Assembly (NCBI RefSeq): GCF_900104675.1
Contig: NZ_LT629945.1
Span: 2,346,756 to 2,410,755 of the forward strand
Origin: Angelakisella massiliensis
GTDB lineage: Bacteria > Bacillota > Clostridia > Oscillospirales > Ruminococcaceae
Length of the DNA: 64,000 bases
Direction of reading: 5' to 3'
The position numbers and the translations under genes were made by a program. Under the pieces are notes generated by a model that ran no database searches, was not told the DNA's origin, and saw only the letters and a list, made by a program, of their open reading frames with translations. Shown in pieces: positions 1-64,000 of this stretch (the stretch's first letter is position 1; each line of letters starts with the position of its first letter).

Positions 1-219
1 CAGCTGGGCCGCCAGGGTCTTATTATGGGCCAGCACCAGCGTAGGCCGGTTGACCTTGGCGATGATGTTGGCCATGGTAAAGGTCTTGCCGGAACCGGTA
101 ACGCCCTTGAGCACCTGCTCCCGCTCCCCTGCCAGCACCCCTTTGGACAGGGCTTCAATGGCCTCCGGCTGGTCGCCGGTGGGGCTGTAGGAAGAAACAA
201 GCTGAAATTGATCTGCCAT
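1..219 (-). CDS. uvrB: UvrABC excision nuclease subunit B, N-terminal part (runs off the window)
   Basis: UvrB is the DNA-damage verification helicase of nucleotide excision repair, which receives DNA from UvrA and recruits UvrC. The 73 visible codons give the typical UvrB start ([20 protein letters not shown]) followed by the Walker A region [16 protein letters not shown] and the conserved [13 protein letters not shown]. The ATG at 217-219 is preceded on the minus strand by a GAGGTG ribosome site about six bases away. The rest of the gene lies beyond position 1. A structured intergenic element (355-507) lies about 140 bases upstream on the same strand. Confidence 0.95.
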
Positions 220-354
220 GGCTTCACCTCATCACATATCTGGAAATTCTCTATTCAAAAATATTGTTTTTCTCAAAGAAAACAGAAACATGGGTTTTGC
301 GGCAGAATACCGAAACCTTTCTTGCTGAAAAAGCTCCATCCAAAATCATAAATG

Positions 355-507
355 ATCAGGACACACGTCTGATTTTTAACCCCAAGCCAGCATCCAGTGG
401 GGTGTGAAAAAAGAGGGTTCACCACTGGTTTCGGCAGGAGCCGGCAGCGTATCCAGGGGATATGGGACACCCTCCGGAAGTGTACCCAACACTTTGGAGA
501 TGTACAC
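355..507 (-). repeat. Structured intergenic element, copy A
   Basis: Read on the minus strand this stretch matches 9131-9273 over about 150 bases with patchy conservation. It starts with a hairpin (480-507) whose outer stem GTGTAC/GTACAC differs from the other copy, while the apical CCAA/TTGG pairing is kept. Then come conserved CTTCCGG, GGATAC and GAAACCA-GGTGGT blocks and a 3' block GGGGTTAAAAATCAGACG. No open reading frame with a ribosome site fits it. It lies upstream of uvrB on the same strand. It may be a structured RNA or a decayed small repeat; no known family was recognised. Confidence 0.5.
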
Positions 508-657
508 GCAAACAAATGTTTTGCGGTTCTACTATAGCACACTTTTCCCACCTCTGCAACGGCAATTTTCCGCTTTCCTATCGTGATCCTCAGGTAATCA
601 CCGTTTCATTTTCTCTTGCGGGCCCTGATTTCTGGCGTCCGCCCCACGAAAGAATCC

Positions 658-686
658 TTGACAGGACAGGAAGTTTCTGCTACAAT
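658..686 (+). promoter_or_regulatory. Sigma-A-type promoter of the first MATE gene
   Basis: TTGACA (658-663), a 17-base spacer and TACAAT (681-686): a perfect -35 and a 5/6 -10. Transcription would start near 693, about 100 bases before the MATE start codon, leaving room for the leader with an internal terminator at 730-769. Confidence 0.75.
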
Positions 687-729
687 GACCCCGTTCATCG
701 GAGGGTGTATCATCAGGCGAACATGGTAT

Positions 730-769
730 GCTGGATAAGATGCTGTACGCGTCTTATCCGGCTTTTTTT
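730..769 (+). terminator. Intrinsic terminator inside the MATE leader (attenuator candidate)
   Basis: GGATAAGA (733-740) pairs with TCTTATCC (752-759), extended by outer GC pairs, and is followed by seven T (763-769). It lies between the promoter at 658-686 and the ribosome site at 781-787, so it would stop transcription before the MATE gene unless relieved. An 18-codon ORF (723-779, MVCWIRCCTRLIRLFLLL) spans the hairpin and stops right before the ribosome site. That invites a leader-peptide model, but its own ribosome site is weak. Confidence 0.65.
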
Positions 770-795
770 GTTGCTTTGAAAAAGGAGTGTTTGAT

Positions 796-2052
796 ATGGA
801 CGTGCTTACCGGCGATGTCCGAAAACTGTATCTGCGTTATCTGGCCGCGTCTTTCGGCAGTGCTCTGATCGTATCCATCTATTCCCTGGTAGACTGCGCC
901 ATGGTGGGACAGTATGAAGGGCCGGACGGCGTGGCCGCTTTGGCCACAGTGGCCCCTGTCTGGAATATTCTGTACAGCTGCGGGCTGCTGTTCGGCATCG
1001 GCGGGTCCGTCCTGATGAGCGCCGCCAAAGGGGCGGGAAATACCAGACAGGCATACAACTATTATACCCTCTCCTGCCTGGGAATGACTGCGGCGGCCCT
1101 GCTGACCTGGGGGCTTGTGCTCTTCGCGCCTGTACCCATGCTGACATTATTCGGCGCCGACAGCCGTCTGCTTCCTTTGGCGCTGGAGTATCTCCATTAT
1201 GTCCGCTTTACCGCACCGCTGTTTGTTCTGGGCCAGTTTCTTTCCGCCATGCTCCGCAATGACGGCACCCCCGCCCTGGCTACTGCCGCCACACTGGCCG
1301 GCGGCATTTTCAACGTCTTCGGGGATTATTTTTTCGTCTTTGTGATGGACATGGGCATACAGGGAGCGGGACTTGCCACCGCTTTGGGGCAGGTCCTTTC
1401 GGTGCTGCTCCAGTGCAGCCACTTTTTCTCACGGCGCTGCGGACTGAAACTTGTTATTCCGGTCAAGCCTTGTACCGGAACAGGACTGATCGCAGCCACA
1501 GGATTCTCCTCTTTTTTCATCGATATCGCTATGGGAATTCTGTCGGTGATGTTCAATAATCAGATCATGGGGCTGGCAGGCAGCGACGCTCTGGCCGTGT
1601 ACGGCGTCATCGTCAATGTCAGCACCTTCGTTCAGGCCTGCGCCTATGGTGTGGGACAGGCAGCACAGCCCATCATCTCCACCAATTACGGAGCAGGAAA
1701 AATGGAACGTGTCCATTTGGCTTTCCGGCTGGGGCTGGGGACAGCTCTGATGCTGGGAGGGGGCTTTACCCTGTTGACCATGGCCTTCCCGCTGCCCCTT
1801 ACCCATTTGTTCATGGACGCAACACCGGCGGTACTGGATATCGCCGCTCCTATCCTCCGCCGCTATTTCCTGTCCTTTCTGCTGCTGCCCTTCAACATAT
1901 ACGCCATCTATTATTTCCAGGCTGTCCTTCGTCCCAAGGCATCTTTCCTGATGTCGGTGCTGCGGGGATTGGCAATCAGCGGACTGCTTATTCATCTTCT
2001 TCCGGCTTTTTTTGGGTGGAAATGCTCTTTGGTTCGCTATGCCGCTGACTGA
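796..2052 (+). CDS. MATE family efflux transporter, C-terminus frameshifted
   Basis: Multidrug/toxin extrusion (MATE) family antiporter of the inner membrane, with about 12 predicted hydrophobic helices and two MatE repeats. The ATG at 796 is chosen over the GTG at 787 because AAAGGAG (781-787) is eight bases upstream. The open frame ends early at 2052 with an unconserved tail. Removing one T from the T7 run at 2007-2013 restores a typical MATE ending (GGNALWFAMPLTELL and onward) to a stop at 2132-2134, giving 445 residues, the usual family length. It is therefore either a real frameshift (pseudogene or phase-variable) or a homopolymer sequencing error. Expression is probably controlled by the attenuator at 730-769. 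The substrate cannot be predicted. Confidence 0.85.
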   Translation: MDVLTGDVRKLYLRYLAASFGSALIVSIYSLVDCAMVGQYEGPDGVAALATVAPVWNILYSCGLLFGIGGSVLMSAAKGAGNTRQAYNYYTLSCLGMTAAALLTWGLVLFAPVPMLTLFGADSRLLPLALEYLHYVRFTAPLFVLGQFLSAMLRNDGTPALATAATLAGGIFNVFGDYFFVFVMDMGIQGAGLATALGQVLSVLLQCSHFFSRRCGLKLVIPVKPCTGTGLIAATGFSSFFIDIAMGILSVMFNNQIMGLAGSDALAVYGVIVNVSTFVQACAYGVGQAAQPIISTNYGAGKMERVHLAFRLGLGTALMLGGGFTLLTMAFPLPLTHLFMDATPAVLDIAAPILRRYFLSFLLLPFNIYAIYYFQAVLRPKASFLMSVLRGLAISGLLIHLLPAFFGWKCSLVRYAAD

Positions 2053-2379
2053 GCTGCTGGTAACCATTCTGTCTATATTTCTGATCAAACACTCCCCACA
2101 GCGTTCAGCAAGCTATCGACCGGAAGAGGCGTAAAGCAGCCCCCCAATCCATTGCCATTTTTTAAAAAGCACACTGACATCCCTGTCCCGTTCCTTTCCA
2201 GTCTTCGCTCCTTCTGCTGCCCTTGTTGGGTTGGGAGATGGACGCGGACATTTCTCCGGCAAACTGACAGTATGGCCTTCTTTCCCGAAAAGCCGGGAAA
2301 AACACGGTCAGGAACATATTCCGTCTGGAAAACCTGCCCCTCTTTTTCCACTGAAAATATCATTCCCTCTCCTCCGCTC

Positions 2380-2408
2380 TGGTACAAGCCAGCGAGACAT
2401 GATATAAT
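2380..2408 (+). promoter_or_regulatory. Promoter candidate for the 2476 gene
   Basis: A perfect TATAAT (2403-2408) with a weak TGGTAC -35 (2380-2385) at 17 bases. It precedes the small membrane protein gene at 2476. The rest of 2135-2475 shows no gene of its own. Confidence 0.45.
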
Positions 2409-2475
2409 GTGGAGCGTAACAAGAAACGGGATATTGCCCGCTTTCTCCAAAAGAACTGTGAGGAGGCTTTCCACC

Positions 2476-3003
2476 ATGAACAATACCGAAACAGCCACTG
2501 CTGTCCCATCTTCCCAGCAAGACCTCTCCCCCTCTCCCACCACTGGGGAAAATGCTTCCCCCTCCCCTATCCCTGCGGATGCGGAAGCTCTGGCGCTGCT
2601 GCGGCAGATGGAATCAAACATCGCCCGCCAGCTGCGCTATACCAAAATTTTCACTTTGCTTTGCGCCATCATGCTGGCCCTGGTGGTGGTGATCTGCGTT
2701 GTTCTTCTCCCCAGGCTCAATACCATTCTCCAGGATGTCAATACCCTGATGACCCAAGCCACCAGCATTGCCGGCGACCTGGAGACCCTCACCAAGGAAA
2801 TCCTTGACGCGGATATCGGCGGCATCCTCTCCGACGCGTCTAAGCTGGTGAAGAACACTGACGCCGGTGTACAGCAGTCCCTCCAAGAGCTTCAGCAAGC
2901 TTTGGAGAAGCTCAACAGCCTGGATTTTGAGGGCCTCAACCAATCCATTGCTGATCTCCAGGCCATTGTTGAGCCTTTAAGCAAGTTGTTTGGCGGACGA
3001 TAA
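2476..3003 (+). CDS. Hypothetical membrane-anchored coiled-coil protein
   Basis: A 175-residue protein of no family I recognise. The first ~50 residues are rich in Ser, Thr and Pro and probably disordered. A single hydrophobic helix follows at about 60-80 (FTLLCAIMLALVVVICVVLL). The C-terminal 90 residues are polar with heptad-like leucines (LQELQQALEKLNSL), suggesting a coiled coil. This is one-pass membrane topology. The ATG at 2476 is chosen because GGAGG lies about nine bases upstream; the open frame extends further 5' but without a ribosome site. It appears monocistronic, ending before the terminator at 3179-3226. Function unknown. Confidence 0.7.
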   Translation: MNNTETATAVPSSQQDLSPSPTTGENASPSPIPADAEALALLRQMESNIARQLRYTKIFTLLCAIMLALVVVICVVLLPRLNTILQDVNTLMTQATSIAGDLETLTKEILDADIGGILSDASKLVKNTDAGVQQSLQELQQALEKLNSLDFEGLNQSIADLQAIVEPLSKLFGGR

Positions 3004-3178
3004 CAGCCATTTTACGGAATGATGGTTCTGTGTCTCTTTTCTCCCACCTCCGGATTATTCCAAACCGAAATTTATCTTCTTTTCATATGCCCTCAACTTT
3101 CCCATCCTGCCAAACCCAGGACATGAAAAAGATCCGGAAACCAATCCGGCAATAGCATCAAACCGTTTTTTAAAATTT

Positions 3179-3226
3179 AAAGGGAATCCCTTATCGGCGC
3201 TGTCTGCCACCAGGGATTCCCTTTTT
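3179..3226. terminator. Bidirectional intrinsic terminator
   Basis: A perfect 13-bp stem, AAAGGGAATCCCT (3179-3191) with AGGGATTCCCTTT (3212-3224), and a T-run on the plus side. A-rich and T-rich sequence on both flanks makes it suitable for the convergent genes ending at 3003 and 3274. Confidence 0.85.
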
Positions 3227-3273
3227 TGTTTTAACGCTGTGAAAAAGCACCAGGCACCGAATCCCGCCGCAAA

Positions 3274-4275
3274 TCAATCATCGTCTCCGTCAGAATCCAT
3301 AGCCGCGGCCCAATCGGGCTTTTTTCTTTCCTTCGGCTGCTGGTGAAACAGCACAGGAGAACTGTTGCTTCCCGGTACCGTTACCACATGAGGATATGGG
3401 AACTCTACGCCCCGGCGGTCAAACTCCTCTTTGATAGCCAGACGCAATCCCCGTTCCACCTCCCACTGCATAGCGGGTTTGACCCGGCAGGTAAGCCCGA
3501 TATCCACGCTGGACCCGGCAAATTCCGTGATTCCCAGCACCACCGGTTCCCCTTCCACCAGCTCCTGATGGGTATGGGCATAGTGCTCCGCCGCCTGAGC
3601 GATCACCTCCATCACCTGACGGGTATCAGCCTCATAGGCAGTGGAAATGGTCAGACGGGCGATATTGTAGCCTCTGGAATAGTTGATCACCCGAGAGATG
3701 GAGCCATTGGGTATGATCACCTGCTCTCCTTTGGGATTACGCAGATAGGTGACCCGAAGGGCTGTGGCTTCCACTGTTCCCTCCTCAGTCTCTGTTTTGA
3801 TGTAATCTCCCACCGAGAACTGGTTTTCAAACATCATGAACAGTCCTGTCACCACGTCCTTCACCAGGCTCTGGGCGCCAAAGCCGATGGCCACGCTTCC
3901 GATACCGGCTGCGGCGATGAGGCTGCTCATACCGCTTGTGAGATTAAATTGTCCCAAAATCATATAGGCGGCAATAAAATAAATCCCATACCGCGCCACA
4001 CTGCGAAAAAGGGTCATCATACTGCTGACCCTGCGGCTGTGCTGTTCATTATTTCGCCGCTTGGCCTGTTCGATCATTCCTTTTGTCCACCTGGAAACCA
4101 TAAAAAGGATGATCCGGGCCAGGATGAGAATGACCACTACCATGATCAAACGCCAAATCAGTTCTCCCAGGTGATCCAGAATATAATACCAAAGCTCTAC
4201 CACCTTCTGGTACAGCTGCTCTGTGATGCTGAGGGGATCTTCCCGAGTCAATGTCGTCAGCGGCATTAAGGTCAT
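3274..4275 (-). CDS. MscS family small-conductance mechanosensitive channel
   Basis: A 333-residue homologue of MscS, which opens under membrane tension and releases solutes on osmotic downshock. Three hydrophobic segments lie in the first ~150 residues. The pore helix region has the glycine/alanine-rich pattern SLIAAAGIGSVAIGFGAQSL, followed by the beta domain core FENQFSVGDYIKTETEEGTVE and the C-terminal alpha/beta cage domain. The start ATG follows AGGAGGAAACAAC. The gene overlaps the radC stop by four bases, so both are probably cotranscribed. The length is close to E. coli MscS plus a short tail. Confidence 0.9.
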   Translation of the reverse strand: MTLMPLTTLTREDPLSITEQLYQKVVELWYYILDHLGELIWRLIMVVVILILARIILFMVSRWTKGMIEQAKRRNNEQHSRRVSSMMTLFRSVARYGIYFIAAYMILGQFNLTSGMSSLIAAAGIGSVAIGFGAQSLVKDVVTGLFMMFENQFSVGDYIKTETEEGTVEATALRVTYLRNPKGEQVIIPNGSISRVINYSRGYNIARLTISTAYEADTRQVMEVIAQAAEHYAHTHQELVEGEPVVLGITEFAGSSVDIGLTCRVKPAMQWEVERGLRLAIKEEFDRRGVEFPYPHVVTVPGSNSSPVLFHQQPKERKKPDWAAAMDSDGDDD

Positions 4276-5087
4276 GTTGTTTCCTCCTGTGTTTGTTCCC
4301 GGCGTGATTCTTCCTCCAGCTTGTTGAGCAGTTCATCCAACTCCTTGGGATCGTAGTCTCCATCAGCGAAAGCGGCGCTGCTGCGAAAGCCTTCCAATGT
4401 GGACGGAGACAGCATTCCTCCTCCGGCCATGGAAATATATTCATCACGGGCTACGATGATATGGTCCAGCAGACGAATGGAAACGCCTTGCAGAGTGTTG
4501 TACAGCTGAATGGTGGTTTGCTTGTCCTTTCTGGAAGGCAGAGCCAGACCGGTGGGATGGTTATGGGCCAAAATCACACTGGTGGCGTTGCAGCGGATGG
4601 CCACCTCCACGATCTTCCTGGTGAGAATGGAGACGGAATCCCCTGTACCCTCGCTGATGGCCCCAAAGTACAGCACCCTCAAACGATTATCCAGACAAAT
4701 CAGGTAGCTGATTTCATGGACCTCGCCAATATACTTGGCCACCAGCTTCTTGCCCAGATAGTCCACCAGCGAACCGGTATGTTCTGCCTGATCATGAACC
4801 TTTTCTTCATAATACAGCTGGCAAAGCTGAGGAATCAGTTTAAGCAGCAGAGCGGAATTTTCGGAAATCCCCTCCACCTTGGTCAGCTCTTCCACAGGCG
4901 CGTCCAGTACCCGGGAAAATGTTCCGAAAGCTTCCAGCAAACGATGGGCAATCTCATTGGTATCCCGGCGGGGTATGGCATAAAACAGCAGCAGTTCCAG
5001 CACATTATGGGGTTCAAAGTTCTTCAGCCCTTGTTCCCGAAAACGTTTCTTTACCCGTTGACGGTGTCCCTCATGTGGATGGTCCAC
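4272..5087 (-). CDS. radC: RadC family JAB-domain protein
   Basis: RadC-type protein, 271 residues: an N-terminal UPF0758/HhH part (PHEGHRQRVKKRF, then VLELLLFYAIPRRDTNEIAHRLL) and a C-terminal JAB/MPN metalloprotease-like domain with the metal motif HNHPTG..PSRKD. The family is historically called a DNA repair protein, but its role is unproven. The start is taken at GTG 5085-5087 because AAGGAGG precedes it and PHEGHR then sits at the usual N-terminus; the upstream 35 codons look non-coding. The C-terminal acidic tail is longer than usual. It overlaps the downstream mscS by four bases. Confidence 0.88.
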   Translation of the reverse strand: MDHPHEGHRQRVKKRFREQGLKNFEPHNVLELLLFYAIPRRDTNEIAHRLLEAFGTFSRVLDAPVEELTKVEGISENSALLLKLIPQLCQLYYEEKVHDQAEHTGSLVDYLGKKLVAKYIGEVHEISYLICLDNRLRVLYFGAISEGTGDSVSILTRKIVEVAIRCNATSVILAHNHPTGLALPSRKDKQTTIQLYNTLQGVSIRLLDHIIVARDEYISMAGGGMLSPSTLEGFRSSAAFADGDYDPKELDELLNKLEEESRREQTQEETT

Positions 5088-5298
5088 GAGAACACCCTCC
5101 TTCCGCCGTTTTTTCCTGTTTATTATACACGTTTCGACGGAAAAAGGAAATAGGCGGGTAATGTGATTCTTTTTCACCGGCAGACATTTCATATCTCATC
5201 GCCTTTTGACCGGTTTTGAAGAATCGGCGGCTGCATTGCCGGTCCCCTGGGAACAGACTGCATCATGTCCGCTCAAAAAACATTCCTCTGCCTAAAAA

Positions 5299-5868
5299 TC
5301 ATAAGACGGCATGATCGATTTCATCCGCAGCGTTTTTCAGAATACCTTCCACATCTGCTCCCTTGATATCCAGATTTTCCGCTTTGAAGCACAGGACCTT
5401 TGGAACACCATAAAACGTGCCTGCAAGAGCTTTTACATAATCATACCCCAGGTTATTGCCGCCCACAGGGCCTCCTGCCGTAGTCACATAGAAAATCCGT
5501 TCTGCCTTGCACAATCCTTCCGGCACCCCTTGAGGCGAATACCGGAACGTCACCCCAGTTACAGTGACATATTCCAGATAGATCCTCAGCACAGACGGAA
5601 ATGCCAGATCCCAGTAAGGCGCTGCAATCACAATATCGTCCGCGGCGGCAAAGTCGTTGGCATACTGAAATATAGGAGCGGAGAAATTCCGGGACGAAAT
5701 AAGCTGGTCTCTCTGCCGCAGCAGTTCCCAGTCAAGGGGCTGCATCTTCTCCTGGAAAAGATCCACTTCACTGACTTCTCCCTCCAGTCTTTCCAGCACC
5801 TTCTGCGCCAGCAAGCGGGTTCTTGAATGGGGTCTTGGACAGGCGTTTACAAACAATACCTTTCTCAT
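5299..5868 (-). CDS. NAD(P)H-dependent oxidoreductase, flavodoxin-like fold
   Basis: A 189-residue flavodoxin_2/azoreductase-type protein, expected to bind FMN and reduce quinones, azo compounds or other acceptors with NAD(P)H. It begins with the FMN phosphate-loop pattern VNACPRPHSRT, has the middle segment DIVIAAPYWDLAFPSVLRIYLEYV typical of this fold, and a later TTAGGPVGGNNLGYDYV loop. The ATG follows AGGAGGAACTGT. It lies 12 bases downstream of the second MATE gene in the same direction, so the two probably form an operon under the MATE attenuator. The physiological substrate is unknown. Confidence 0.85.
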   Translation of the reverse strand: MRKVLFVNACPRPHSRTRLLAQKVLERLEGEVSEVDLFQEKMQPLDWELLRQRDQLISSRNFSAPIFQYANDFAAADDIVIAAPYWDLAFPSVLRIYLEYVTVTGVTFRYSPQGVPEGLCKAERIFYVTTAGGPVGGNNLGYDYVKALAGTFYGVPKVLCFKAENLDIKGADVEGILKNAADEIDHAVL

Positions 5869-5880
5869 ACAGTTCCTCCT

Positions 5881-7227
5881 TCAGTTGTCAGCACTTTCAT
5901 AGGATAAGGTTTTTCTGTGGTAAATTCCATATGCAATGATCGCTGTGATCAGTTCTGAAACCCAGAAGGCATGCCATACTCCTGTCGCTCCCAAAAGGCG
6001 GCTGAGGATAAATGCCGCAGGTATGATCAGAATCGCATAACGGAGCAGAGAAATGATTAAAGATGGGCTTCCCATGCCCAAGCCTTCCAAAGCCCCGCAC
6101 GAAATGACCGAAACCGCAGAAACGATAAATCCTATACTAATGATCCGCAGGGCAGCGCTGCCCGCCATGATGGTTTCGGTATTGGTGGAAAACAAACCAA
6201 TCAGCTGCCCGGGAATCAGCCAGCACAACACTGTACCCGCCGTCATAATGCAGGCTGAGAGGACAAGGGCCATCCGATAGATCTTGCGAACCCTGGCGTA
6301 TTCCCCTGCCCCGAAATTATATCCGATAATGGGACGCATTCCCTGAACAATGCCGTTGGCAGGCAGATAAAGGAAGGTCTGCAATTTATAATACACACCC
6401 AGCACCAGAACATAGACCTGAGAATACCCGGATAAGATGATGTTCAGGCACGAGATCAACAGGGACGGCAGTGCCAGATTCAGGGTGGCGGGAATACCGA
6501 CAGAATACATTTTTTTGGTTAAGCGGAGATCCAGCAGATCGGCTCCAAAATGAATATGAACCGGGAAACGTCCCACAGCGTAGCAAATCACATACATCAG
6601 CAAGCTGAGCACCTGTCCAAGACCCGTTGCCAGAGCTGCTCCTTCGATCCCCATTTTGGGAAAAGGTCCCAGACCGAAAATCAGCACAGGGTCCAGAATG
6701 ATATTGGCGATACAGCCGGACATCATGCAGACCATTGTTATCAGCATTTTTCCCGCTGCCTGAAAAATCTTTTCCATAGACATGGAAACCGCCATAAACA
6801 CCGCGAAGCCAAAAGCAATACGCGAATACCGTACACCCATATCCACAACCTGCCGGTTCGTTGTAAACAGTCTCAGGAAAAATGGCATGATGCCAATACA
6901 GACGACCGTCAGGACAATTCCATGAAGCGCATTATAAATGATGCTCTGCCCTGCTGCCGCATCGGCTCTTCGTTGGTCCCGCGCCCCAAGGTGATAAGAA
7001 ATCACAGCGTTTGCGCCAACGGAAAACCCGATTGTCACAGCATTGATCAAATTTTGCACAGGGAAAACCAAGGACAGCGCCGTCATGGCATCCTCGCTGA
7101 TTTTGGCCACATAATAGCTGTCAACGATATTGTACAAAGACGCCACCATCATGGACAGCACCATCGGCAGAGACATTGACAAAATCAGCGGCAAAATCGG
7201 TTTTGTTTTCATAAAGGTTTGTTCCAT
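5881..7227 (-). CDS. MATE family efflux transporter
   Basis: A full-length (448 residues) MATE/NorM-type cation:drug antiporter with two MatE domains and about 12 hydrophobic helices. Recognisable stretches are PLILSMSLPMVLSMMVASLY near the N-terminus and NFGAGEYARVRKIYRMAL in the second repeat. The start ATG is at 7227, with GGAGAAAGG about 13 bases upstream, a little far. A promoter at 7365-7393 and an intrinsic terminator at 7266-7304 lie in the leader, as in the other MATE gene at 796. It is followed at 12 bases by a flavodoxin-fold reductase. Substrate unknown. Confidence 0.92.
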   Translation of the reverse strand: MEQTFMKTKPILPLILSMSLPMVLSMMVASLYNIVDSYYVAKISEDAMTALSLVFPVQNLINAVTIGFSVGANAVISYHLGARDQRRADAAAGQSIIYNALHGIVLTVVCIGIMPFFLRLFTTNRQVVDMGVRYSRIAFGFAVFMAVSMSMEKIFQAAGKMLITMVCMMSGCIANIILDPVLIFGLGPFPKMGIEGAALATGLGQVLSLLMYVICYAVGRFPVHIHFGADLLDLRLTKKMYSVGIPATLNLALPSLLISCLNIILSGYSQVYVLVLGVYYKLQTFLYLPANGIVQGMRPIIGYNFGAGEYARVRKIYRMALVLSACIMTAGTVLCWLIPGQLIGLFSTNTETIMAGSAALRIISIGFIVSAVSVISCGALEGLGMGSPSLIISLLRYAILIIPAAFILSRLLGATGVWHAFWVSELITAIIAYGIYHRKTLSYESADN

Positions 7228-7265
7228 ACTTCAATAACAGCCTTTCTCCAATTGTAGGTAAACAT

Positions 7266-7304
7266 AAAAAAGCCACGTAATTATCCAAAAGATAACTACG
7301 TGGC
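7266..7304 (-). terminator. Intrinsic terminator in the leader of the second MATE gene (attenuator candidate)
   Basis: On the minus strand GCCACGTA-TTATC pairs with GATAA-TACGTGGC (one mismatch, four-to-five-base loop), immediately followed by TTTTTT. It lies about 40 bases before the MATE start and about 55 bases after the predicted transcription start. Upstream in the leader a second hairpin, CGTCC/GGACG (around 7334-7350), exposes CCTCC, which could pair with the GGAG ribosome site. Confidence 0.7.
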
Positions 7305-7364
7305 GAAAAGTAGAAACTACTAAAAATCCACAATCGTCCAATGGGAGGACGGTTTTATGTTTTA

Positions 7365-7393
7365 AACATATAATAATTTTGCTTTGGTGTCAA
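7365..7393 (-). promoter_or_regulatory. Promoter of the second MATE gene
   Basis: Minus-strand TTGACA (7388-7393), 17-base spacer, TATGTT (7365-7370). Transcription would start near 7358 and pass through the leader hairpins before reaching the MATE gene. Confidence 0.6.
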
Positions 7394-7494
7394 GCTCTTT
7401 CCCCACCCTGCTGGGAAAATTTCCCCTGTAGCCATTGAGATTCTGTCTTTTTCAGGCTGGAAACAGAGTTTTCCATTCCAGAAAAACTTTTAAT

Positions 7495-7523
7495 TTGCCT
7501 TTTCCCCTGCAACCCGTTATAAT
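7495..7523 (+). promoter_or_regulatory. Promoter of the RluA-type gene
   Basis: TTGCCT (7495-7500), 17-base spacer, perfect TATAAT (7518-7523), ending 38 bases before the start codon at 7562. Confidence 0.65.
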
Positions 7524-7561
7524 GTTGTCCGTTACCTATCGTCTGAAAAGGAGGGCCGGAA

Positions 7562-8527
7562 ATGAGGTCCTTTACCATCAATCAAAATGACAGCGGCCAG
7601 CGGCTGGACAAGTTTCTCACCAAAGCCGTCCCTCTGCTGCCCCAAAGTATGCTGTACAAGGGCATCCGCACCAAGCGCATCAAGGTCAACGGCAAGCGGG
7701 CTGAAATTTCCACTCGTCTGCAGCCGGGGGATCTGGTGGAGCTGTACCTGAACGATGAGTTTTTTGTCCAGGAAGACCAGCCTCTTGCTTTCTGCTCCGC
7801 CAGGGATGAACTGAGCATTATTTATGAGGATGAACATATCCTGCTGGCGGACAAGCCGGTGGGACTGGTGGTTCATGAGGATGATGAGGGAACGGTGGAT
7901 ACCCTCATCAACCGCATCACCAAATACCTCTGGAAAAAGGGAGAATATGATCCCGCCCGGGAGAATTCCTTTGCTCCCGCCCTGTGCAACCGTATCGACC
8001 GCAACACCAGCGGCATCGTCATCTGCGCCAAGGACGCCGAAGCGCTCCGCATCCTCAATCAGAAAATCAAAGACCGGGAGCTGGAGAAAACCTATCGCTG
8101 TCTGGTGTTCGGCGTTCCCAGCCCCGCTCATCAGTTGTGCCGGGCCTACCTGAAAAAGGACAGCGCCCACAACCAGGTGACGGTCAGCAGCCGCCCCTCT
8201 CCCGAAGCCAGAACCATTCTCACCGAATACACGGTCCTGGAGCAGGACAAAAATTTCAGCTTGCTGGAGGTACGGCTGCACACCGGCCGCACCCATCAGA
8301 TCCGGGCCCATTTGGCCTTTTTGGGGCATCCCCTGGTGGGGGATACCAAGTACGGCACCGCCAAACAGAACCGGGGGCTACCCTATCGCTTCCAGGCTCT
8401 TTGCGCCTGGCGTCTTACCTTCCGTTTCACCTCTCCGGCGGGAGAGCTTGCGTACCTTAATGGCCGCAGTTTTACTGTAAAGGAAATTCCCTTTTCACTA
8501 AAAGACCTTTATAAAAAGCCAGTTTAA
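7562..8527 (+). CDS. RluA family pseudouridine synthase
   Basis: A 321-residue RluA/RluC/RluD-type enzyme that isomerises specific uridines in ribosomal RNA. Residues ~12-70 form an S4 RNA-binding domain (GQRLDKFL ... RIKVNGKRAE). The catalytic motif is NRIDRNTSGIVI, with the essential Asp; the usual His-Arg-Leu-Asp reads Asn-Arg-Ile-Asp here. The later motif LHTGRTHQIRAHLAFLGHPLVGD is strongly conserved. The start ATG follows AAGGAGGGCCGGAA. It is transcribed alone from the promoter at 7495-7523 to the terminator at 8571-8614. The exact target uridine cannot be assigned. Confidence 0.92.
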   Translation: MRSFTINQNDSGQRLDKFLTKAVPLLPQSMLYKGIRTKRIKVNGKRAEISTRLQPGDLVELYLNDEFFVQEDQPLAFCSARDELSIIYEDEHILLADKPVGLVVHEDDEGTVDTLINRITKYLWKKGEYDPARENSFAPALCNRIDRNTSGIVICAKDAEALRILNQKIKDRELEKTYRCLVFGVPSPAHQLCRAYLKKDSAHNQVTVSSRPSPEARTILTEYTVLEQDKNFSLLEVRLHTGRTHQIRAHLAFLGHPLVGDTKYGTAKQNRGLPYRFQALCAWRLTFRFTSPAGELAYLNGRSFTVKEIPFSLKDLYKKPV

Positions 8528-8570
8528 CAGATACCATTTCTTTTTCTATTCAAAAACAATATGTCGCAAA

Positions 8571-8614
8571 AAGACAGGTCCGTGCCGTTTCTTCTCCGGT
8601 CGAACCTGTCTTTT
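8571..8614 (+). terminator. Intrinsic terminator after the RluA-type gene
   Basis: AAGACAGGT (8571-8579) pairs with ACCTGTCTT (8604-8612), and the T-rich end TTTTCTTG follows. The 24-base loop contains a small CCG/CGG extension. Confidence 0.75.
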
Positions 8615-8646
8615 CTTGTCTCGTTTTCCAGTTTAAATGGAGGGAT

Positions 8647-9051
8647 TCAGCTTTTTCTCCTCTCAAACAGGCATACAGCTGTTGACATAAGCGCCAGCAG
8701 CGTCACCTGAAAAAACACATTTAAGACAGTGAAATTATAACTGTTGGACACTTCTCCAAACTCCAGCAGATACCGGCAAACAAGTCCTGACGCAACCAGG
8801 AATACATTGAAAACGGCAATCCTTCCCCCGGACCATTTGGGAAAAACAACAGCTTCCAAAGCACCAACAGCCTGATGGAACCATAACGCCCCCATCACCA
8901 CCAGCAATCGGTGCAGAATGCCAAGGTCTACAGGGTTTTGAGGATTAAAGTTGACCATGGGGAAAAAGCCACCGTCAACAACAATGGAACAACAAAGGAT
9001 ACCCGCCAGAATTAACTTTTTGTGCTTCCGTGCCATTTCTTTCCCATCCAT
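8647..9051 (-). CDS. Hypothetical multi-pass membrane protein
   Basis: A 134-residue protein with three to four hydrophobic segments: about 11-30 (LILAGILCCSIVVDGGFF), 43-62, 75-95 and 105-125. It has a basic N-terminus (ARKHKK) and a basic end (ERRKS). The family is not recognised. The start is placed at ATG 9049-9051 because GGGAGGTGGAGG lies just upstream; the frame is open 24 codons further but without a ribosome site. The structured element copy B (9131-9273) lies upstream on the same strand and would be in its 5' leader if transcription starts further up. Confidence 0.65.
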   Translation of the reverse strand: MDGKEMARKHKKLILAGILCCSIVVDGGFFPMVNFNPQNPVDLGILHRLLVVMGALWFHQAVGALEAVVFPKWSGGRIAVFNVFLVASGLVCRYLLEFGEVSNSYNFTVLNVFFQVTLLALMSTAVCLFERRKS

Positions 9052-9130
9052 GTAACGCCTCCACCTCCCGGCAAAATTCCAACTATGGAAAAACCTGTTG
9101 GATAAGCAGATAAAACCGATCATTACCAGA

Positions 9131-9273
9131 AATCAGAACATACGCCTTATTTTTAGCCCCGTGCTCACGAAAGAAGGAAAACAGAGTACCACCGTTGGTT
9201 TCATCAACAGCAAACAGTATCCTAAGGAGCCATTTGGTCCCCCGGAAGCGTGTCCAACTTTTGGAGCACGCTC
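9131..9273 (-). repeat. Structured intergenic element, copy B
   Basis: Minus-strand sequence related to 355-507. The hairpin at 9247-9272 has outer stem AGCGTG/CACGCT and apical TCCAA/TTGGA. Conserved blocks follow: CTTCCGG, GGATAC, GAAACCA-GGTGGT and GGGGCTAAAAATAAGGCG. The outer stem bases differ from copy A yet still pair, which argues for a maintained fold. It lies between addA and the hypothetical membrane gene at 8647-9051, upstream of the latter. No coding potential was accepted. Confidence 0.5.
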
Positions 9274-9344
9274 AAAATTCCTGTTATCTTATTAAAAGCA
9301 TCCGCCCCAAAAGTTTTCTGTGCCGCCGCAGTCCAGGCCGTGGG

Positions 9345-12300
9345 TCATACTGGGATCACCTTACCCAAAGCGAAGGAATAAAGGATCCTTTGGGTGATGG
9401 TGATATCCAGCTGCTGCTCCAGAATCGACTGATACAGCCGCAGCTGCCCGGCGTACCTGGTGCGCAGGGTTTCCTCCTCCCGCACCAAATCGGTCTTGTA
9501 GTCCACAATGGTTCCCACGCCGTTTTCCATCATCACACAGTCGGCAATACCCTGAACCGTGACAGTGGAGCGCACCTGAAAAGCGGGATCGATGGCCCCC
9601 AGCTCCTGGGGCGTAAACTCCCGGAGAAAGCGGATCTCCCGGTAAAGCTGGTCCGCGGCAAGCATCCGCCGGCCAAGGGGGCCTTCCAACAGTTTCCGGA
9701 GCATCTGCCGGTCCATAAACTTCCCTTCCTCGGGGGTGATATAGCCCCGCTGCGTTAAACGGGCAATTTCTCCTTCCACATCGGCGGCAGCCTGGTGAAA
9801 GTCGGCAAACTGCATGAATTTATGGGCGGCAATTCCCCGCTCCGTGGGAGTGAGGGCCTGCCGAGTCAGCAGCTTGGGCCTGCGGGTGAAAAGGTATTCC
9901 TCCCGGTCCCCGCTGTGGACCAGCTGGGAGACGGAAACCTTGGCGGGGGTCTCGGTATCCTCCTCAAAGGGATAATGAAAGCGCAGCCGCTCTTCCAGTT
10001 TTTTGACCAAAGAGAGATTGGCGGGAGGCGCTTTGTGGGTCCCCGCCGCTTCCCGGGGCTGCAAAGTCTCGGAACCCGCCATACCGGCAAGGAGGCTTCC
10101 ATCCTCAATGGGGCTGCGGCAGCAAACCGGCGGGCGCTGCAACAGAGAAGGGGGAAAATCCGGATGGTGGCAAAGAGCCGCCGCCAACCAGTCGTAATAG
10201 CAGGAGGCGGTACGGGCGGTCCAGCCGCTCACCTTCCCCGCTTCCATGGGCTGTGCTGCCAGCTTTTCCATCCGCTGGAGCCCCTTGTCATTGGCGGTGA
10301 TAATCAGCCTCTCTCGGGCTCTGGTCATGGCCACATACAAAATCCGCAGCTCCTCCGACAGGGTGGCCCGCTTGTTTTCCAGCCGCACCGCCGCCAGGGG
10401 AAGGGTCTTGTGCTGGAGCATCCGCCGGTTATCCCGCAGGATACAGGCAAAGCCCAGCTCCGGATGAAGCTGCACATCAGCGTTGAGGTCCATAAGGTTG
10501 AAGGATGCGGCGGTATCGCAGAGGAACACCACCGGGAACTCCAGCCCCTTGGACTTGTGAACGCTCATCACCGACACAGCGTTGCCCGCCGCCGCGGTAG
10601 CCGAGGGCAAATCCTCCTCATACTGTTCCAGGGCGTACAGATAGGTGACAAAATCGCTGAAATCCCCTCCCACGCTTCCGGTATAGGAGGCGGCAGCCTC
10701 CATCAGAAGGTGCAGATTTCCCTGGCGCACCTCTCCCTGAGGCATGGCCAAAGCCTTTTGCTCCAGCCCTGTGAGGGTATAAATCATCTGGATAACCCCC
10801 TGTGCCGGTTGGGAAAGGGCCTCCCGCCGCAGGATGGTATAATCCTCTAAAAAGCGTCGGCAGGGCTCGTCCCCTTCTCCCGCCAGCTGACGTACCCCCA
10901 GGAACAAAGGCTCCTTTTCCGCCTTTTGGCGCACCTGGGCCAGCTGCTGGGAGGTAAAACCATAGAGGGCGGAGCCCAGCACCTGGGCCAGCTCCAGATC
11001 CACCATGGGGTTGACCAGAATTTTGAGATAAGAAACCACCGGAGCGATCTCCTTTGCCTCCAGAAATCCCCCTTGGCTGTCTGCCCAGTACCGAATGGAC
11101 CGGGCTTCCAGCTCCCGGAGATACCGCTCTGACTTATTTTTGGGGGAGCGCAGGAGGATGCAGATATCCCGTGGCTCAATGGGCCGGGGACCGGATTTGT
11201 CCGTCACCAGGATTTTTTCCCGGAGCATCCCGTCGATTCGCTCCGCAACATACCGGGCTTCCAGGGCTACAGGGTCCTCGTCAGGGAACAGGGCGGGGTC
11301 CACCACCATCAGCTCCACCGGCAAATGCTGGCTCTCATCATAGGATGCTTTGGCGTAGAGGGCATCCTCCGGGCCATAGTCCATCTCTCCCACCTTGGGG
11401 CTCATCACCAGGGAAAAAAGATAGTTTATCAAACCTGTAGTCTCCTGGCGGGTGCGGAAATTGGCACTGAGGGAGATTTTCGCCGGGAAGCGGCCGCTTT
11501 CATAAGGGAAGTACCGCTCCTTCTTCTCCAGGAAGTTTTCCGGGCGGGCCTGGCGGAAGCGGTAGATGCTCTGCTTGACATCCCCTACCAGGAACAGGTT
11601 CCCCTCCTCCCGGGCCAGGGCGGAAAAAATCAGCTCCTGGGTGCCGTTGGTGTCCTGGTACTCGTCCACCAGGATTTCCTCATACTGCTCTCGCAGGGAA
11701 AACGCGATCTCCGAAGGGCGGCGGCCCTTCCCTTCTCCGGTATACAGCAGCCGCAGTGCTCCATGCTCCAGGTCCCCGAAGTCCAGCACTCCCCGGTCCA
11801 GCTTGGCGGCATCCAGCGCCCGGCCAAACTCCACCGTCAGACGGAACAGCTGCCGGGCCACCGGAGCCAGCTGAGCCATATCCTGGTGATATTCTGCTTC
11901 GGTCATGAGAAAAACCCGCTCCGACAGCTCCTTGAGGATGTCCTTATACTGGCCGCGCAGTCCTTGAACGGTGTTTTTCTTCTCCTCATCCTCGTACTTG
12001 GAAAGCCGCCCCAAAGGCTGGAAGGATACACCCCGAACCTGCTGCACCACCTGGCCCCAGCTTTCTGATGCCATCGTCTCCAGTAAACCCTCCACCTGGG
12101 CAAGGTCGCTGTGATAGGCCGGACCATAGGCGTTTTCCATGGCCTCGTCCCCTGCCATCAGCTCCAGCGCCCGCTCCAGCAGGGCTTTGCAGTGGCGCAG
12201 AGCGTCTTTGGCGTAATCCAGCAGGATCGCCGCCCAGGGGGTCTCATTAAGGGGCAGGTTTTCCTCCCACTCCTTCCCCAGCTCTGTCAGCCATTCCTCA

Positions 12301-12866
12301 TAGAAGGGGTGGTTGCGGGCAAAGTCATATAGCCGCAGAATGGTTCGCTCCAGCTTCTGATCGCTGCGGGTAGAGGAAAGAAGCTCCACCAAATCGTAAA
12401 ATCCCGGTTCCTTCTTCTGGTATTCCTCCTCCACCAGCTGCCGGACGGTGTCCATCCGCAGCACATCCAACTCCCGCTCATCGGCGATGCGGAAGTCCGC
12501 CGGGATCTCCAGCTGATGAAAATGCTGCCGCAGCAGAGTAATACAGAAAGAATGAATGGTGCTGATCTGGGCTGAATCCAACAAAATCTGCTGCCGGGCC
12601 AGCCGGGGGTCCCCAGGATTCTCCTCCAGAAGCTCCCACAGCTTCCGGGAAATCCGCTGCTTCATCTCCCCTGCCGCCGCGTTGGAAAAGGTAACCACCA
12701 GCAGATGGTCAGCATCCACCGGATGCTCCGGGTCAGTGAGGCGGCTGATGACCCGTTCCACCAGTACGGCGGTTTTGCCGCTGCCGGCGGCGGCGGACAC
12801 CAGAATATTGCCCCCTCGACCTTTAATGGCCTGGAGCTGCTGTGGAGTCCATTTTACCTCAGCCAT
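9345..12866 (-). CDS. addA: ATP-dependent helicase/nuclease subunit A (AddA)
   Basis: AddA, 1173 residues, is the UvrD-type helicase and nuclease subunit of AddAB, the Gram-positive counterpart of RecBCD that resects double-strand ends for recombination. Helicase motifs visible: Q motif TPQQLQAIKGRGGNILV with Walker A AAAGSGKTAVLVER near residue 25, Walker B VDEYQDTN near 400, and VMSVHKSKGLEFPVVFLCD further on. The C-terminal RecB-type nuclease has GTIVDYKTD and the following QL..Y. The start ATG (12864-12866) follows AGAGGAGGAACATC. It overlaps the addB stop by eight bases, so translation is coupled. The 3' end is near 9345 with no clear terminator before copy B. Confidence 0.97.
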   Translation of the reverse strand: MAEVKWTPQQLQAIKGRGGNILVSAAAGSGKTAVLVERVISRLTDPEHPVDADHLLVVTFSNAAAGEMKQRISRKLWELLEENPGDPRLARQQILLDSAQISTIHSFCITLLRQHFHQLEIPADFRIADERELDVLRMDTVRQLVEEEYQKKEPGFYDLVELLSSTRSDQKLERTILRLYDFARNHPFYEEWLTELGKEWEENLPLNETPWAAILLDYAKDALRHCKALLERALELMAGDEAMENAYGPAYHSDLAQVEGLLETMASESWGQVVQQVRGVSFQPLGRLSKYEDEEKKNTVQGLRGQYKDILKELSERVFLMTEAEYHQDMAQLAPVARQLFRLTVEFGRALDAAKLDRGVLDFGDLEHGALRLLYTGEGKGRRPSEIAFSLREQYEEILVDEYQDTNGTQELIFSALAREEGNLFLVGDVKQSIYRFRQARPENFLEKKERYFPYESGRFPAKISLSANFRTRQETTGLINYLFSLVMSPKVGEMDYGPEDALYAKASYDESQHLPVELMVVDPALFPDEDPVALEARYVAERIDGMLREKILVTDKSGPRPIEPRDICILLRSPKNKSERYLRELEARSIRYWADSQGGFLEAKEIAPVVSYLKILVNPMVDLELAQVLGSALYGFTSQQLAQVRQKAEKEPLFLGVRQLAGEGDEPCRRFLEDYTILRREALSQPAQGVIQMIYTLTGLEQKALAMPQGEVRQGNLHLLMEAAASYTGSVGGDFSDFVTYLYALEQYEEDLPSATAAAGNAVSVMSVHKSKGLEFPVVFLCDTAASFNLMDLNADVQLHPELGFACILRDNRRMLQHKTLPLAAVRLENKRATLSEELRILYVAMTRARERLIITANDKGLQRMEKLAAQPMEAGKVSGWTARTASCYYDWLAAALCHHPDFPPSLLQRPPVCCRSPIEDGSLLAGMAGSETLQPREAAGTHKAPPANLSLVKKLEERLRFHYPFEEDTETPAKVSVSQLVHSGDREEYLFTRRPKLLTRQALTPTERGIAAHKFMQFADFHQAAADVEGEIARLTQRGYITPEEGKFMDRQMLRKLLEGPLGRRMLAADQLYREIRFLREFTPQELGAIDPAFQVRSTVTVQGIADCVMMENGVGTIVDYKTDLVREEETLRTRYAGQLRLYQSILEQQLDITITQRILYSFALGKVIPV

Positions 12867-15800
12867 GATGTTCCTCCTCTCCCGTCCCCTTGCCGGCGAT
12901 GTCCCGGAACAGGGGTGTATTGCGGTTGTTGCACAGGATGCCGTAATCACAGTAATCACAGGGGTTGAGATTGCCGCTATGGACCGGAAAGGGGGCGATT
13001 TCCCCTTTGGTCAGTGCGTCGGCCATCTGGGTGATCCGGTCATAGACTGCCTCCCGGATACGCCGGAATTCCCCGGCGCTGCCCACCTTGGAGGCGGCGG
13101 TGAGACCGCCCCCCTTTTTCTTTTTCACTGGAATGTACCGTCCCGCCAGTTCCCGCTCCATGGCTTCCAGCACATCGGGGTCATCCAGCACCATGCCCTT
13201 CATCCGCAAACTGCCGTCCACCTGGGAGCGGACCTGAGAAGCGTCCGCCGAGGAAGGCAGTTCCGCCGGGGACACCTTGCCGGGCATATACAGAATACCA
13301 GCAGGCTTCACCGGCCCGAAGGGGCTGCGGGGATCGTCGCACAGGGCGAAAAGATAGATGAGCATCTGCATATTCAGGCCATGGAACACCTCTTCCAGGC
13401 GGAAATCCTTGCCGCCGGATTTGTAGTCCACCACCCGGGCATAGCGGTCCTCCCCCTTGGCAAACAGGTCCACCCGGTCAATCTTTCCACGGATAACCAC
13501 CGGCGTGCCATCCTGGGCTGTCAAAGGGGCGGGATGCACCATGCCATCGGGGCCCACCGGCACCTCCATCCCCGCTGCCTGGAACAGGCTCTGGTCAAAA
13601 TCTTCTCCCACATGGCGCACCACCAGCAGCAGTACCGCCGTCAGACGTTCCAACTGATACCGGAAGCGCCCAGTCAGCTGGGTCAGGTCCGGCACCATGG
13701 CGCGGATATATTCCTCCAGCAGGCGGCGGATCTCCCTCTCCAGCTCCTCATCGGTCATGGAGGTAAGCCCCCTGCCGCCACGGCTGCGGAGCAGCTGCTC
13801 CAGCACATAATGGATGGCGTTGCCAGATTCCAGGGGGCTGTATTCCACCCTCTTCCGGGGCCGCAGCCGCAGCATACTGTCACAGAAGAAAAGGAAGGGA
13901 CAGCGGTAAAAGTTTTCGATCCTGGTGGGCGAGACCGCCACCCTCCCCCGCAGCAGTCCCTTGGCGGCGGCAGGCTCCACCGGTCCCGCCGGAAGGTCCA
14001 GAGAAAGGCGCTCCATCAGTGCCAGGTAACGGTCGTCCCCCTGGCGGCGGAGAAGCTCTTCCAATGTTCCCTCCTGGGCCAGTCCCTTCCCTCTGGAGCG
14101 GGCATACTGCTCCCGGGCGGTGAAAAGATCCACCACAAAAAACTCCGGGGGCAGCTCTGAAGCGGTCTGTACCTCTCCGGGGAACATTCCGGCTAGCTGT
14201 ACCACCGCCAGAGAAGGTTCCAGCTGTCCCCCTTCCAGGGTGGAGGCGGCGTAGGTGATGTACAGCCGCTCCCGGGAGGCAGTGAGGGCGGTATAGAGAT
14301 AGAACCGCTCCTGGAGGGCCCGCTGATACCGTGGGGCGGACAGCTCCACCCCCCTGGCAATCAGCCGGGTCCGCTCCTGATCAGTAAACACCCCATGGGG
14401 CTGATAGCGGGCGGGAAAAACACCCTCGTTGACCCCTACGGCGAACACCACCTTGGGGGAACTGAGACGAACACGGTCGGCGGAACCGGCGATCACCTGA
14501 TCGTTGGTGTTGGGGATATGGCCGATTTCCATACACCCCAGCGCCAGATGAAACAGCTCCACAAAGGTGTTCAGTGGATATCGCACCGAACCGATGCTGT
14601 CGCAAAAGAGATCCAGCACATCCACCAGCATCCCCCACAGCTGATCGTTTTCCTCCAGTTCCCGGCGGTCCTCGCCGTAGCTGTCCCGGAAGTGCTGTGC
14701 CAGATGGTCAAGGCCCCCGATGTCGGTCATAAAGGTATAAAGACCCATGGCGAACCCCTTGCCGTCGCACTGCTCCAGCCGCTTTTTCAGGGCCATGAGG
14801 GGCTCCATCACTTTGCGGCGGACTTCCTCCACCTGGGCCAACCGCTGTTCATAATCTTCCGGTGAGGCGCCGGTCATGCCGTCGGGGTCGTTGCGGAAGG
14901 GCTGGGTCCAGCCCTTTCCCTGGACCGACCAGACATAGGCGTAATTTTCCAGCGCCGCCGATTCCTCCATGGTCAGCCCCATGGCCGGAGACCGGGCCAC
15001 TTTCAGTACAGCCTCCGCCTTCCAGCTGCCCCGGACACTGTCCAGCGCCGCCGCCAGCACCGCCACCACCGGCTTTGCCAACACCTGCTCCTTCCGGTCA
15101 AAAAACAAGGGAATGCCATAGGCGGTAAATACCGTCTGCAAAGCGGTCTCATAGTCCCCCATGGACCGGCAGACCAGGGCCATATCCCGGTAACGCAGCT
15201 TTTCCTCCCGGACCAGGCGGGAGATTTCCGCCGCGGCGAAATGGATTTCCTCATACTTGTCCCCACACCGAACAACAGCGATCCCCTCGCTGTTTTCCGG
15301 GGTCTGCTCCACTCTGCCCGTGGACAAAAACTCCTCCACAGTCTGAAGGGCCGGCAGCCGGGTACGGTGGTTTTCTTCCAGGCGCACCGGTCTTGCGGTG
15401 GGTATCCCGTGGCTGGAAGCGAATTGCAGCAGCCGCCGGGCTGTTTCCTTCTGGTCGTGGAAAATGTCTCCCCCTTCCCGGGTAGTGAGACCATCGGCGC
15501 AGAGGGAAAGGGTCACCTGCTCCCCCTGTTCCAGCATCAGTTCCACCAAATACCGCTCCGGCGGGCTGAAAAAGCCGAAGCTGTCCAGAAACAGCGTCTT
15601 CCCCCGGAAATAGCCCTGATCCCGGGCCAGCTGACCCGCCCGGGCAATATCATCCAGGGGATCGGCATAATCCCGGTCCACGATAGCCTGATAAGCCTCA
15701 TATACCCGGATGATGTCCCGCAGCTTCCCTTGCAGCTGACTGTCCCCCAGGCCTTTGGCGGCCTGACGCAGGTCCTCCGGATAGGTACCGCAGCTTTTCA

Positions 15801-16176
15801 GCTCCTCGATGGTTTGGAGCATGGTGGTGAGAAAGGTGGTTTTCTGGCTCTGGCGCTGGTACATTTCCAGGGTATCCCGCACCTCCCCCACCGCCAGGCG
15901 CATCAGCACAAACCGGGCGGTGTCGGTCAGCCGCTTCCGGGCAAGGCCACCGTAAGCACGGAAGATATTTTCCGCCAGACGGCTGAAGCTGAGAACCGAC
16001 AGGTTCATCGCCTGAGTTCCCCGCAGGGCCTGGGAGGCCTTCCGCTCCATCTCAAAGGAAAACTGCTCCGGCACCAGCAGAATCACCTCCCGATCCTGCC
16101 GGGCGGCCTGGATGGCCTCCTCCAGGATACGGGTGGTTTTGCCTGTTCCGGTTTTTCCCACAATCAGCTGAAACAT
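12859..16176 (-). CDS. addB: ATP-dependent nuclease subunit B (AddB)
   Basis: AddB, 1105 residues, is the partner of AddA: an inactivated helicase fold with a second nuclease domain that recognises Chi. Seen here are Walker A VGKTGTGKTTRILEE at the N-terminus, VVDYKSGGKDF in the C-terminal nuclease, and the four cysteines of the iron-sulfur nuclease type (one in FYRCPFLFFCDS and three in NPCDYCDYGILCNN). The start ATG at 16174-16176 is chosen since GGGAGGAAAAAT precedes it; the frame opens seven codons earlier at a TTG. It is the first gene of addB-addA and is driven by the promoter at 16343-16371. Confidence 0.97.
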   Translation of the reverse strand: MFQLIVGKTGTGKTTRILEEAIQAARQDREVILLVPEQFSFEMERKASQALRGTQAMNLSVLSFSRLAENIFRAYGGLARKRLTDTARFVLMRLAVGEVRDTLEMYQRQSQKTTFLTTMLQTIEELKSCGTYPEDLRQAAKGLGDSQLQGKLRDIIRVYEAYQAIVDRDYADPLDDIARAGQLARDQGYFRGKTLFLDSFGFFSPPERYLVELMLEQGEQVTLSLCADGLTTREGGDIFHDQKETARRLLQFASSHGIPTARPVRLEENHRTRLPALQTVEEFLSTGRVEQTPENSEGIAVVRCGDKYEEIHFAAAEISRLVREEKLRYRDMALVCRSMGDYETALQTVFTAYGIPLFFDRKEQVLAKPVVAVLAAALDSVRGSWKAEAVLKVARSPAMGLTMEESAALENYAYVWSVQGKGWTQPFRNDPDGMTGASPEDYEQRLAQVEEVRRKVMEPLMALKKRLEQCDGKGFAMGLYTFMTDIGGLDHLAQHFRDSYGEDRRELEENDQLWGMLVDVLDLFCDSIGSVRYPLNTFVELFHLALGCMEIGHIPNTNDQVIAGSADRVRLSSPKVVFAVGVNEGVFPARYQPHGVFTDQERTRLIARGVELSAPRYQRALQERFYLYTALTASRERLYITYAASTLEGGQLEPSLAVVQLAGMFPGEVQTASELPPEFFVVDLFTAREQYARSRGKGLAQEGTLEELLRRQGDDRYLALMERLSLDLPAGPVEPAAAKGLLRGRVAVSPTRIENFYRCPFLFFCDSMLRLRPRKRVEYSPLESGNAIHYVLEQLLRSRGGRGLTSMTDEELEREIRRLLEEYIRAMVPDLTQLTGRFRYQLERLTAVLLLVVRHVGEDFDQSLFQAAGMEVPVGPDGMVHPAPLTAQDGTPVVIRGKIDRVDLFAKGEDRYARVVDYKSGGKDFRLEEVFHGLNMQMLIYLFALCDDPRSPFGPVKPAGILYMPGKVSPAELPSSADASQVRSQVDGSLRMKGMVLDDPDVLEAMERELAGRYIPVKKKKGGGLTAASKVGSAGEFRRIREAVYDRITQMADALTKGEIAPFPVHSGNLNPCDYCDYGILCNNRNTPLFRDIAGKGTGEEEHHG

Positions 16177-16342
16177 ATTTTTCCTCCCTTTGGACAAACA
16201 AGCCCTGGTTCTTCTAAGAGTACCCGGCGTTCCTTGAAACGCTTTGAGGCAGAAGATTTCATCTCTGATGGCTATCCCCCATCAGCTTGTTGATCACGCT
16301 GCGGGATTCAGCAAAAAAGTACAACATCTTCTTTTTGGGTTT

Positions 16343-16371
16343 ATTGTATCATGAAGGGTCAAAAAGAACAA
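16343..16371 (-). promoter_or_regulatory. Promoter of addBA
   Basis: Minus-strand TTGTTC (16366-16371), 17-base spacer, TACAAT (16343-16348). It would give an untranslated leader of about 160 bases before addB. Confidence 0.55.
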
Positions 16372-16856
16372 TCGTTTTCCATCACTCAGTTTTGTTGTCT
16401 TTTATTCGGTTATCGGTTGAAAAAAAATTGTCAATGGAGTAAGATAGGAGCGTACAAAAGTTTTTCCCTCTCATCTTTTCTCTTTGGTCAGTTTGGACAG
16501 AAGGCAGGAAAACTCCTTCCGCTCTTCAGAGGCGATGCCAGAAAAGAAATTTTGAAAAAGGTGCCTTGCCGGGATTTTTTCGTGTCACTCTGGTGGTTTT
16601 TTGACGGCTGTTTTTCATCTCATGGTACCGGATGCTGATGGCGGTATTTTTTCTGCCCGCTTTTCTTTAGGAAAAGCTGTTTATGGTCGTCCCATCACAG
16701 TGGTTTTCTCCAGCCGGACAGGCTGATCTATGTAAAGCGCTCCCCTTCTCATTGCTGGCGTTGGGGAGAAAATTTATTTTTGCCAGCTGTTCCTGTTTCA
16801 TTTCCAACAACGGCAATAAAGCCGGACAACATCATACACAGAAATGAGGTTTTTTG
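16372..16856. other. Intergenic stretch without an accepted gene
   Basis: Between the addBA promoter and the histidinol phosphatase gene. A 95-codon open frame (16351-16638, plus) has no ribosome site and starts inside the addBA promoter, so it is not called. The part from about 16660 to 16770 holds several short inverted repeats: GCTTTTC/GAAAAGC near 16660-16678, CAGCC/GGCTG near 16711-16725, and CTCCCC/GGGGAG near 16740-16768. I see no terminator T-run and no known RNA. Confidence 0.4.
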
Positions 16857-17723
16857 ATGAAGGTCCATTCCAATCCCCACACTCACACCACCTTCTGCGA
16901 CGGAAAAAGCACACCCCAGGAACAGGTCCTGTCCGCCCTTCAAAAAGGATTCACCGCACTGGGCTTCTCTGGCCACGCCCTCACCAGCTTTGATCTCAGC
17001 TGCTGCATAACACTGGAAAAATACCCGGAATATCTCCGGCAGCTGCGGCGGCTGCGGCAGCAATACTGGGGACAATTGGACATCCTGATCGGTATGGAGC
17101 AGGATTCCGCCCAGCTGATAAAGGCTGAAGACTTCGGCCTGCCTGCCGGTACGCCCAAGGAGGAGTGGCCCATCCAATACCGGATTGCCTCGGTCCACTG
17201 TATTCCCTCCCCCCAGGGTGGTCTGCCTTATGTGATCGACAGCACCCAGGAAGATGTGGCCCGGTGCTGCGACGAGGCCTTCGGCGGAGACGGTCTGGCC
17301 ATGGCAAAAGCCTTTTTCAAAGAGGCCGTCCGCAATGCCTGGGAAGGCCAGGGGGATATTCTGGGACATTTTGATCTGATCCGCAAGCTTAATAATGGTC
17401 GTTTCTTTGATGAGGAAAGCCCGGAATATCAGAAAATCGCGCTGGATGCTCTGGAAGAGGCAGCGGAAGCGGGCATTCCCTTTGAGGTGAACACCTCCGG
17501 TTTCCGCTATGGCGCTCAAAACGCTCCTTATCCTGCCATCTTCCTTCTGCGCCGGCTGGCCCAGCGGAAGATTCCCATCATCCTCAGCTCAGACTGTCAT
17601 TTGGCTTCCCAGCTGGATTTCCAGTTTGAGCGCACGGAAGAGCTGCTGCGGGAGTTGGGCTTCGATTCTGTTTTGGAGCTGGATGGCGGCGCTGCTCTCT
17701 TCAAAGAAACCAGCCTGAGATAA
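16857..17723 (+). CDS. hisK: PHP-domain histidinol-phosphatase (HisK/HisJ type)
   Basis: A 288-residue PHP superfamily phosphoesterase of the HisK/HisJ kind, which dephosphorylates L-histidinol phosphate in histidine synthesis using a metal cluster. Metal-binding motifs seen are NPHTHTTFCDG at residues ~6-16, GFSGHA at ~37, GMEQDS at ~79, RIASVHCI, ILGHFDLIRK and the late SSDCH. The ATG follows AAATGAGGTTTTTTG. No other histidine genes are nearby, so it is either an orphan member of the pathway or acts on another phosphate ester. It ends before the hairpin at 17782-17832. Confidence 0.85.
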   Translation: MKVHSNPHTHTTFCDGKSTPQEQVLSALQKGFTALGFSGHALTSFDLSCCITLEKYPEYLRQLRRLRQQYWGQLDILIGMEQDSAQLIKAEDFGLPAGTPKEEWPIQYRIASVHCIPSPQGGLPYVIDSTQEDVARCCDEAFGGDGLAMAKAFFKEAVRNAWEGQGDILGHFDLIRKLNNGRFFDEESPEYQKIALDALEEAAEAGIPFEVNTSGFRYGAQNAPYPAIFLLRRLAQRKIPIILSSDCHLASQLDFQFERTEELLRELGFDSVLELDGGAALFKETSLR

Positions 17724-17781
17724 AAAGTTCGTATACTTCAAACTATTTTATAAAATTTCTTTATTCATTTTCTATCGGGCA

Positions 17782-17832
17782 GAAAACAGCAAGCCCCGCC
17801 GTCCCTGTAAAAAGGAGCGGCGGGGCTTGCTG
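17782..17832 (-). terminator. Strong intrinsic terminator of the flavin oxidoreductase gene
   Basis: A perfect 15-bp stem, 17787-17801 with 17818-17832 (CAGCAAGCCCCGCCG and its complement), followed by TTTTCTG on the minus strand. It may also stop the convergent histidinol phosphatase transcript. Confidence 0.85.
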
Positions 17833-17873
17833 CAATCCGGGAAGATTCCCGGAGCTGAGGAGAAGAATCAGTT

Positions 17874-19808
17874 TCAGATTTTCAGGGCGGTTCTGTAAGC
17901 GGTATGGAACGCGTCAAAAATCTTGCCGGGCTTGACGGCGTCGCCCACCAGATAAGCCTCCTTGCCGGCTTCACACAACTGCTGGTGCAATCCCTGCTGG
18001 GCCTTGAGGCCGATGGCCATGATCACAGTATCCGCCGGGATGGTAAAGGTCTCCTTGCGGTCCTCAACCAAGATTTCATTGGGACGGATTTCCAGCAGGC
18101 GGGTTCCGGTATAAATGGTCATATCCACTTTGGCGATCCGTTCCTGGTAAGCCAGACAATCGGTAACCGCCACGCCGTGCATAATCTCAGGCAGCATCTC
18201 CACCAAAGTGACCGGTGTACCTTTTTCCGCCAAATGGAGAGCGGTTTCAGTCCCTACCAGGCCTCCGCCAATGACCACGGTTGCCCCTTTTACTGGGGAA
18301 ACACCATTGAGCACATCCAAAGCGTCAACAGCATTGGGCAGTTCCACACCCGGGATATGAGGAGTAATGGGACGGCTGCCTGTGGCACAGATAACAGCAT
18401 CATAATCCGCCAGCTCTTCTGCCGTCACCTTCTTTTGAACAACCGGAATACCCAGCTTTTGGATCTGGCAGATCTGATAAGCCATCAAGGGACGGATATC
18501 CGCCTTGAATTCCGGTGTGGACGCTTCATGAAGCAGACCACCCAGTTCCTTTTCCTCAAAGAGGGTGACGTTGTGGCCCCGGAGGCGGCACACTCTGGCA
18601 GCTTCCATACCGGCGGGACCGCCGCCTACCACAGCGATCTTTCTGGCCTTGGCAGCGGGCAGGATCTCCAGCTCCCCTTCCCTGCTGATCACCGGATTGA
18701 GAGCGCAGGTGATGGAACGATAGTTAAAGAAGGTCCGCTCCAGGCAGCCCTCATTGCAGCGAATACAGGGACGGATATCCTCAGGGCGATCCTGCTGAGC
18801 CTTCATCGGCCATTCCGGATCGGCCCACAGGGGACGACCCAGACCCACAAAGTCTCCCTTACCGCTGGCCAAAATTTCCTCTGCATACTGAGGCAATGTG
18901 ATGGAGCCGGATGCAATGACCGGCACCTTGACGGCCTTTTTCACCGCTTCCGCCGCCCAGACATTGTGACATGGCTCAATTGCCATGGGAGATACCTGAT
19001 GGATCATCATATGGTGATCGCCGCCGGAGATGTGGAAAGCGTCAATTCCCTCTTTTTCCAGCACCTTGGCCAAAGCGACGGTTTCCTCAATGGGGAAGCC
19101 GTCCGGCTCATAGTCGGTACCGCTGAGACGGATGGTAACAGGAAAATCGGGTCCTACTTTCTTCCGTACATCCCGGACGATCTCCACATAGATGCGCATC
19201 CGGTTTTCCAGACTGCCGCCGTAAAGGTCGGTGCGATGGTTGGTGGTGGGCGAGAAGAAATTGGTCAGCAGATAGCCATGGGCTCCATGGATCTCCACCA
19301 GTTCAAACCCCGCTGTCTTTGCACGGAGAGCGGCATCGCCAAAAGCGTGAACAATGTCCTGGATCTCCTCAATGGTCAGTTCCTTCGGCACCGCCTGAAC
19401 ACCGTACTGATTCCACAGTTTTGGCCATGGAATGGCAGAAGGCGCACGCATGGGCTGCGTTCCCAAAAATTTCTGCCGCCCGCAATGCTCGATCTGGATG
19501 GCAGGAACAGCCCCCTGCTCCCGGATATTGTCCGCCAGCCAGCTGAGCCCTGGGATATGTTCGTTATTGGAGATACCCAAATGACAATGAGCGGATTTCG
19601 CACCGATGTCATCCACATAGGCATATTCCACAATGATCATTCCTGCTCCGCCCGCGGCCTGTTTGCGGTAATACCGAACCAGCCGCTCGGTCACGCTGCC
19701 GTCAAGGTTGCTCATACCGGAGGACTGAGGAGCCTTCATGATTCTGTTTTTCAATGTGAGGGTACCGATTTTTCCTGGTGTAAACAGATGGGGAAACATG
19801 GTGGACAT
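17874..19808 (-). CDS. NADH:flavin oxidoreductase / enoate reductase family (FadH/BaiCD-like)
   Basis: A 644-residue old-yellow-enzyme-type reductase with three parts. An FMN-binding TIM barrel occupies ~1-350 (LTLKNRIMKAPQSSGM; EIHGAHGYLLTNFFSP; DLYGGSLENRMR). The iron-sulfur motif CIRCNEGCLERTFFNYRSITC is near 355-380. FAD/NAD(P) Rossmann domains follow (KIAVVGGGPAGMEAARV; TVVIGGGLVGTETALHL; YLVGDAVKPGKI). The family includes 2,4-dienoyl-CoA reductase, the bile-acid enzyme BaiCD and other enoate reductases; the substrate here cannot be chosen. The start at 19808 has AGGAGG nine bases upstream. The gene is divergent from a Crp/Fnr regulator, with a palindromic operator candidate at 19909-19926, which suggests redox- or ligand-controlled expression. 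Confidence 0.9.
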   Translation of the reverse strand: MSTMFPHLFTPGKIGTLTLKNRIMKAPQSSGMSNLDGSVTERLVRYYRKQAAGGAGMIIVEYAYVDDIGAKSAHCHLGISNNEHIPGLSWLADNIREQGAVPAIQIEHCGRQKFLGTQPMRAPSAIPWPKLWNQYGVQAVPKELTIEEIQDIVHAFGDAALRAKTAGFELVEIHGAHGYLLTNFFSPTTNHRTDLYGGSLENRMRIYVEIVRDVRKKVGPDFPVTIRLSGTDYEPDGFPIEETVALAKVLEKEGIDAFHISGGDHHMMIHQVSPMAIEPCHNVWAAEAVKKAVKVPVIASGSITLPQYAEEILASGKGDFVGLGRPLWADPEWPMKAQQDRPEDIRPCIRCNEGCLERTFFNYRSITCALNPVISREGELEILPAAKARKIAVVGGGPAGMEAARVCRLRGHNVTLFEEKELGGLLHEASTPEFKADIRPLMAYQICQIQKLGIPVVQKKVTAEELADYDAVICATGSRPITPHIPGVELPNAVDALDVLNGVSPVKGATVVIGGGLVGTETALHLAEKGTPVTLVEMLPEIMHGVAVTDCLAYQERIAKVDMTIYTGTRLLEIRPNEILVEDRKETFTIPADTVIMAIGLKAQQGLHQQLCEAGKEAYLVGDAVKPGKIFDAFHTAYRTALKI

Positions 19809-19908
19809 ACAATGGGACCTCCTTTTGTGTCTTTGTTTATTGGGGGAAGAACTTTGCTTCCCGCTTGTTCGTTATTATTTTAACAGTGTTTTTCTCCAGT
19901 TCTGTATC

Positions 19909-19926
19909 TTGTGATACTTATAACAA
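19909..19926. promoter_or_regulatory. Crp/Fnr-type operator candidate
   Basis: TTGTGATACTTATAACAA is an imperfect palindrome matching the form TTGTnATAnnTATnACAA (14 of 18 positions symmetric), which resembles Fnr/Crp half-sites. It overlaps the -35 of the Crp/Fnr gene and lies roughly 45-50 bases upstream of the likely start for the divergent oxidoreductase transcript. It could serve autoregulation and activation at once. Confidence 0.55.
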
Positions 19927-19937
19927 TGTTGTATAAT
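19909..19937 (+). promoter_or_regulatory. Promoter of the Crp/Fnr regulator gene
   Basis: TTGTGA (19909-19914), 17-base spacer, perfect TATAAT (19932-19937). The -35 is covered by the palindrome. Confidence 0.6.
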
Positions 19938-19969
19938 AAAATTACATACAAAAGAAGGTGAATGCTGTT

Positions 19970-20674
19970 ATGGAATTTGCCGGAAAAGACCGTCAACGTG
20001 GTATTCATTTTAATCTGAAGGATTCTCTGAAACCATATCGAGAGTTGTTTTTACAGCGCTTTGTCCTGCGGAAATACCCAGCCGGATATTTGTTTAATAT
20101 GGCGGGCTTTCCCCCTGTCGGCCTTTTTTATCTGGTGGAGGGAGAGGTACATATTTATACCACCAGCAGTCAGGGAGATATTCGCTTTATTGGTATCCAT
20201 CGGGAGAATACCCTGTTTAATCTGGACAGCTTCCGATGCGGCTGTGATGCTGTTATCACTTCCAAAGCCTTTGGACCAGTCCAGGCTCTTCCCATCACAC
20301 AGCAGCAGCTTTTTGAACTGATGGCGGAATATCCTCAGCTGGGGCGTGATCTGCTGTGTTATGTAGGGGATGTTCTGCGGCTGATGTGTTATGACGCTGA
20401 GGCGCAAAGCATTCATGATGTGAAAACCCGGCTGATTCGTTTTTTGCTGGTGTACTCCGCGGATTCCCATACTCTGGTGGTACCCCTGTCCCAATATTCC
20501 ATTGCCTGTGCCATCAACGCCTCACGGATACAGGTGGCACGGGTGTGCGGAGAACTCAAACAGGCAGGGCTGATTCAAATCCGCCGTGGAAAGATCCTTT
20601 TGACAAATCGGGAAACGCTGGAACAATATGAACAGCAGCTGCTGTCCTTTGAAGCTTTGCCTCCCCAACGTTAA
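19970..20674 (+). CDS. Crp/Fnr family transcriptional regulator
   Basis: A 234-residue regulator with an N-terminal cyclic-nucleotide-binding-like beta barrel (FPPVGLFYLVEGEVHIYTTSSQ...) and a C-terminal Crp-type winged helix-turn-helix (QYSIACAINASRIQVARVCGELKQAGLIQIRRGKILL). The cysteine cluster of classical E. coli Fnr is not evident near the N-terminus, so oxygen sensing by an iron-sulfur cluster is not supported; the ligand is unknown. The ATG at 19970 is favoured over the upstream GTG, with AGAAGG ahead of it. It is divergent from the NADH:flavin oxidoreductase, its most likely target. Confidence 0.88.
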   Translation: MEFAGKDRQRGIHFNLKDSLKPYRELFLQRFVLRKYPAGYLFNMAGFPPVGLFYLVEGEVHIYTTSSQGDIRFIGIHRENTLFNLDSFRCGCDAVITSKAFGPVQALPITQQQLFELMAEYPQLGRDLLCYVGDVLRLMCYDAEAQSIHDVKTRLIRFLLVYSADSHTLVVPLSQYSIACAINASRIQVARVCGELKQAGLIQIRRGKILLTNRETLEQYEQQLLSFEALPPQR

Positions 20675-20989
20675 GCTTGATACATATCCCTGCGATTCCA
20701 TCATTCCCTCCCCTTTTCCATGAGGAACACCGTTCGAACCGTTACGGCGCCCGAAAATAAAAAGCAGAACTGTCACCTTCCGGAACAAAAAACATCCGCT
20801 CCCTAAAGACAAAATACAGGCCCTTTTTCTTTTTGTTTTATCCCCATTTCTCTGTCTTACCCCAATGATGATCATGGCCTCCGGATTAGCCATGAGGACA
20901 GGCAGGCTTTTACCTCTCCATATGCACTGAACAATCCGTTTCCCGCATCTTCTGCACGGCAGCATACAAACAGGTGATTTCTGTTCCGG

Positions 20990-21026
20990 CAGCAGCTTTT
21001 GCCAACCGTTAAAGCTGCTGTTTTTT
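20990..21026 (+). terminator. Intrinsic terminator
   Basis: CAGCAGCTTT (20990-20999) pairs with AAAGCTGCTG (21011-21020), then six T. It lies 316 bases beyond the Crp/Fnr stop, leaving an unusually long 3' region. Confidence 0.8.
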
Positions 21027-21106
21027 CTCGTTTCGCTGAACGCTTGAAACAAAAACTTTTTTACGCTCCTGTGTAAAGCTGAGGTTCTTCTGCCGCTAAA
21101 GCATAC

Positions 21107-21145
21107 AAAAAGGCCCTGCCGCTATAAAAACGGCAGGGCCTTTTT
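21107..21145. terminator. Bidirectional terminator, end of the 2-oxoacid oxidoreductase operon
   Basis: AAAAAGGCCCTGCCG (21107-21121) pairs perfectly with CGGCAGGGCCTTTTT (21131-21145), with T-runs on both strands. It ends the operon transcribed from 24485-24513. Confidence 0.9.
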
Positions 21146-21171
21146 GTTCATTTATCCAGTTGTAATCTCAA

Positions 21172-21714
21172 TCAGGCCTGGTAGTTTACACCGATCTCAA
21201 TAGCCTTCATGTTCAGCTCCACCAGCTGAGGCTTGGTGGGAGGAACGCACTTCTCCACCGCCTTGCGGATGGAATCCAGAGAAGTGAAGTTGGTTGCCTT
21301 ATACAAAGCTCCCAGCATGATCAGATTGGCCAGCTTACCAATACCATTGTCCTGGGCCAGCTTGGTAGCGGGAATGCGCACCTCTGTAATATCTGTCCGC
21401 CCCGATTCATGAGCCACCAGAGCGCTGTCCACCACCGCAACGCCCCCGGGAATAACCGTGCTGATAAATTTATCATAGGAGGGGTTGTTCATCACCACCA
21501 GCGCGTCGGGATTGATCACCAGGGGGGAACCGATGGGCTCTTCCGCCAGGCAGACAGAGCAGTTGGCGGTACCGCCGCGCATCTCGGGACCATAGCTGGG
21601 CAGCCAGGAAACCTCTCTGGAATCAATCAGGCCGGTATAGGCGGTCACCTTACCGCTGAAGAGGATACCCTGTCCGCCGAAACCCGCGAAAACAAAATTC
21701 CAGTTCTTACTCAT
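21172..21714 (-). CDS. 2-oxoacid:ferredoxin oxidoreductase, gamma subunit
   Basis: A 180-residue gamma (POR/KOR catalytic) subunit of a four-subunit CoA-dependent 2-oxoacid:ferredoxin oxidoreductase, which decarboxylates a 2-oxoacid to acyl-CoA while reducing ferredoxin. Family motifs are [20 protein letters not shown] at the start and [20 protein letters not shown]. The ATG at 21712-21714 lies inside the end of the beta gene (8-base overlap), with a GGGGG ribosome site; the open frame reaches further up but the family start is [13 protein letters not shown]. It is the last gene of the operon. Confidence 0.92.
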
Positions 21715-22468
21715 TGCAGAATACCCCCTTTTCGGTTCTGTCCTGATACACACCCAGAGGGTAATAGGGCATCATGTTCTGGCGCAGCCACTCCAGTGCT
21801 TCCACCGGGCTCAGGCCCCAGTTGGTGGGACAGCTGGAGAGGATCTCCACGATGGAGAAGCCCTTTCCTTCAATCTGAGCGGTAAAGGCCTTCTTGATGG
21901 CAGCCTTGGCCTTGCGGATGTTGGGGACGCTGTCCACCGCCACACGCTCGGCATAGGCCACGCCGGAAAGGGTGGAAACCATCTCGCACACCCGCACCGG
22001 GAAACCGGCCTTGGTCACATCACGGCCATAGGGGGTAGTCTGGGTCACCTGCCCGGGCAGGGTGGTGGGAGCCATCTGACCGCCGGTCATGCCATAGATG
22101 GCGTTATTGACAAAGATGATGGTGATATTCTCACCTCTGGTGGCGGCATGAACGGTTTCAGCGGTACCGATGGCCGCCAGATCGCCGTCGCCCTGATAGG
22201 TAAACACCACATTGGTGGGGATGGCACGCTTGAGGCCGGTGGCCACCGCCGGAGCCCGTCCATGAGGGGCCTCCACCATGTCGCAGGAAAAATAATCATA
22301 GGCCATAACCGCGCAGCCAACAGGGGCTACGCCCACGGTTTTGCCTTCCACACCCAGCTCCTCAATGACCTCAGCCACCAGCTTGTGGATGATGCCATGA
22401 GTACATCCGGGGCAATAATGGAACGGCGCGTCGGTGAGCACCGAAGATTTCTGATACACCACTGCCAT
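21707..22468 (-). CDS. 2-oxoacid:ferredoxin oxidoreductase, beta subunit (TPP-binding)
   Basis: A 253-residue thiamine-diphosphate-binding subunit. Visible are the iron-sulfur/TPP start YCPGCTHGIIHKL, the TPP-magnesium motif GDGDLAAIG followed by NNAIYGMTGGQMAPTT, and CPTNWGLSP near the end. It works with the alpha, gamma and ferredoxin subunits encoded next to it. Its start overlaps the alpha stop by one base (TAATG) and its end overlaps the gamma gene by eight bases, so translation is coupled. Specificity (branched-chain 2-oxoacid or 2-oxoglutarate) cannot be settled from sequence. Confidence 0.95.
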   Translation of the reverse strand: MAVVYQKSSVLTDAPFHYCPGCTHGIIHKLVAEVIEELGVEGKTVGVAPVGCAVMAYDYFSCDMVEAPHGRAPAVATGLKRAIPTNVVFTYQGDGDLAAIGTAETVHAATRGENITIIFVNNAIYGMTGGQMAPTTLPGQVTQTTPYGRDVTKAGFPVRVCEMVSTLSGVAYAERVAVDSVPNIRKAKAAIKKAFTAQIEGKGFSIVEILSSCPTNWGLSPVEALEWLRQNMMPYYPLGVYQDRTEKGVFCNE

Positions 22469-23529
22469 TACTTCACACCTCCAGCCATCGCGCTCAGCTT
22501 CTCCGCCACTTCAGCGGGAGTGGGGATCATACCGCCGGTGCGTCCATAGAACTCCACCGGAACCCGGCCTTCCACCGCCAGACGGATATCATCCACCATC
22601 TGTCCCATGTTCATCTCCACGGACAGGAAGCCTTTTGCCTGACCCACATATTTGCGGACATATTTCTCCGGGAAGGGCCACAGCATCACCGGACGCAGCA
22701 GACCGGCCTTGATGCCCTTGGAACGGGCGATATCCACCGCGGACTTGGAAATACGGGAGGAAGCGCCGAAGGCCATAACGATGTACTCCGCATCGTCGCA
22801 GAGATACTCTTCGGCCCGCTGCTCCTCCGCCTTGACAGTCTCGTACCGGGCAAAGCGCTCCCGGACGATCTTCTCCAGCTGGTCGGGCTTCAGGTACAGG
22901 GAGTTGACCACATTATGGGTCCTCTTGTTCTGATGGCCGCAGGCAGCCCAAGGCTTATCATAGGTATGTACCTCCACCTCAGGGAAGGAGACAGGCTCCA
23001 TCATCTGGCCCATCAGGCCGTCAGAAAGGATCATGGAAGGCATCCGGTATTTTTCCGCCAGCTCAAAGGCCCGGAACACCATGTCCACCAGCTCCTGAAT
23101 AGAACTGGGAGCGAACACCAGCACATGGAAGTCGCCATGACCCAGTGCGCGGGTAGCCTGCCAGTAGTCGGACTGAGCCGGCTGAATGCCGCCCAAACCA
23201 GGGCCGCCCCGCTCCACATTGACGATCAGACAGGGCAAATCGCTGCCGGCGATATAGGAAATACCCTCGGTTTTCAGAGAAATACCGGGAGAGGAGGAAG
23301 AAGTCATCGCCCGTACGCCGGCCGCAGCCGCGCCCAGCACCATATTGATGGCAGCTACCTCAGACTCCGCCTGGAGGTAAGTACCGCCGATCTTGGGCAT
23401 CTTTTTGGACATATAAGCCGCCAGCTCTGTCTGGGGCGTGATGGGATAACCAAAGAAATGACGGCAGCCGGCACGGATGGCCGCTTCCGCCAGGGCCTCG
23501 TTGCCCTTCATCAGTACACGTTCAGCCAT
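22468..23529 (-). CDS. vorB: 2-oxoacid:ferredoxin oxidoreductase, alpha subunit (VorB-like)
   Basis: A 353-residue alpha subunit with the pyruvate:ferredoxin-oxidoreductase N-terminal domain (MKGNEALAEAAIRAGCRHFF; GYPITPQTELAAYMSK) and domain II near the C-terminus. Length and pattern fit VorB (3-methyl-2-oxobutanoate dehydrogenase) or KorA subunits. GAGGTG precedes the ATG. It follows the ferredoxin subunit by 12 bases and overlaps the beta gene by one base. Such enzymes either oxidise amino-acid-derived 2-oxoacids during fermentation or run in reverse for biosynthesis. Confidence 0.92.
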   Translation of the reverse strand: MAERVLMKGNEALAEAAIRAGCRHFFGYPITPQTELAAYMSKKMPKIGGTYLQAESEVAAINMVLGAAAAGVRAMTSSSSPGISLKTEGISYIAGSDLPCLIVNVERGGPGLGGIQPAQSDYWQATRALGHGDFHVLVFAPSSIQELVDMVFRAFELAEKYRMPSMILSDGLMGQMMEPVSFPEVEVHTYDKPWAACGHQNKRTHNVVNSLYLKPDQLEKIVRERFARYETVKAEEQRAEEYLCDDAEYIVMAFGASSRISKSAVDIARSKGIKAGLLRPVMLWPFPEKYVRKYVGQAKGFLSVEMNMGQMVDDIRLAVEGRVPVEFYGRTGGMIPTPAEVAEKLSAMAGGVK

Positions 23530-23541
23530 GTTGGGAGCACC

Positions 23542-23748
23542 TCACTTTTCCACTGTAATCGCGCTGTCCGGACACATGATTCCGCACATGGCGCAGCCGA
23601 TACACAGGCTAGCATCCGTCACTTCGGCGGGATTGTAGCCCTTGTCATTGATCCGCTCGGCAGCCAGCCGCAGGATCTTTTTGGGACATACCGACACGCA
23701 AAGACCGCAGCCCTTGCAGACCTTTTCGTCAATGATCGCTCTTGCCAT
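23542..23748 (-). CDS. 4Fe-4S ferredoxin-type delta subunit
   Basis: A 68-residue protein with two complete 4Fe-4S motifs, CKGCGLCVSVCP and CIGCAMCGIMCP, spaced as in bacterial 2[4Fe-4S] ferredoxins. It is the electron-carrying delta subunit of the 2-oxoacid oxidoreductase encoded immediately downstream. GGAAGGAAG precedes the ATG. It lies between the P-loop ATPase and alpha genes with short gaps (18 and 12 bases). Confidence 0.95.
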   Translation of the reverse strand: MARAIIDEKVCKGCGLCVSVCPKKILRLAAERINDKGYNPAEVTDASLCIGCAMCGIMCPDSAITVEK

Positions 23749-23766
23749 CCATATCTTCCTTCCTGT

Positions 23767-24429
23767 CTAGTTTTCCCATGGGGCCCTGACATAGATCTTC
23801 ACCGGCAGCAGGCCGGGCAGCTGAAGGCCGTCACAGAGGCTTTCCTCTGCCGCCGTATACAGCACCGGCAGCCCCGTCCGCCGGGAAAGCTCCTCCAAAT
23901 AAGGCGCCGATTCCAGCAGGACTTCCCGGGTGGTTTCCCGTCCCAGGTTGGTGGTATTGACCAGGTGGGTGATCTTCAGCCGGGAGCTTTCCTCAATGGC
24001 GGCCATCAGCCTCAGCTCCGCCTCCAGATCCGGCTCCAGATAGCGCCGGACATTGACGGCATACAGCATCTCAAAGGGCTGTCTTGACAGCTTTTCATGA
24101 TAGCTGCCCAGCGCAACGGCACCATCGGCGTCGCCGCCCACATCGATCACCAGTTGGGTGGAGGGGTTGTCGATAACCGCTCCCAGGCGAGGGGGCAAAA
24201 TGGGAATGTCCAGATTCGTGTTGGCGAACCGGGGCGCCACCAGCTCGATCCCCTGCCGCTCCATCAGGGCAGCGAAATCCGCTGTGCGAAAATATGGATT
24301 GACAATATCCAGATCCGCGATAACCGTCCTCTTTCCCTCCGCCGCGGCACGAAGCGCCAGATTGACCGATAAATTGGTTTTTCCCGCGCCATAGTGTCCG
24401 CAGACAATTGTGATCCGTGTTTGCTGCAA
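23767..24429 (-). CDS. P-loop (MinD/ParA-like) ATP-binding protein of the 2-oxoacid oxidoreductase operon
   Basis: A 220-residue P-loop protein. Walker A is CGHYGAGKTNLSVNLAL at residues 10-26, a DLDIVNPYFRTAD segment looks like a switch region, and VIDVGGDADGAVALG resembles the MinD/ParA-class Walker B. The start is TTG at 24427-24429, with GGAGG eight bases upstream. It is the first gene of the operon and directly precedes the ferredoxin subunit. Its role is unknown; metallocluster loading, regulation or partner-protein activation are possibilities, all inference. No helix-turn-helix is seen, so a plasmid-partition function is unlikely. Confidence 0.85.
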   Translation of the reverse strand: MQQTRITIVCGHYGAGKTNLSVNLALRAAAEGKRTVIADLDIVNPYFRTADFAALMERQGIELVAPRFANTNLDIPILPPRLGAVIDNPSTQLVIDVGGDADGAVALGSYHEKLSRQPFEMLYAVNVRRYLEPDLEAELRLMAAIEESSRLKITHLVNTTNLGRETTREVLLESAPYLEELSRRTGLPVLYTAAEESLCDGLQLPGLLPVKIYVRAPWEN

Positions 24430-24484
24430 GCTTTTGGCCTCCTTTTGGCTCCCGGGGAATCGTTACCCCCGCAGGTTATTGATT

Positions 24485-24513
24485 ATCATACTACTTTTTG
24501 TGGAACAGTGCAA
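24485..24513 (-). promoter_or_regulatory. Promoter of the 2-oxoacid oxidoreductase operon
   Basis: Minus-strand TTGCAC (24508-24513), 17-base spacer, TATGAT (24485-24490). It would drive all five genes down to the terminator at 21107-21145. Confidence 0.65.
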
Positions 24514-25058
24514 GAAAATTGTCTCAATTTTTGTAAAAAACCTCTTTCTCCCCAAAAAACACGTCGAAAAGCCATTCCCATACAAAAAACAAATTCTTTT
24601 TCCGCCTGTTGCCCATATGAAAACCTCAAATACGCTTTTTTCAAAAGATTCTTTGGAAAAACGCCCAAAATCCCTGTTTCCTTTTGATCCGCATAAGCAT
24701 AAACGGCGTCTTCCCGGGCAAAACTTTCTCCCGGGAAGACGCCGCGGACCGGTAAAACCATTTTACCGTCAAAAGGGCTATTGCAAAATACTGCCGAAAA
24801 CAAGTCACTATCATACAAAATTCTTTTTTCCGTGTTCAGGTGTATGCCGGAGAATAAAAGAAGAAATCTTCACCGCACTTTAACAGGCAAACCTGCTCTC
24901 ACTGGACCACATCTCTGAAATCTCTTATCAGCAGCGCTTTCGTCACACGCCGGGAGCAGCTTTTGGACCTTCTTCTGCGTCATTTCCAACTACCCTCAAA
25001 CGGGAAAAGGATTTTTTGACTTTTCCATGCTCCCTTGAAAAAGGTGATCAAAACCGCT
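24514..25058. other. Intergenic region with strong inverted repeats
   Basis: About 545 bases between the 2-oxoacid operon promoter and the spo0A stop codon. It holds no acceptable gene: the 110-codon frame at 24486-24818 (minus) crosses the hairpin at 24704-24744 and lacks a ribosome site. A second perfect inverted repeat, CGGTAAAA/TTTTACCG, sits at 24750-24768 next to the long hairpin. Base composition is low in GC compared with flanking genes. Confidence 0.45.
24704..24744 (-). terminator. Long perfect hairpin, probable spo0A transcript terminator
   Basis: A perfect 15-bp stem, CGGCGTCTTCCCGGG (24704-24718) with its complement (24730-24744), followed on the minus strand by TTTATGCTT. It lies 315 bases beyond the spo0A stop. 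The weak T-run makes the terminator role likely but not certain. Confidence 0.55.
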
Positions 25059-25841
25059 TCAGCGCAGGCTGCCGGAACGCTCTTTGAGGCGGATCTTGTC
25101 CGCGATCATAGCAATAAATTCCGAATTTGTGGGTTTTCCTCTCAGATTATGGATGGTATAACCAAAATATGAATTGAGGACATCTACATCTCCCCGATCC
25201 CAGGCCACTTCAATGGCATGACGGATGGCCCGCTCTACCCGGGAAGCCGTGGTGCCGTTCTGCTTGGCCACAGTGGGATACAGGACCTTGGTAACGCCGT
25301 TGATCACATCAGGCTGGCGCACCGCCAGAATGATGGAATCCCGTACATACTGATAGCCTTTGATATGGGCCGGGACACCGATTTCCAGAATAATATCCGT
25401 TACCACCGATTCCAGACTGGGCGCGTTGGCTCTGGGAGCCTCCCGCTTAATGGCGGAAACGGGATTAAAACCCGCGTAAAATACGATTCTCTCCGCCAGA
25501 ATTTCCGGATCGAAAGGCTTGTTGAAGTAATACACCACTCCACTGTTGAGCATCCGCTCCTGAAGCAGCGGGTGATCCACCGTGGACGATGCCAGAAACA
25601 CCGGGCGCGGACCGAAATCCTCCGACTGTACCCTGGCCAGTACACCTTCCGCGTCCACGTTGCGCATGAACACATCCAGCACCACCACGGCAGGCTTTTT
25701 CTCCTGGATCATCCGCAGTACCGCCTGACCGTCTTTTGGGCAGCGGATGGCCTCAAAGCCTTTTGTACTGAGAGCGGCGGCGCAGCGTTCGCAAAAATCC
25801 TTGCTGTCATCCGCAATCAATACAATTTTTTGGTTATTCAC
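25059..25841 (-). CDS. spo0A: Sporulation master regulator Spo0A
   Basis: Spo0A, 260 residues, is the response regulator that triggers sporulation when phosphorylated. The receiver domain has the acidic pair Asp11-Asp12, phospho-acceptor Asp56 (VVVLDVFM) and the late Lys (YYFNKPFD). The C-terminal effector domain is unmistakable: EIGVPAHIKGYQYVRDSI, RVERAIRHAIEVAWDRGD and NSYFGYTIHNLRGKPTNSEFIAMIADKIRLK. The start is GTG at 25839-25841, with GGAGG eight bases upstream. It lies downstream of spoIVB, the classical arrangement. The promoter at 25880-25908 overlaps a sequence like a Spo0A box, suggesting autoregulation. Confidence 0.98.
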   Translation of the reverse strand: MNNQKIVLIADDSKDFCERCAAALSTKGFEAIRCPKDGQAVLRMIQEKKPAVVVLDVFMRNVDAEGVLARVQSEDFGPRPVFLASSTVDHPLLQERMLNSGVVYYFNKPFDPEILAERIVFYAGFNPVSAIKREAPRANAPSLESVVTDIILEIGVPAHIKGYQYVRDSIILAVRQPDVINGVTKVLYPTVAKQNGTTASRVERAIRHAIEVAWDRGDVDVLNSYFGYTIHNLRGKPTNSEFIAMIADKIRLKERSGSLR

Positions 25842-25879
25842 TGATATTCCCTCCTGATATCTTGCATTAAACCAAAATC

Positions 25880-25908
25880 AGCTTACCATATCCTGATATT
25901 TTTGACAA
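25880..25908 (-). promoter_or_regulatory. Promoter of spo0A with overlapping Spo0A-box-like site
   Basis: Minus-strand TTGTCA (25903-25908), 17-base spacer, TAAGCT (25880-25885) with a TG extension (TGGTAAGCT). The eight bases TTGTCAAA (25901-25908) differ at one position from the Spo0A box TTGTCGAA. The same TGGTAAGCT -10 occurs in front of the tRNA-Gly gene. Confidence 0.5.
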
Positions 25909-25966
25909 TACATTACACGCAATAAAATTTCTTTTTTATTCATCCTTTCTTAACAAGTTCCGACAT

Positions 25967-27190
25967 TTATGCCGCATTATCAACAGTTCCACACATATTT
26001 TTTGCATCATTATAAATAGTTTCTGCGAAAATTCCGAACCCCCGTGTCGGATCGTTGACAAAAACATGGGTGACCGATCCCACCAGCATTCCGTTCTGCA
26101 GAATGGGGCTGCCGCTCATGCCCTGAACGATTCCTCCCGTCTGGGCCAGCAGCTCCGGATCGGTGACATGGACGATCATATTCTGACCACCGGCTCCGCT
26201 TCCGGTGGAGATCTTTTCCAGCTCCACTTCATATTCCCGGGGGATACTGCCGGAAATGGTGGTGCGGATCACAGCCCGTCCAGGGCGCACCTCATGGCTG
26301 AGGGCCACCGGCACTTCTTCCCCCAGGTAAACGCTGCGGCTCTGGAGATAACCATATACTCCGGTGGGTGTATTGGCCGATAGCCAGCCCAAGGCGCTGC
26401 CGCTGGAAAAACGACCTTTCAGCTCTCCGGGCTCACCGCTCTCTCCCCGTTTGCAGCCGGTGATCTCCGCCGACACAATTTCCCCGTCGGACAAAGGCAT
26501 CAGCTCACCGGTGTCCACATCGCACACTGCATGGCCCAAGCCGGTGAACAGACCGCTGTTGGGGTCATAATAAGTCATGGTTCCAATCCCGGCTGAACTG
26601 TCCCGGACCCAGACTCCCAAACGATATTTCCGGTCTCCCACCGACTGGACAGGACGCACCTGAAATGTCAGCTGCTCTTCTCCCCGGCGCACAGTCAGTT
26701 CCACAGGCTCACCGCCGCTTTGTTCCACCAGCTCACCCAGCTGCTCGTTGGTGCGCAGACGCACGCCGTTGACGGTTTCAATGATGTCCCCGATCTCCAC
26801 ACCCGCTTCCCGGGCAGGATTGATCCGCTGACCTTCTCCGGTCACCTCGCTCATCCCCACCACCATCAAGCCGTCGGTAAACATTTTAATGCCAAAGGGC
26901 GCACCGGAAACCCTTACCATTTTCCGGTCCACCACACTGACCTCCACCGTTTTGATGGGAATGGCCCCCATCAGCTTGAGATCCACCTGATAGCTTTCTC
27001 CTGCGGTTTCCGCTCCTTCCAGCGGCTGCTCCGGTGTATCCAGCAGCACAGGATAGGAGAAACGTACTGTCTCCCCCTCCAATACATAATACTGATCCGG
27101 CAGCTCATACTCCATATAAAAAATCAGCAGCAGCGTGATCACAGTCAAAAAATCAAAGACGGCGGCAGCTGCCCTGACAACCTTTCGCAT
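25967..27190 (-). CDS. spoIVB: SpoIVB peptidase
   Basis: SpoIVB, 407 residues, is the PDZ-containing serine peptidase (family S55) secreted from the forespore to trigger sigma-K activation signalling. An N-terminal membrane anchor (AAAAVFDFLTVITLLLIFYM) is followed by a PDZ domain near 100-190 (GVEIGDIIETVNGVRLRTNEQL) and the peptidase domain with FTGLGHAVCDVDTGELMPL (catalytic His and Asp region) and GGIVQGMSGSPILQNG (catalytic Ser near 359-361). The ATG at 27188-27190 has GGAG nine bases upstream; the open frame starts earlier without support. It is located between the ger operon and spo0A, all on the minus strand. Confidence 0.96.
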   Translation of the reverse strand: MRKVVRAAAAVFDFLTVITLLLIFYMEYELPDQYYVLEGETVRFSYPVLLDTPEQPLEGAETAGESYQVDLKLMGAIPIKTVEVSVVDRKMVRVSGAPFGIKMFTDGLMVVGMSEVTGEGQRINPAREAGVEIGDIIETVNGVRLRTNEQLGELVEQSGGEPVELTVRRGEEQLTFQVRPVQSVGDRKYRLGVWVRDSSAGIGTMTYYDPNSGLFTGLGHAVCDVDTGELMPLSDGEIVSAEITGCKRGESGEPGELKGRFSSGSALGWLSANTPTGVYGYLQSRSVYLGEEVPVALSHEVRPGRAVIRTTISGSIPREYEVELEKISTGSGAGGQNMIVHVTDPELLAQTGGIVQGMSGSPILQNGMLVGSVTHVFVNDPTRGFGIFAETIYNDAKNMCGTVDNAA

Positions 27191-27332
27191 GAAAAACAAC
27201 TCCTTTCCGTCTTTACTCTGCACCGGAAGCGACAGTTTATCAGAGGCAAATCCAGCAATAAATCTGGATGAACCTCCTAGTGGAAAGGTTTTCCCCTTTT
27301 CATGCCTTTTTTCGGCTTCAATTCTGGATTTT

Positions 27333-28385
27333 TTAACCTTCCAACAGTCCCGAGGGGTCCGAAAGCACTACATCCGCCACAAATTTACAGGAAGCTTTTC
27401 CCAGCGGATCAGGCCAAGTATCTTCTAATATTTTCCAAATTTCAGGCTTCTGCCAGGAGAGCGCCTTGCCTGTATCAAAAAGATCGATTCCCTTTTCTTC
27501 CGTTATCTGCCGCCACAGCTGCTCTCCCTGAGCCTCCAGCAGACCGGCCAGCTCCCCTTCACCAAGGTCCAGCTGTGCGCTTTCCTCTCTGGCCCAACGC
27601 AGTTCTCCCCGACAGCGCAAGGTAATGGTCAGCCCGAAGGTTTCTCCTGTTTCGTCCCAATGAACCTGGCAGACAAGGTTTTTTATCTCCACCTCCAGCC
27701 CGCTTTTCTCCAGCATCACCCATCGGCTGTTTCTTCCGGCGGTGGACAGCGGCAGCAGCAGCCCATCCTGCAAAGGGAGAACCGCTGCCTGCTCACTGCC
27801 CCAAAGAACCGTTCCCTTGCGGACCATTCTTTCCTCCTCCAGCTCCAGCACCACCGAAGCGGTGCAGCGGGAGGGGTCCTTCAGGGTGTTCAAATGGTCC
27901 TTCAGGGTCAGTCTTCCGCCATCCATCCTTCTGTTATTGGAAAAGAAGCGATCCCCTTCCCCGCCCACAAAAAGTTCCGGGTCCTTTTCCGGGGTCAGCA
28001 TCCGCTTTGCAATTACCGCTACGGGAATCGTCGGCCGAAGCTTCAGGGTCTTGTCCACTTCTTCCAGCAGCTGCCGGAATACCGTTGTATCCGGCGGACA
28101 GCAAACCAGCAAAACACGGCAGTTCTCCAGATACAGGGACCTTCCGCTTTGCTGCTCTATGGCGCTGAGGGCAAGGTGGAGCTCCTCTCCCTCTCCTGTC
28201 AGCACTCCATAGGCCGCAGGCTGATCCGGCGGGGTCTGCTGAAGATATTCCACCGCCAGCTGCCATCCATCCTCCGCAGGTGTGATTTCCAGCGCCGTCA
28301 CAATGGTCTGATGCGCGATCCGGTCGGTTCTTCCGCAGCCGCATAAGCAAAGCAGAAGCATCGCCGCCAGCAAACACCTTTTCAT
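27333..28385 (-). CDS. gerAC: Spore germination lipoprotein, Ger(x)C family (GerAC)
   Basis: The C subunit (350 residues) of a GerA-type nutrient germinant receptor in the spore inner membrane. The signal peptide ends in a lipobox, LCLCGCGRT, so it is lipid-anchored. The body fits Ger(x)C proteins: IVTALEITPAEDGWQLAVEYLQQ near the start and TITLRCRGELRWAREE with an amphipathic end GEQLWRQITEEKGIDLFDTG. It overlaps the AB gene by four bases. It is followed by spoIVB after 142 bases. Confidence 0.9.
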   Translation of the reverse strand: MKRCLLAAMLLLCLCGCGRTDRIAHQTIVTALEITPAEDGWQLAVEYLQQTPPDQPAAYGVLTGEGEELHLALSAIEQQSGRSLYLENCRVLLVCCPPDTTVFRQLLEEVDKTLKLRPTIPVAVIAKRMLTPEKDPELFVGGEGDRFFSNNRRMDGGRLTLKDHLNTLKDPSRCTASVVLELEEERMVRKGTVLWGSEQAAVLPLQDGLLLPLSTAGRNSRWVMLEKSGLEVEIKNLVCQVHWDETGETFGLTITLRCRGELRWAREESAQLDLGEGELAGLLEAQGEQLWRQITEEKGIDLFDTGKALSWQKPEIWKILEDTWPDPLGKASCKFVADVVLSDPSGLLEG

Positions 28386-29467
28386 GCTTTTTTCTTCCTT
28401 TCCTCATGCCGCGCGGCTGAAAATCCCACCAGCGGCAGGAAAAACACGCCCAGCACCGGCACCCATCCCATCGTCATACTCCTGGTCAGCCATCCGCCTC
28501 CATGGAAGGCATCCACCAGCAGTGCCGCCGCCAAAAGTCCGCCGCTGTGGACTGCCGTCATCAAGCCGGTAACAGGGCGTTGGAGCACCTTTCCCCACAG
28601 CTGTGTCATCAGCCACAAAAACAAGGTCACCTTTACTAGTCCCAGCAGAATCCACAACCCCAAAAAGGCGGAATCCAGCCGTTCCATAAAAAGCAGCCGG
28701 GCCGCCTGGGCCGCAGAGAAAAGAGGATATTCCTTTCCCTGACCATAGTAGCCCAAGGAAAAGGTCACACCCAGGCCCATTCCAACGGTCAGTAAGGAAC
28801 ACAGTCCCAGCAGCGTCCACACTGCTCCGGTACGCAGTCCGCCCTGGGTGGTGGCGGATTGGAGCAGCAGGATCGCCATCAGCTCAAAATTCATAGCCAC
28901 CCCCTGCCAGATTCCCTGGAGAAAGAGATTTTTATCCCACAGAGGCATCAAAAAGTTTTGTGGGTCCGCCGTTCCGGCCATTCCTCCTCCCAATAAAATC
29001 AGCCCCACTGCTGTCAGCGCCAGCAGTACCGTAGAAGCTCTGGCTAGCGCTTCCACACCGCGATTGGCGCAGAAGCCCACCGCTCCGCAGAAGGTGGCCG
29101 CCAGCACCCATAAAAATCTGCTGTCATAAAACGCTTCAGCCAAAAAGCGGATAAAACCTACCACGGAATAAAGGCATACCGCTCCCACCAACAGCCAATA
29201 TCCGGCGGCGACGATCCGCCGCAGCGGCCCTGTACCAGCGGCAGAAAAGGACAAGTGGGAATTTTCCCTGCCTCTGCGGCAAAAAAGCAATCCCAAACCC
29301 AGCAGCGCCATCTGTGCCAGGGGAGAAACCAGCAGTCCCAGCAGCAGCACCAATCCGTTTTTCTCCTGTCCCTCCATGGCGGGGACATAGGTCATAATGG
29401 TAAAAAGCCGGGACAAAAAAAGCAGAACCGTCAGCTGAAAGGGGCTGATGAGACCCTGACGCTCCAT
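28382..29467 (-). CDS. gerAB: Spore germination protein, GerAB-type permease
   Basis: The B subunit (361 residues) of the germinant receptor, from the amino acid/polyamine/organocation transporter superfamily and thought to bind the germinant. It has about ten hydrophobic helices, starting with SPFQLTVLLFLSRLFTIMTY. The ATG at 29465-29467 is chosen for the GGAGGGG ribosome site; the open frame extends 18 codons up into the AA gene without support. It lies 16 bases after gerAA and overlaps gerAC by four bases. Confidence 0.9.
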   Translation of the reverse strand: MERQGLISPFQLTVLLFLSRLFTIMTYVPAMEGQEKNGLVLLLGLLVSPLAQMALLGLGLLFCRRGRENSHLSFSAAGTGPLRRIVAAGYWLLVGAVCLYSVVGFIRFLAEAFYDSRFLWVLAATFCGAVGFCANRGVEALARASTVLLALTAVGLILLGGGMAGTADPQNFLMPLWDKNLFLQGIWQGVAMNFELMAILLLQSATTQGGLRTGAVWTLLGLCSLLTVGMGLGVTFSLGYYGQGKEYPLFSAAQAARLLFMERLDSAFLGLWILLGLVKVTLFLWLMTQLWGKVLQRPVTGLMTAVHSGGLLAAALLVDAFHGGGWLTRSMTMGWVPVLGVFFLPLVGFSAARHEERKKKA

Positions 29468-29483
29468 TTTCACCCCTCCATTC

Positions 29484-31007
29484 TCAGCGATCATCCTTTT
29501 TTTGAGCTCCCGGAACATCACCCACCCGAAGATCGGAGCGCTGGAGCTTTTTCCAGCTGGAGCGGATGAACAGATCCCTCATGCTTCTCCGGTCAAAAGG
29601 TGACGCCGGAGCGGTGACGGGGATTCCCAGCGTCTGAAGGGAGCACAGATCCACCAGAAAGATACCCAGTCCCAGGTAGATTCCATACAATCCCAGCGTT
29701 CCCCCCGCCACTAAAAACAACAGCCGCAGCACTGTCACCGGCTGATACAGGGAAGGCACCACAAAGGAAGTGACTGCGGTAAGGGCGATGAGAATGACCA
29801 TGGGCAGTCCCACCAGTCCCGCCGTTACAGCTGCGTCCCCAATCACCAATCCTCCCACGATGCTCACGGCATGGCCAATGGGACGGGGAAGGCGCAGCCC
29901 CGCCTCCCTCAGCAGTTCATAAAGCACAAACACCAGCACCGCTTCCCAAAAGGCCGGCAGGGGTGTATAAAGGACCGAGCCTACAAATGTACTGAGCAGC
30001 AGGTCCGGAATCAAATCCGGGTGGTAGGTGACAACCGCCACATAATATCCCGGCAGAAAAACGGTGGCAATGAAGGAGACCATCCGCAGCAGCCGAAGGA
30101 AGGCGGCGAAATAAGGCCGATGGGTATAGTCATCCATCGTCTGAAAGTGCTCCGCAAACAGGAATGGAACAATCAGGGCAAAGGGTGTCCCATCCACCAG
30201 CACCCCAACCCTGCCTTCCGCCAGCTTGGCGCACAGCACATCGGGCCGCTCTGTAGACCCCGCTCCCGAGAAGAAGGAAAAGCGTCCCCCATCCAAAAAG
30301 GGCTGCAAATAAGCGGAATCCAGCACCACGGAAATGTCCACCTGTCTCAGCCGCTCCCGAACTGCCCGGACCAGCCCGGCGGAGGCAGCTCCCCGCAGAT
30401 AAAGCAGCTTTACTTTGGTGCGGCTCACCCGTCCCGCGTCCAAGGATTCCACTGTCAGCAGTCCGGATTTGATCCGTCTGCGCACCAGCGCCACATTCAG
30501 GGTGATGATCTCACAAAACCCTTCCCTGGAGCCCCGAAGGTTCACCTCCGAGGAGGGTTCCCCCACACCCCTGGTGGAAAAGCCCTGGTAACCCAGTGCT
30601 ACAGCAGATTTCTGCCCATCCACCACCACCACGGCAAAACCGCTCATGGCAAAAGCCAGCACCTCATCCAGGGTGCGGGCCTCCTTCTGGTCGCTGGCCA
30701 GCAGCGATCCGCTCCGCAGCCAGTTCATCACCCCCTGGGAGCCGCCCTTTTCTTCTGGCAGCTCCAATCTGCCCAAGGGACCCAACAGAAGCTGGGAAAC
30801 CTGCTGATTGGATATTTGCCCCTCAAACATCACCACCGCCAGCTGACATCCGGCCACAGAATGCATCTGGACCACCAGATCATCACTGTTGCCGGTGCGG
30901 GCCCGCAGCTCCACCAAAAAATCCTCCAAATTTTCCGGCAGCAGCCGATCCGCCTCCGGTTCCAGCTTTTCATAGGCGTCTGAGCAGCGTCCCGCATCGA
31001 ACTTCAT
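29484..31007 (-). CDS. gerAA: Spore germination protein, GerAA type
   Basis: The A subunit (507 residues) of the germinant receptor. The N-terminal ~250 residues are soluble (GerA family, with VEVSDSA-like segments such as LRQVDISVVLDSAYLQPFLD). The C-terminal half carries several membrane helices (PLPAFWEAVLVFVLYELLREAGLRLPRPIGHAVSIV is typical of GerAA/SpoVAF). SpoVAF-like proteins share this domain, but the adjacent AB and AC genes make a germinant receptor the better call. The ATG at 31005-31007 follows GGAGAGG. It is the first gene of the operon; the germinant cannot be predicted. Confidence 0.92.
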   Translation of the reverse strand: MKFDAGRCSDAYEKLEPEADRLLPENLEDFLVELRARTGNSDDLVVQMHSVAGCQLAVVMFEGQISNQQVSQLLLGPLGRLELPEEKGGSQGVMNWLRSGSLLASDQKEARTLDEVLAFAMSGFAVVVVDGQKSAVALGYQGFSTRGVGEPSSEVNLRGSREGFCEIITLNVALVRRRIKSGLLTVESLDAGRVSRTKVKLLYLRGAASAGLVRAVRERLRQVDISVVLDSAYLQPFLDGGRFSFFSGAGSTERPDVLCAKLAEGRVGVLVDGTPFALIVPFLFAEHFQTMDDYTHRPYFAAFLRLLRMVSFIATVFLPGYYVAVVTYHPDLIPDLLLSTFVGSVLYTPLPAFWEAVLVFVLYELLREAGLRLPRPIGHAVSIVGGLVIGDAAVTAGLVGLPMVILIALTAVTSFVVPSLYQPVTVLRLLFLVAGGTLGLYGIYLGLGIFLVDLCSLQTLGIPVTAPASPFDRRSMRDLFIRSSWKKLQRSDLRVGDVPGAQKKDDR

Positions 31008-31074
31008 ACCGGCCTCTCCTTCCAAGGGTCATTTTTCATCATCATTCCACCAATTCCATCTTTTATGTATTTCC

Positions 31075-31103
31075 GTATAAGCCGGTATCCTTCGCCCATA
31101 CTA
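31075..31103 (+). promoter_or_regulatory. Sigma-G/F-like promoter candidate
   Basis: GTATA (31075-31079), 17-base spacer, CATACTA (31097-31103), which fits the forespore sigma-G pattern GHATR/CATWHTA. It points toward the DUF421/DUF4363 pair, but the first start codon is about 430 bases away, so this may be chance. Confidence 0.25.
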
Positions 31104-31269
31104 CCCTGGAAAGGCAAAAGAACAGAGCAAACTGTGGCAGGATCTGTTCCGTAGAACAAATAAAACACCCCTCATAAACGCACCTGATTTTTATACCTCA
31201 CCGCTGCCTGCGGGGGCTGGAAAACAGAGGACCGAACCTGGTTTTATCCGCAGCCAGGTTTGTTTGCGT

Positions 31270-31401
31270 TCAGATGGTATCCTGCATCCGCCGGAAGCAT
31301 TCTGTCTTTTTGAACGCACTGCGCACAAACGCTGCATTGATTTGCTCATGCGTTTCCATTTCCCGCTTCCCAAGTATTTGTCCTGAAAAGATTGGTTTCA
31401 T
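31270..31401 (-). CDS. Possible small protein (43 residues)
   Basis: A short frame of 43 residues (MKPIFSGQILGKREMETHEQ...) that is highly polar, contains one Cys and ends with RRMQDTI. It is listed because of a strong ribosome site, AAGGGGG, eight bases before the ATG at 31399-31401. A weak hairpin with an AACCTGG/CCAGGTT stem (31235-31260) follows the stop. No family recognised and no membrane segment. It is divergent from the DUF421 gene. It could equally be a chance frame. Confidence 0.35.
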   Translation of the reverse strand: MKPIFSGQILGKREMETHEQINAAFVRSAFKKTECFRRMQDTI

Positions 31402-31533
31402 TGCGTTTTCCCCCTTTCCGCTTTGTTGAAAATTTTCTCCATAAAAACGGTACGAAGGCGGCAACCGACGTGACAAATCCTCTCTATACTTCCCTTTTCC
31501 CCAAAGAGCTTTTCCAGCGAAAGGAGCTTCTCT

Positions 31534-32217
31534 ATGCTTGTGGTTTTCTTCCGTACCTTGATCCTTTACTGTGTGATCGTATTCGGTGTGCGCCTGATGG
31601 GAAAAAGACAGTTGGGAGAACTGCAGCCATCGGAACTGGTAGTGACCATCCTCATTTCCAATATCGCCACACTGCCCATCGAGGAGATCGACACGCCTCT
31701 GATGGTTGGACTGCTGCCTATCCTGTCTCTGGTTGTGTTTGAAATCATTATTTCCATCATCAATCTCCACTTTCGGGAGGTTCGGCGGGTATTTTCCGGT
31801 ACTCCTGTGGTGGTGATCCACCATGGTGTTGTCGATCAGAAAAAGCTGCGGCAGCTGCGGTATTCCGCTGACGACCTGATGGCACAGCTGCGCAGCCAAA
31901 ATATCTACTCCCTGTCTGAGGTGGACTTCGCTTTGGTGGAGACAACGGGAAAGCTGTCCGTCTATCAAAAATATCTTTCCCGCCCTGTCACCGGAGAGGC
32001 TCTTTCCCTGCAGGATCAGCCGTCCCAAAACAGTCCTCCGCTGGTATTGGTAAGCGAGGGGCGGGTCAATGAAGCCTATTTGGAACTGTGCTGTAAAGAC
32101 CGTAAGTGGCTGGAACAAACGATTGCCAGCCATCACCTTACTTTAAATCAGGTGTTTTTGCTGACATTGGACCAAAAAGGGACCGTGGAGCTGATTCCCA
32201 GGGAGGTAAAAAAATGA
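31534..32217 (+). CDS. DUF421 (YetF-like) membrane protein
   Basis: A 227-residue YetF/DUF421 protein. Two to three membrane helices fill residues 1-80 (LYCVIVFGVRLMGKRQLGELQPSELVVTIL is the family hallmark), followed by a soluble YetF domain (SQNIYSLSEVDFALVETTGKLSVY). Related proteins sit in spore membranes and some raise spore heat resistance, so a sporulation role is plausible here next to germination genes but unproven. The ATG follows AAAGGAG at seven bases. It overlaps the DUF4363 gene by four bases. Confidence 0.9.
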   Translation: MLVVFFRTLILYCVIVFGVRLMGKRQLGELQPSELVVTILISNIATLPIEEIDTPLMVGLLPILSLVVFEIIISIINLHFREVRRVFSGTPVVVIHHGVVDQKKLRQLRYSADDLMAQLRSQNIYSLSEVDFALVETTGKLSVYQKYLSRPVTGEALSLQDQPSQNSPPLVLVSEGRVNEAYLELCCKDRKWLEQTIASHHLTLNQVFLLTLDQKGTVELIPREVKK

Positions 32218-32585
32218 AGCGTCTGGCAATAGCTGTTGTTTTATTGGTGGTACTGCTGTCTGTCAGCGGCTATTCTTTATGGTCTTTGCGTCAACTGACC
32301 ACCCAACTGACACAAACCGCCCAGCAGCTCAGGGAGCTTCCCACAGACGGTCCGCTGGAGGAGGCCAGCCGGGATTTGGTCCGGCAGTGGGAAAAGGCGG
32401 AGGATCAGCTGGTGCTGTATGTAAATCATGAAAAACTGGAAAGGATCAGCCAAACCGCCGCGGAACTGTTGGCCTTGGCTCAATATGAGGACTACAGCAT
32501 TTTTTACAGCAAGGTAGACCTTTTGATCACACAGCTGGACGGACTGTGGGAGGAATCCCTTCCTAATTATCGGAATTTGCTGTAA
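32214..32585 (+). CDS. DUF4363 family protein
   Basis: A 123-residue protein with an N-terminal signal anchor (LAIAVVLLVVLLSVSGYSL) and an all-helical exported part with heptad-like leucines. Its position right after a DUF421 gene, with a 4-base ATGA overlap, fits the DUF4363 family, which in Clostridia commonly pairs with YetF proteins. The function is unknown; a complex with the DUF421 protein in the cell or spore membrane is the natural inference. The ribosome site GGGAGGTAAAAAA lies within the end of the previous gene. Confidence 0.8.
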   Translation: MKRLAIAVVLLVVLLSVSGYSLWSLRQLTTQLTQTAQQLRELPTDGPLEEASRDLVRQWEKAEDQLVLYVNHEKLERISQTAAELLALAQYEDYSIFYSKVDLLITQLDGLWEESLPNYRNLL

Positions 32586-32627
32586 AAGATAAAAAATATA
32601 CCATATTTGTATAAAAATAGCTGGCTT

Positions 32628-32649
32628 TTGACAAAATCCGTGCTATAAT
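32628..32649 (+). promoter_or_regulatory. Odd promoter-like pair upstream of the rubredoxin fusion
   Basis: A perfect TTGACA (32628-32633) and a perfect TATAAT (32644-32649), but only 10 bases apart. Only the TATAAT is likely to function as -10, with a poor -35 at 17 bases (CTGGCT). Confidence 0.35.
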
Positions 32650-32715
32650 AGGAGCGTAAGCCTGCGGCGTCTATTTCCAGCGCCGCCATCTTTAAAACAT
32701 GATGGGAGGATCATT

Positions 32716-33354
32716 ATGGATGCCACCGCTCTGTTCAAACTTACCTACGGTCTTTTTATCGCTTCTACCCAATGGGAGGATAACCGCTGCGGCTGTGTGA
32801 TCAATACCGCCGCCCAGGTGACCGATACCCCCTGCCGCATGAGTGTTACCATGCAAAAACGCAACTTTACCACCGAGCTGGTGCTCAAGAAGAAGAGCCT
32901 GACCATTTCCGTCCTTTCCCTTTCTTGCCCTCTGGATGTCATCACCCATTTCGGCTATCAGTCCGGGCGGGATACCGATAAATTCGCCTCTGTTCCCTTC
33001 CAGACCGACAGTCTGGGCAATCCCTATCTCAAGGATCATATGGTGGCCTATATGAGCCTGAAGGTGACCGATGTCATCGATCTGGACACCCATTACCTTT
33101 TCCTCTGTGATGTAGTGGAAGCGGAAAACCTGGACAGCGGTAAACCCATGACCTATGGTGATTACAGAGCGCTCAAATCCGGCGCCGCCGCCCCTGCCGC
33201 TCCGGCGCAGGCACATCAGCCGGTGGTGAAATGGGTCTGCCCTGTCTGTCATTATGTCTATGATGGCGAGGTTCCTTTTGAGGAACTGCCGGACGACTAC
33301 GTCTGTCCCATCTGCAAAAAGCCCAAGAGCATATTCCAGAAAATCACAGAATAA
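32716..33354 (+). CDS. hrb: Flavin reductase-rubredoxin fusion (high-molecular-weight rubredoxin)
   Basis: A 212-residue fusion of an FMN-binding flavin-reductase-like domain (residues 1-155; [30 protein letters not shown]) with a C-terminal rubredoxin ([29 protein letters not shown], two CxxC pairs holding one iron). An Ala/Pro linker ([13 protein letters not shown]) joins them. It matches Hrb of Moorella, which passes electrons from NADH to flavodiiron proteins for oxygen or nitric oxide detoxification; no flavodiiron gene is in the window. The ATG follows GGGAGG. It is transcribed alone to the terminator at 33373-33414. Confidence 0.9.
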
Positions 33355-33372
33355 CAGTTGTGAACTGCACTT

Positions 33373-33414
33373 GGGGAATGGGGAATAGAAGTATCTCCCC
33401 ATTCCCCGATTTTG
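33373..33414 (+). terminator. Intrinsic terminator after the rubredoxin fusion
   Basis: A perfect 12-bp stem, GGGGAATGGGGA (33373-33384) with TCCCCATTCCCC (33396-33407), followed by GATTTTGG. Confidence 0.8.
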
Positions 33415-33476
33415 GCTTTTCCCATCAGTCCATCCAAACAGTATCTTTCTTCCATAGGGTTACAGGGGGCAAACAA

Positions 33477-33578
33477 ATGAACGAAAAACAAAGTCTTCTG
33501 TGGGTCATTGGCGTTGTCACAATAGGAGTCATTGTTATTTCTCTGATTCCTTTTATTTTTCGTGTTTTGCTTGGTTAA
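33477..33578 (+). CDS. Small single-pass membrane protein (33 residues)
   Basis: A 33-codon gene: a short polar start (MNEKQS) and a continuous hydrophobic helix (LLWVIGVVTIGVIVISLIPFIF), ending in a basic residue. AGGGGGC lies about seven bases before the ATG. It follows the rubredoxin terminator and precedes the tRNA gene. No family recognised; such proteins often act as small regulators of membrane complexes, but that is speculation here. Confidence 0.5.
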   Translation: MNEKQSLLWVIGVVTIGVIVISLIPFIFRVLLG

Positions 33579-33671
33579 TGGGGCGTTTGGGGTAAAAACA
33601 AGGTTTTTTCCCTCTATTCCCTGTGCTTTTTGCTCTTTTTTGGTATCGTCTGGGTTTTTCTTTCGTCAGAC

Positions 33672-33700
33672 TTGACAAGAGAGAAAATATGTGGTAAGCT
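33672..33700 (+). promoter_or_regulatory. Promoter of tRNA-Gly
   Basis: Perfect TTGACA (33672-33677), 17-base spacer, TAAGCT (33695-33700) with an upstream TG extension; transcription would start just before the tRNA at 33713. Confidence 0.65.
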
Positions 33701-33712
33701 ATACAAAGTTTC

Positions 33713-33786
33713 GCGGGCATAGTTTAGTGGTAGAACTCCAGCTTCCCAAGCTGGTCGTGGGGGTTCGATTCCCCTTGCCCGCTCCA
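33713..33786 (+). tRNA. tRNA-Gly (anticodon CCC)
   Basis: A complete cloverleaf. Acceptor stem GCGGGCA/TGCCCGC, D arm with AGTGGTAGA, anticodon stem CCAGC/GCTGG with loop TTCCCAA (anticodon CCC at 33745-33747, reading GGG), variable loop TCGTG, T arm GGGG-TTCGATT-CCCC. The 3' CCA is encoded (33784-33786). A rho-independent terminator follows within five bases. Confidence 0.97.
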
Positions 33787-33790
33787 CCAA

Positions 33791-33832
33791 AAATAGCCTG
33801 GAGCTTATTTGTGCTCCAGGCTATTTGTTTTG
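33791..33832 (+). terminator. Terminator of tRNA-Gly
   Basis: AAATAGCCTGGAGC (33791-33804) pairs perfectly with GCTCCAGGCTATTT (33813-33826), then GTTTTG. Confidence 0.85.
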
Positions 33833-33882
33833 TACGGCATTGTTTTACCTGTGCCAAAAAAATCAATGAAATCGTCTTTTCC

Positions 33883-33918
33883 AAACTGCCGCAGGTGTAT
33901 GTCACTTGCGGCAGTTTT
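33883..33918 (+). terminator. Second terminator-like hairpin after tRNA-Gly
   Basis: AAACTGCCGCA (33883-33893) with TGCGGCAGTTT (33907-33917) and a T-rich end. It lies only 50 bases beyond the tRNA terminator with no gene between. Confidence 0.65.
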
Positions 33919-34058
33919 AATTCCTTTGAAAAACTGTTGGACCTCTCTTCTTTGCTGCGGTTTTATTTTGCCCAACTTTCTTCTGCAAGCTTATACCAGT
34001 TTCCACTTTACTGACAAACTGTTCCCTGCCCCGGATCAATTTTCAGTCCCCATCAAGT

Positions 34059-34114
34059 GAAAAACACAAACCATCTCCTGTGTTTTCATTCTGCGGAGAT
34101 GATTTGTGTTTTTC
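34059..34114. terminator. Long hairpin, third in the series after tRNA-Gly
   Basis: The 20 bases at 34059-34078 pair with 34095-34114 with a single mismatch; A-rich and T-rich ends could terminate in either direction. It may end the minus-strand beta-helix gene transcript as well. Confidence 0.6.
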
Positions 34115-34401
34115 AAAATATTTATTTTCTCAGAAAAAGATCACTCCATATGCACCATTGTCATATCCCATTTTGAAAGCTCATATTTCCTTTCACTGTT
34201 GCAACGGTGTACAAAGGGAACATAATAAAAAACTTAATAATGGACTGCCAATCTTACACAAAGTACCGCCCAAACGAGACTAGCACACCTTCTCCCGAAC
34301 AGTCCATGCGTACAAAAAGGAGATCGAGTCAGCAGAGGCCAAGTAATTGCCAAGTGTGGGAATAGCGGCAATACGAGCGAACTGCACATCCACTTTCAAA
34401 T
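34115..34401. other. Gene-free AT-rich stretch with small repeats
   Basis: No acceptable gene; frames of 60-67 codons lack ribosome sites. It holds the first copy of a 15-base direct repeat (GGACTGCCAATCTTA, 34242-34256; second copy 34433-34447 with one change) and an 8-base inverted repeat ATGGACTG/CAGTCCAT (34240-34247 and 34300-34307). Confidence 0.4.
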
Positions 34402-35601
34402 TCAATACGGAAAGAGTTTTGAAATATCGGCAGGACTACCAATCTTAACCATTCGCAACATTGTTGTCCGGGGCTGCTGATAGTATAATATAGTTGTAAG
34501 GTTGGTAGCTCCATTCCAACAAGGAAAGGAGCCCAATATGGAATTTACAAGAGCGCCGTTTTTGCTGTAATCTTCCGTTCCGTTGGATACCAGTCCCGCT
34601 CCAACTGTTTTCTCAATCCAGTTGTCACTTACCAAAGCCTGATATCCCTCCATCAGGATACCCCGCCCATAGCGAACTTCATAAATGGTATTGTGCTTTA
34701 CCACATAGTCTCTGCCCTGATTTCCCACCAGGGAATTGGCCCATAGCGCGATGCCGTCATCTCCGGTGTTTTCCACCCTATTGTACATCGCATGGCCGTC
34801 AATCACACCATAAAACGCAATGCCATCCGCTGTGGTATTGCGGACATTGCAATCCACCACCCAGACATGCTCCACCTTTGCCTGGTTCTGTATTCCAATT
34901 GCCCCCTGATCGATTGTCACATTGACAAACTGGACGCCGCTGGTCACATACGCGTCTGAGCCTGAAGATATGGTTCTGGCCGGGTTATAGTAATACCGGT
35001 GATCGGTAGTTCCATAAAAAGTAAATGTAATGTCCCGGACAGAAATCTCCTCTGAGCCGCCCAAATACCATCCCACATAGGGCGAGGAAGTCTGGATAAA
35101 ATCGTTTCCTTGGTCGATGCCATAATATAAAAAGCGGATGATGCTTTTTTCTCCTTCACCCAAAATGTGGATGTTGGAAATACGCTGGAACTCAGGATCA
35201 TTTTGATTTTTCCCTGGACGGACGGTTGGATTGAGATTCCAATATGCATTTGTCTGATCAGGGGCGGAAAATGTATAGATCCCCTCCGGCACATAGATGA
35301 TTCCGCCCTGCTGCGGTCCCACGCCATTATTCAGCAGATAATCCCTGGCTTTGGAAAAAGCCTCTGTATCATCCTTATCATCTTTTCCATTGGCGCCAAA
35401 GTCTCTGACATCGGCCACCAGCATACTGGTGTAATCAATGCGGGGCATCTCCTCCAAACCGTCCCGCTGATAAAAGGTATCCGGCAAATTGGTGACTGTA
35501 ACTTTGGGGCTTTCGGAAAAAGAACAACCTCCCAGCGCGAATATCGCCATGAGAACAGCACATACCGTTTTTCCAATACTTCGGCCCGCTTCACGATTCA
35601 T
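34402..35601 (-). CDS. Beta-helix (pectate-lyase-like) lipoprotein, C-terminus possibly altered
   Basis: A 399-residue exported protein. A signal peptide ends in the lipobox ALGGCS. Then comes a glycosyl-hydrolase-28/55-like start (VADVRDFGANGKDDKDDTEAF) and a right-handed parallel beta-helix with repeated strands (VTSGVQFVNVTIDQGAIGIQN; VRNTTADGIAFYGVIDG; VENTGDDGIALWANSL). It is probably a surface polysaccharide lyase/hydrolase or binding protein; catalytic residues were not assigned. The last ~40 residues look unrelated to a beta-helix, and the 3' end overlaps the direct repeat at 34433-34447, so truncation by rearrangement is possible. Its composition is more AT-rich than the neighbours. 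Confidence 0.75.
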   Translation of the reverse strand: MNREAGRSIGKTVCAVLMAIFALGGCSFSESPKVTVTNLPDTFYQRDGLEEMPRIDYTSMLVADVRDFGANGKDDKDDTEAFSKARDYLLNNGVGPQQGGIIYVPEGIYTFSAPDQTNAYWNLNPTVRPGKNQNDPEFQRISNIHILGEGEKSIIRFLYYGIDQGNDFIQTSSPYVGWYLGGSEEISVRDITFTFYGTTDHRYYYNPARTISSGSDAYVTSGVQFVNVTIDQGAIGIQNQAKVEHVWVVDCNVRNTTADGIAFYGVIDGHAMYNRVENTGDDGIALWANSLVGNQGRDYVVKHNTIYEVRYGRGILMEGYQALVSDNWIEKTVGAGLVSNGTEDYSKNGALVNSILGSFPCWNGATNLTTILYYQQPRTTMLRMVKIGSPADISKLFPY

Positions 35602-36175
35602 AATTTACCTCCCCTAAGTGCGCATATTTTATTGGGCATAATTGATTAGATTTTTTAATTAATTATGCAACTTTATTTTACCTCATCAGAGCACTTTTTG
35701 CAATATTTTTCCTTGAAATACTGTATTTTCAGTAAATATAGCCAACTATTCTGCTGATTCTTTCTTCAAACAACTGTTTTCTTCATCAGTGAGAAGACAA
35801 CATCATTTCCCATACCCAGCCATGTTTCCAGTGACGTTTTCCCCCTTCGTCTTTGGGAAACACGGCTCCATTGCTGAAAGACTGTTCAATAGCGGACGAT
35901 CCCACCACAAGGAAGCTTTCAAGGATACTCCGGCAGACGGCGGTTGTTTTTCTCCAGGCAGACACCTGAATTCTTCTTTCGTGAGGATATGAAGCTGCAC
36001 CTGAAGTGAAAACTGTACTGTTCTGTAGCCATCATTGGCGCATTTGCCCCTTTAAAACACCCGTGACGCAAACACAAAATCCCTTTCAAAAACCCTTTCC
36101 TTCTCTTTTTCAGTTTTTCCTTGCCTCCTTGCAGCATATAGATAAAAAAAGAAACAGCGGGAGGGATGGTTCATC
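35602..36175. other. Intergenic AT-rich region
   Basis: No gene supported. It forms the upstream region of both the beta-helix gene (minus) and the SpoVB-like gene (plus). Frames of 65-72 codons on either strand have no suitable ribosome site. No clear promoter or RNA seen. Confidence 0.4.
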
Positions 36176-37759
36176 ATGGGCAGAGCGCGAAGATTTGTGG
36201 GAAATGTACTACTACTGACTGGGACCTCCCTGCTGATGCGGCTGATCGGACTGGGATTTCAAATTTACCTCACCAGGCAAATCGGCGCGGAAGGAGTTGG
36301 ATTGTACCAGCTGATCATGTCCGTGGAACTGTTTGCCTCCACGCTGGCCGTGTGTGGAATGCGGCTGGCCTCCATGCGCCTGGTCACACTGGAAATTGCC
36401 GCCGGCGGTCCCAGCCGCGGGAAACGGGCCGTAAGATATTGTTTGTGTTATTCCCTGTTCTTCGGCAGCATGGCTGGCGCGCTGCTGTTTACCACAGCGC
36501 CTTTTATCGCGGGCAAATTGCTCCAAAGTCCTGACGCCAGCCTGTCCCTGCGCATCCTTGCTTTAAGTCTCCCGGCCTTGGGCGTTTCCGCCACCTTGGG
36601 AGGGTACTTTACCGCTATTCATAAAATCGACCGCAGCGTTGTCGCTCAATTTGCCGAGCAATTCTGCCGCATAGGCTGTACGGTGGGGCTGCTAAGCCTT
36701 CTGCTGCCAAAGACTCCGCGGATGGCTTGCGCGGCCGTGGCTTCCGGAGCGGTGATTTCTGAAATTTTTTCCTGCCTGATTCAGCTTTGTTTTTGCCGCA
36801 GGATCGTCCGGTCCATCCCTCTGCCCCATTCAGGCCCACGGCTCCACGGACAGCTTTTAGGGCTGGCCCTGCCTATCGCTGCCAGCGCCCTGCTCCGTTC
36901 CGGTCTTTCTTCGGTAGAATCCATTCTCACCCCCATTGGTCTGGGACAATCCGGAATGTCCTATCCCGATGCTCTTTCCGTTTATGGTATGGTGCGGGGC
37001 ATGGCGATGCCGGTGCTGTTTTTTCCTGTTGCTTTGCTCACCTCTCTGGGAGAACTGCTGGTGCCGGAAATTACAGAGTGCCAGGCAAGCCGCCGTATCA
37101 AACAACTCCATTACATCCTTTCCCGGGCGTTTCAGCTGACAGTTCCCTTCTCCATCGGTGTGGCAGGAATCCTTTACGTTTATGCCGAACCTTTGGGCCT
37201 TCTTCTCTACCAAAACCCCCAGGCCGCTGATTTTATCCGTCTGCTGGCTCCCCTGGTGCCTGTGATGTATGTAGACACGGTAGGCGATGGAATGCTCAAA
37301 GGGCTTGGGGCACAGGTGGCATCCATGAACTATAACATTCTGGACGCCTTCATCGGTATCTGCTTTGTGCTCATCTTCCTGCCCCGCTATGGCGTCGCCG
37401 CCTACATTGCCTCCATCTATGTAACGGAAACCATCAATTTTCTGCTGACAATGAACAAAGTCATCGCCATGACAGATTTTCATTTCCGCTGGGGCGCCTG
37501 GGTTTTCAAGCCCGCTTTCTCCATTTTAGGCGCCTTATCCGCCGCAGCTCTGCTTGGGCGGAGGATTTTCCCCGGAGGAGTTGTTTCCTCGGTACGGCTG
37601 TTTATACTCATCTGCGCGGTGTTGTTTGTTTATCTGCTGGCGCTGGTGCTGTTTGCCTGTGTCACCAGAGAGGACCTGCGATGGATGGCGGGTCTTGCCA
37701 GAAGCGACCGGGCCAAAAAGCAGAAAGGAGGATACCAGCGGCGGCTCAGCGCCTATTAA
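36176..37759 (+). CDS. SpoVB-like polysaccharide flippase (MVF/MOP superfamily)
   Basis: A 527-residue polytopic membrane protein with about 14 hydrophobic helices, of the SpoVB/MurJ-like MOP flippase group. Typical segments are TLTGTSLLMRLIGLGFQIYLTRQIGAEGVGLYQLI-like N-terminal helices and later YPDALSVYGMVRGMAMPVLFFPVAL. SpoVB proteins flip lipid-linked cell wall or spore cortex precursors, but many paralogues export other polysaccharides. The ATG at 36176 is preceded by GGGAGGG about ten bases away. It is transcribed alone, followed by a 250-base gap before the two-component genes. Confidence 0.85.
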   Translation: MGRARRFVGNVLLLTGTSLLMRLIGLGFQIYLTRQIGAEGVGLYQLIMSVELFASTLAVCGMRLASMRLVTLEIAAGGPSRGKRAVRYCLCYSLFFGSMAGALLFTTAPFIAGKLLQSPDASLSLRILALSLPALGVSATLGGYFTAIHKIDRSVVAQFAEQFCRIGCTVGLLSLLLPKTPRMACAAVASGAVISEIFSCLIQLCFCRRIVRSIPLPHSGPRLHGQLLGLALPIAASALLRSGLSSVESILTPIGLGQSGMSYPDALSVYGMVRGMAMPVLFFPVALLTSLGELLVPEITECQASRRIKQLHYILSRAFQLTVPFSIGVAGILYVYAEPLGLLLYQNPQAADFIRLLAPLVPVMYVDTVGDGMLKGLGAQVASMNYNILDAFIGICFVLIFLPRYGVAAYIASIYVTETINFLLTMNKVIAMTDFHFRWGAWVFKPAFSILGALSAAALLGRRIFPGGVVSSVRLFILICAVLFVYLLALVLFACVTREDLRWMAGLARSDRAKKQKGGYQRRLSAY

Positions 37760-38011
37760 AGATTTCACCCCAGTCTCTTTTTCTCCTTCTCAACCAAAGA
37801 AAAATCATCAAATTTTCATCCCTGTTTCAGCTTTCTGTGGTATCCTTATAAGGGATCGCTGTAAATTCTTTTATTTTCTCTGCGAAATCCTTATTTTACC
37901 AAAGATTTTTACTGAAATACCCTTTTGCCGGATATTGGAACTGCTCCGCAGGATCGGCCATAGGGAGAACGGGAAGGAGCTGTTTCTTCCCAGAAAGGGA
38001 GCGATGCACCG

Positions 38012-38692
38012 ATGAATATTTTGGTGGTGGAGGATGAACGCCGCCTGGCTGACTCCATCGTTGACCTGCTGCACACCAATAATTATGCCGCCGAAGCGGT
38101 TTATGACGGGGCGGAAGGGTATGACTGCGCCGCCAGCGGCATCTATGACCTGCTGATTCTGGATGTGATGCTTCCCCACATGGATGGATTCCAAATTGCC
38201 AAAAGGCTGCGGCGGGATCGTGTGGGAACCCCCATTCTGATGCTCACCGCCCGTTCCGATGTGAACGACCGGATTGGGGGGCTCAATTCAGGGGCGGACT
38301 ATTACCTGACCAAACCCTTTAATACCGGCGAACTGCTGGCCTGCGTCCGGGCATTGCTGCGGCGGCAGGGTCCTCAGACGGAGGTGCTGTCCTACGGCAA
38401 TACTACCCTGGACCTGTCCACCAGCATTTTGTCAGCGGATGGGGGCGATTCCATCCGGCTGAGCGCCCGGGAATTTGATCTGATGCGCCTGCTGCTCACC
38501 TCCCAGTACCGCAATATCTCCAAAGAAACCCTGCTGACCAAGGTTTGGGGATATGATTCCAACGCTGATGAAAATCATGTGGAGGTCTATGTTTCCTTCC
38601 TGCGGAAAAAGCTGACCAGCATCGGTTCCAACCTTCATATCGAGGCCATCCGCAGGCAGGGATATCATCTGGAGGTGACCCAGGATGATTAA
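38012..38692 (+). CDS. OmpR family response regulator
   Basis: A 226-residue regulator with a receiver domain (acidic residues at Glu7/Asp8, phospho-acceptor Asp51 in LLILDVMLPHMDG, Lys in YYLTKPFN) and an OmpR/PhoB winged-helix domain (LSAREFDLMRLLLTS; WGYDSNADENHVEVYVSFLRKKL). It overlaps the histidine kinase gene by eight bases and forms a two-component pair with it. Likely targets include the ABC exporter operon downstream, by position only. Confidence 0.93.
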   Translation: MNILVVEDERRLADSIVDLLHTNNYAAEAVYDGAEGYDCAASGIYDLLILDVMLPHMDGFQIAKRLRRDRVGTPILMLTARSDVNDRIGGLNSGADYYLTKPFNTGELLACVRALLRRQGPQTEVLSYGNTTLDLSTSILSADGGDSIRLSAREFDLMRLLLTSQYRNISKETLLTKVWGYDSNADENHVEVYVSFLRKKLTSIGSNLHIEAIRRQGYHLEVTQDD

Positions 38693-39929
38693 ACGGCTGA
38701 AAATCAAATTTGTCTGCATCAATATGTCCATCGTAGTGGTGATGCTCACCGCCATTTTTGTGATGATGTTTGTCAGCACCTCTCAAAATCTGGAGCGGGA
38801 AAGCGTGGATTTTCTCCGGGACGTAGCCGCCAATCCCATGCGCACCTCCCGCCCCGGGGAAGGGGAAAGCGGCATATACCTCCCCTATTTCTTTCTGGAT
38901 ATCAGCAACACCGGGGACATTATCACCATTAACAGCGGCTATTATGACCTGCGAGATGAAGCCCGTCTGCGGGAGCTGATTTCCATCCCCATTTCCTCTC
39001 CGGAGCGCACCGGCATTATTGAGGGGTATCATCTGCGGTACTACCGTCTTTCCACCCCCACCAGCCAGCGGATCGTATTCGGGGACATCTCCAACGAACT
39101 GAACACCATTTCCCATCTGGTACAGCATTTTCTGCTCATTGGGGGACTTAGCCTGCTGGTATTCCTGCTGATCAGCATTGCCCTGGCCCACTGGGCCATC
39201 CGCCCTGTGGAGGAAGCCTGGCAGCAGCAGCGGCGCTTTGTGGCAGACGCCTCCCATGAGCTGAAAACGCCTTTGACCGTCATTCTTGCCAATACGGACA
39301 TGATCCGGGACAGCGGCTATGATCCTGCCCAGCTGCCGGAGCGGATGGACAACATTGCCGCCGAATCTGATCAAATGCGCCAGCTGGTGGAGAGCCTGCT
39401 GGAGCTGGCACGGGCGGATGACGGTTCAGCGTCCCAGGTGTTTGAGCAGGTGGATTTCAGCCATGTGGTGGAAAGCCAGCTGCTGACCTTTGAACCGCTG
39501 TTTTATGAAAATGGTTTCAAGCTGGAAAGTGATATACAGCCAGGCATCCGGCTGTATGGTTCCACCCGTTCTTTGGGACAGGTAGCGGAGATCCTGTTGG
39601 ATAACGCTTCCAAATATACCATACCAAAGGGGCATATTGCCGTCTCCCTCAAGCAGCTGGATCACCGCCATTGCCTGCTTTCAGTGGGCAGCGAAGGCGA
39701 AGCGATCCCTCCTGATGAGCTGAAGAAAATCTTTCATCGCTTCTACCGCAGAGACGCTTCCCGGGCCGCTAATGGAAGCTATGGGTTGGGATTGTCCATT
39801 GCGGAGAATATCGTGAAAAAGCATCGTGGACGGATCTGGGCAGAAAGCAGCTGCGGCGTCAACACCTTTTTTGTCCGCCTGCCCTTGAATGGAAAGCGTT
39901 CCTTCCTGTCATCTGCTGTCCATAAATGA
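38685..39929 (+). CDS. Sensor histidine kinase
   Basis: A 414-residue membrane kinase: TM1 at ~10-31, an extracytoplasmic sensor of about 115 residues, TM2 at ~148-170, then HisKA with RRFVADASHELKTPLTVI (phospho-His at 191) and an HATPase domain with N box ILLDNASKY and G box SYGLGLSIAENI. No clear HAMP domain. It pairs with the regulator at 38012. The signal is unknown. Confidence 0.93.
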   Translation: MIKRLKIKFVCINMSIVVVMLTAIFVMMFVSTSQNLERESVDFLRDVAANPMRTSRPGEGESGIYLPYFFLDISNTGDIITINSGYYDLRDEARLRELISIPISSPERTGIIEGYHLRYYRLSTPTSQRIVFGDISNELNTISHLVQHFLLIGGLSLLVFLLISIALAHWAIRPVEEAWQQQRRFVADASHELKTPLTVILANTDMIRDSGYDPAQLPERMDNIAAESDQMRQLVESLLELARADDGSASQVFEQVDFSHVVESQLLTFEPLFYENGFKLESDIQPGIRLYGSTRSLGQVAEILLDNASKYTIPKGHIAVSLKQLDHRHCLLSVGSEGEAIPPDELKKIFHRFYRRDASRAANGSYGLGLSIAENIVKKHRGRIWAESSCGVNTFFVRLPLNGKRSFLSSAVHK

Positions 39930-40071
39930 AATCTTCTCAGCAAATCCAACTGCTCCCCTTTCTCACCCCTCCGGCAAGCATGATCATGCCCCTTTTCTCA
40001 CTTCTTCTTCCGCTTCCGCCTGCGGCGCTTCAGATCGAACATAGAGGCGGACACCTGAATATCCTCTTCTG

Positions 40072-40138
40072 TTGCCCCCATGGTTCAGCGGGCCTCACTG
40101 GCTTGCCCTCGCCTTGGGGGCAATTCTTTTTATTTTTC
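40072..40138 (+). terminator. Terminator of the two-component operon
   Basis: TTGCCCCCA (40072-40080) pairs with TGGGGGCAA (40115-40123) across a 34-base loop, followed by TTCTTTTTATTTTT. The rest of 39930-40350 shows no gene. Confidence 0.65.
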
Positions 40139-40350
40139 CATCAGGCAAAGAAATGGCGCCAAAGGCCAAAACACTTCTGCCCTGCCTTTCAGCGGGATGA
40201 ACAAGTCTTAAAAAATCCTTGGAAAGGTTCAAAGTTTATTTACATTTTTGCTTAAAATTTTCAGCGTCCGTTAAGCGAGAGAGTGTAAAGTGAAGATGTT
40301 GGCTGAAGGAGCGTTTTTCCTTCAAAAAAGCAAAAAGGAGCATAAGCATC

Positions 40351-41520
40351 ATGAAACATCTCAGTTACAAACGGATACTGGCAGCAGTCCTTTCCGCAGC
40401 GCTGCTGTGGATGATGACAGTAACCGCCTTTGCGGCGGGAGGGCTGGAAATGAGCACCGATTATCCCGGCATGACCGCCAAGGCCGGTGATGACCTGACC
40501 TACAGTCTGGACTTTTCCAACACCAGCGGCGCGGGCGCAAGCGTATCCCTGTCGGTCACAGATATTCCTGAGGGCTGGAGCGGCTACTTTACCGGCGCCG
40601 GCAACACCATCAGCCGGGTTTATGTCCGTCCCGGAGATAACGCCTCCCTGGCTACCTTCAATCTGCAAATCCCCGATGACGCCCAGGAAGGAACCTATAC
40701 CGTTACACTGAACGCTGCAGGCGGCAGCATGAGCTCTTCCCTGGAGCTGGAGCTGGTTCTGGATGAGGAGGAGATTGGCGAAGGCGGCCTGACCACTCAA
40801 TATGCTCAGCAGGAAGGCTCTGCCGACACCAGCTTTACCTTTACCACCACACTGACCAACAACTCCGCTACCGAGCAGACCTACAGCCTCTCCGCCAACG
40901 CCCCTTCCGGCTGGATGGTCAGCTTCAAGCCCTCCGGTGAGAGCACCCAGGTTGCAGCTGTAACGGTGGACCCCAGAGGCAGCCAGGCCCTCAATGTCAC
41001 TGTCACTCCCCCTGTTGGCATCGCCGCCGGTGATTATACCATTCCTATTTCCGCCATCTCCTCTACCGAGAATCTCTCCTCCGAGCTGACAGTGGTCATC
41101 ACCGGTTCCTATGAGCTGGATCTGTCCACCCCCAGCGGACGCCTCAGCTTTGACGCCTCCGCCAACAAGGAAAGTGCCGTCACCCTGAGCCTGATCAATA
41201 ACGGCAATGTGGATCTGCAAAATATCAATCTCACCTCTTCCGCTCCAACCAACTGGACCGTCACCTTTTCCGAGTCCACCATTGATGTGCTGGAGGCGGG
41301 AGCCACCAAGGAAGTGACCGCTTACATCACCCCCGCCAAGGACGCCATGTCCGGCGACTATGTGACCGTCCTCACCGCCAGCAACAGCGAAACCAGCGAT
41401 ACCGCTGAATTCCGGGTTTCGGTCAAAACCGATACCATCTGGGGTGTTGTGGGAATCCTGATCATTGTGGCGGCCCTGTGCGGCCTGGGTTATGTCTTCC
41501 GGAAATACGGGAGGAGATAA
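40351..41520 (+). CDS. Exported NEW3-like membrane-anchored protein of an ABC exporter
   Basis: A 389-residue protein with a signal peptide (to about residue 28, ending TAFAAGG), three Ig-like/NEW3-type repeats of about 110 residues that share the pattern LTNNSATEQTYSLSANAPSGW and DVPEGW-like turns, and a C-terminal membrane helix (GVVGILIIVAALCGLGYVF) followed by RKYGRR. Most of it would face outside. NEW3 proteins are often encoded with ABC-2 exporters, as here: the ATPase gene begins three bases after the stop. The partner or cargo is unknown. AAAAGGAG precedes the ATG. Confidence 0.8.
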   Translation: MKHLSYKRILAAVLSAALLWMMTVTAFAAGGLEMSTDYPGMTAKAGDDLTYSLDFSNTSGAGASVSLSVTDIPEGWSGYFTGAGNTISRVYVRPGDNASLATFNLQIPDDAQEGTYTVTLNAAGGSMSSSLELELVLDEEEIGEGGLTTQYAQQEGSADTSFTFTTTLTNNSATEQTYSLSANAPSGWMVSFKPSGESTQVAAVTVDPRGSQALNVTVTPPVGIAAGDYTIPISAISSTENLSSELTVVITGSYELDLSTPSGRLSFDASANKESAVTLSLINNGNVDLQNINLTSSAPTNWTVTFSESTIDVLEAGATKEVTAYITPAKDAMSGDYVTVLTASNSETSDTAEFRVSVKTDTIWGVVGILIIVAALCGLGYVFRKYGRR

Positions 41521-41523
41521 ACC

Positions 41524-42537
41524 ATGACCGAACGCATTATTCTGGAAACCCATGATCTGACCAAGCAGTACGACGATGTGACGGCAGTGGATCATCTGAA
41601 CCTGTCGGTTCGGGAAGGGGAAGTTTTTGGTCTGCTGGGACCCAACGGCGCCGGCAAAACCACTACGACCCTGATGCTGCTGGGGCTGACGGAACCCACA
41701 TCGGGCAGCGCCATCATTGATGGGATGGATTGCGTTCGTCAGTCCATCCAGATCAAATCCACGGTAGGTTATCTGCCGGATAATGTAGGATTCTATCCGG
41801 ATCTGACCGGGCGGGAAAATCTCCGCTTTACCGGACAGCTCAACGGATTGTCCCCTCAGGTATGCGAACAGCGTATCGACCGGCTGCTGGAACGGGTGGA
41901 CATGACCTATGCGGCAGACCGGAAAGCGGGCACCTATTCACGTGGTATGCGCCAGAGGCTGGGGATCGCCGACGTTTTGATGAAGGATCCCAGGGTGATC
42001 ATCATGGATGAGCCCACTCTGGGCATCGACCCTGAAGGTATGCGGGAGCTGATCTCCCTGATCCGCCGGCTGTCCACCGAGGACGGCAGAACCATCCTCA
42101 TCTCCTCCCACCAGCTGTATCAGATCCAGCAGATCTGTGACCGTGTGGGGATCTTTGTCTCTGGCAAGCTGATTGCCTGCGGTCCCATCAAGGAGCTGGG
42201 CAAGCAGCTGGAGAGCGAAGGAAGCTATATCCTGGAGCTGTCCGCGGAGCCTGACGACGGGATGCTGGAAAAAAAGCTTTCCGCCCTGGAGGGAGTTCGG
42301 TCGGTTACACGGCAGGATGACCTGATCCATGTGGATTCCTCCCGGGATATCCGTCCCGAGCTGATGCCTTTGCTGATGGACGGCGGCTATCAGCTGCTGC
42401 ACCTCCATCTGCGGGGCGGAGACCTGGATGAGATCTACAGAAGATATTTTGAAAAGGCAGGTGAGAGCAGTGAACATCCAACAGCTGAAAAAAAGCGTCC
42501 CGGACTTCTGGAACAGCTTCAGAAAAAACGGGGATGA
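41524..42537 (+). CDS. ABC transporter ATP-binding protein
   Basis: A 337-residue ATPase: Walker A LLGPNGAGKTTTTLML, Q loop, signature YSRGMRQRLGIADVL, Walker B VIIMDEPTLGIDPEGM, and His loop ISSHQLYQIQQ. A C-terminal ~100-residue extension is typical of DrrA/NatA-type exporters. It works with the permease at 42470 and the NEW3-like protein at 40351. GGAGGAGATAAACC lies before the ATG. Its 3' end overlaps the permease gene by 68 bases if the GTG at 42470 is used. Confidence 0.93.
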   Translation: MTERIILETHDLTKQYDDVTAVDHLNLSVREGEVFGLLGPNGAGKTTTTLMLLGLTEPTSGSAIIDGMDCVRQSIQIKSTVGYLPDNVGFYPDLTGRENLRFTGQLNGLSPQVCEQRIDRLLERVDMTYAADRKAGTYSRGMRQRLGIADVLMKDPRVIIMDEPTLGIDPEGMRELISLIRRLSTEDGRTILISSHQLYQIQQICDRVGIFVSGKLIACGPIKELGKQLESEGSYILELSAEPDDGMLEKKLSALEGVRSVTRQDDLIHVDSSRDIRPELMPLLMDGGYQLLHLHLRGGDLDEIYRRYFEKAGESSEHPTAEKKRPGLLEQLQKKRG

Positions 42538-43492
42538 AGAAAAAGGCGTTTCCTGCTCCGGCGGTCTGGCAGCTCTTTACCGCAAAGAATTGGCGGACCA
42601 TCTCAACAGCAAACGGTTTTTCATCATTTTCATGCTGCTGCTGGTGGTGACTACCGCCAGCCTGGGCGGCGCACTGTCCAATATCCGGGAAGCGGTGGAG
42701 GAAAGCAGCGACTTTATCTTCCTCAAGCTTTTCACCACCAGCGGCAGCGCCATCTATTCCTTTGCCACCTTTATGGCCTTTCTGGGGCCTCTGGCGGGGA
42801 TCACTCTGGGCTTTGACGCGGTGAGCAATGAACGCTCCCAGGGCACTCTCAATCGTCTGGCGGCACAGCCCATCTACCGCGATTCCATCATCAACGCCAA
42901 GTTTCTCGCCGGCTCCACGGTCATTTTCCTCACGGTGTTCATGCTGGGCTTCTATATCAGCGGTATGGGGCTGATGCTCATCGGTATCCCCCCTTCCGGA
43001 GAAGAGGTTCTGCGGATTTTCGCCTTTCTCCTCTTTACCTGGGTGTATATTTCCTTCTGGCTGGCTTTGTCCATCATCTTCTCAGTGGTGTGCAAGCACG
43101 CGGCCACAGCCGCCCTGGCCAGCATGTCCATTTGGCTCTTCCTCAGCCTGTTTATGAGCCTGGTGGCATCCGCTGTGGCCAACTCCATCTTCCCCACCAG
43201 CGGTATTGCCGGTTTCGCAAACATTTCCTCCAACTATTCAGCCACCCTGGCGCTCAACAGAATTTCTCCCTACTATCTGTTCAGCGAAGCGGCCACCACC
43301 ATCCTCAACCCCAACGTCCGTTCCATTGGTATGGTGACCATGTCCCAGCTCTCCGGCGCTATTGCCGGACCGCTTCCCTTCTCCCAGAGCCTGCTTCTGG
43401 TCTGGCCCCATCTGGTGCTGATGATCGCTTTGGTCATCGCTGGGTTCGCCATCGCCTACATCGCTTTTATGAAGCAGGAAATTCGGGCTTAA
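42470..43492 (+). CDS. ABC-2 type transporter permease
   Basis: A 340-residue permease with a cytoplasmic start (YRKELADHLNSKRFFIIFMLL is the usual entry into TM1) and about six helices. GFDAVSNERSQGTLNRLAAQPIYRDSIINAK is the hallmark ABC-2 loop. The start is uncertain: GTG 42470-42472 has AGGTGAG upstream and is used here, which gives a 68-base overlap with the ATPase gene. The conserved part begins well after the overlap, so a later start cannot be excluded, though none has a good ribosome site. Confidence 0.88.
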   Translation: MNIQQLKKSVPDFWNSFRKNGDEEKGVSCSGGLAALYRKELADHLNSKRFFIIFMLLLVVTTASLGGALSNIREAVEESSDFIFLKLFTTSGSAIYSFATFMAFLGPLAGITLGFDAVSNERSQGTLNRLAAQPIYRDSIINAKFLAGSTVIFLTVFMLGFYISGMGLMLIGIPPSGEEVLRIFAFLLFTWVYISFWLALSIIFSVVCKHAATAALASMSIWLFLSLFMSLVASAVANSIFPTSGIAGFANISSNYSATLALNRISPYYLFSEAATTILNPNVRSIGMVTMSQLSGAIAGPLPFSQSLLLVWPHLVLMIALVIAGFAIAYIAFMKQEIRA

Positions 43493-43500
43493 ATAATAAA

Positions 43501-43605
43501 AGCATACAGCAGTATGTTTTTATAAACTGTTCAGGGGTGTAGAGCCTGAACAGGATCGGTTTCAGCACAAGCAGCGGCGCAGTCTTACAGACTGCGCCGC
43601 TGCTT
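43501..43605. terminator. Three consecutive hairpins after the ABC operon
   Basis: Hairpin 1 (about 43501-43520): CATAC-AGCA-GTATG followed by TTTTT, a plausible operon terminator. Hairpin 2: CTGTTCAGG (43527-43535) with CCTGAACAG (43545-43553). Hairpin 3: a perfect 17-bp stem, 43569-43585 with 43589-43605, and a three-base loop. The third has no T-run. Confidence 0.55.
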
Positions 43606-43730
43606 ACTGTACATTAGAGCTAACTCACTGTTTTTAAAAAAGTTTACAAAATTAGTATACATTTATTGCGGCAGGTGGCTTATAATAATCTGGTCAAGCA
43701 TATTGGAAGAAACGGAGCGTAATACCAGTC

Positions 43731-44246
43731 ATGAAACTGATTTTAAGCGATCGCCCCCTTCAGCTGGACCTGAATGATCAGCAGGAAATACGGTTTATTG
43801 ATTTATCCACACTGAAGATTACCAACTGCGTCGGCTGTTTCGGCTGCTGGACCAAAACTCCCGGAAAATGTGTGATCCGGGACGATGCCCCCCATGTATA
43901 TCCCCTGATCGCCCAAAGCGATGCTGTTCTATATATCAGCCGCATTCGGTATGGAGGATACGACACTATCATGAAAACCATGCTGGAGAGAGCAATTCCC
44001 ATCCAGCAGGCCTTTATACGGATCGTGGATAGCGAAACCCACCATGTCCAGCGAAAGGTAGCCCCCAAGAATGCTGTTATCCTGGCCTATGGTGCTGACA
44101 GCAAGGAGGAGCAAAACCTTTTCCGCCAGTTGGTGGCCCGTAACGCCCGAAATATGAATTTTGAGCACTTTCAGGTTCATTTCTGCACCGAAGATTCCCT
44201 GGAAGCCGCCGTCCGGGAGGAGGTAAAAAAATGGAGCGGATCATGA
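43731..44246 (+). CDS. Flavodoxin-family protein lacking the N-terminal FMN loop
   Basis: A 171-residue protein of the NADPH-dependent FMN reductase/flavodoxin type with the redox-family motif NCVGCFGCWTKTPGKCVIRDD at 32-52. The middle segment DAVLYISRIRYGGYDTIMKTMLERAIP also fits. The usual N-terminal beta strand and phosphate loop (NGSPR) is missing; the protein begins directly at the second half of that unit. The ATG at 43731 sits about 50 bases after TATAAT (43681-43686); the ribosome site is weak (GGAGCG). It overlaps the next gene by 16 bases, which carries the missing NGSPR loop. Confidence 0.75.
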   Translation: MKLILSDRPLQLDLNDQQEIRFIDLSTLKITNCVGCFGCWTKTPGKCVIRDDAPHVYPLIAQSDAVLYISRIRYGGYDTIMKTMLERAIPIQQAFIRIVDSETHHVQRKVAPKNAVILAYGADSKEEQNLFRQLVARNARNMNFEHFQVHFCTEDSLEAAVREEVKKWSGS

Positions 44247-44836
44247 TTCTCAACGGCAGTCCCCGGGCATCGAAATCCAATTCCAGGCGATATGGCGCTA
44301 TGGTCTCAGCCTGCTGCAAAGGAAAGGCGGAATATTTTGCCATCACCAGACAAAATCATCGGCAACTAGCAGAACAGATGGAGCGCTTTTCTCATGTGGT
44401 ACTGGTGTTTCCCCTTTACGCCGATGGTATTCCGGTGACGCTGCTGAATTTTTTCAAAACCCTGGAGGAGTATCCTCCTGAAAATAAACCTGTTATCTCG
44501 GTACTGATCAACTGTGGATTTCTGGAGTATCAGCAGAATGATATTGCGGTGGAAATGGTGCGCTTTTTCTGCAGGGAAAATCACTATCCCTTCGGATCGG
44601 TTTTAAAAATTGGCAGCGGAGAGGCAATTCTGGATACCCCTTTTCGTTTTCTGGTTTCCGGAAGCATCAGAAAATTCTCCCGTTCCATTATGGCGCAGAA
44701 ATACCGCACCTTTCATGTCTCGATGCCGCTGACCAAAAAGCTGTTCGTCAAAGCCTCCACTAGCTATTGGACGGAATATGGCCGCAAAAACGGCATCACT
44801 GTAGAGCAGATGCAGACCATGGAGATTGAAGGCTGA
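44231..44836 (+). CDS. Flavodoxin-fold NAD(P)H oxidoreductase-like protein with NGSPR loop
   Basis: A 201-residue protein starting with the FMN phosphate loop MILNGSPRASKSNSRRYG, then VVLVFPLYADGIPVTLLNFFKTLEEY, the usual third-strand segment of the flavodoxin fold. It lacks the CxGCxxC cluster found in the preceding gene. The last ~60 residues are basic and of unknown role. It overlaps the previous gene by 16 bases and has GAGGAGG just before the ATG. The pair may form a heteromeric flavoprotein, or this may be an independent quinone reductase-like enzyme. Confidence 0.75.
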   Translation: MERIMILNGSPRASKSNSRRYGAMVSACCKGKAEYFAITRQNHRQLAEQMERFSHVVLVFPLYADGIPVTLLNFFKTLEEYPPENKPVISVLINCGFLEYQQNDIAVEMVRFFCRENHYPFGSVLKIGSGEAILDTPFRFLVSGSIRKFSRSIMAQKYRTFHVSMPLTKKLFVKASTSYWTEYGRKNGITVEQMQTMEIEG

Positions 44837-45013
44837 AAACAGCTTTCCATTTCCAATCAGCTTGCTGCCACACATTTTTGAGGATGGTACCCCGTATTTC
44901 ATCATGCCTCAGAGTAGATGTCATCACACACAATGCAGCACCTTTTCTTTCAATATTACCGTCACAGATTTCAGCATATTTATCTTTTGCTGCGCAGCTG
45001 AAACGGATGCAGA

Positions 45014-45056
45014 AAAAAACTGCCTGTCCCGCTTTTATACGGAACAGGCAGTTTTT
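45014..45056. terminator. Bidirectional terminator between flavodoxin genes and secG
   Basis: AAAAACTGCCTGT (about 45015-45027) pairs with ACAGGCAGTTTTT (45044-45056), with an added CCG/CGG pairing near the loop; T-runs on both strands. Confidence 0.85.
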
Positions 45057-45089
45057 GGTTTCATCAATCTGATTGGATGCTCACAGCGA

Positions 45090-45335
45090 TTAAGCCATGA
45101 ACTTGGCGGAAGCATAGACGATAAAAGTCACAGCAAAAAAGATAATGACCAATACCTTGGTTACTCTGTTGAGGGTTGCGTTCATAGAACGGTCATTATT
45201 GGTGCTGAGGAAGGAATTGCCACCGCCCAAAGCGCTCAGCCCGTCGCTCTTGGGATCCTGAAACATCACGATCACAACAATAAGGGCGCTGACAATAATC
45301 ATTACGAATGCGCCGATCATTTCGATTGGGTTCAC
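45090..45335 (-). CDS. secG: Preprotein translocase subunit SecG
   Basis: SecG, 81 residues, is the small membrane subunit of the SecYEG channel: two hydrophobic helices (IGAFVMIIVSALIVVIVMFQ and VLVIIFFAVTFIVYASA) joined by the conserved loop SDGLSALGGGNSF. The start is GTG at 45333-45335, with GGAGGTGTTA ahead. It is monocistronic here; the commonly adjacent rnr and smpB genes are not present. Confidence 0.93.
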   Translation of the reverse strand: MNPIEMIGAFVMIIVSALIVVIVMFQDPKSDGLSALGGGNSFLSTNNDRSMNATLNRVTKVLVIIFFAVTFIVYASAKFMA

Positions 45336-45372
45336 ACTAACACCTCCAGCCTGGACAAAATAGCACTATAAG

Positions 45373-45401
45373 AGTATATCACATCAATACTGGGTTTTCA
45401 A
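45373..45401 (-). promoter_or_regulatory. Promoter of secG
   Basis: Minus-strand TTGAAA (45396-45401), 17-base spacer, TATACT (45373-45378), about 40 bases before the secG start. Confidence 0.75.
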
Positions 45402-45519
45402 GTATCAATGAACAAAATTTATCGCAGCAGGAATATTTTTCTTGGGATATGCTGAAAGGTATGACACACAATAAGCTCAGGTTCTCCTCCTTCGGGCGTT
45501 TGCAGGGAGAAGAGCCAAC

Positions 45520-45556
45520 AGCCCGCGGGGATCTCATCATGGGAAAACCGCGGGCT
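45520..45556 (-). terminator. Hairpin at the end of the topoisomerase-cinA operon
   Basis: AGCCCGCGG (45520-45528) pairs with CCGCGGGCT (45548-45556), 20 bases past the parC-like stop; the following T-content is low (GTTGGCTCTTCTC), so efficiency is doubtful. Confidence 0.5.
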
Positions 45557-45575
45557 CTGCCGCGTTTACAGAGGA

Positions 45576-47810
45576 TCACAGGGTCATCTGCTCTCCCCCG
45601 TTGGTGCTGCGGACAATGGCGCCGGTGGCAGGGAGATTCTTGGTTCTCAGGCGGTGGGGATTGTCCACCATTCCCTCCTCATAGGAAGAAACCTTGATCA
45701 CCCGCACACCTGTTTTCATGGTCATCACCTGCACACCCTGGGTATCTCTGGTGGATTTAGCCGCCAGCATAGCGGTGCTGACAATAAGCATCCGGGAAGC
45801 GGAGGTGGCAAAGAGATATTCCTTGTCCTCCACGCAGCTTTCCAGGTACACCAGGGGGGATTTGACGCTGTAGGCGCCCAGCAGCTTTTTCCTCTTGGTC
45901 TTGGTCTCATAGGAAGAAAGATCGATCTTGGCCGCCTTTCCGTTTTCAAAGACGAAGAACATAAAGCCCTTATAATCAGAGGTCACCGCCATATAAATGG
46001 CAGATTCCCCAGGGTCCATCCCAAGCTTGGAGGGGATATAATCCCCCAGGACGCTGGCCTTGGTGTCGGCAAATTCGCTTGCTCTGGACTTGTAAACCTG
46101 ACCCTTGTCGGTAAAGAACAGCAGATTGACGCTGTTCTGGCTGTCCAGCTCCTGAACGATCCGGTCCCCTTCCTTCAGTTTATGCTCACTGGACATCCGC
46201 CAGGACTGGGGGGTGATCTTCTTGAAATAGCCCTCAGCGGTGAAGAACAGCTTCACAGGATAATCCGGCAGCTCCTCCTCTTCCGGCTCCTCCGGGGCGT
46301 CCTCCTGATACAGCAGCTGGCTGCGCCGGGGCTCCCCATAGGTGCGGATGATCTCTTTCAGCTGGCTGATGATGACAGCGTCCAGCTTTTTGGGGGTGCG
46401 CAGGATCTCCTCCATCTCCTGGATATCCTTTAAGAGCTGTTCGATCTCCTGGGTGCGTTTGAGGATATATTCCCGGTTCAGATGCCGCAGACGGATCTCC
46501 GCCACAAACTCCGCCTGGACCTGATCGATGCCGAAGCCAATCATCAGGTTGGGCACCACTTCCCGCTCCTCCTCAGTCTCCCGGACGATGGCTACCGCCT
46601 TGTCGATGTCCAGCAGGATCTTCTGGAGGCCTTTGAGAAGATGGAGCTTTTCCTCCTTCTTGTGGAGGTCAAAAGTGATGCCACGGCGGACACATTCCCG
46701 CCGGAAAGCGGTCCATTCCTCCAGCAGCTCCCCTACTCCCATCACCTTGGGAGAACCGCCGATGAGGACGTTGAAGTTGCAGGAGAAGGTGTCCTCCAAC
46801 GGTGTGGTGCGGAACAGCTTCTGCATCAGCTTGTCCGGGTCCACGCCCCGCTTCAGGTCCATAGTCAGCTTGAGACCGGACAGATCCGTTTCATCCCGGA
46901 TATCGGAAATTTCCCGGATCTTTCCCTGCTTGACCAGGTCCACAATCTTGTCCATAATGGCTTCCACCGTGGTGGTGGGAGGAATTTCAGTGACGTCGAT
47001 ACAGTTGTTCTGCTTGTCGTAGGCGTATTTGCTCCGCACCCGTACCGAGCCCCTGCCGGTGCGGTAGATTTTTTCCAGCTCGTCCTCATCGTACAGGATA
47101 AAGGCGCCGCCGGAAAAATCCGGTGCTTTCAGGGTGTCGATGAGGCGGCAGTTGGGGTTTTTGATCCAGGCAATGGCGGTCTCGCACACCTCCAACAGGT
47201 TGAAGGAGCAGATATTGCTGGCCATGCCCACGGCGATACCGGTGTTGGCGTTGACCAGGATGGAGGGAAAAGTGACCGGCAGCAGCACCGGCTCCTCCAT
47301 GGTGTTGTCATAGTTATCGGTAAAGTCCACGGTATCCTTGTCAATATCCGCGAACAGCTGGGAGCAGATCTTTTCCAGCTTTACCTCAGTGTACCGGGAA
47401 GCAGCGTAAGCCATATCCCGGGAATAGGCTCGGCCGAAGTTGCCCTTACTCTCCACATAGGGTACCAGCAGCGCCCCATAACCACGGGAAAGGCGAACCA
47501 TGGTTTCATAAATGGCAGCGTCGCCGTGGGGGTTCAGGCGCATGGTCTGGCCCACCACATTGGCGGACTTGATCTTGCCTCCGGTTAAAAGCCCCATCTT
47601 GTACATGGTATACAGGATCTTCCGGTGGGCAGGCTTGAAGCCGTCGATCTCCGGAATGGCCCGGGAGACGATGACGCTCATGGCGTAGGGCATATAATTC
47701 TGCCGGAGGGTATCGGTGATGGGCTGAGGCACCACCAGTCCGGCGTTTTCAATATGTCCGGTGAGGGTGCCATGACGCTGGGTTTCCGGTTCCTTTTTCT
47801 TTTTAGCCAA
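45576..47810 (-). CDS. parC: Type II topoisomerase subunit A, ParC/GyrA-like (divergent)
   Basis: A 744-residue DNA-cleaving subunit. The N-terminal winged-helix core carries SVIVSRAIPEIDGFKPAHRKI and the active-site tyrosine near 140 in AAS-R-Y-TEVKL. The breakage-reunion domain and coiled-coil gate follow (HLNREYILKRTQEIEQLLKDI). The C-terminal part has beta-pinwheel-like segments but no GyrA box (QRRGGKG), and the protein is ~80-100 residues shorter than GyrA, so topoisomerase IV-like decatenation is more likely than gyrase activity. It overlaps the cinA start region by eight bases. It pairs with the B subunit at 49140. Confidence 0.88.
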   Translation of the reverse strand: MAKKKKEPETQRHGTLTGHIENAGLVVPQPITDTLRQNYMPYAMSVIVSRAIPEIDGFKPAHRKILYTMYKMGLLTGGKIKSANVVGQTMRLNPHGDAAIYETMVRLSRGYGALLVPYVESKGNFGRAYSRDMAYAASRYTEVKLEKICSQLFADIDKDTVDFTDNYDNTMEEPVLLPVTFPSILVNANTGIAVGMASNICSFNLLEVCETAIAWIKNPNCRLIDTLKAPDFSGGAFILYDEDELEKIYRTGRGSVRVRSKYAYDKQNNCIDVTEIPPTTTVEAIMDKIVDLVKQGKIREISDIRDETDLSGLKLTMDLKRGVDPDKLMQKLFRTTPLEDTFSCNFNVLIGGSPKVMGVGELLEEWTAFRRECVRRGITFDLHKKEEKLHLLKGLQKILLDIDKAVAIVRETEEEREVVPNLMIGFGIDQVQAEFVAEIRLRHLNREYILKRTQEIEQLLKDIQEMEEILRTPKKLDAVIISQLKEIIRTYGEPRRSQLLYQEDAPEEPEEEELPDYPVKLFFTAEGYFKKITPQSWRMSSEHKLKEGDRIVQELDSQNSVNLLFFTDKGQVYKSRASEFADTKASVLGDYIPSKLGMDPGESAIYMAVTSDYKGFMFFVFENGKAAKIDLSSYETKTKRKKLLGAYSVKSPLVYLESCVEDKEYLFATSASRMLIVSTAMLAAKSTRDTQGVQVMTMKTGVRVIKVSSYEEGMVDNPHRLRTKNLPATGAIVRSTNGGEQMTL

Positions 47811-49104
47811 TGGCCTGCGCCTCCTGTTCCTTTGATATTTCTGATGCTCCGGGATACTTCTGGGCCGTTCTCAGCAGCAGATGAAGTGCATGGGAAGAAG
47901 CCAGATACCGAATCAGCTCCCGGGCGTCTCCATCCCTGCGGTTGAGGTTCAGCTCCAGCACTTCCTTGTGCCAGGAGCTGTCCACCGCCACATAAACAAG
48001 GCCCACCGGTTTGCCTTCCGATGGCTCCGGTCCGGCGTTGCCGGTCACTGCCACCGCCAGGTCCGCCCCGGAAAAACGCCGCGCACCAGCTGCCATCTCC
48101 CCGGCGGTTTCCGGAGAGACAGCGGAATAGGTGTTCAGAGTCTCCCGAGAGACCCCCAGCATCTTTTCCTTCATTTCATTTGAATAGGTGACCATTCCGC
48201 ACTGGAAAACCTGGGAAGCGCCGCTGACTTCTGTGATCCGCTTGGCTACCAACCCGCCGGTGCAGCTTTCAGCGGTGGCAGCGGTAAGGCCCTTGTCCCT
48301 GAGGAGATGGACCAGAGCGCTTTGCAGCTCCCCATCGGTCTCACTGTAAAGATACTGCCCCGCCTCTTCCTTGATCCGGTCCACCACCGGCTCCAGCAGC
48401 GACGCTGGGTCCTCTCCATCCCGCACCTGGGCAGTGACCCGCAGCATCACCTCACCAGTTTTGGCGTAGGGGGCGATGGTGGGATTGACAGCCTCCACCA
48501 TCATATCGTGGAGCCGCTGCTCCAAAGCTGATTCCCCGATGCCGAAGAAATGAAGGTTCCGGGAAACCAGATGGGTATCGCTGTCCTTGCGGATATAGGG
48601 CAAAGCCTGCTCCAGCAGCATGGGCTTCATCTCTCTGGGGGGCCCGGGGAGCATAATGGCCATCTTGCCGTTTCCTTCCAGAGCACAGCCGGGAGCGGTG
48701 CCGCAGCGGTTCTCAAAAACGGTGCAGCCTTCCGGCATCATGGCCTGCTTGCGGTTGTTCTGGGTGAAGCTGCATTGGAGGCGGCTGAAATAGGCTTCGA
48801 TCCGCCGCCAGCTCTCCTCATGGAACACCAGCTTCCGTCCGAAATACTGGGCGATGATCTCCTTGGTCAGATCATCATAGGTGGGCCCCAGGCCACCGGT
48901 GGTGATGACCAGATCAGACCGGGAAAAAGCCAGATGCAAGGCCTCTGTCAGCCTTCCAGGGTTATCCCCCACCACCGTTTGATGATATACATTGATGCCC
49001 AGCGCCGCCAGCTCCTTGGCAATCACGGCAGCATTGGTGTTAACCACATCCCCCATGAGCAGCTCGGTGCCCACGCAGAGGATCTCCGCAGAAGTGATGT
49101 GCAT
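47803..49104 (-). CDS. cinA: CinA family protein (competence/damage-inducible)
   Basis: A 433-residue CinA with the N-terminal MoaB/MogA-like COG1058 domain (ILCVGTELLMGDVVNTNAAVIA; TTGGLGPTYDDLTKEIIA; MLPGPPREM) and the C-terminal nicotinamide-mononucleotide deamidase-like domain (TAATAESCTGGLVAKRITEVSGAS; GVSRETLNTYSAVSPETAGEMA; AVTGNAGPEPSEGKPVG). CinA is linked to pyridine nucleotide salvage and, in some bacteria, to competence with recA. Here it lies between the two topoisomerase subunit genes, 35 bases after the B subunit and overlapping the A subunit by eight bases. The normal partner recA is not adjacent. Confidence 0.95.
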   Translation of the reverse strand: MHITSAEILCVGTELLMGDVVNTNAAVIAKELAALGINVYHQTVVGDNPGRLTEALHLAFSRSDLVITTGGLGPTYDDLTKEIIAQYFGRKLVFHEESWRRIEAYFSRLQCSFTQNNRKQAMMPEGCTVFENRCGTAPGCALEGNGKMAIMLPGPPREMKPMLLEQALPYIRKDSDTHLVSRNLHFFGIGESALEQRLHDMMVEAVNPTIAPYAKTGEVMLRVTAQVRDGEDPASLLEPVVDRIKEEAGQYLYSETDGELQSALVHLLRDKGLTAATAESCTGGLVAKRITEVSGASQVFQCGMVTYSNEMKEKMLGVSRETLNTYSAVSPETAGEMAAGARRFSGADLAVAVTGNAGPEPSEGKPVGLVYVAVDSSWHKEVLELNLNRRDGDARELIRYLASSHALHLLLRTAQKYPGASEISKEQEAQAIG

Positions 49105-49139
49105 GCCTTCATTCTTCCTTTCTGTCAGCGGTGCGGGGT

Positions 49140-51131
49140 TCAGGAGATATCCGCCAGTTCCAGATACAGCCCGCCGTTTTCCGCGATATATTCCTTTCGT
49201 CCCGCCAGATTGTCCCCCAGCAGCAGCTCGAACATCTCCGCTGTCTCGGCTGCGGCGTCGGGAGTGACCCGGATCAGTCTCCGGGTTTCAGGATTCATGG
49301 TGGTCAGCCACATCATTTCCGGCTCGTTTTCGCCCAATCCCTTGGAGCGCTGGAGGGTATACTTGGTATTGCCCAGTCTGGCGCAGATGGCGTTTTTCTC
49401 CTGCTGGTCGTAGGCAAAATAGGTCTCATCCTTGGTGTTGATCTCATAAAGGGGGGACTCCGCGATATAGACGTACCCCTCCTCAATAAGGGTTGGGGTC
49501 AGGCGGTAAAGCATGGTGAGAATCAGGGTGCGGATCTGGAAGCCGTCCACGTCGGCATCGGTGCAGATGACGATTTTGTTCCACCGCAAGCCCTCCAGAT
49601 CAAAGGAATTCAGTTCCTTGTTGGACCGGGAGGAAACCTCCACCCCGCAGCCCAGCACCTTGAGAACGTCCACAATGATATCGCTTTTGAAGATGCGGTC
49701 ATAGTCCGCCTTGAGACAGTTGAGGATTTTGCCCCGCACCGGCATGATGGCCTGGAACTCGGAATCCCGGCCCAGCTTGCAGGAACCCAGAGCCGAATCA
49801 CCCTCCACAATGTACAGCTCCCTGCGGCTGACGTCCTTGCTGCGGCAGTCCACAAACTTCTGCACCCGGTTGGACATATCCAAAGTACCGGCCAGCTTCT
49901 TTTTCAGATTCAGGCGGGTCTTTTCAGCATTTTCCCGGCTGCGCTTGTTGATGAGCACCTGTTCCCCGATCCGGGCGGCATCGTCTGGATTTTCAATGAA
50001 ATAAACCTCCAGCTGATGCTTGAGGAAGTCCGCCATGCACTCGTAAATGAACTTGTTGGTGATGGCCTTTTTGGTCTGGTTTTCATAGGAGGTCTGGGTG
50101 GAAAAGCTGGAGGAAATGAGCACCAGGCAGTCCTCCACATCCTGGTAGGTGATCTTGGATTCATTTTTCTGATAGCGGTTGCCCTGTTTGAGGTAGGCGT
50201 CGATCTGGGAAACCATGGCCACCTTCACCGCCCGCTCCGGGCTGCCGCCGTACTCCAGAAAGCTGGAATTGTGGTAATATTCCGTCAGGTGCATTTTATT
50301 GGAAAAACACAGGGCCACATTGAGGCGCACCCGGTAATCCGGCTTGTCCTCCCGGTCCCGGCCTTCCCGCTCACCGCTCCAGAACTGCACCGGCGTCAGC
50401 TGCTGGTCTTTGCTCAGCTCCTCGCAATAGTCCCGGATGCCGTTTTCATAGAGGAAAACCGTCTCCTGGAATTTGCCGTCCGGCTGCTGGCTGCGCAGCA
50501 AAAATTCCACGCCGCTGTTGACCACCGCCTGGCGCTTGATCACATCCAGAAAATAGCTTTCGGGAATGTCGATATCAGTAAAAACCTCCAGATCGGGACG
50601 CCAGCGGATGCGGGTGCCGGTTTGTTTGAGGCGGGTGGCTTCCTTTTTGAGGCCACCAATATTCTCGCCCTTCTCAAAGTGGAGATTATACTTAAAGCCG
50701 TCCCGATAAACCTCCACATCCATATATTCAGAGGAATACTGGGTAGCGCAGGAGCCCAGGCCATTGAGGCCCAGGGAAAACTCATAGCTTCCATCCCCCT
50801 GGCTGTCATATTTACCGCCGGCGTACAGTTCACAGAACACCAGCTCCCAGTTATACCGCTGTTCCTTGGGGTTATAATCCACGGGACAGCCCCGGCCAAA
50901 GTCCTGCACCTCCACCGAATGGTCCTTGAACCGGGTGACGATGATCTTTCGTCCATAGCCCTGGCGAGCCTCGTCGATGGCGTTGGAAAGGATCTCAAAC
51001 ACCGAATGCTGGCAGCCCTCCAGACCGTCGGAACCAAAAATAACGCCGGGCCGTTTCCGCACCCGGTCCGCCCCTTTCAGGGAGGAAATGCTCTCGTTAT
51101 CGTATACGTTTTTCTTTCCTTTTGCCGCCAC
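49140..51131 (-). CDS. parE: Type II topoisomerase subunit B, ParE/GyrB-like (divergent)
   Basis: A 663-residue ATPase/TOPRIM subunit. GHKL motifs are present but altered: FEILSNAIDEA (N box), VEVQDFGRGCPVDYNP (usual DNGRGIPV reads DFGRGCPV) and FSLGLNGLGSCATQYSSE (usual GLHGVGAS). TOPRIM motifs are VEGDSALGSCKLGRDSEFQAI and CTDADVDGFQIRTL; the KGLGENEPEMMW..TTMNPETR end is typical. It is divergent from the main GyrB family, as for a second clostridial type II topoisomerase. It is the first gene of B-cinA-A. The plus strand carries a long chance frame antisense to it. Confidence 0.88.
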   Translation of the reverse strand: MAAKGKKNVYDNESISSLKGADRVRKRPGVIFGSDGLEGCQHSVFEILSNAIDEARQGYGRKIIVTRFKDHSVEVQDFGRGCPVDYNPKEQRYNWELVFCELYAGGKYDSQGDGSYEFSLGLNGLGSCATQYSSEYMDVEVYRDGFKYNLHFEKGENIGGLKKEATRLKQTGTRIRWRPDLEVFTDIDIPESYFLDVIKRQAVVNSGVEFLLRSQQPDGKFQETVFLYENGIRDYCEELSKDQQLTPVQFWSGEREGRDREDKPDYRVRLNVALCFSNKMHLTEYYHNSSFLEYGGSPERAVKVAMVSQIDAYLKQGNRYQKNESKITYQDVEDCLVLISSSFSTQTSYENQTKKAITNKFIYECMADFLKHQLEVYFIENPDDAARIGEQVLINKRSRENAEKTRLNLKKKLAGTLDMSNRVQKFVDCRSKDVSRRELYIVEGDSALGSCKLGRDSEFQAIMPVRGKILNCLKADYDRIFKSDIIVDVLKVLGCGVEVSSRSNKELNSFDLEGLRWNKIVICTDADVDGFQIRTLILTMLYRLTPTLIEEGYVYIAESPLYEINTKDETYFAYDQQEKNAICARLGNTKYTLQRSKGLGENEPEMMWLTTMNPETRRLIRVTPDAAAETAEMFELLLGDNLAGRKEYIAENGGLYLELADIS

Positions 51132-51323
51132 TATTTCTCCTCCGTCCTGGTTGATTCTGCCTTCAAAGCCCTGAAACTAAAAAGACAACTCATTTTATTA
51201 TGAAGGTTGCCGCCGTTTTTGTCAAGGCTGAGACAATGGGGGCTTCCCGGCCTTTTTGCAAAAGAAGCCGAAAATTCATCACTGTTTTTTGAAAAAACGG
51301 GAAAGCTGCCGCATTAGGGGTCT

Positions 51324-51587
51324 TCATTCCTTTCCCTCTGTCACCCTTGCTTTGTCCTCTTCTCCCTTCCCCTTTTCCTCCTTTTTATTCAGCCGGGAAA
51401 GAATCAGTCCGGTACAGAGCACCAGCAGGATACACAGGTACATCCCCATTCCCAGCACAACAGCAATTTCATAGGAAAGTCCGTTCAAAAAATGTCCGAA
51501 CATATCCGAAAAAAGCAGCCCGCCCACGGCTATAGCTATACCCAAGAGAATCAGTCGGAGAATGTTCAGCAGTTCATGATTTTCCAT
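51324..51587 (-). CDS. Small hypothetical membrane protein
   Basis: An 87-residue protein with two hydrophobic segments (ILRLILLGIAIAVGGLLF and IAVVLGMGMYLCILLVLCTGLIL) and a charged C-terminal tail (KKEEKGKGEEDKARVTEGKE). The ATG at 51585-51587 follows GAGGAGGCACAAA, a very good ribosome site; the open frame extends upstream without support. It lies between the topoisomerase operon and ftsH. No family recognised. Confidence 0.7.
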   Translation of the reverse strand: MENHELLNILRLILLGIAIAVGGLLFSDMFGHFLNGLSYEIAVVLGMGMYLCILLVLCTGLILSRLNKKEEKGKGEEDKARVTEGKE

Positions 51588-51817
51588 TTTGTGCCTCCTC
51601 TTACAGGAAATACTCCCCTGTTGTTTTTTCATATCCGGCGCTGATCTATTCATCCAGCCTCTGGCCTTCCAGATCCCTTTCATCGCCGGGTAAATATCCC
51701 CATTAAAAAACGTTCTGGCCCCTCAAAGCTGCTGTCTCCAGTATAGAAATACAGACAGTCGTTTTAAGGGGAAATCAGTAACAAACACCGCTCTTTACAC
51801 AGGGCAGCCTAAAGGGA

Positions 51818-51843
51818 AAGAGACCCGGCTGACCGGGTCTCTT
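51818..51843 (-). terminator. Terminator of the ftsH operon
   Basis: AAGAGACCCGG (51818-51828) with CCGGGTCTCTT (51833-51843), four-base loop, then TTTCCCTTT on the minus strand. It is 30 bases past the ftsH stop. Confidence 0.75.
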
Positions 51844-51873
51844 GATGCTTTTCAGTGAAACAACAAAATCACA

Positions 51874-53793
51874 TTATTGGTTGTTCTGTTGATCCTGATC
51901 AGGCGCTGCTTCCTCCTGCGCGCCGGTGGTCTCCTCATTTTGGGCTTCCTCCGGCTGCTTGGGGCTCAGCTCACCTTTCATCAGCTTCTCAAAGGTCTCG
52001 CCATCGATCTTCTCATTCTTCTTCAGATACTCGGCCAGCTCATGAAGCTTATCCATATCCGATTTCAGAATCTCGGTGGCTTGATCGTAAGCGGTATCGA
52101 TGAGGCTGCGGATCTCCTCGTCGATCATAGCGGCCACCTGCTCGGAATAGCCGCGGTCCTGAGCCAGATCCATTCCCAGGAACACTTCGTTCTGATCCTT
52201 GCCGTAAACCATGGTGCCCAGCTTCTCGCTGAAGCCGTACCGGGTGACCATGGCCCGGGCGATCTTGGTAGCCCGCTCAATATCGTTGGAAGCACCGGTG
52301 GAGATATCCTCCAGCACCAGCTGTTCCGCCACACGTCCGCCCAGAAGGATGCAGATATCCTCCTTCATCTCATTGCGGGTCTTATACATGACATCCTTCT
52401 CCGGCAGAGACAGGGTATAACCGCCTGCGCCGCCCCGGGGAATGATGGAGACCTCATGGACTTTATCCTGGTTGGGGAAGTGATAGGTGACAATGGCATG
52501 GCCAGCCTCGTGATAAGCAGTCAGGCGGCGCTCCTTTTCCAAAATGACATGGGAACGCTTCTCCGGTCCCACGATCACCTTGATGGTAGCCTCCTGGATC
52601 TCCTCCATGGTGATGGCCCGCTTATCCTTCCGGGCGGCCAGCAGCGCCGCTTCGTTGACCAGGTTTTCCAGATCCGCTCCGGTGAAGCCGCCGGTGGTCT
52701 GAGCGATCACCTTCAGATCCACATCGGGGCCCACAGGCTTGTTGCGGGTATGAACCTTGAGGATGGCCTCACGGCCCTTGACATCGGGATAGCCCACTGT
52801 TACATGGCGGTCAAAACGGCCGGGACGCATCAGGGCCGGGTCCAGAATATCCTTTCGGTTGGTGGCGGCAATGACGATAACGCCGGAATTGGCGCCGAAG
52901 CCGTCCATCTCTACCAGCAGCTGGTTAAGGGTCTGCTCCCGCTCATCATGACCGCCGCCCAGGCCGGCGCCTCTGTGACGGCCTACAGCGTCGATCTCAT
53001 CAATAAAAACAATGCTGGGAGCGTTCTTCTTGGCCTGCTCGAACAGGTCACGGACACGGGAAGCACCCACGCCCACGAACATCTCCACAAAGTCGGAACC
53101 GGAGATGGAGAAGAAGGGTACGCCCGCCTCACCGGCAACCGCCTTGGCAAGAAGGGTCTTACCGGTACCGGGAGGGCCCATCAGCAGCACGCCCTTGGGA
53201 ATACGGGCGCCCAGAGTATTATACTTCTGTGGATTTTTGAGGAATTCCACAATCTCCTGAAGCTCCTGCTTTTCCTCATCGGCTCCCGCCACATCGGCAA
53301 AGGTGACCCGGTCCTTATCATCCTGCATCCGGGGCTTTGCTTTGGCAAAGGACATGGGGTTCCCGCCGCCCCGGGCCTGGCGCATAATGACAAACCAGAA
53401 CACCGTCATCACACCGATGAGCAGCAGTGTGGGCAGCAGCGTCACCCACCAGGGGGTAGCCTTGGGGGCGATATAGTTCTGTACAATGGGAGAATCCGGA
53501 TGGGTCTCATTGTACTCCTTGACCATCTCATGGGTATCGTTGTAGAAAACGGTGAGATTGGGGACCATGTAATAAACCTCTTTATTGTTGTCCCGCAGCT
53601 TGATGGTCAGCTCACCGGTTCCATAATCCAGGGTATATTCTTTTACCTGATCGTTTTGGAAATAACTGAGAATCTCGTTGTAAGGTGTTGTTTCCGGAGT
53701 ATTGCTCACGGAGTACACCTGGGTCGCCACGATCATCAGCACCACAATAATGGCCAGATAGATGAACAGTGACTTTTTGCTGTTACCTCCCAA
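51874..53793 (-). CDS. ftsH: ATP-dependent zinc metalloprotease FtsH
   Basis: FtsH, about 639 residues, is the membrane AAA+ protease for misfolded and short-lived membrane proteins. TM1 is near residues 8-28 and TM2 near 115-140, then AAA: Walker [15 protein letters not shown], Walker B IVFIDEID, second region of homology [20 protein letters not shown]. The zinc site is HEAGH. The C-terminal tail is rich in Glu, Gln and Asp. The start is placed at TTG 53791-53793 because GGAG is then nine bases upstream; the alternative TTG at 53800 touches the ribosome site. It follows hpt and tilS, the classical order. Confidence 0.95.
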
Positions 53794-53871
53794 TGGTTTC
53801 AACTCCTGTCTGTGTCTCGTTCAAAATTCCCCGGATGACCCGCCGGAGACGGGCAGCCTGATACGGCTGGT

Positions 53872-54432
53872 TTATTCCCCTTCCTTGTTATATACCTTGG
53901 GGGAAAGGATGCCCACAAAGGGCAGGTTGCGGTACTGCTCATCATAATCCAGACCATAGCCGATGACAAACTCATCAGGAATGGTGAAACAGGTATAATC
54001 CGGCTTGATGTCCGCGGTGCGCCGCTCCGGCTTATCCAGCAGTGTGGCAATGCGGATGCTGGCAGGCTGCCGCTCCCGGAGCATGGCGGTCAGATAGCTG
54101 AGGGTCAAACCGCTGTCCAGAATATCTTCCACAATCAGGATATCCATTCCCTCAATGGGTTTATCCAGATCCTTTAATATTCTAACCACACCGGTGGTCT
54201 TTACCCCCGCGCCATAGCTGGAAACCGCCATAAAATCCATTTTCAGCGGCAGTTCAATATGGCGGATCAGGTCCACCAGAAAGGTCACAGAGCCCTTGAG
54301 GACACCGATGATCATCAGATTTTTGCCCTCATAGTCCTTGGTGATCTGAGCTCCCAGCTTTTGGGTGGCTTCCTTGAGCTCTTCTTCCGTTATCAGAACA
54401 CGTTCAATATCACTGCTGTGAAAATAACTCAT
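53872..54432 (-). CDS. hpt: Hypoxanthine phosphoribosyltransferase
   Basis: A 186-residue purine-salvage enzyme joining hypoxanthine (or guanine) to PRPP. The PRPP motif VEDILDSGLTL is near 101-111, preceded by MDFMAVSSYG, with the C-terminal FVIGYGLDYDEQYRNLPFVG motif of HPRTs. It overlaps tilS by four bases; ftsH follows after about 78 bases. The tilS-hpt-ftsH order is conserved in Firmicutes. Confidence 0.96.
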   Translation of the reverse strand: MSYFHSSDIERVLITEEELKEATQKLGAQITKDYEGKNLMIIGVLKGSVTFLVDLIRHIELPLKMDFMAVSSYGAGVKTTGVVRILKDLDKPIEGMDILIVEDILDSGLTLSYLTAMLRERQPASIRIATLLDKPERRTADIKPDYTCFTIPDEFVIGYGLDYDEQYRNLPFVGILSPKVYNKEGE

Positions 54433-55820
54433 TCTACGTCCTCCAACACTTCAATGTAAAGAATCCTGCTGGTCTGCGCCGTCACCCGGCAGCGGTCCGC
54501 CGCTCCCAGGCCCTGAGCCCAGATGATACCCTCACGGTCCTCCATCACCAGCATTCTGGAGATGGCGCCGCTGGTAAGGCCCCGGCTTCCCGTCCGATAC
54601 AGGAAGGGAATGCCGTTGTCTTTCCCCCGCTGCCGCAGCAGATCCTGCGGCTTTGGAGAGCGCAGTAAAACAGCTTTACATATTGTATCATAATCCAACT
54701 GGTTTTTTAAGTCCTTATTGTTAATTTTTTCTGCCGAAATCCCTGTCTTTTCCGGTAAAACCGTCAACCGCAGATTTCTGCCGGGAAAAACGGGGTACAA
54801 AAGGCTCTTTTCCCACGGTAAATCCAGCCACGGCGTTTCAAAAGGCGGAAGCGGCGGTATTTCCCGCTCCAGCCAAACCTCCCGGGAAGCGGCCCGCAAC
54901 CGCAGTCCCCGGCGCGGCTCCACCGCTCCCTTTCCCTGGAGGGTACAGCGCTCCAATCTCTCCAGCACCCCGGAGGAAACCGGAACCTTCTCCCGTTCCA
55001 GCAAACGCAGCCACAAATTTTCCCGTACAGGAGGCGGCAGATCCAGCAGACGCTGCCGGTCCAGACGGCCTGTTTCCAGCGTACACTCCCGTTCCGCCCG
55101 GTCTGTCAGCTCCTCGGTCATCTTCCACTGGTCGGTCATCTGAGCCATCAGGCTCTGAAAAGCCCGGGGCAGACCGGAATTGAGCTGACGCAGCACCGGA
55201 AGCACCTGATGACGAAGCTTGTTGCGGCTGTAGATATCGGTACAGTTGGTGGAATCGGTGCGGTAGTCCTGTCCCGCCTCCATCAAAAAGGCTTCCACCT
55301 GCTCCCTGGTGCAGTCCCGCAGGGGACGGATGATTCTGTCCCGCACATAAGGAATGCCCCGCAGGCCGCGAATCCCGGTGCCTCTGGTAAGGTTGAGAAG
55401 CACTGTTTCCATGGCGTCATCCAGGGTATGGGCGGTAGCGATGATTCCATCCTCCCCTGCCCACTGATGGAAAAATTCATAGCGCCGCAGGCGGGCATAT
55501 TCCTCCAAGCCCATCCCAGCCTTTTTCGCCTCAGTTTTAGCATCGAAGGAGCTACAGACAAACTCCACCCCCAGCTTCTGAGCCAGACGGCGGACAAACT
55601 CCTCATCGCCGTCGCTTTCCTCCCCCCGCAGGCAGTGGTTCACATGACCCACCTTTAACTTCAGCCCCAAACCGGGAGCGATCTGCCGCAAAAAGACCAG
55701 CAGGGCGACAGAATCCGCGCCACCGGAAACCCCCAGCAGCACACTGTCACCCTGTTTGAGCATATGATGTTGTTCGATGGTTTTGGCCGCGATCAGCGGC
55801 AGTGTCTGTTCCTCTTTCAA
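54429..55820 (-). CDS. tilS: tRNA(Ile)-lysidine synthetase TilS
   Basis: A 463-residue ATP-dependent ligase that converts C34 of tRNA-Ile(CAU) to lysidine, changing both its amino-acid identity and its codon reading. The PP-loop LLGVSGGADSVALL is at about 28-41, followed by the N-terminal PP-ATPase domain (NHCLRGEESDGDEEFV) and the C-terminal TilS domains. It overlaps hpt by four bases and is 18 bases downstream of dnaB. The start ATG is close to the dnaB stop. Confidence 0.95.
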   Translation of the reverse strand: MKEEQTLPLIAAKTIEQHHMLKQGDSVLLGVSGGADSVALLVFLRQIAPGLGLKLKVGHVNHCLRGEESDGDEEFVRRLAQKLGVEFVCSSFDAKTEAKKAGMGLEEYARLRRYEFFHQWAGEDGIIATAHTLDDAMETVLLNLTRGTGIRGLRGIPYVRDRIIRPLRDCTREQVEAFLMEAGQDYRTDSTNCTDIYSRNKLRHQVLPVLRQLNSGLPRAFQSLMAQMTDQWKMTEELTDRAERECTLETGRLDRQRLLDLPPPVRENLWLRLLEREKVPVSSGVLERLERCTLQGKGAVEPRRGLRLRAASREVWLEREIPPLPPFETPWLDLPWEKSLLYPVFPGRNLRLTVLPEKTGISAEKINNKDLKNQLDYDTICKAVLLRSPKPQDLLRQRGKDNGIPFLYRTGSRGLTSGAISRMLVMEDREGIIWAQGLGAADRCRVTAQTSRILYIEVLEDVE

Positions 55821-55838
55821 CCTCTGCCCCCTGCCGGT

Positions 55839-57194
55839 TTATTCTTCACTGGCATAATTCACACTGCTGAAACGGGTGAACTGTCCATCCCAATACAGGT
55901 CAATGGTGCCGGTGGAGCCATGACGGTTTTTGGCCACGATACATTTGGCCTGGGTCTGATCTTCCAGATCATCATTATAATAAGCGTCTCTGTACAGAAA
56001 CATGACAATATCCGCGTCCTGCTCGATGGAGCCGGATTCACGCAGGTCGGAAAGCATGGGCTTGTGGTCCGCCCGGGATTCCGTTCCACGGGACAGCTGG
56101 GACAGCGTGATGACCGGTACATTCAACTCCTTGGCCATGATCTTCAGATTCCGGGTGATCTCGGAAACCTCCTGTACACGGCTTTCGGTGCGCTTGTTGC
56201 CGGACATCAGCTGGAGGTAATCGATGACCACCAGTCCCAGATCCCGGATACGGCGAAGCTTCGCTTTAATATCCGCCACCGTCACACCGGCGGTGTCGTC
56301 AATGTAGATAGGGGCTCCCGCCAAAATCCCTGTAGCCTGAGAGATATTGGTCCAATCCTGGTCGGTGAGGTTTCCCGTCCGCAGCTTCTGACTTTCCACC
56401 AACGCCTCGGAGGAGAGCAGACGCTGAGCCAGCTGTTCTTTACTCATTTCCAGAGAAAAGATGGCCACCGGCTTTTTGCTTCGGATGCCCACATTAGCGG
56501 CTATATTCAGCGCGAACGCGGTTTTGCCCATGCCAGGACGGGCAGCGATCAGGATCAGGTCCGATTTATTCAAACCGGTAATATAGCTGTCCAGCGCTCC
56601 ATAACCGGAGGAGATACCCAAATATTCCTTGCGGTTCTCGCCGCTGATCTTCTGGAGATGGTCGTAGGTTTCCACCAGCACTTTACTGATGGGTACAATG
56701 CTGCCGGTATCCCGTCCCTGACGGATATCATAAATCTTCTGCTCCGCCAGGTTCAGCAGCTCCGAAGCGTCCGCCTGGGCGTCGGAGGCGCTGTCCACGA
56801 TCTCCCGGGAAGCTTGGATCAGACTGCGCAGATAATATTTTTCCTGAATGATCCGGGCGTAAGAGGCCACATTGGCGGTAGTGGGAACGATCTGGGCCAG
56901 CTGGGTCAGATAAATCCGGGCATCCTCCGGCGTTTCGAAGATACCCTCCTTCCGGGCATTATCCAGGATGGTGATAATATCGATAGTCTCACCGGTGGTG
57001 AACATACGCACCAGCAGCGCATACAGGTCGCTGTGCTGTCTGCGATAAAAATACTCCGGCTTGACATATTCCATGATCTCAGGGATACGCCCGGGATCAA
57101 TAATGGCCGCGCCCAGCACCGACTGCTCCGCTTCCAGGCTGAAAGGGAGCTGCTGTGTATAAAAATCCCCCCCTGGGGACAGCTGATCCGCCAT
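55839..57194 (-). CDS. dnaB: Replicative DNA helicase DnaB
   Basis: DnaB, 451 residues: an N-terminal DnaB domain (PFSLEAEQSVLGAAIIDPGRIPEI), a linker helix, and a C-terminal RecA-type motor with Walker A AARPGMGKTAFALNIA, SLEMSKEQLAQRLL and Walker B VVIDYLQLM. It is the ring helicase that unwinds DNA at the fork (called DnaC in Bacillus). It is 63 bases downstream of rplI and 18 bases upstream of tilS. Weak GGAGGATC ribosome site before the ATG. Confidence 0.97.
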   Translation of the reverse strand: MADQLSPGGDFYTQQLPFSLEAEQSVLGAAIIDPGRIPEIMEYVKPEYFYRRQHSDLYALLVRMFTTGETIDIITILDNARKEGIFETPEDARIYLTQLAQIVPTTANVASYARIIQEKYYLRSLIQASREIVDSASDAQADASELLNLAEQKIYDIRQGRDTGSIVPISKVLVETYDHLQKISGENRKEYLGISSGYGALDSYITGLNKSDLILIAARPGMGKTAFALNIAANVGIRSKKPVAIFSLEMSKEQLAQRLLSSEALVESQKLRTGNLTDQDWTNISQATGILAGAPIYIDDTAGVTVADIKAKLRRIRDLGLVVIDYLQLMSGNKRTESRVQEVSEITRNLKIMAKELNVPVITLSQLSRGTESRADHKPMLSDLRESGSIEQDADIVMFLYRDAYYNDDLEDQTQAKCIVAKNRHGSTGTIDLYWDGQFTRFSSVNYASEE

Positions 57195-57257
57195 GGATGA
57201 TCCTCCTTTGCTGCGGAATGTTGGTCAGATGGATACGCCCTGGTGAACAAGAGGAGC

Positions 57258-57704
57258 TTATTCCTCCCCTACCATGGCATAGACCTTGGCGGAAACTCCT
57301 GCTACAAATTTCACCTCGGCGGTGTAGGTACCAAAGGCTTTGATCTCAGCATCCAGAGAAACCTTCCGCTTGTCCACTTCCACACCCAGCTGCTTGGTGA
57401 TGGCCTCTGCCACTTCCTTGGCGGTGACAGAGCCGAACAGCTTGCCGCCGGCGCCGGCCTTGGCGGTCAGCTTGACCGTCTTGCCGCCGATGGTCTTGGC
57501 CGCCAACTGGGCAGCTTTCAGTTCCTCCGCCGCCCGATGAGCGGCAGCAGCCTCCCGATTCTTCAGCTCTGCCATGGCCTGAGCTGTGGCCTGGATAGCC
57601 AGGCCCTTCTTGAGCAGAAAATTATTGGCGTAACCGTCGGAAACCTCCACCAGCTGGCCTTTTTTGCCGCTGCCTTTGACGTCCTGCTGCAAAATCACTT
57701 TCAT
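57258..57704 (-). CDS. rplI: 50S ribosomal protein L9
   Basis: L9, 148 residues: N-terminal RNA-binding domain ([36 protein letters not shown]), a long central helix, and a C-terminal domain. It lies between gdpP and dnaB, as usual in Firmicutes. GAAGGGAGAAAATACAC precedes the ATG. A leader of ~190 bases with several hairpins separates it from gdpP. Confidence 0.98.
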
Positions 57705-57778
57705 GTGTATTTTCTCCCTTCAAATGGTTGATTTTTAATTATGTGCACGCCTCTAAGGCGCTGTCACCCTGTTTCTTC

Positions 57779-57823
57779 AGTATGCCGGAACATCAGGCAT
57801 ACTTCGGGGATATCCACATCCCC
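57779..57823 (-). other. Paired hairpins in the rplI leader
   Basis: Minus-strand hairpins AGTATGCC/GGCATACT (57779-57786 with 57796-57803) and GGGGAT/ATCCCC (57806-57811 with 57818-57823) lie in the gap between gdpP and rplI; a third small one (CGCCT/AGGCG) lies near 57749-57761. They could be processing or regulatory structures for L9 expression; no known leader was recognised and no T-run follows. Confidence 0.4.
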
Positions 57824-57892
57824 TGCTTCCCACTCCTTTAGGTGCGGGACTGTGAAATTCATTTATTGACCGGGATTTTTTGATAAATCGCA

Positions 57893-59866
57893 TTACTGGT
57901 TTTGGCCGCTGTCCTGAAAATACTGATCAATGGCAGCCAACAGTTTCTGACGGGCATTTTCCATAACAATGTCCTTCATCTGCACCGCCGCCATGGTCAA
58001 ATGACCGCCGCCGCCCAGCGCTTCCATAATGATCTGAACATTCACCGCCCCCATACTCCGGGCGGAAATGGATACACCGCCGCCGATCTCATACAGTACA
58101 AAGGACGCATTGACGCCATTGATATTCAGCAGCTCGTCGGCAGCCTGCGCTGCCACAATGCGGATATCTTCTCCGGGATTTTCCGTATAGGCAATGGCAC
58201 AGCCGCGGTAAACTTCCGCCGCCGCCACCAGCCGGGCTTTCTGCTGGTAGGTCTCCATGCTGGAGGCGAACAGCTTGCGCACCTCCACTGTATCGGCGCC
58301 CATTTTCCGCAGATAGGCCGCCGCCTCAAAAGTGCGCACCCCGGTGCGGATGGTAAAGTTCTTGGTATCCAGCATGATACCCGCCAGCATGGACTCCGCC
58401 TCCGGAACCGTCACCTTGGGGTGCTCGCTGAGATACTGGACCAATTCCGCCACCATTTCGCTGGCGGAGCTGGCATAGGGCTCATGGAAGAAGATAATGG
58501 CATTATCGATGTGGTTGACCATCTTCCGGTGATGGTCGATGACCACCACATTTTTGCAGTTCTCATAGATCTCCGGGGACTCCACCAAAGTTTTGACATG
58601 GGTATCCACAATAATCAGCAGCGTCTCCCGGCCAGCCAGAGGCAGCGCCTCCTCCGGGGACAAAATAATATCCTGGTAGCCTTCCTCCACCACTTTGTCA
58701 TAAAGGGGCTGAGCCAAGCTGGTTTTGGTGTTGAGAACAATATTGATCCGCTTTCCGCACTCCCTGAGCCCGGCACACATACCAATACCGGAACCCAGAC
58801 AATCCAGATCGGCGAAACGGTGACCCATAATCAGAATGTTGCTGCAGGTGGCCACCATCTCGCTGATGGCGTTGGCAACGATCCGGGTACGGACCTTGTT
58901 GCGCTTCTCCACACCCTTGCTGACGCCGCCGTAAAACTCGTAGCCGCCTTTCTGCTTGACAGCAGCCTGATCGCCGCCCCGGCCCAGCGCCATATCCAGC
59001 GCCTGGCGGGCCAGCACCTCCGCCTCGTGAAGATCCCCCTCCTTGCTGCCCACACCAATGGACATGGTAGGCGGGATCCGGTCACCGGTGACCACGCTGC
59101 GGATCTGATCCAGAATGGCAAACCGCCGCGCAATGATCCCCCGCATATACCGCTCCTCAATGATGGCGATATACCGATCCTTTTCCAGCTTCCGCAGCAG
59201 GCCATGGTTTTCCTCAGCAAAGGTCTCAATGATATGCTCGATCTCGCCCATGATCTTGCTGCGCTCGTTTTCCTTGGCGTCGGTAAACAGCTCAGCGTAG
59301 TTGTCGATAACCATCAGCAGCACCGACGGGCGGGAATCAAAATATTCCTTGGTATAATTTTTCAGGTCGTTGTCATCCACCAGATAGGTGACAAAAACCG
59401 GCTCTGCACGATGATCGGTTCGGACGATATAAGCGCTGTACTGCCGACGGCCCACAGTAACATTGATGCCGCCGTCAAAATGCTCCGCCTGAAAATCCAC
59501 CTCCGGCAGCAGCTGGAACAGGCTTTGGTGAAACAGGTCCTTCCCCTCCAGCACCATATCCCGGCACTGGTCGTTGACCCAAACGATCTCCCCATTCTCC
59601 CTGGCAACAATGGTAGCCATGGGAAAGCGGGCCAAAGAATCCTTTTGGGCTCCGAACAGGGATTCCCGCAGGCAGGTAAAAAAGCGCTCATTGTCCCTGC
59701 TGATGAGATATCCCTTGATCAGCACAAAAGCCGCCATCAGCAGCCACACCAGACCCCAGGTGAAAAAATACCGCCGGTCAATACCATAGGTAAAACCTAC
59801 CGATATGCCGCTGACCAGAAGTAAAATCAGGCAAAGGGGACGGTAAAGATTCATCCGGTCCATCAT
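57893..59866 (-). CDS. gdpP: Cyclic-di-AMP phosphodiesterase GdpP
   Basis: A 657-residue membrane protein that degrades cyclic-di-AMP, controlling osmolyte uptake and wall homeostasis. Two N-terminal hydrophobic segments are followed by a PAS-like part (MATIVARENGEIVWVN), a degenerate GGDEF domain (GRGGDQ in place of GGDEF) and a DHH-DHHA1 unit with MGHRFADLDCLGSGIGM, VIDHHRK and a glycine-rich GGGGHLTMAA end. The start ATG at 59864-59866 follows GAGGGAGGG; upstream codons are unsupported. The gdpP-rplI-dnaB order is conserved in Firmicutes. The promoter is at 59959-59987. Confidence 0.95.
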   Translation of the reverse strand: MMDRMNLYRPLCLILLLVSGISVGFTYGIDRRYFFTWGLVWLLMAAFVLIKGYLISRDNERFFTCLRESLFGAQKDSLARFPMATIVARENGEIVWVNDQCRDMVLEGKDLFHQSLFQLLPEVDFQAEHFDGGINVTVGRRQYSAYIVRTDHRAEPVFVTYLVDDNDLKNYTKEYFDSRPSVLLMVIDNYAELFTDAKENERSKIMGEIEHIIETFAEENHGLLRKLEKDRYIAIIEERYMRGIIARRFAILDQIRSVVTGDRIPPTMSIGVGSKEGDLHEAEVLARQALDMALGRGGDQAAVKQKGGYEFYGGVSKGVEKRNKVRTRIVANAISEMVATCSNILIMGHRFADLDCLGSGIGMCAGLRECGKRINIVLNTKTSLAQPLYDKVVEEGYQDIILSPEEALPLAGRETLLIIVDTHVKTLVESPEIYENCKNVVVIDHHRKMVNHIDNAIIFFHEPYASSASEMVAELVQYLSEHPKVTVPEAESMLAGIMLDTKNFTIRTGVRTFEAAAYLRKMGADTVEVRKLFASSMETYQQKARLVAAAEVYRGCAIAYTENPGEDIRIVAAQAADELLNINGVNASFVLYEIGGGVSISARSMGAVNVQIIMEALGGGGHLTMAAVQMKDIVMENARQKLLAAIDQYFQDSGQNQ

Positions 59867-59958
59867 AAGGCTACCCTCCCTCACTATCCGCCTCCTTCCG
59901 GGGGCGGTCACATGACAGTCAAAGAAAGACTGCCGCTGGTTAAATCATAGTGTTTTTT

Positions 59959-59987
59959 AGTATAGCACAGATCACAAAAAAAATGAA
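59959..59987 (-). promoter_or_regulatory. Promoter of gdpP
   Basis: Minus-strand TTCATT (59982-59987), 17-base spacer, TATACT (59959-59964), about 95 bases before the gdpP start; the -35 is weak. Confidence 0.5.
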
Positions 59988-60035
59988 GCTTTTTCCTTTC
60001 CCACTATGCGCTCTTCCCTTTCGTATTCCAACTCA

Positions 60036-60064
60036 TTGCAATCCGTGCCTTCGAGGAGTACAAT
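60036..60064 (+). promoter_or_regulatory. Promoter of the VOC gene
   Basis: TTGCAA (60036-60041), 17-base spacer, TACAAT (60059-60064), 60 bases upstream of the start codon. Confidence 0.6.
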
Positions 60065-60123
60065 ATGCGGGTGCAAACATAAAATACTTACCAGAACGCA
60101 CAGGAAGAAAGGACGAAAGAACC

Positions 60124-60468
60124 ATGAACAAGCTGAAATTGGATCATATTGGACTGAACGCTGCCAATAAAGGGGAGGCGCTGGTGCTGGCACAAACCTT
60201 TTGCCAATTGCTTGGCTGCTGCATTGATGAAAAGCCCGCCTCCGTATATGCTGGGCCCTCCATTGAAGTAATGGCCGGAGGCGGTCGGGGTACAAAAGGG
60301 CATCTGGGCTTTGCCACGGAGGATCTTCAGGGAACCATTGGTGAATTCAAGGCCAGAGGCATTTCCTTTGATGAAAGCTCAGGTAAATATACCTCTGAAG
60401 GCAAACTGCGTCTGATCTACCTCAAAGATGAACTGGCCGGTTTTGCCATCCATCTGATGGAGAAATAA
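60124..60468 (+). CDS. VOC (glyoxalase/bleomycin-resistance) family protein
   Basis: A 114-residue single-module VOC protein: LDHIGLNAANKGEALVLAQTFCQLLG at the start and LRLIYLKDELAGFAIHLMEK at the end follow the beta-alpha-beta-beta-beta pattern. Two modules usually dimerise around a metal. The function (isomerase, dioxygenase, resistance) is open. The ATG follows AAGGACGAAAGAACC. The SLC13-like carrier gene begins 23 bases after its stop, so they may be cotranscribed. Confidence 0.75.
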   Translation: MNKLKLDHIGLNAANKGEALVLAQTFCQLLGCCIDEKPASVYAGPSIEVMAGGGRGTKGHLGFATEDLQGTIGEFKARGISFDESSGKYTSEGKLRLIYLKDELAGFAIHLMEK

Positions 60469-60491
60469 ATTCTGGCGGGAGACAACAAAAG

Positions 60492-61610
60492 ATGAAACAT
60501 ATCTCTACTCTGCTGATCCAGCTGTGGAAAAAGCAGACTGTCCTGTGCATCGCGGGACTGGCGGCGCTGCTGTCTGCCTTCCCTGTTTCCTTTTCCCCTG
60601 CCGCTTTTGCTTCGGTAGATTTTCGGGTGCTGGGACTGCTGTTCTGTTTGATGTCGGTAGTTGCCGGGCTGCGGACCGCGGGCGTTTTTGAGTTTCTTTG
60701 CCGGGCGCTGGCGCAAAAAACCGCCACCAGCCGGGCGCTGGCACTGACACTGGTGCTGCTCTGCTTTTTCAGCTCCATGCTGGTAACCAACGACGTTTCC
60801 CTGCTCACCTTTGTTCCCTTTGCCATTTTGACGATGGAGCTTTCAGGACAGCAGAAGCATTTGCCCCTGGTCATCACCATGCAGACCATTGCCGCTAATC
60901 TGGGCAGTATGCTCACGCCGGTGGGAAATCCTCAAAACCTGTACCTGTATTCCAATTACGCAATGACGCCGGGTGAATTTTTCCCCGTGACGGTGCCCCT
61001 TACGTTGGCGGGACTGGTACTGGTCTGCGTGGGCTGTCTTGCCGTCCCCCAGCATCCCATTTCCTTCTCACTTCCCCAGCAGAAGGCGCCCGACCGTATC
61101 AAGCTGATTCGATACGGTCTGCTGTTCCTCCTTTGCCTTGGAACAGTGTTCCATTTGATTCCCTGGCAGGCGGTGGTGGCCGTAGTGATTGTGGTGATGC
61201 TTATCTGTGACCGCTCTCTCTTTTTGCGGGTAGACTATGGACTGCTGGTAACCTTTGTTTTCTTTTTCCTCTTTGTAGGAAATCTGGGACAGATGGAAAC
61301 GGTGCGCAGCCTTCTTTCCAACCTGCTGACAGGACGGGAGTTGTGGGGAGGCATCCTCCTCAGCCAGGTCATCAGCAATGTTCCTGCCGCGGTGCTTCTT
61401 TCCGGCTTTACCGATTACGGCGCCGCTCTGTTGGCCGGAACCAATATCGGCGGCCTGGGGACACTGGTGGCTTCTCTGGCCAGCCTGATTTCCTATCGTC
61501 TGTACTGTGGTATCGAGGGCGCAAAGCCAGGACAATATCTTGGGATTTTTACAGCGGCCAATCTTCTCTGCCTGATCCCGATGACGCTGTCGGGGTGTTT
61601 GATCGTTTGA
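60492..61610 (+). CDS. SLC13/ArsB-like anion:Na+ symporter family protein
   Basis: A 372-residue membrane protein with about ten helices of the DASS/ArsB ion-transporter superfamily. Characteristic are FSSMLVTNDVSLLTFVPFAI, ANLGSMLTPVGNPQNLYLYS and, in the second repeat, SQVISNVPAAVLLSGFTDYGAALLAGTNIGG, where short TND/NPQN-type loops sit in the substrate site. The substrate could be a dicarboxylate, citrate, sulfate or an arsenite-like anion. GGGAG is present before the ATG. It is followed 22 bases later by the sirtuin gene. Confidence 0.85.
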   Translation: MKHISTLLIQLWKKQTVLCIAGLAALLSAFPVSFSPAAFASVDFRVLGLLFCLMSVVAGLRTAGVFEFLCRALAQKTATSRALALTLVLLCFFSSMLVTNDVSLLTFVPFAILTMELSGQQKHLPLVITMQTIAANLGSMLTPVGNPQNLYLYSNYAMTPGEFFPVTVPLTLAGLVLVCVGCLAVPQHPISFSLPQQKAPDRIKLIRYGLLFLLCLGTVFHLIPWQAVVAVVIVVMLICDRSLFLRVDYGLLVTFVFFFLFVGNLGQMETVRSLLSNLLTGRELWGGILLSQVISNVPAAVLLSGFTDYGAALLAGTNIGGLGTLVASLASLISYRLYCGIEGAKPGQYLGIFTAANLLCLIPMTLSGCLIV

Positions 61611-61632
61611 AATCCTGTCTGAAAGGAGCAGA

Positions 61633-62370
61633 ATGATTGTGGAAGAAATCGAAAAGCTACAGCAAATGATTGATCAAAGCCGCCGCATCGTATTTTTCGG
61701 CGGTGCGGGGGTATCCACCGAAAGTGGCATTCCCGATTTCCGCAGTGAGGACGGACTGTATCATCAGCAGTATGACTGGCCCCCGGAAACCATCATCAGC
61801 CACAGCTTTTTTATGGCCCATCCAGAAGAGTTTTTCCGTTTTTACCGGGATAAAATGCTCTGGCCCCAGGCCAAACCCAATGCCGCTCACCTGTTCCTGG
61901 CACAGCTGGAGCAGTGCGGACGTCTTTGCGCTGTCATCACCCAAAACATTGACGGCCTGCATCAAATGGTCGGAAGCCGTCGTGTATTGGAGCTTCATGG
62001 TTCAGTCCATCGCAACTACTGCATGAACTGCCGTCGCTCCTATCCGCTGTCTGCCATCACAGACAGTGAATCCACCATTCCCCGGTGCAGCTGCGGCGGC
62101 ATCATCAAACCGGATGTGGTGCTGTATGAGGAAAGCCTGGATGAGGATGTCCTGACCCAGTCCATCAACGCCCTGGAACAGGCAGATCTGGTGCTGGTTG
62201 GCGGCACTTCCCTGAATGTTTACCCTGCGGCCGGTCTGCTCCGGGTTTGCCGAGGAACATCTATCGTGCTGATCAACCGCTCCCCCACTCCTATGGATCA
62301 GAGAGCTTCTTTACTCATTTCCCAGCCCATCGGACAAGTATTCAGTCAGCTGCGGGCCACTTCTTTTTAA
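61633..62370 (+). CDS. NAD-dependent protein deacylase (Sir2/CobB family)
   Basis: A 245-residue sirtuin that removes acyl groups from lysines using NAD. Motifs: FFGGAGVSTESGIPDFRSEDGLY, TQNIDGLH, the catalytic His in ELHGSVHRNYC, and the zinc site CMNC...CSC. GVSLN-like GGTSLNVYPAAGL completes the NAD pocket. The ATG follows GAAAGGAGCAGA. It probably ends the VOC-carrier-sirtuin transcript. Confidence 0.93.
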   Translation: MIVEEIEKLQQMIDQSRRIVFFGGAGVSTESGIPDFRSEDGLYHQQYDWPPETIISHSFFMAHPEEFFRFYRDKMLWPQAKPNAAHLFLAQLEQCGRLCAVITQNIDGLHQMVGSRRVLELHGSVHRNYCMNCRRSYPLSAITDSESTIPRCSCGGIIKPDVVLYEESLDEDVLTQSINALEQADLVLVGGTSLNVYPAAGLLRVCRGTSIVLINRSPTPMDQRASLLISQPIGQVFSQLRATSF

Positions 62371-62475
62371 TATACGGCAGTTTCCTCCAGCCAGGAATGG
62401 TCTGGTTTTCCTGCAGGCCGAGGAAAAAACTAAAAATTACATGATATTATATCGTCTTTGACGCTGACACACAGC

Positions 62476-62511
62476 AAAAAGAGCGGAGGCCGGAAAAACC
62501 GGTCTCCGCTC
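62476..62511 (-). terminator. Terminator of the flagellin gene
   Basis: GAGCGGAGGCCGG (62481-62493) pairs with CCGGTCTCCGCTC (62499-62511) with one G-T pair, followed on the minus strand by TTTTTGC; it may also serve the sirtuin transcript. Confidence 0.85.
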
Positions 62512-62559
62512 CTTCTATTGGAGGGAAAGTACAGGCACACCAAAGGATGCCAACTGTTC

Positions 62560-64000
62560 TTACTGGAGCAGCTGGAGCACGCCCTGAGGAACCTGGTTGG
62601 CCTGAGCCAGCATCGCCTGAGCGGACTGGATGAGGATGTTGTTCTTGGTGTAGGACATCATTTCCTCGGCCACGTCGGTGTCGCGGATGGTGGACTCAGC
62701 ATCCTGGATGTTCTCCTGCATTACAGCCAGGTTGTTGATGGTGTGGTCCAGACGGTTCTGGGTAGCGCCCAGAGTACCACGGACATCGGAAACGTAGTTG
62801 ATGGCTTCCTTGATCACTTCAACAGCAGCCTTAGCGCCAGCCTGGGTGGAGATGTCGATACCGCTGAGGCCCATGGAAGCAACGTGCATGTCCTTCACGC
62901 TAACCTCCAGCTGGTTGTAGCTGTCAGCAGTGTCGCCGATCTGGAGGGTCAGACCGCCGCCGGACGCCAGACCAGCGCCAGCAGTGCCGTCGTTACCCAG
63001 CTGATAGGTTGCGTCGTTGCCAGAGCCACCAGTCAGGAAAGCAGAACCCTTGATGGCACCATCAAAGGAGACAGTGACGCCGGCATTGCCCTCGCGGAGC
63101 AGAGCGTTGATCTCGGCAGCAGTGTACTCCTTGTCGGCATCCAGGTTCAGCGCCACATCGCCGTTGGTACCGGTAACAGCGCCCTCAGCAGTAGTATCAG
63201 TGTTGCTGATGGTGATGGTGCTGGTATTGACACCAGCCTTGTCAGCGGTGAAGACCAGATTGGCTTTGCCGCCGTCAACATTTGTCAGTTTGCCATTGTC
63301 TTTTGCGGTAGCATTGGTGGCGTCCTTAACCTCGGCAGCATTGACCTGGACAACATCGCCAGTACCTTTCGTCTCAATCTCGATATTCTTATCAATCTTG
63401 ATGCTGAGGCCCTTGGCAGATTCGGGCAGGGTAGCATTCTTGATGATGTCATCGATATCAGCCTGAGTGATGGTACGGCCAGCCTCAGCTTTCAGAGACA
63501 GGGTAACATTGCCATTGGAATCCACACTGATTCCATCAGCGCCTGAATCGCCATTAACGGTCTTGATCGTTACGGTCTTGCCAGCCTCCAGGCCGGAGAT
63601 CTCAAAATTCACCGCCGCCTTAAAGTTACCAGCGGTACCGCCAGTGTTGGCGGTAGAAGCTGCCTTCACACCAGTGGTGCCGCTGCCCAGAGAGCCGTCC
63701 AGCAGGTTGATGCCGTTGAAGTTGGTGGAATCGGCGATACGGTCGATTTCATCCTTCAGCTCAGAAACTTCCTTCTGCAGCTGCTCACGGTCTTTAGCAT
63801 CATAGGTGCCGTTGGCGGACTGGTCAGCCAGCTCCACCATACGGTTGAGCATGTCATGAACCTCGGTCAGAGCACCTTCAGCGGTCTGCACCAGGGAGAT
63901 ACCGTCCTTGGCGTTCTTCTGAGCAACGTCCAGACCGGTGATCTGAGCGCGCATCTTCTCGCTGATGGCCAGACCGGCAGCGTCATCACCGGCACGGTTG
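62560..64000 (-). CDS. Flagellin (N-terminus beyond the window)
   Basis: The C-terminal ~480 residues of a flagellin, the filament subunit. The window begins inside the conserved D0/D1 region (NRAGDDAAGLAISEKMRAQITG); about 50 N-terminal residues are missing. The conserved D1 segment at ELADQSANGTYDAKDREQLQ ... STNFNGINLLDG includes the area recognised by TLR5 in other flagellins. A ~270-residue variable Gly/Thr/Asn/Ala-rich domain follows, then the conserved C-terminus (STIRDTDVAEEMMSYTKNNIL ... AQANQVPQGVLQLLQ). It ends before the terminator at 62476-62511. No other flagellar genes are in view. Confidence 0.96.
   Translation of the reverse strand, partial: NRAGDDAAGLAISEKMRAQITGLDVAQKNAKDGISLVQTAEGALTEVHDMLNRMVELADQSANGTYDAKDREQLQKEVSELKDEIDRIADSTNFNGINLLDGSLGSGTTGVKAASTANTGGTAGNFKAAVNFEISGLEAGKTVTIKTVNGDSGADGISVDSNGNVTLSLKAEAGRTITQADIDDIIKNATLPESAKGLSIKIDKNIEIETKGTGDVVQVNAAEVKDATNATAKDNGKLTNVDGGKANLVFTADKAGVNTSTITISNTDTTAEGAVTGTNGDVALNLDADKEYTAAEINALLREGNAGVTVSFDGAIKGSAFLTGGSGNDATYQLGNDGTAGAGLASGGGLTLQIGDTADSYNQLEVSVKDMHVASMGLSGIDISTQAGAKAAVEVIKEAINYVSDVRGTLGATQNRLDHTINNLAVMQENIQDAESTIRDTDVAEEMMSYTKNNILIQSAQAMLAQANQVPQGVLQLLQ

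Follow-up and report, generated by a model that had tools for sequence, protein, structure and literature searches.

The locus analysed here lies within a 64,000-nucleotide stretch of the Angelakisella massiliensis genome (the window) and comprises three consecutive genes on the minus strand. The first (49140..51131, GTG start) encodes a GyrB/ParE-like subunit of 663 amino acids, hereafter B, with a GHKL ATPase, a transducer, a TOPRIM and a C-terminal domain. It is followed by cinA (47803..49104, ATG start), whose product of 433 amino acids is a full-length CinA with MoCF/COG1058, KH and PncC-type amidohydrolase domains, and by a gene for a GyrA/ParC-like subunit, hereafter A (45576..47810, TTG start, 744 amino acids), bearing the Arg139-Tyr140 pair and a short C-terminal pinwheel. 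B and cinA are separated by 35 bases (49105..49139) containing a purine-rich, ribosome-binding-like stretch, and the end of cinA overlaps the start of A by 8 bases (47803..47810), with AGGAGG upstream, inside cinA. The gene order and the two junctions (+35 and -8 bases) described in an earlier sequence-only reading of this DNA are thus confirmed by three minus-strand open reading frames. Significant Pfam domains were found in all three products, HATPase_c in B being the sole domain below its curated cut-off (21.9 versus 26.4 bits). On the same strand, B is preceded by ftsH, hpt and a gene for a PP-loop family protein (51874..55820), the last of which we take to be tilS, and A is followed by secG (45090..45335). 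The latter gene occurs downstream of A also in part of the relatives, and the ftsH/hpt/PP-loop neighbourhood is present in some relatives outside the genus, according to a comparison of 23 rows in which genomes are possibly repeated.

Transcription of B, cinA and A as a single unit is plausible, considering their common strand, the tight junctions and a promoter-like site upstream of B (TTGACA-17-CATAAT, 51197..51225, minus strand; 11/12, a consensus match only), with just one further minus-strand match, 9/12 and internal to B, between the start of B and the end of A. Translational coupling of cinA and A is possible, too. The 8-base overlap holds if A starts at the TTG codon, and this start is suggested by the upstream AGGAGG and by the match of the resulting N-terminus to the clade consensus MxKK.

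The ATPase motifs of B had been described as altered, and both strings cited, DFGRGCPVD and GLNGLGSCATQ, indeed occur in the protein. Around its ATPase motifs B does differ from GyrB, but no change is seen at the catalytic and nucleotide-binding positions that were compared, and the motifs are normal for the clade to which B belongs (see below). Specifically, 16 of the 17 positions compared with E. coli are identical to both GyrB and ParE, and the remaining one is identical to ParE. With the compared catalytic positions present, an inactive ATPase was rejected. Taking E. coli GyrB/ParE and GyrA/ParC as references, the type IIA catalytic set is complete across the two subunits, including the GHKL Glu, the G-loop, the QTK Lys, the TOPRIM Glu/Asp and the Arg-Tyr pair. 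A search for the GyrA box in A found none, just as the previous reading had stated. The breakage core in the predicted structure of A can be superposed on S. aureus gyrase to about 2.7 Å over 480-490 columns; the model has low confidence (pLDDT <50) at residues 110-142, the region holding the catalytic Tyr, and its rmsd from full-length chains is 17-21 Å.

The notion of a divergent type II topoisomerase was likewise borne out, yet the enzyme proves to be a member of a conserved clade. Proteins at least 50% identical to A occur in 142 of the 293 genomes sampled from the class (17/17 in its own order and 125/276 outside), and below this group the identity falls to 39% or less, except for one genome in which A is split into two fragments. 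In the order sample, 192 of 197 genomes carry an A protein of the clade by best E-value (read by eye). In the tree of A proteins, a single branch (SH-aLRT 98) divides the clade from GyrA and Gram-positive ParC, and in the tree of B proteins the clade is separated from GyrB with support values of 95 to 100. E. coli ParC forms the next branch to the clade in the A tree, which is unrooted and to which a long-branch warning applies at this point, and ParC of Bacilli groups with GyrA. Among the distinct clade proteins retained after rows that were too short had been dropped (13 for A, 77 for B), RYTE is present in 148/149 A proteins, QTK in 99/99 and GLNGLG in 96/99 B proteins, and the GyrA box in 0/149 clade A proteins versus 29/40 other A proteins. 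As for a viral origin of the topoisomerase, a search of viral contigs, sensitive to close relatives, yielded no relative and this candidate was rejected.

Judging from these sequence features, B and A are best read as a divergent, topoisomerase-IV-like type IIA enzyme of a conserved clade. A topoisomerase IV would be expected to lack the GyrA box, as A does, and a gyrase is encoded separately in the genome: of the two PF00521 genes found there, the second encodes a GyrA with the box (QRRGGRG). We infer that the enzyme decatenates and relaxes DNA without supercoiling it. It might be argued instead that the enzyme is a second gyrase, or has a novel activity, with GLNGLG, NPHGD and the separate deep branch of the clade reflecting distinct biochemistry. 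Gyrase models do outscore the ParE/ParC equivalog models for both subunits (519 and 503 bits for gyrase B models versus 409 and 389 for parE; 509 for gyrA versus 426 and 392 for parC), the top model for A being the subfamily DNA topoisomerase (ATP-hydrolyzing) with 572 bits, under its curated cut-off. In addition, the two subunits stay below all the NCBIfam cut-offs listed for gyrase, parC and parE (gyrB, 503 versus 882.4; gyrA, 509.4 versus 877; parC_Gpos, 391.7 versus 813.25; parC_Gneg, 425.6 versus 628.9; parE_Gpos, 409.4 versus 899.95; parE_Gneg, 389.1 versus 723.35). However, the consistent lack of the GyrA box in the clade, the short C-terminal domain of A, the standard catalytic residues and the fact that the genome already encodes a canonical gyrase make a second gyrase or a new activity unlikely.

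The position of cinA upstream of A is not a peculiarity of the strain, as it is shared by 10/10 genomes of the genus, on which ground an assembly artefact was rejected as well. Within the genus the gene is retained upstream of A down to a cinA identity of 61%, and this retention is not trivial, since ftsH no longer precedes B in 3/5 of the genomes with at least 3.7 kb there. We compared 153 distinct A loci, drawn from sets chosen by similarity to A and defined as distinct by exact match over one A stretch; the collection may contain a few genomes twice. An upstream cinA is present in 13 rows (A identity at least 74%), which represent 10 genomes and belong exclusively to the genus; the other 140 loci (A identity at most 71%) have no cinA there. 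A cinA-topoisomerase operon conserved across distant lineages was not found: outside the genus, B is in view at 122 of the distinct A loci, and at none of them does cinA lie between B and A. The B-A gap in these 122 rows is at most 100 bases in 82, 101-300 bases in 8 and more than 300 bases in 32. Many of the 32 long gaps are without an identified gene. No B is in view in 18 of the 140 rows, 7 with an upstream sequence shorter than 6.9 kb and 11 with one of 6.9 kb or more, and the latter 11 are the reason why selection for B-A linkage is suggested rather than demonstrated. Genes in the gap of other lineages encode HD, HAD, PNPOx, nucleotidyltransferase and more, and in sister species the same interval additionally contains EcsC, hydrolase and Phd-like/Doc genes, all co-directional. 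Ten cargo open reading frames scanned with Pfam gave eight family matches (Zn_dep_PLPC below cut-off) and two without a match, one of them the Phd-like gene, whose name rests on its sequence and location; additional HD and HAD genes in the gap were assigned by visual inspection. Among the matches listed in searches of openly accessible journal papers, none dealt with a cinA-topoisomerase operon or with the clade.

The CinA protein itself is intact and is predicted to be an NMN deamidase/pyrophosphatase: it scores 508.6 bits with the NCBIfam equivalog NF001813 (PRK00549; cut-off 379), its COG1058, KH and PncC domains are all above cut-off, and the TAESCTGG motif is present. Among the best matches from the order (up to 30 per search), 27 of 55 cinA loci outside the genus have thiI upstream, and A or B was found near none of the 55, up to 1.5 kb on each side; recA and pgsA, sought beside other cinA genes, were not matched by the sequence patterns used. 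In the cinA tree the genus copies fall among cinA genes of the family (joint branch support 97), for which reason a new gain from outside the family was rejected; they are not firmly joined to each other (support 56), so a single insertion of cinA is not proven.

As DNA is replicated, NMN is set free by the NAD-dependent DNA ligase, and cinA could conceivably have been placed where it is for functional reasons, with NMN recycling co-expressed with a replication-linked topoisomerase. CinA would then clear the NMN, and the shared transcript would match its supply to replication and chromosome untangling. The tight junctions with their possible translational coupling, the retention of cinA throughout the genus and the intact CinA, whose reactions belong to pyridine-nucleotide recycling according to published work, are consistent with such a placement. 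Yet none of the remaining distinct A loci at which B is in view has the arrangement, unrelated genes fill the same gap both in sister species and in more distant lineages, and the order sample reveals no positive association, cinA being present in 119/192 genomes with a clade A protein and in 4/5 without (counted by eye). In this sample cinA and the topoisomerase occur independently of each other, and we consider functional placement quite unlikely. Very unlikely is a still bolder reading, according to which the clade is an uncharacterised third main bacterial type IIA lineage that replaces topoisomerase IV in much of the class and whose expression, in the genus, has become linked to NMN recycling through translational coupling with cinA.

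The reading that we prefer, and regard as likely, is a divergent topoisomerase-IV-like operon whose B-A junction tolerates insertions and in which cinA is a passenger. That cinA is most likely a passenger follows from the gene order being seen only in the genus among the genomes sampled, with relatives having no gene or unrelated genes at the same place. The enzyme, from a clade widespread in the class, would fill the slot of a second enzyme beside the canonical gyrase; its B and A genes mostly lie next to each other, and the junction between them would tolerate incoming genes. A cinA gene, variably placed in this family, may have been inserted there in the ancestor of the genus. Selection for B-A linkage would then carry along a co-directional gene lying in between, and cinA would be kept as a co-transcribed passenger with no functional link to the topoisomerase.

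The tempting connection between NAD metabolism and DNA topology, proposed in the sequence-only reading, is thus removed as unsupported. What emerges is a topoisomerase-IV-like enzyme that roughly half of the genomes sampled from the class carry. Its copy in the window scores below the NCBIfam cut-offs for gyrase, parC and parE, and its two genes gather passengers at their junction. The position corresponding to GyrA Ser83, the anchoring site of quinolones, is occupied by Ala, Gln, Met, Gly or Leu in 125 of 141 distinct readable clade proteins, making drug response a testable question, though the canonical GyrA of the same genome likewise has Ala there.

Compared with known systems, the enzyme resembles topoisomerase IV (ParE2ParC2) in its domain set, its catalytic residues, the mostly adjacent B and A genes, the missing GyrA box and its occurrence as a second enzyme beside gyrase. 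It differs in that the clade constitutes a deep branch separate from ParC of both Bacilli and E. coli, and in falling under the parC/parE equivalog cut-offs with scores lower than those with gyrase models. With DNA gyrase it shares the fold and the catalytic machinery, A being 33% identical to GyrA of the same genome, but A lacks the GyrA box, the protein and its C-terminal domain are shorter, and the gyrase of the genome is encoded elsewhere. CinA, in turn, agrees with full-length CinA (COG1058-KH-PncC) in its three Pfam domains and the NCBIfam equivalog, and differs in position only, lying here between topoisomerase genes and elsewhere in the order often after thiI.

The genes run in the order set out in the sequence-only reading, with the junctions it gave. 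All three gene calls are on the minus strand: the GyrB/ParE-type subunit gene (B) at 51131-49140, cinA at 49104-47803 and the GyrA/ParC-type subunit gene (A) at 47810-45576, with a 35-base gap between B and cinA and an 8-base overlap between cinA and A. In Pfam and NCBIfam searches, B matched the DNA gyrase B domain, TOPRIM and the gyrase B C-terminal domain (the Pfam HATPase_c match fell below cut-off), the cinA product all three CinA domains, and A the gyrase/topoisomerase IV A domain with a weak beta-pinwheel repeat. The upstream neighbours in these searches are a PP-loop protein (presumably TilS), hpt, ftsH and a protein of 119 aa that matches no family; secG follows downstream. Two neighbouring plus-strand proteins (43731-44836) give weak NADPH-dependent FMN reductase matches below the curated cut-off.

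From the sequence, it is plausible that B, cinA and A share a single transcript with translational coupling. A promoter-like site with 11/12 consensus matches (51225-51197) precedes B, and an AGGAGG motif within cinA lies upstream of the TTG start of A. From the start of B to the end of A, the same-strand scan gave only one 9/12 promoter match, within B, and two terminator-like sites within cinA. In the scanned region, promoter-like sites number 14, where shuffled sequence would give 5.5, and terminator-like sites 13, where it would give 10.1, so individual sites carry little weight.

The subunits belong to a divergent type II topoisomerase. In the trees, where E. coli ParC, E. coli ParE and genome G551 are flagged as long branches, the clade forms its own branch, separate from GyrA and Bacilli ParC in the A tree (SH-aLRT 98) and from GyrB-type proteins in the B tree (support 95 to 100). 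Beside the clade branches an A-like protein of 38-39% identity from G551 (locus L236), adjoined by a very divergent B. All 197 genomes of the order sample gave matches to A; judged by eye, the best E-value falls to a clade member in 192, four apparently as split genes, and only canonical-type matches occur in five (G025, G033, G061, G097, G127). In the class sample, clade A proteins of at least 50% identity occur in 142 of 293 genomes (17/17 of the window's order, 125/276 outside it); one further genome has A in two fragments, and the rest of the list falls to 39% identity or less.

The ATPase motifs, previously described as altered, are typical of the clade, and the key residues are conventional. 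Sixteen of 17 compared positions of B are identical in E. coli GyrB and ParE, among them Glu46, Asn50, Asp77, Lys107, the G-loop glycines, Gln-Thr-Lys 352-354, TOPRIM Glu443, Asp525 and Asp527; the remaining one (GyrB 81) is Asp, as in ParE. A agrees with E. coli GyrA at Arg139-Tyr140, Arg50, Lys59, His62 and His95, and differs from it in the first His of HPHGD (Asn) and at Ser83 (Ala). Among distinct clade proteins, QTK is present in 99/99 and GLNGLG in 96/99 B sequences and RYTE in 148/149 A sequences; seemingly altered motifs are therefore normal for the clade. Of the 141 distinct clade A proteins that are readable here (window 47505-47534, residues 93-102), 139 have NPHGD in place of HPHGD, and 125 have Ala, Gln, Met, Gly or Leu at the Ser83 position.

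The GyrA box, correctly reported as missing from A, occurs in none of the 149 distinct clade A proteins and in 29 of 40 distinct non-clade ones. The 11 box-less non-clade proteins comprise E. coli ParC, seven ParC of Gram-positive bacteria (L244-L250), one intermediate (L236) and two proteins that had been counted among GyrA (L238, L266). A second PF00521 gene in the window's genome encodes a canonical GyrA, whose box reads QRRGGRG; its gyrB-gyrA gap of about 1.2 kb (L234 3702-4946) holds no convincing same-strand gene. A gyrase-like enzyme would fit the NCBIfam scores, since both subunits do better with gyrase models than with the parE and parC equivalogs, but is improbable given the absence of the box from all these clade proteins.

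Loci of the order and of named genomes often have B and A side by side, part of them with tilS-hpt-ftsH in front, and outside the window's genus none of these loci has cinA between the two. Contrary to what a strain-specific insertion would give, a synteny survey found a co-directional cinA upstream of A in 13 of 153 rows of distinct A loci, representing 10 genomes, all of the genus (A identity at least 74%). B is visible upstream of cinA in seven (G000, G205, G204, G201, G200, G198, G203); in G202 the contig ends within cinA. The remaining 140 rows have A identities of at most 71%; in the 122 of them with B in view, cinA never separates B and A, and the B-A gaps are at most 100 bases in 82, 101-300 in eight and above 300 in 32. 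In 11 non-cinA loci, no B is seen in an upstream stretch of 6.9 kb or more. Long gaps outside the genus include genes for an HD-domain protein, a HAD hydrolase, a pyridoxamine oxidase-like protein and a nucleotidyltransferase; secreted-looking proteins of 743 and 610 aa lie in the gap in two related genomes (L126, L128). Where hpt, ftsH, B and A are all present (23 rows), gaps above 300 bases occur at ftsH-B in 11, at B-A in four (three from the window's genus, two of them from the same genome) and at hpt-ftsH in none; the B-A junction is therefore tolerant, yet not the most open.

In sister species further genes, all on the operon strand, accompany cinA: before it an EcsC-like protein (G200, G198) and an alpha/beta hydrolase (G200, G198, G203), and between it and A a Phd-like gene with Doc (G200, G197) or without (G198, G203). 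The Phd-like genes, named by eye without a Pfam match, and the Doc/Fic protein of two genomes lie at L228 5496-6106, L230 1229-1839, L232 2321-2518 and L229 8633-8806; the pair is possibly a toxin-antitoxin module within the operon. The L230 contig is mirror-symmetric, with A and cinA on both strands, which is probably an assembly artefact.

The distribution of cinA is patchy (123/197 order genomes and 62/100 family genomes at E 1e-40); by eye it is present in 119 of the 192 order genomes that have a member of the topoisomerase clade and in four of the five that have none. Among best matches at 55 non-genus loci, neither A nor B adjoins cinA within up to 1.5 kb on each side, and thiI lies upstream in 27; outside the thiI group, family copies adjoin many different genes. 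In one other genus (L051) a cinA of opposite orientation follows about 3 kb after A, outside the operon. Genus cinA copies are nested among family copies (joint branch support 97), which points to relocation within the family instead of arrival from outside; the genus alone has a support of 56, so a single insertion is not proven.

The gene order thus stands as an observation, and the proposed functional link between CinA and DNA topology is not supported, as cinA is missing from this position in all 122 non-genus loci with B in view and other genes occupy the gap in some of them. We consider it likely that cinA is a passenger in a tolerant junction of a topoisomerase-IV-like operon. A moving cinA would have inserted between B and A in the genus ancestor, and would then have been kept because B and A stay together. 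Its retention in 10/10 genus genomes while other neighbours change could instead reflect a genus-specific benefit of the placement, an explanation that we consider improbable.

The AlphaFold model of A has a mean pLDDT of 77.8 and a pTM of 0.62, with residues 110-142 poor; its C-terminal domain is well predicted and appears to comprise about four to five pinwheel blades (strands read by eye). Its top Foldseek matches are gyrase and ParC chains, the core fitting at about 2.7 A and full-length chains at 17-21 A. A review (PMC10342825) describes a pinwheel of six blades carrying the GyrA box for gyrase and, for topoisomerase IV, a broken pinwheel of five blades that lacks the box; set against these criteria, the box-less sequence and predicted pinwheel lead us to label the enzyme topoisomerase-IV-like. 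We do not rank it as a proven topoisomerase IV, because A and B miss the curated NCBIfam parC and parE cut-offs and score higher with gyrase models.
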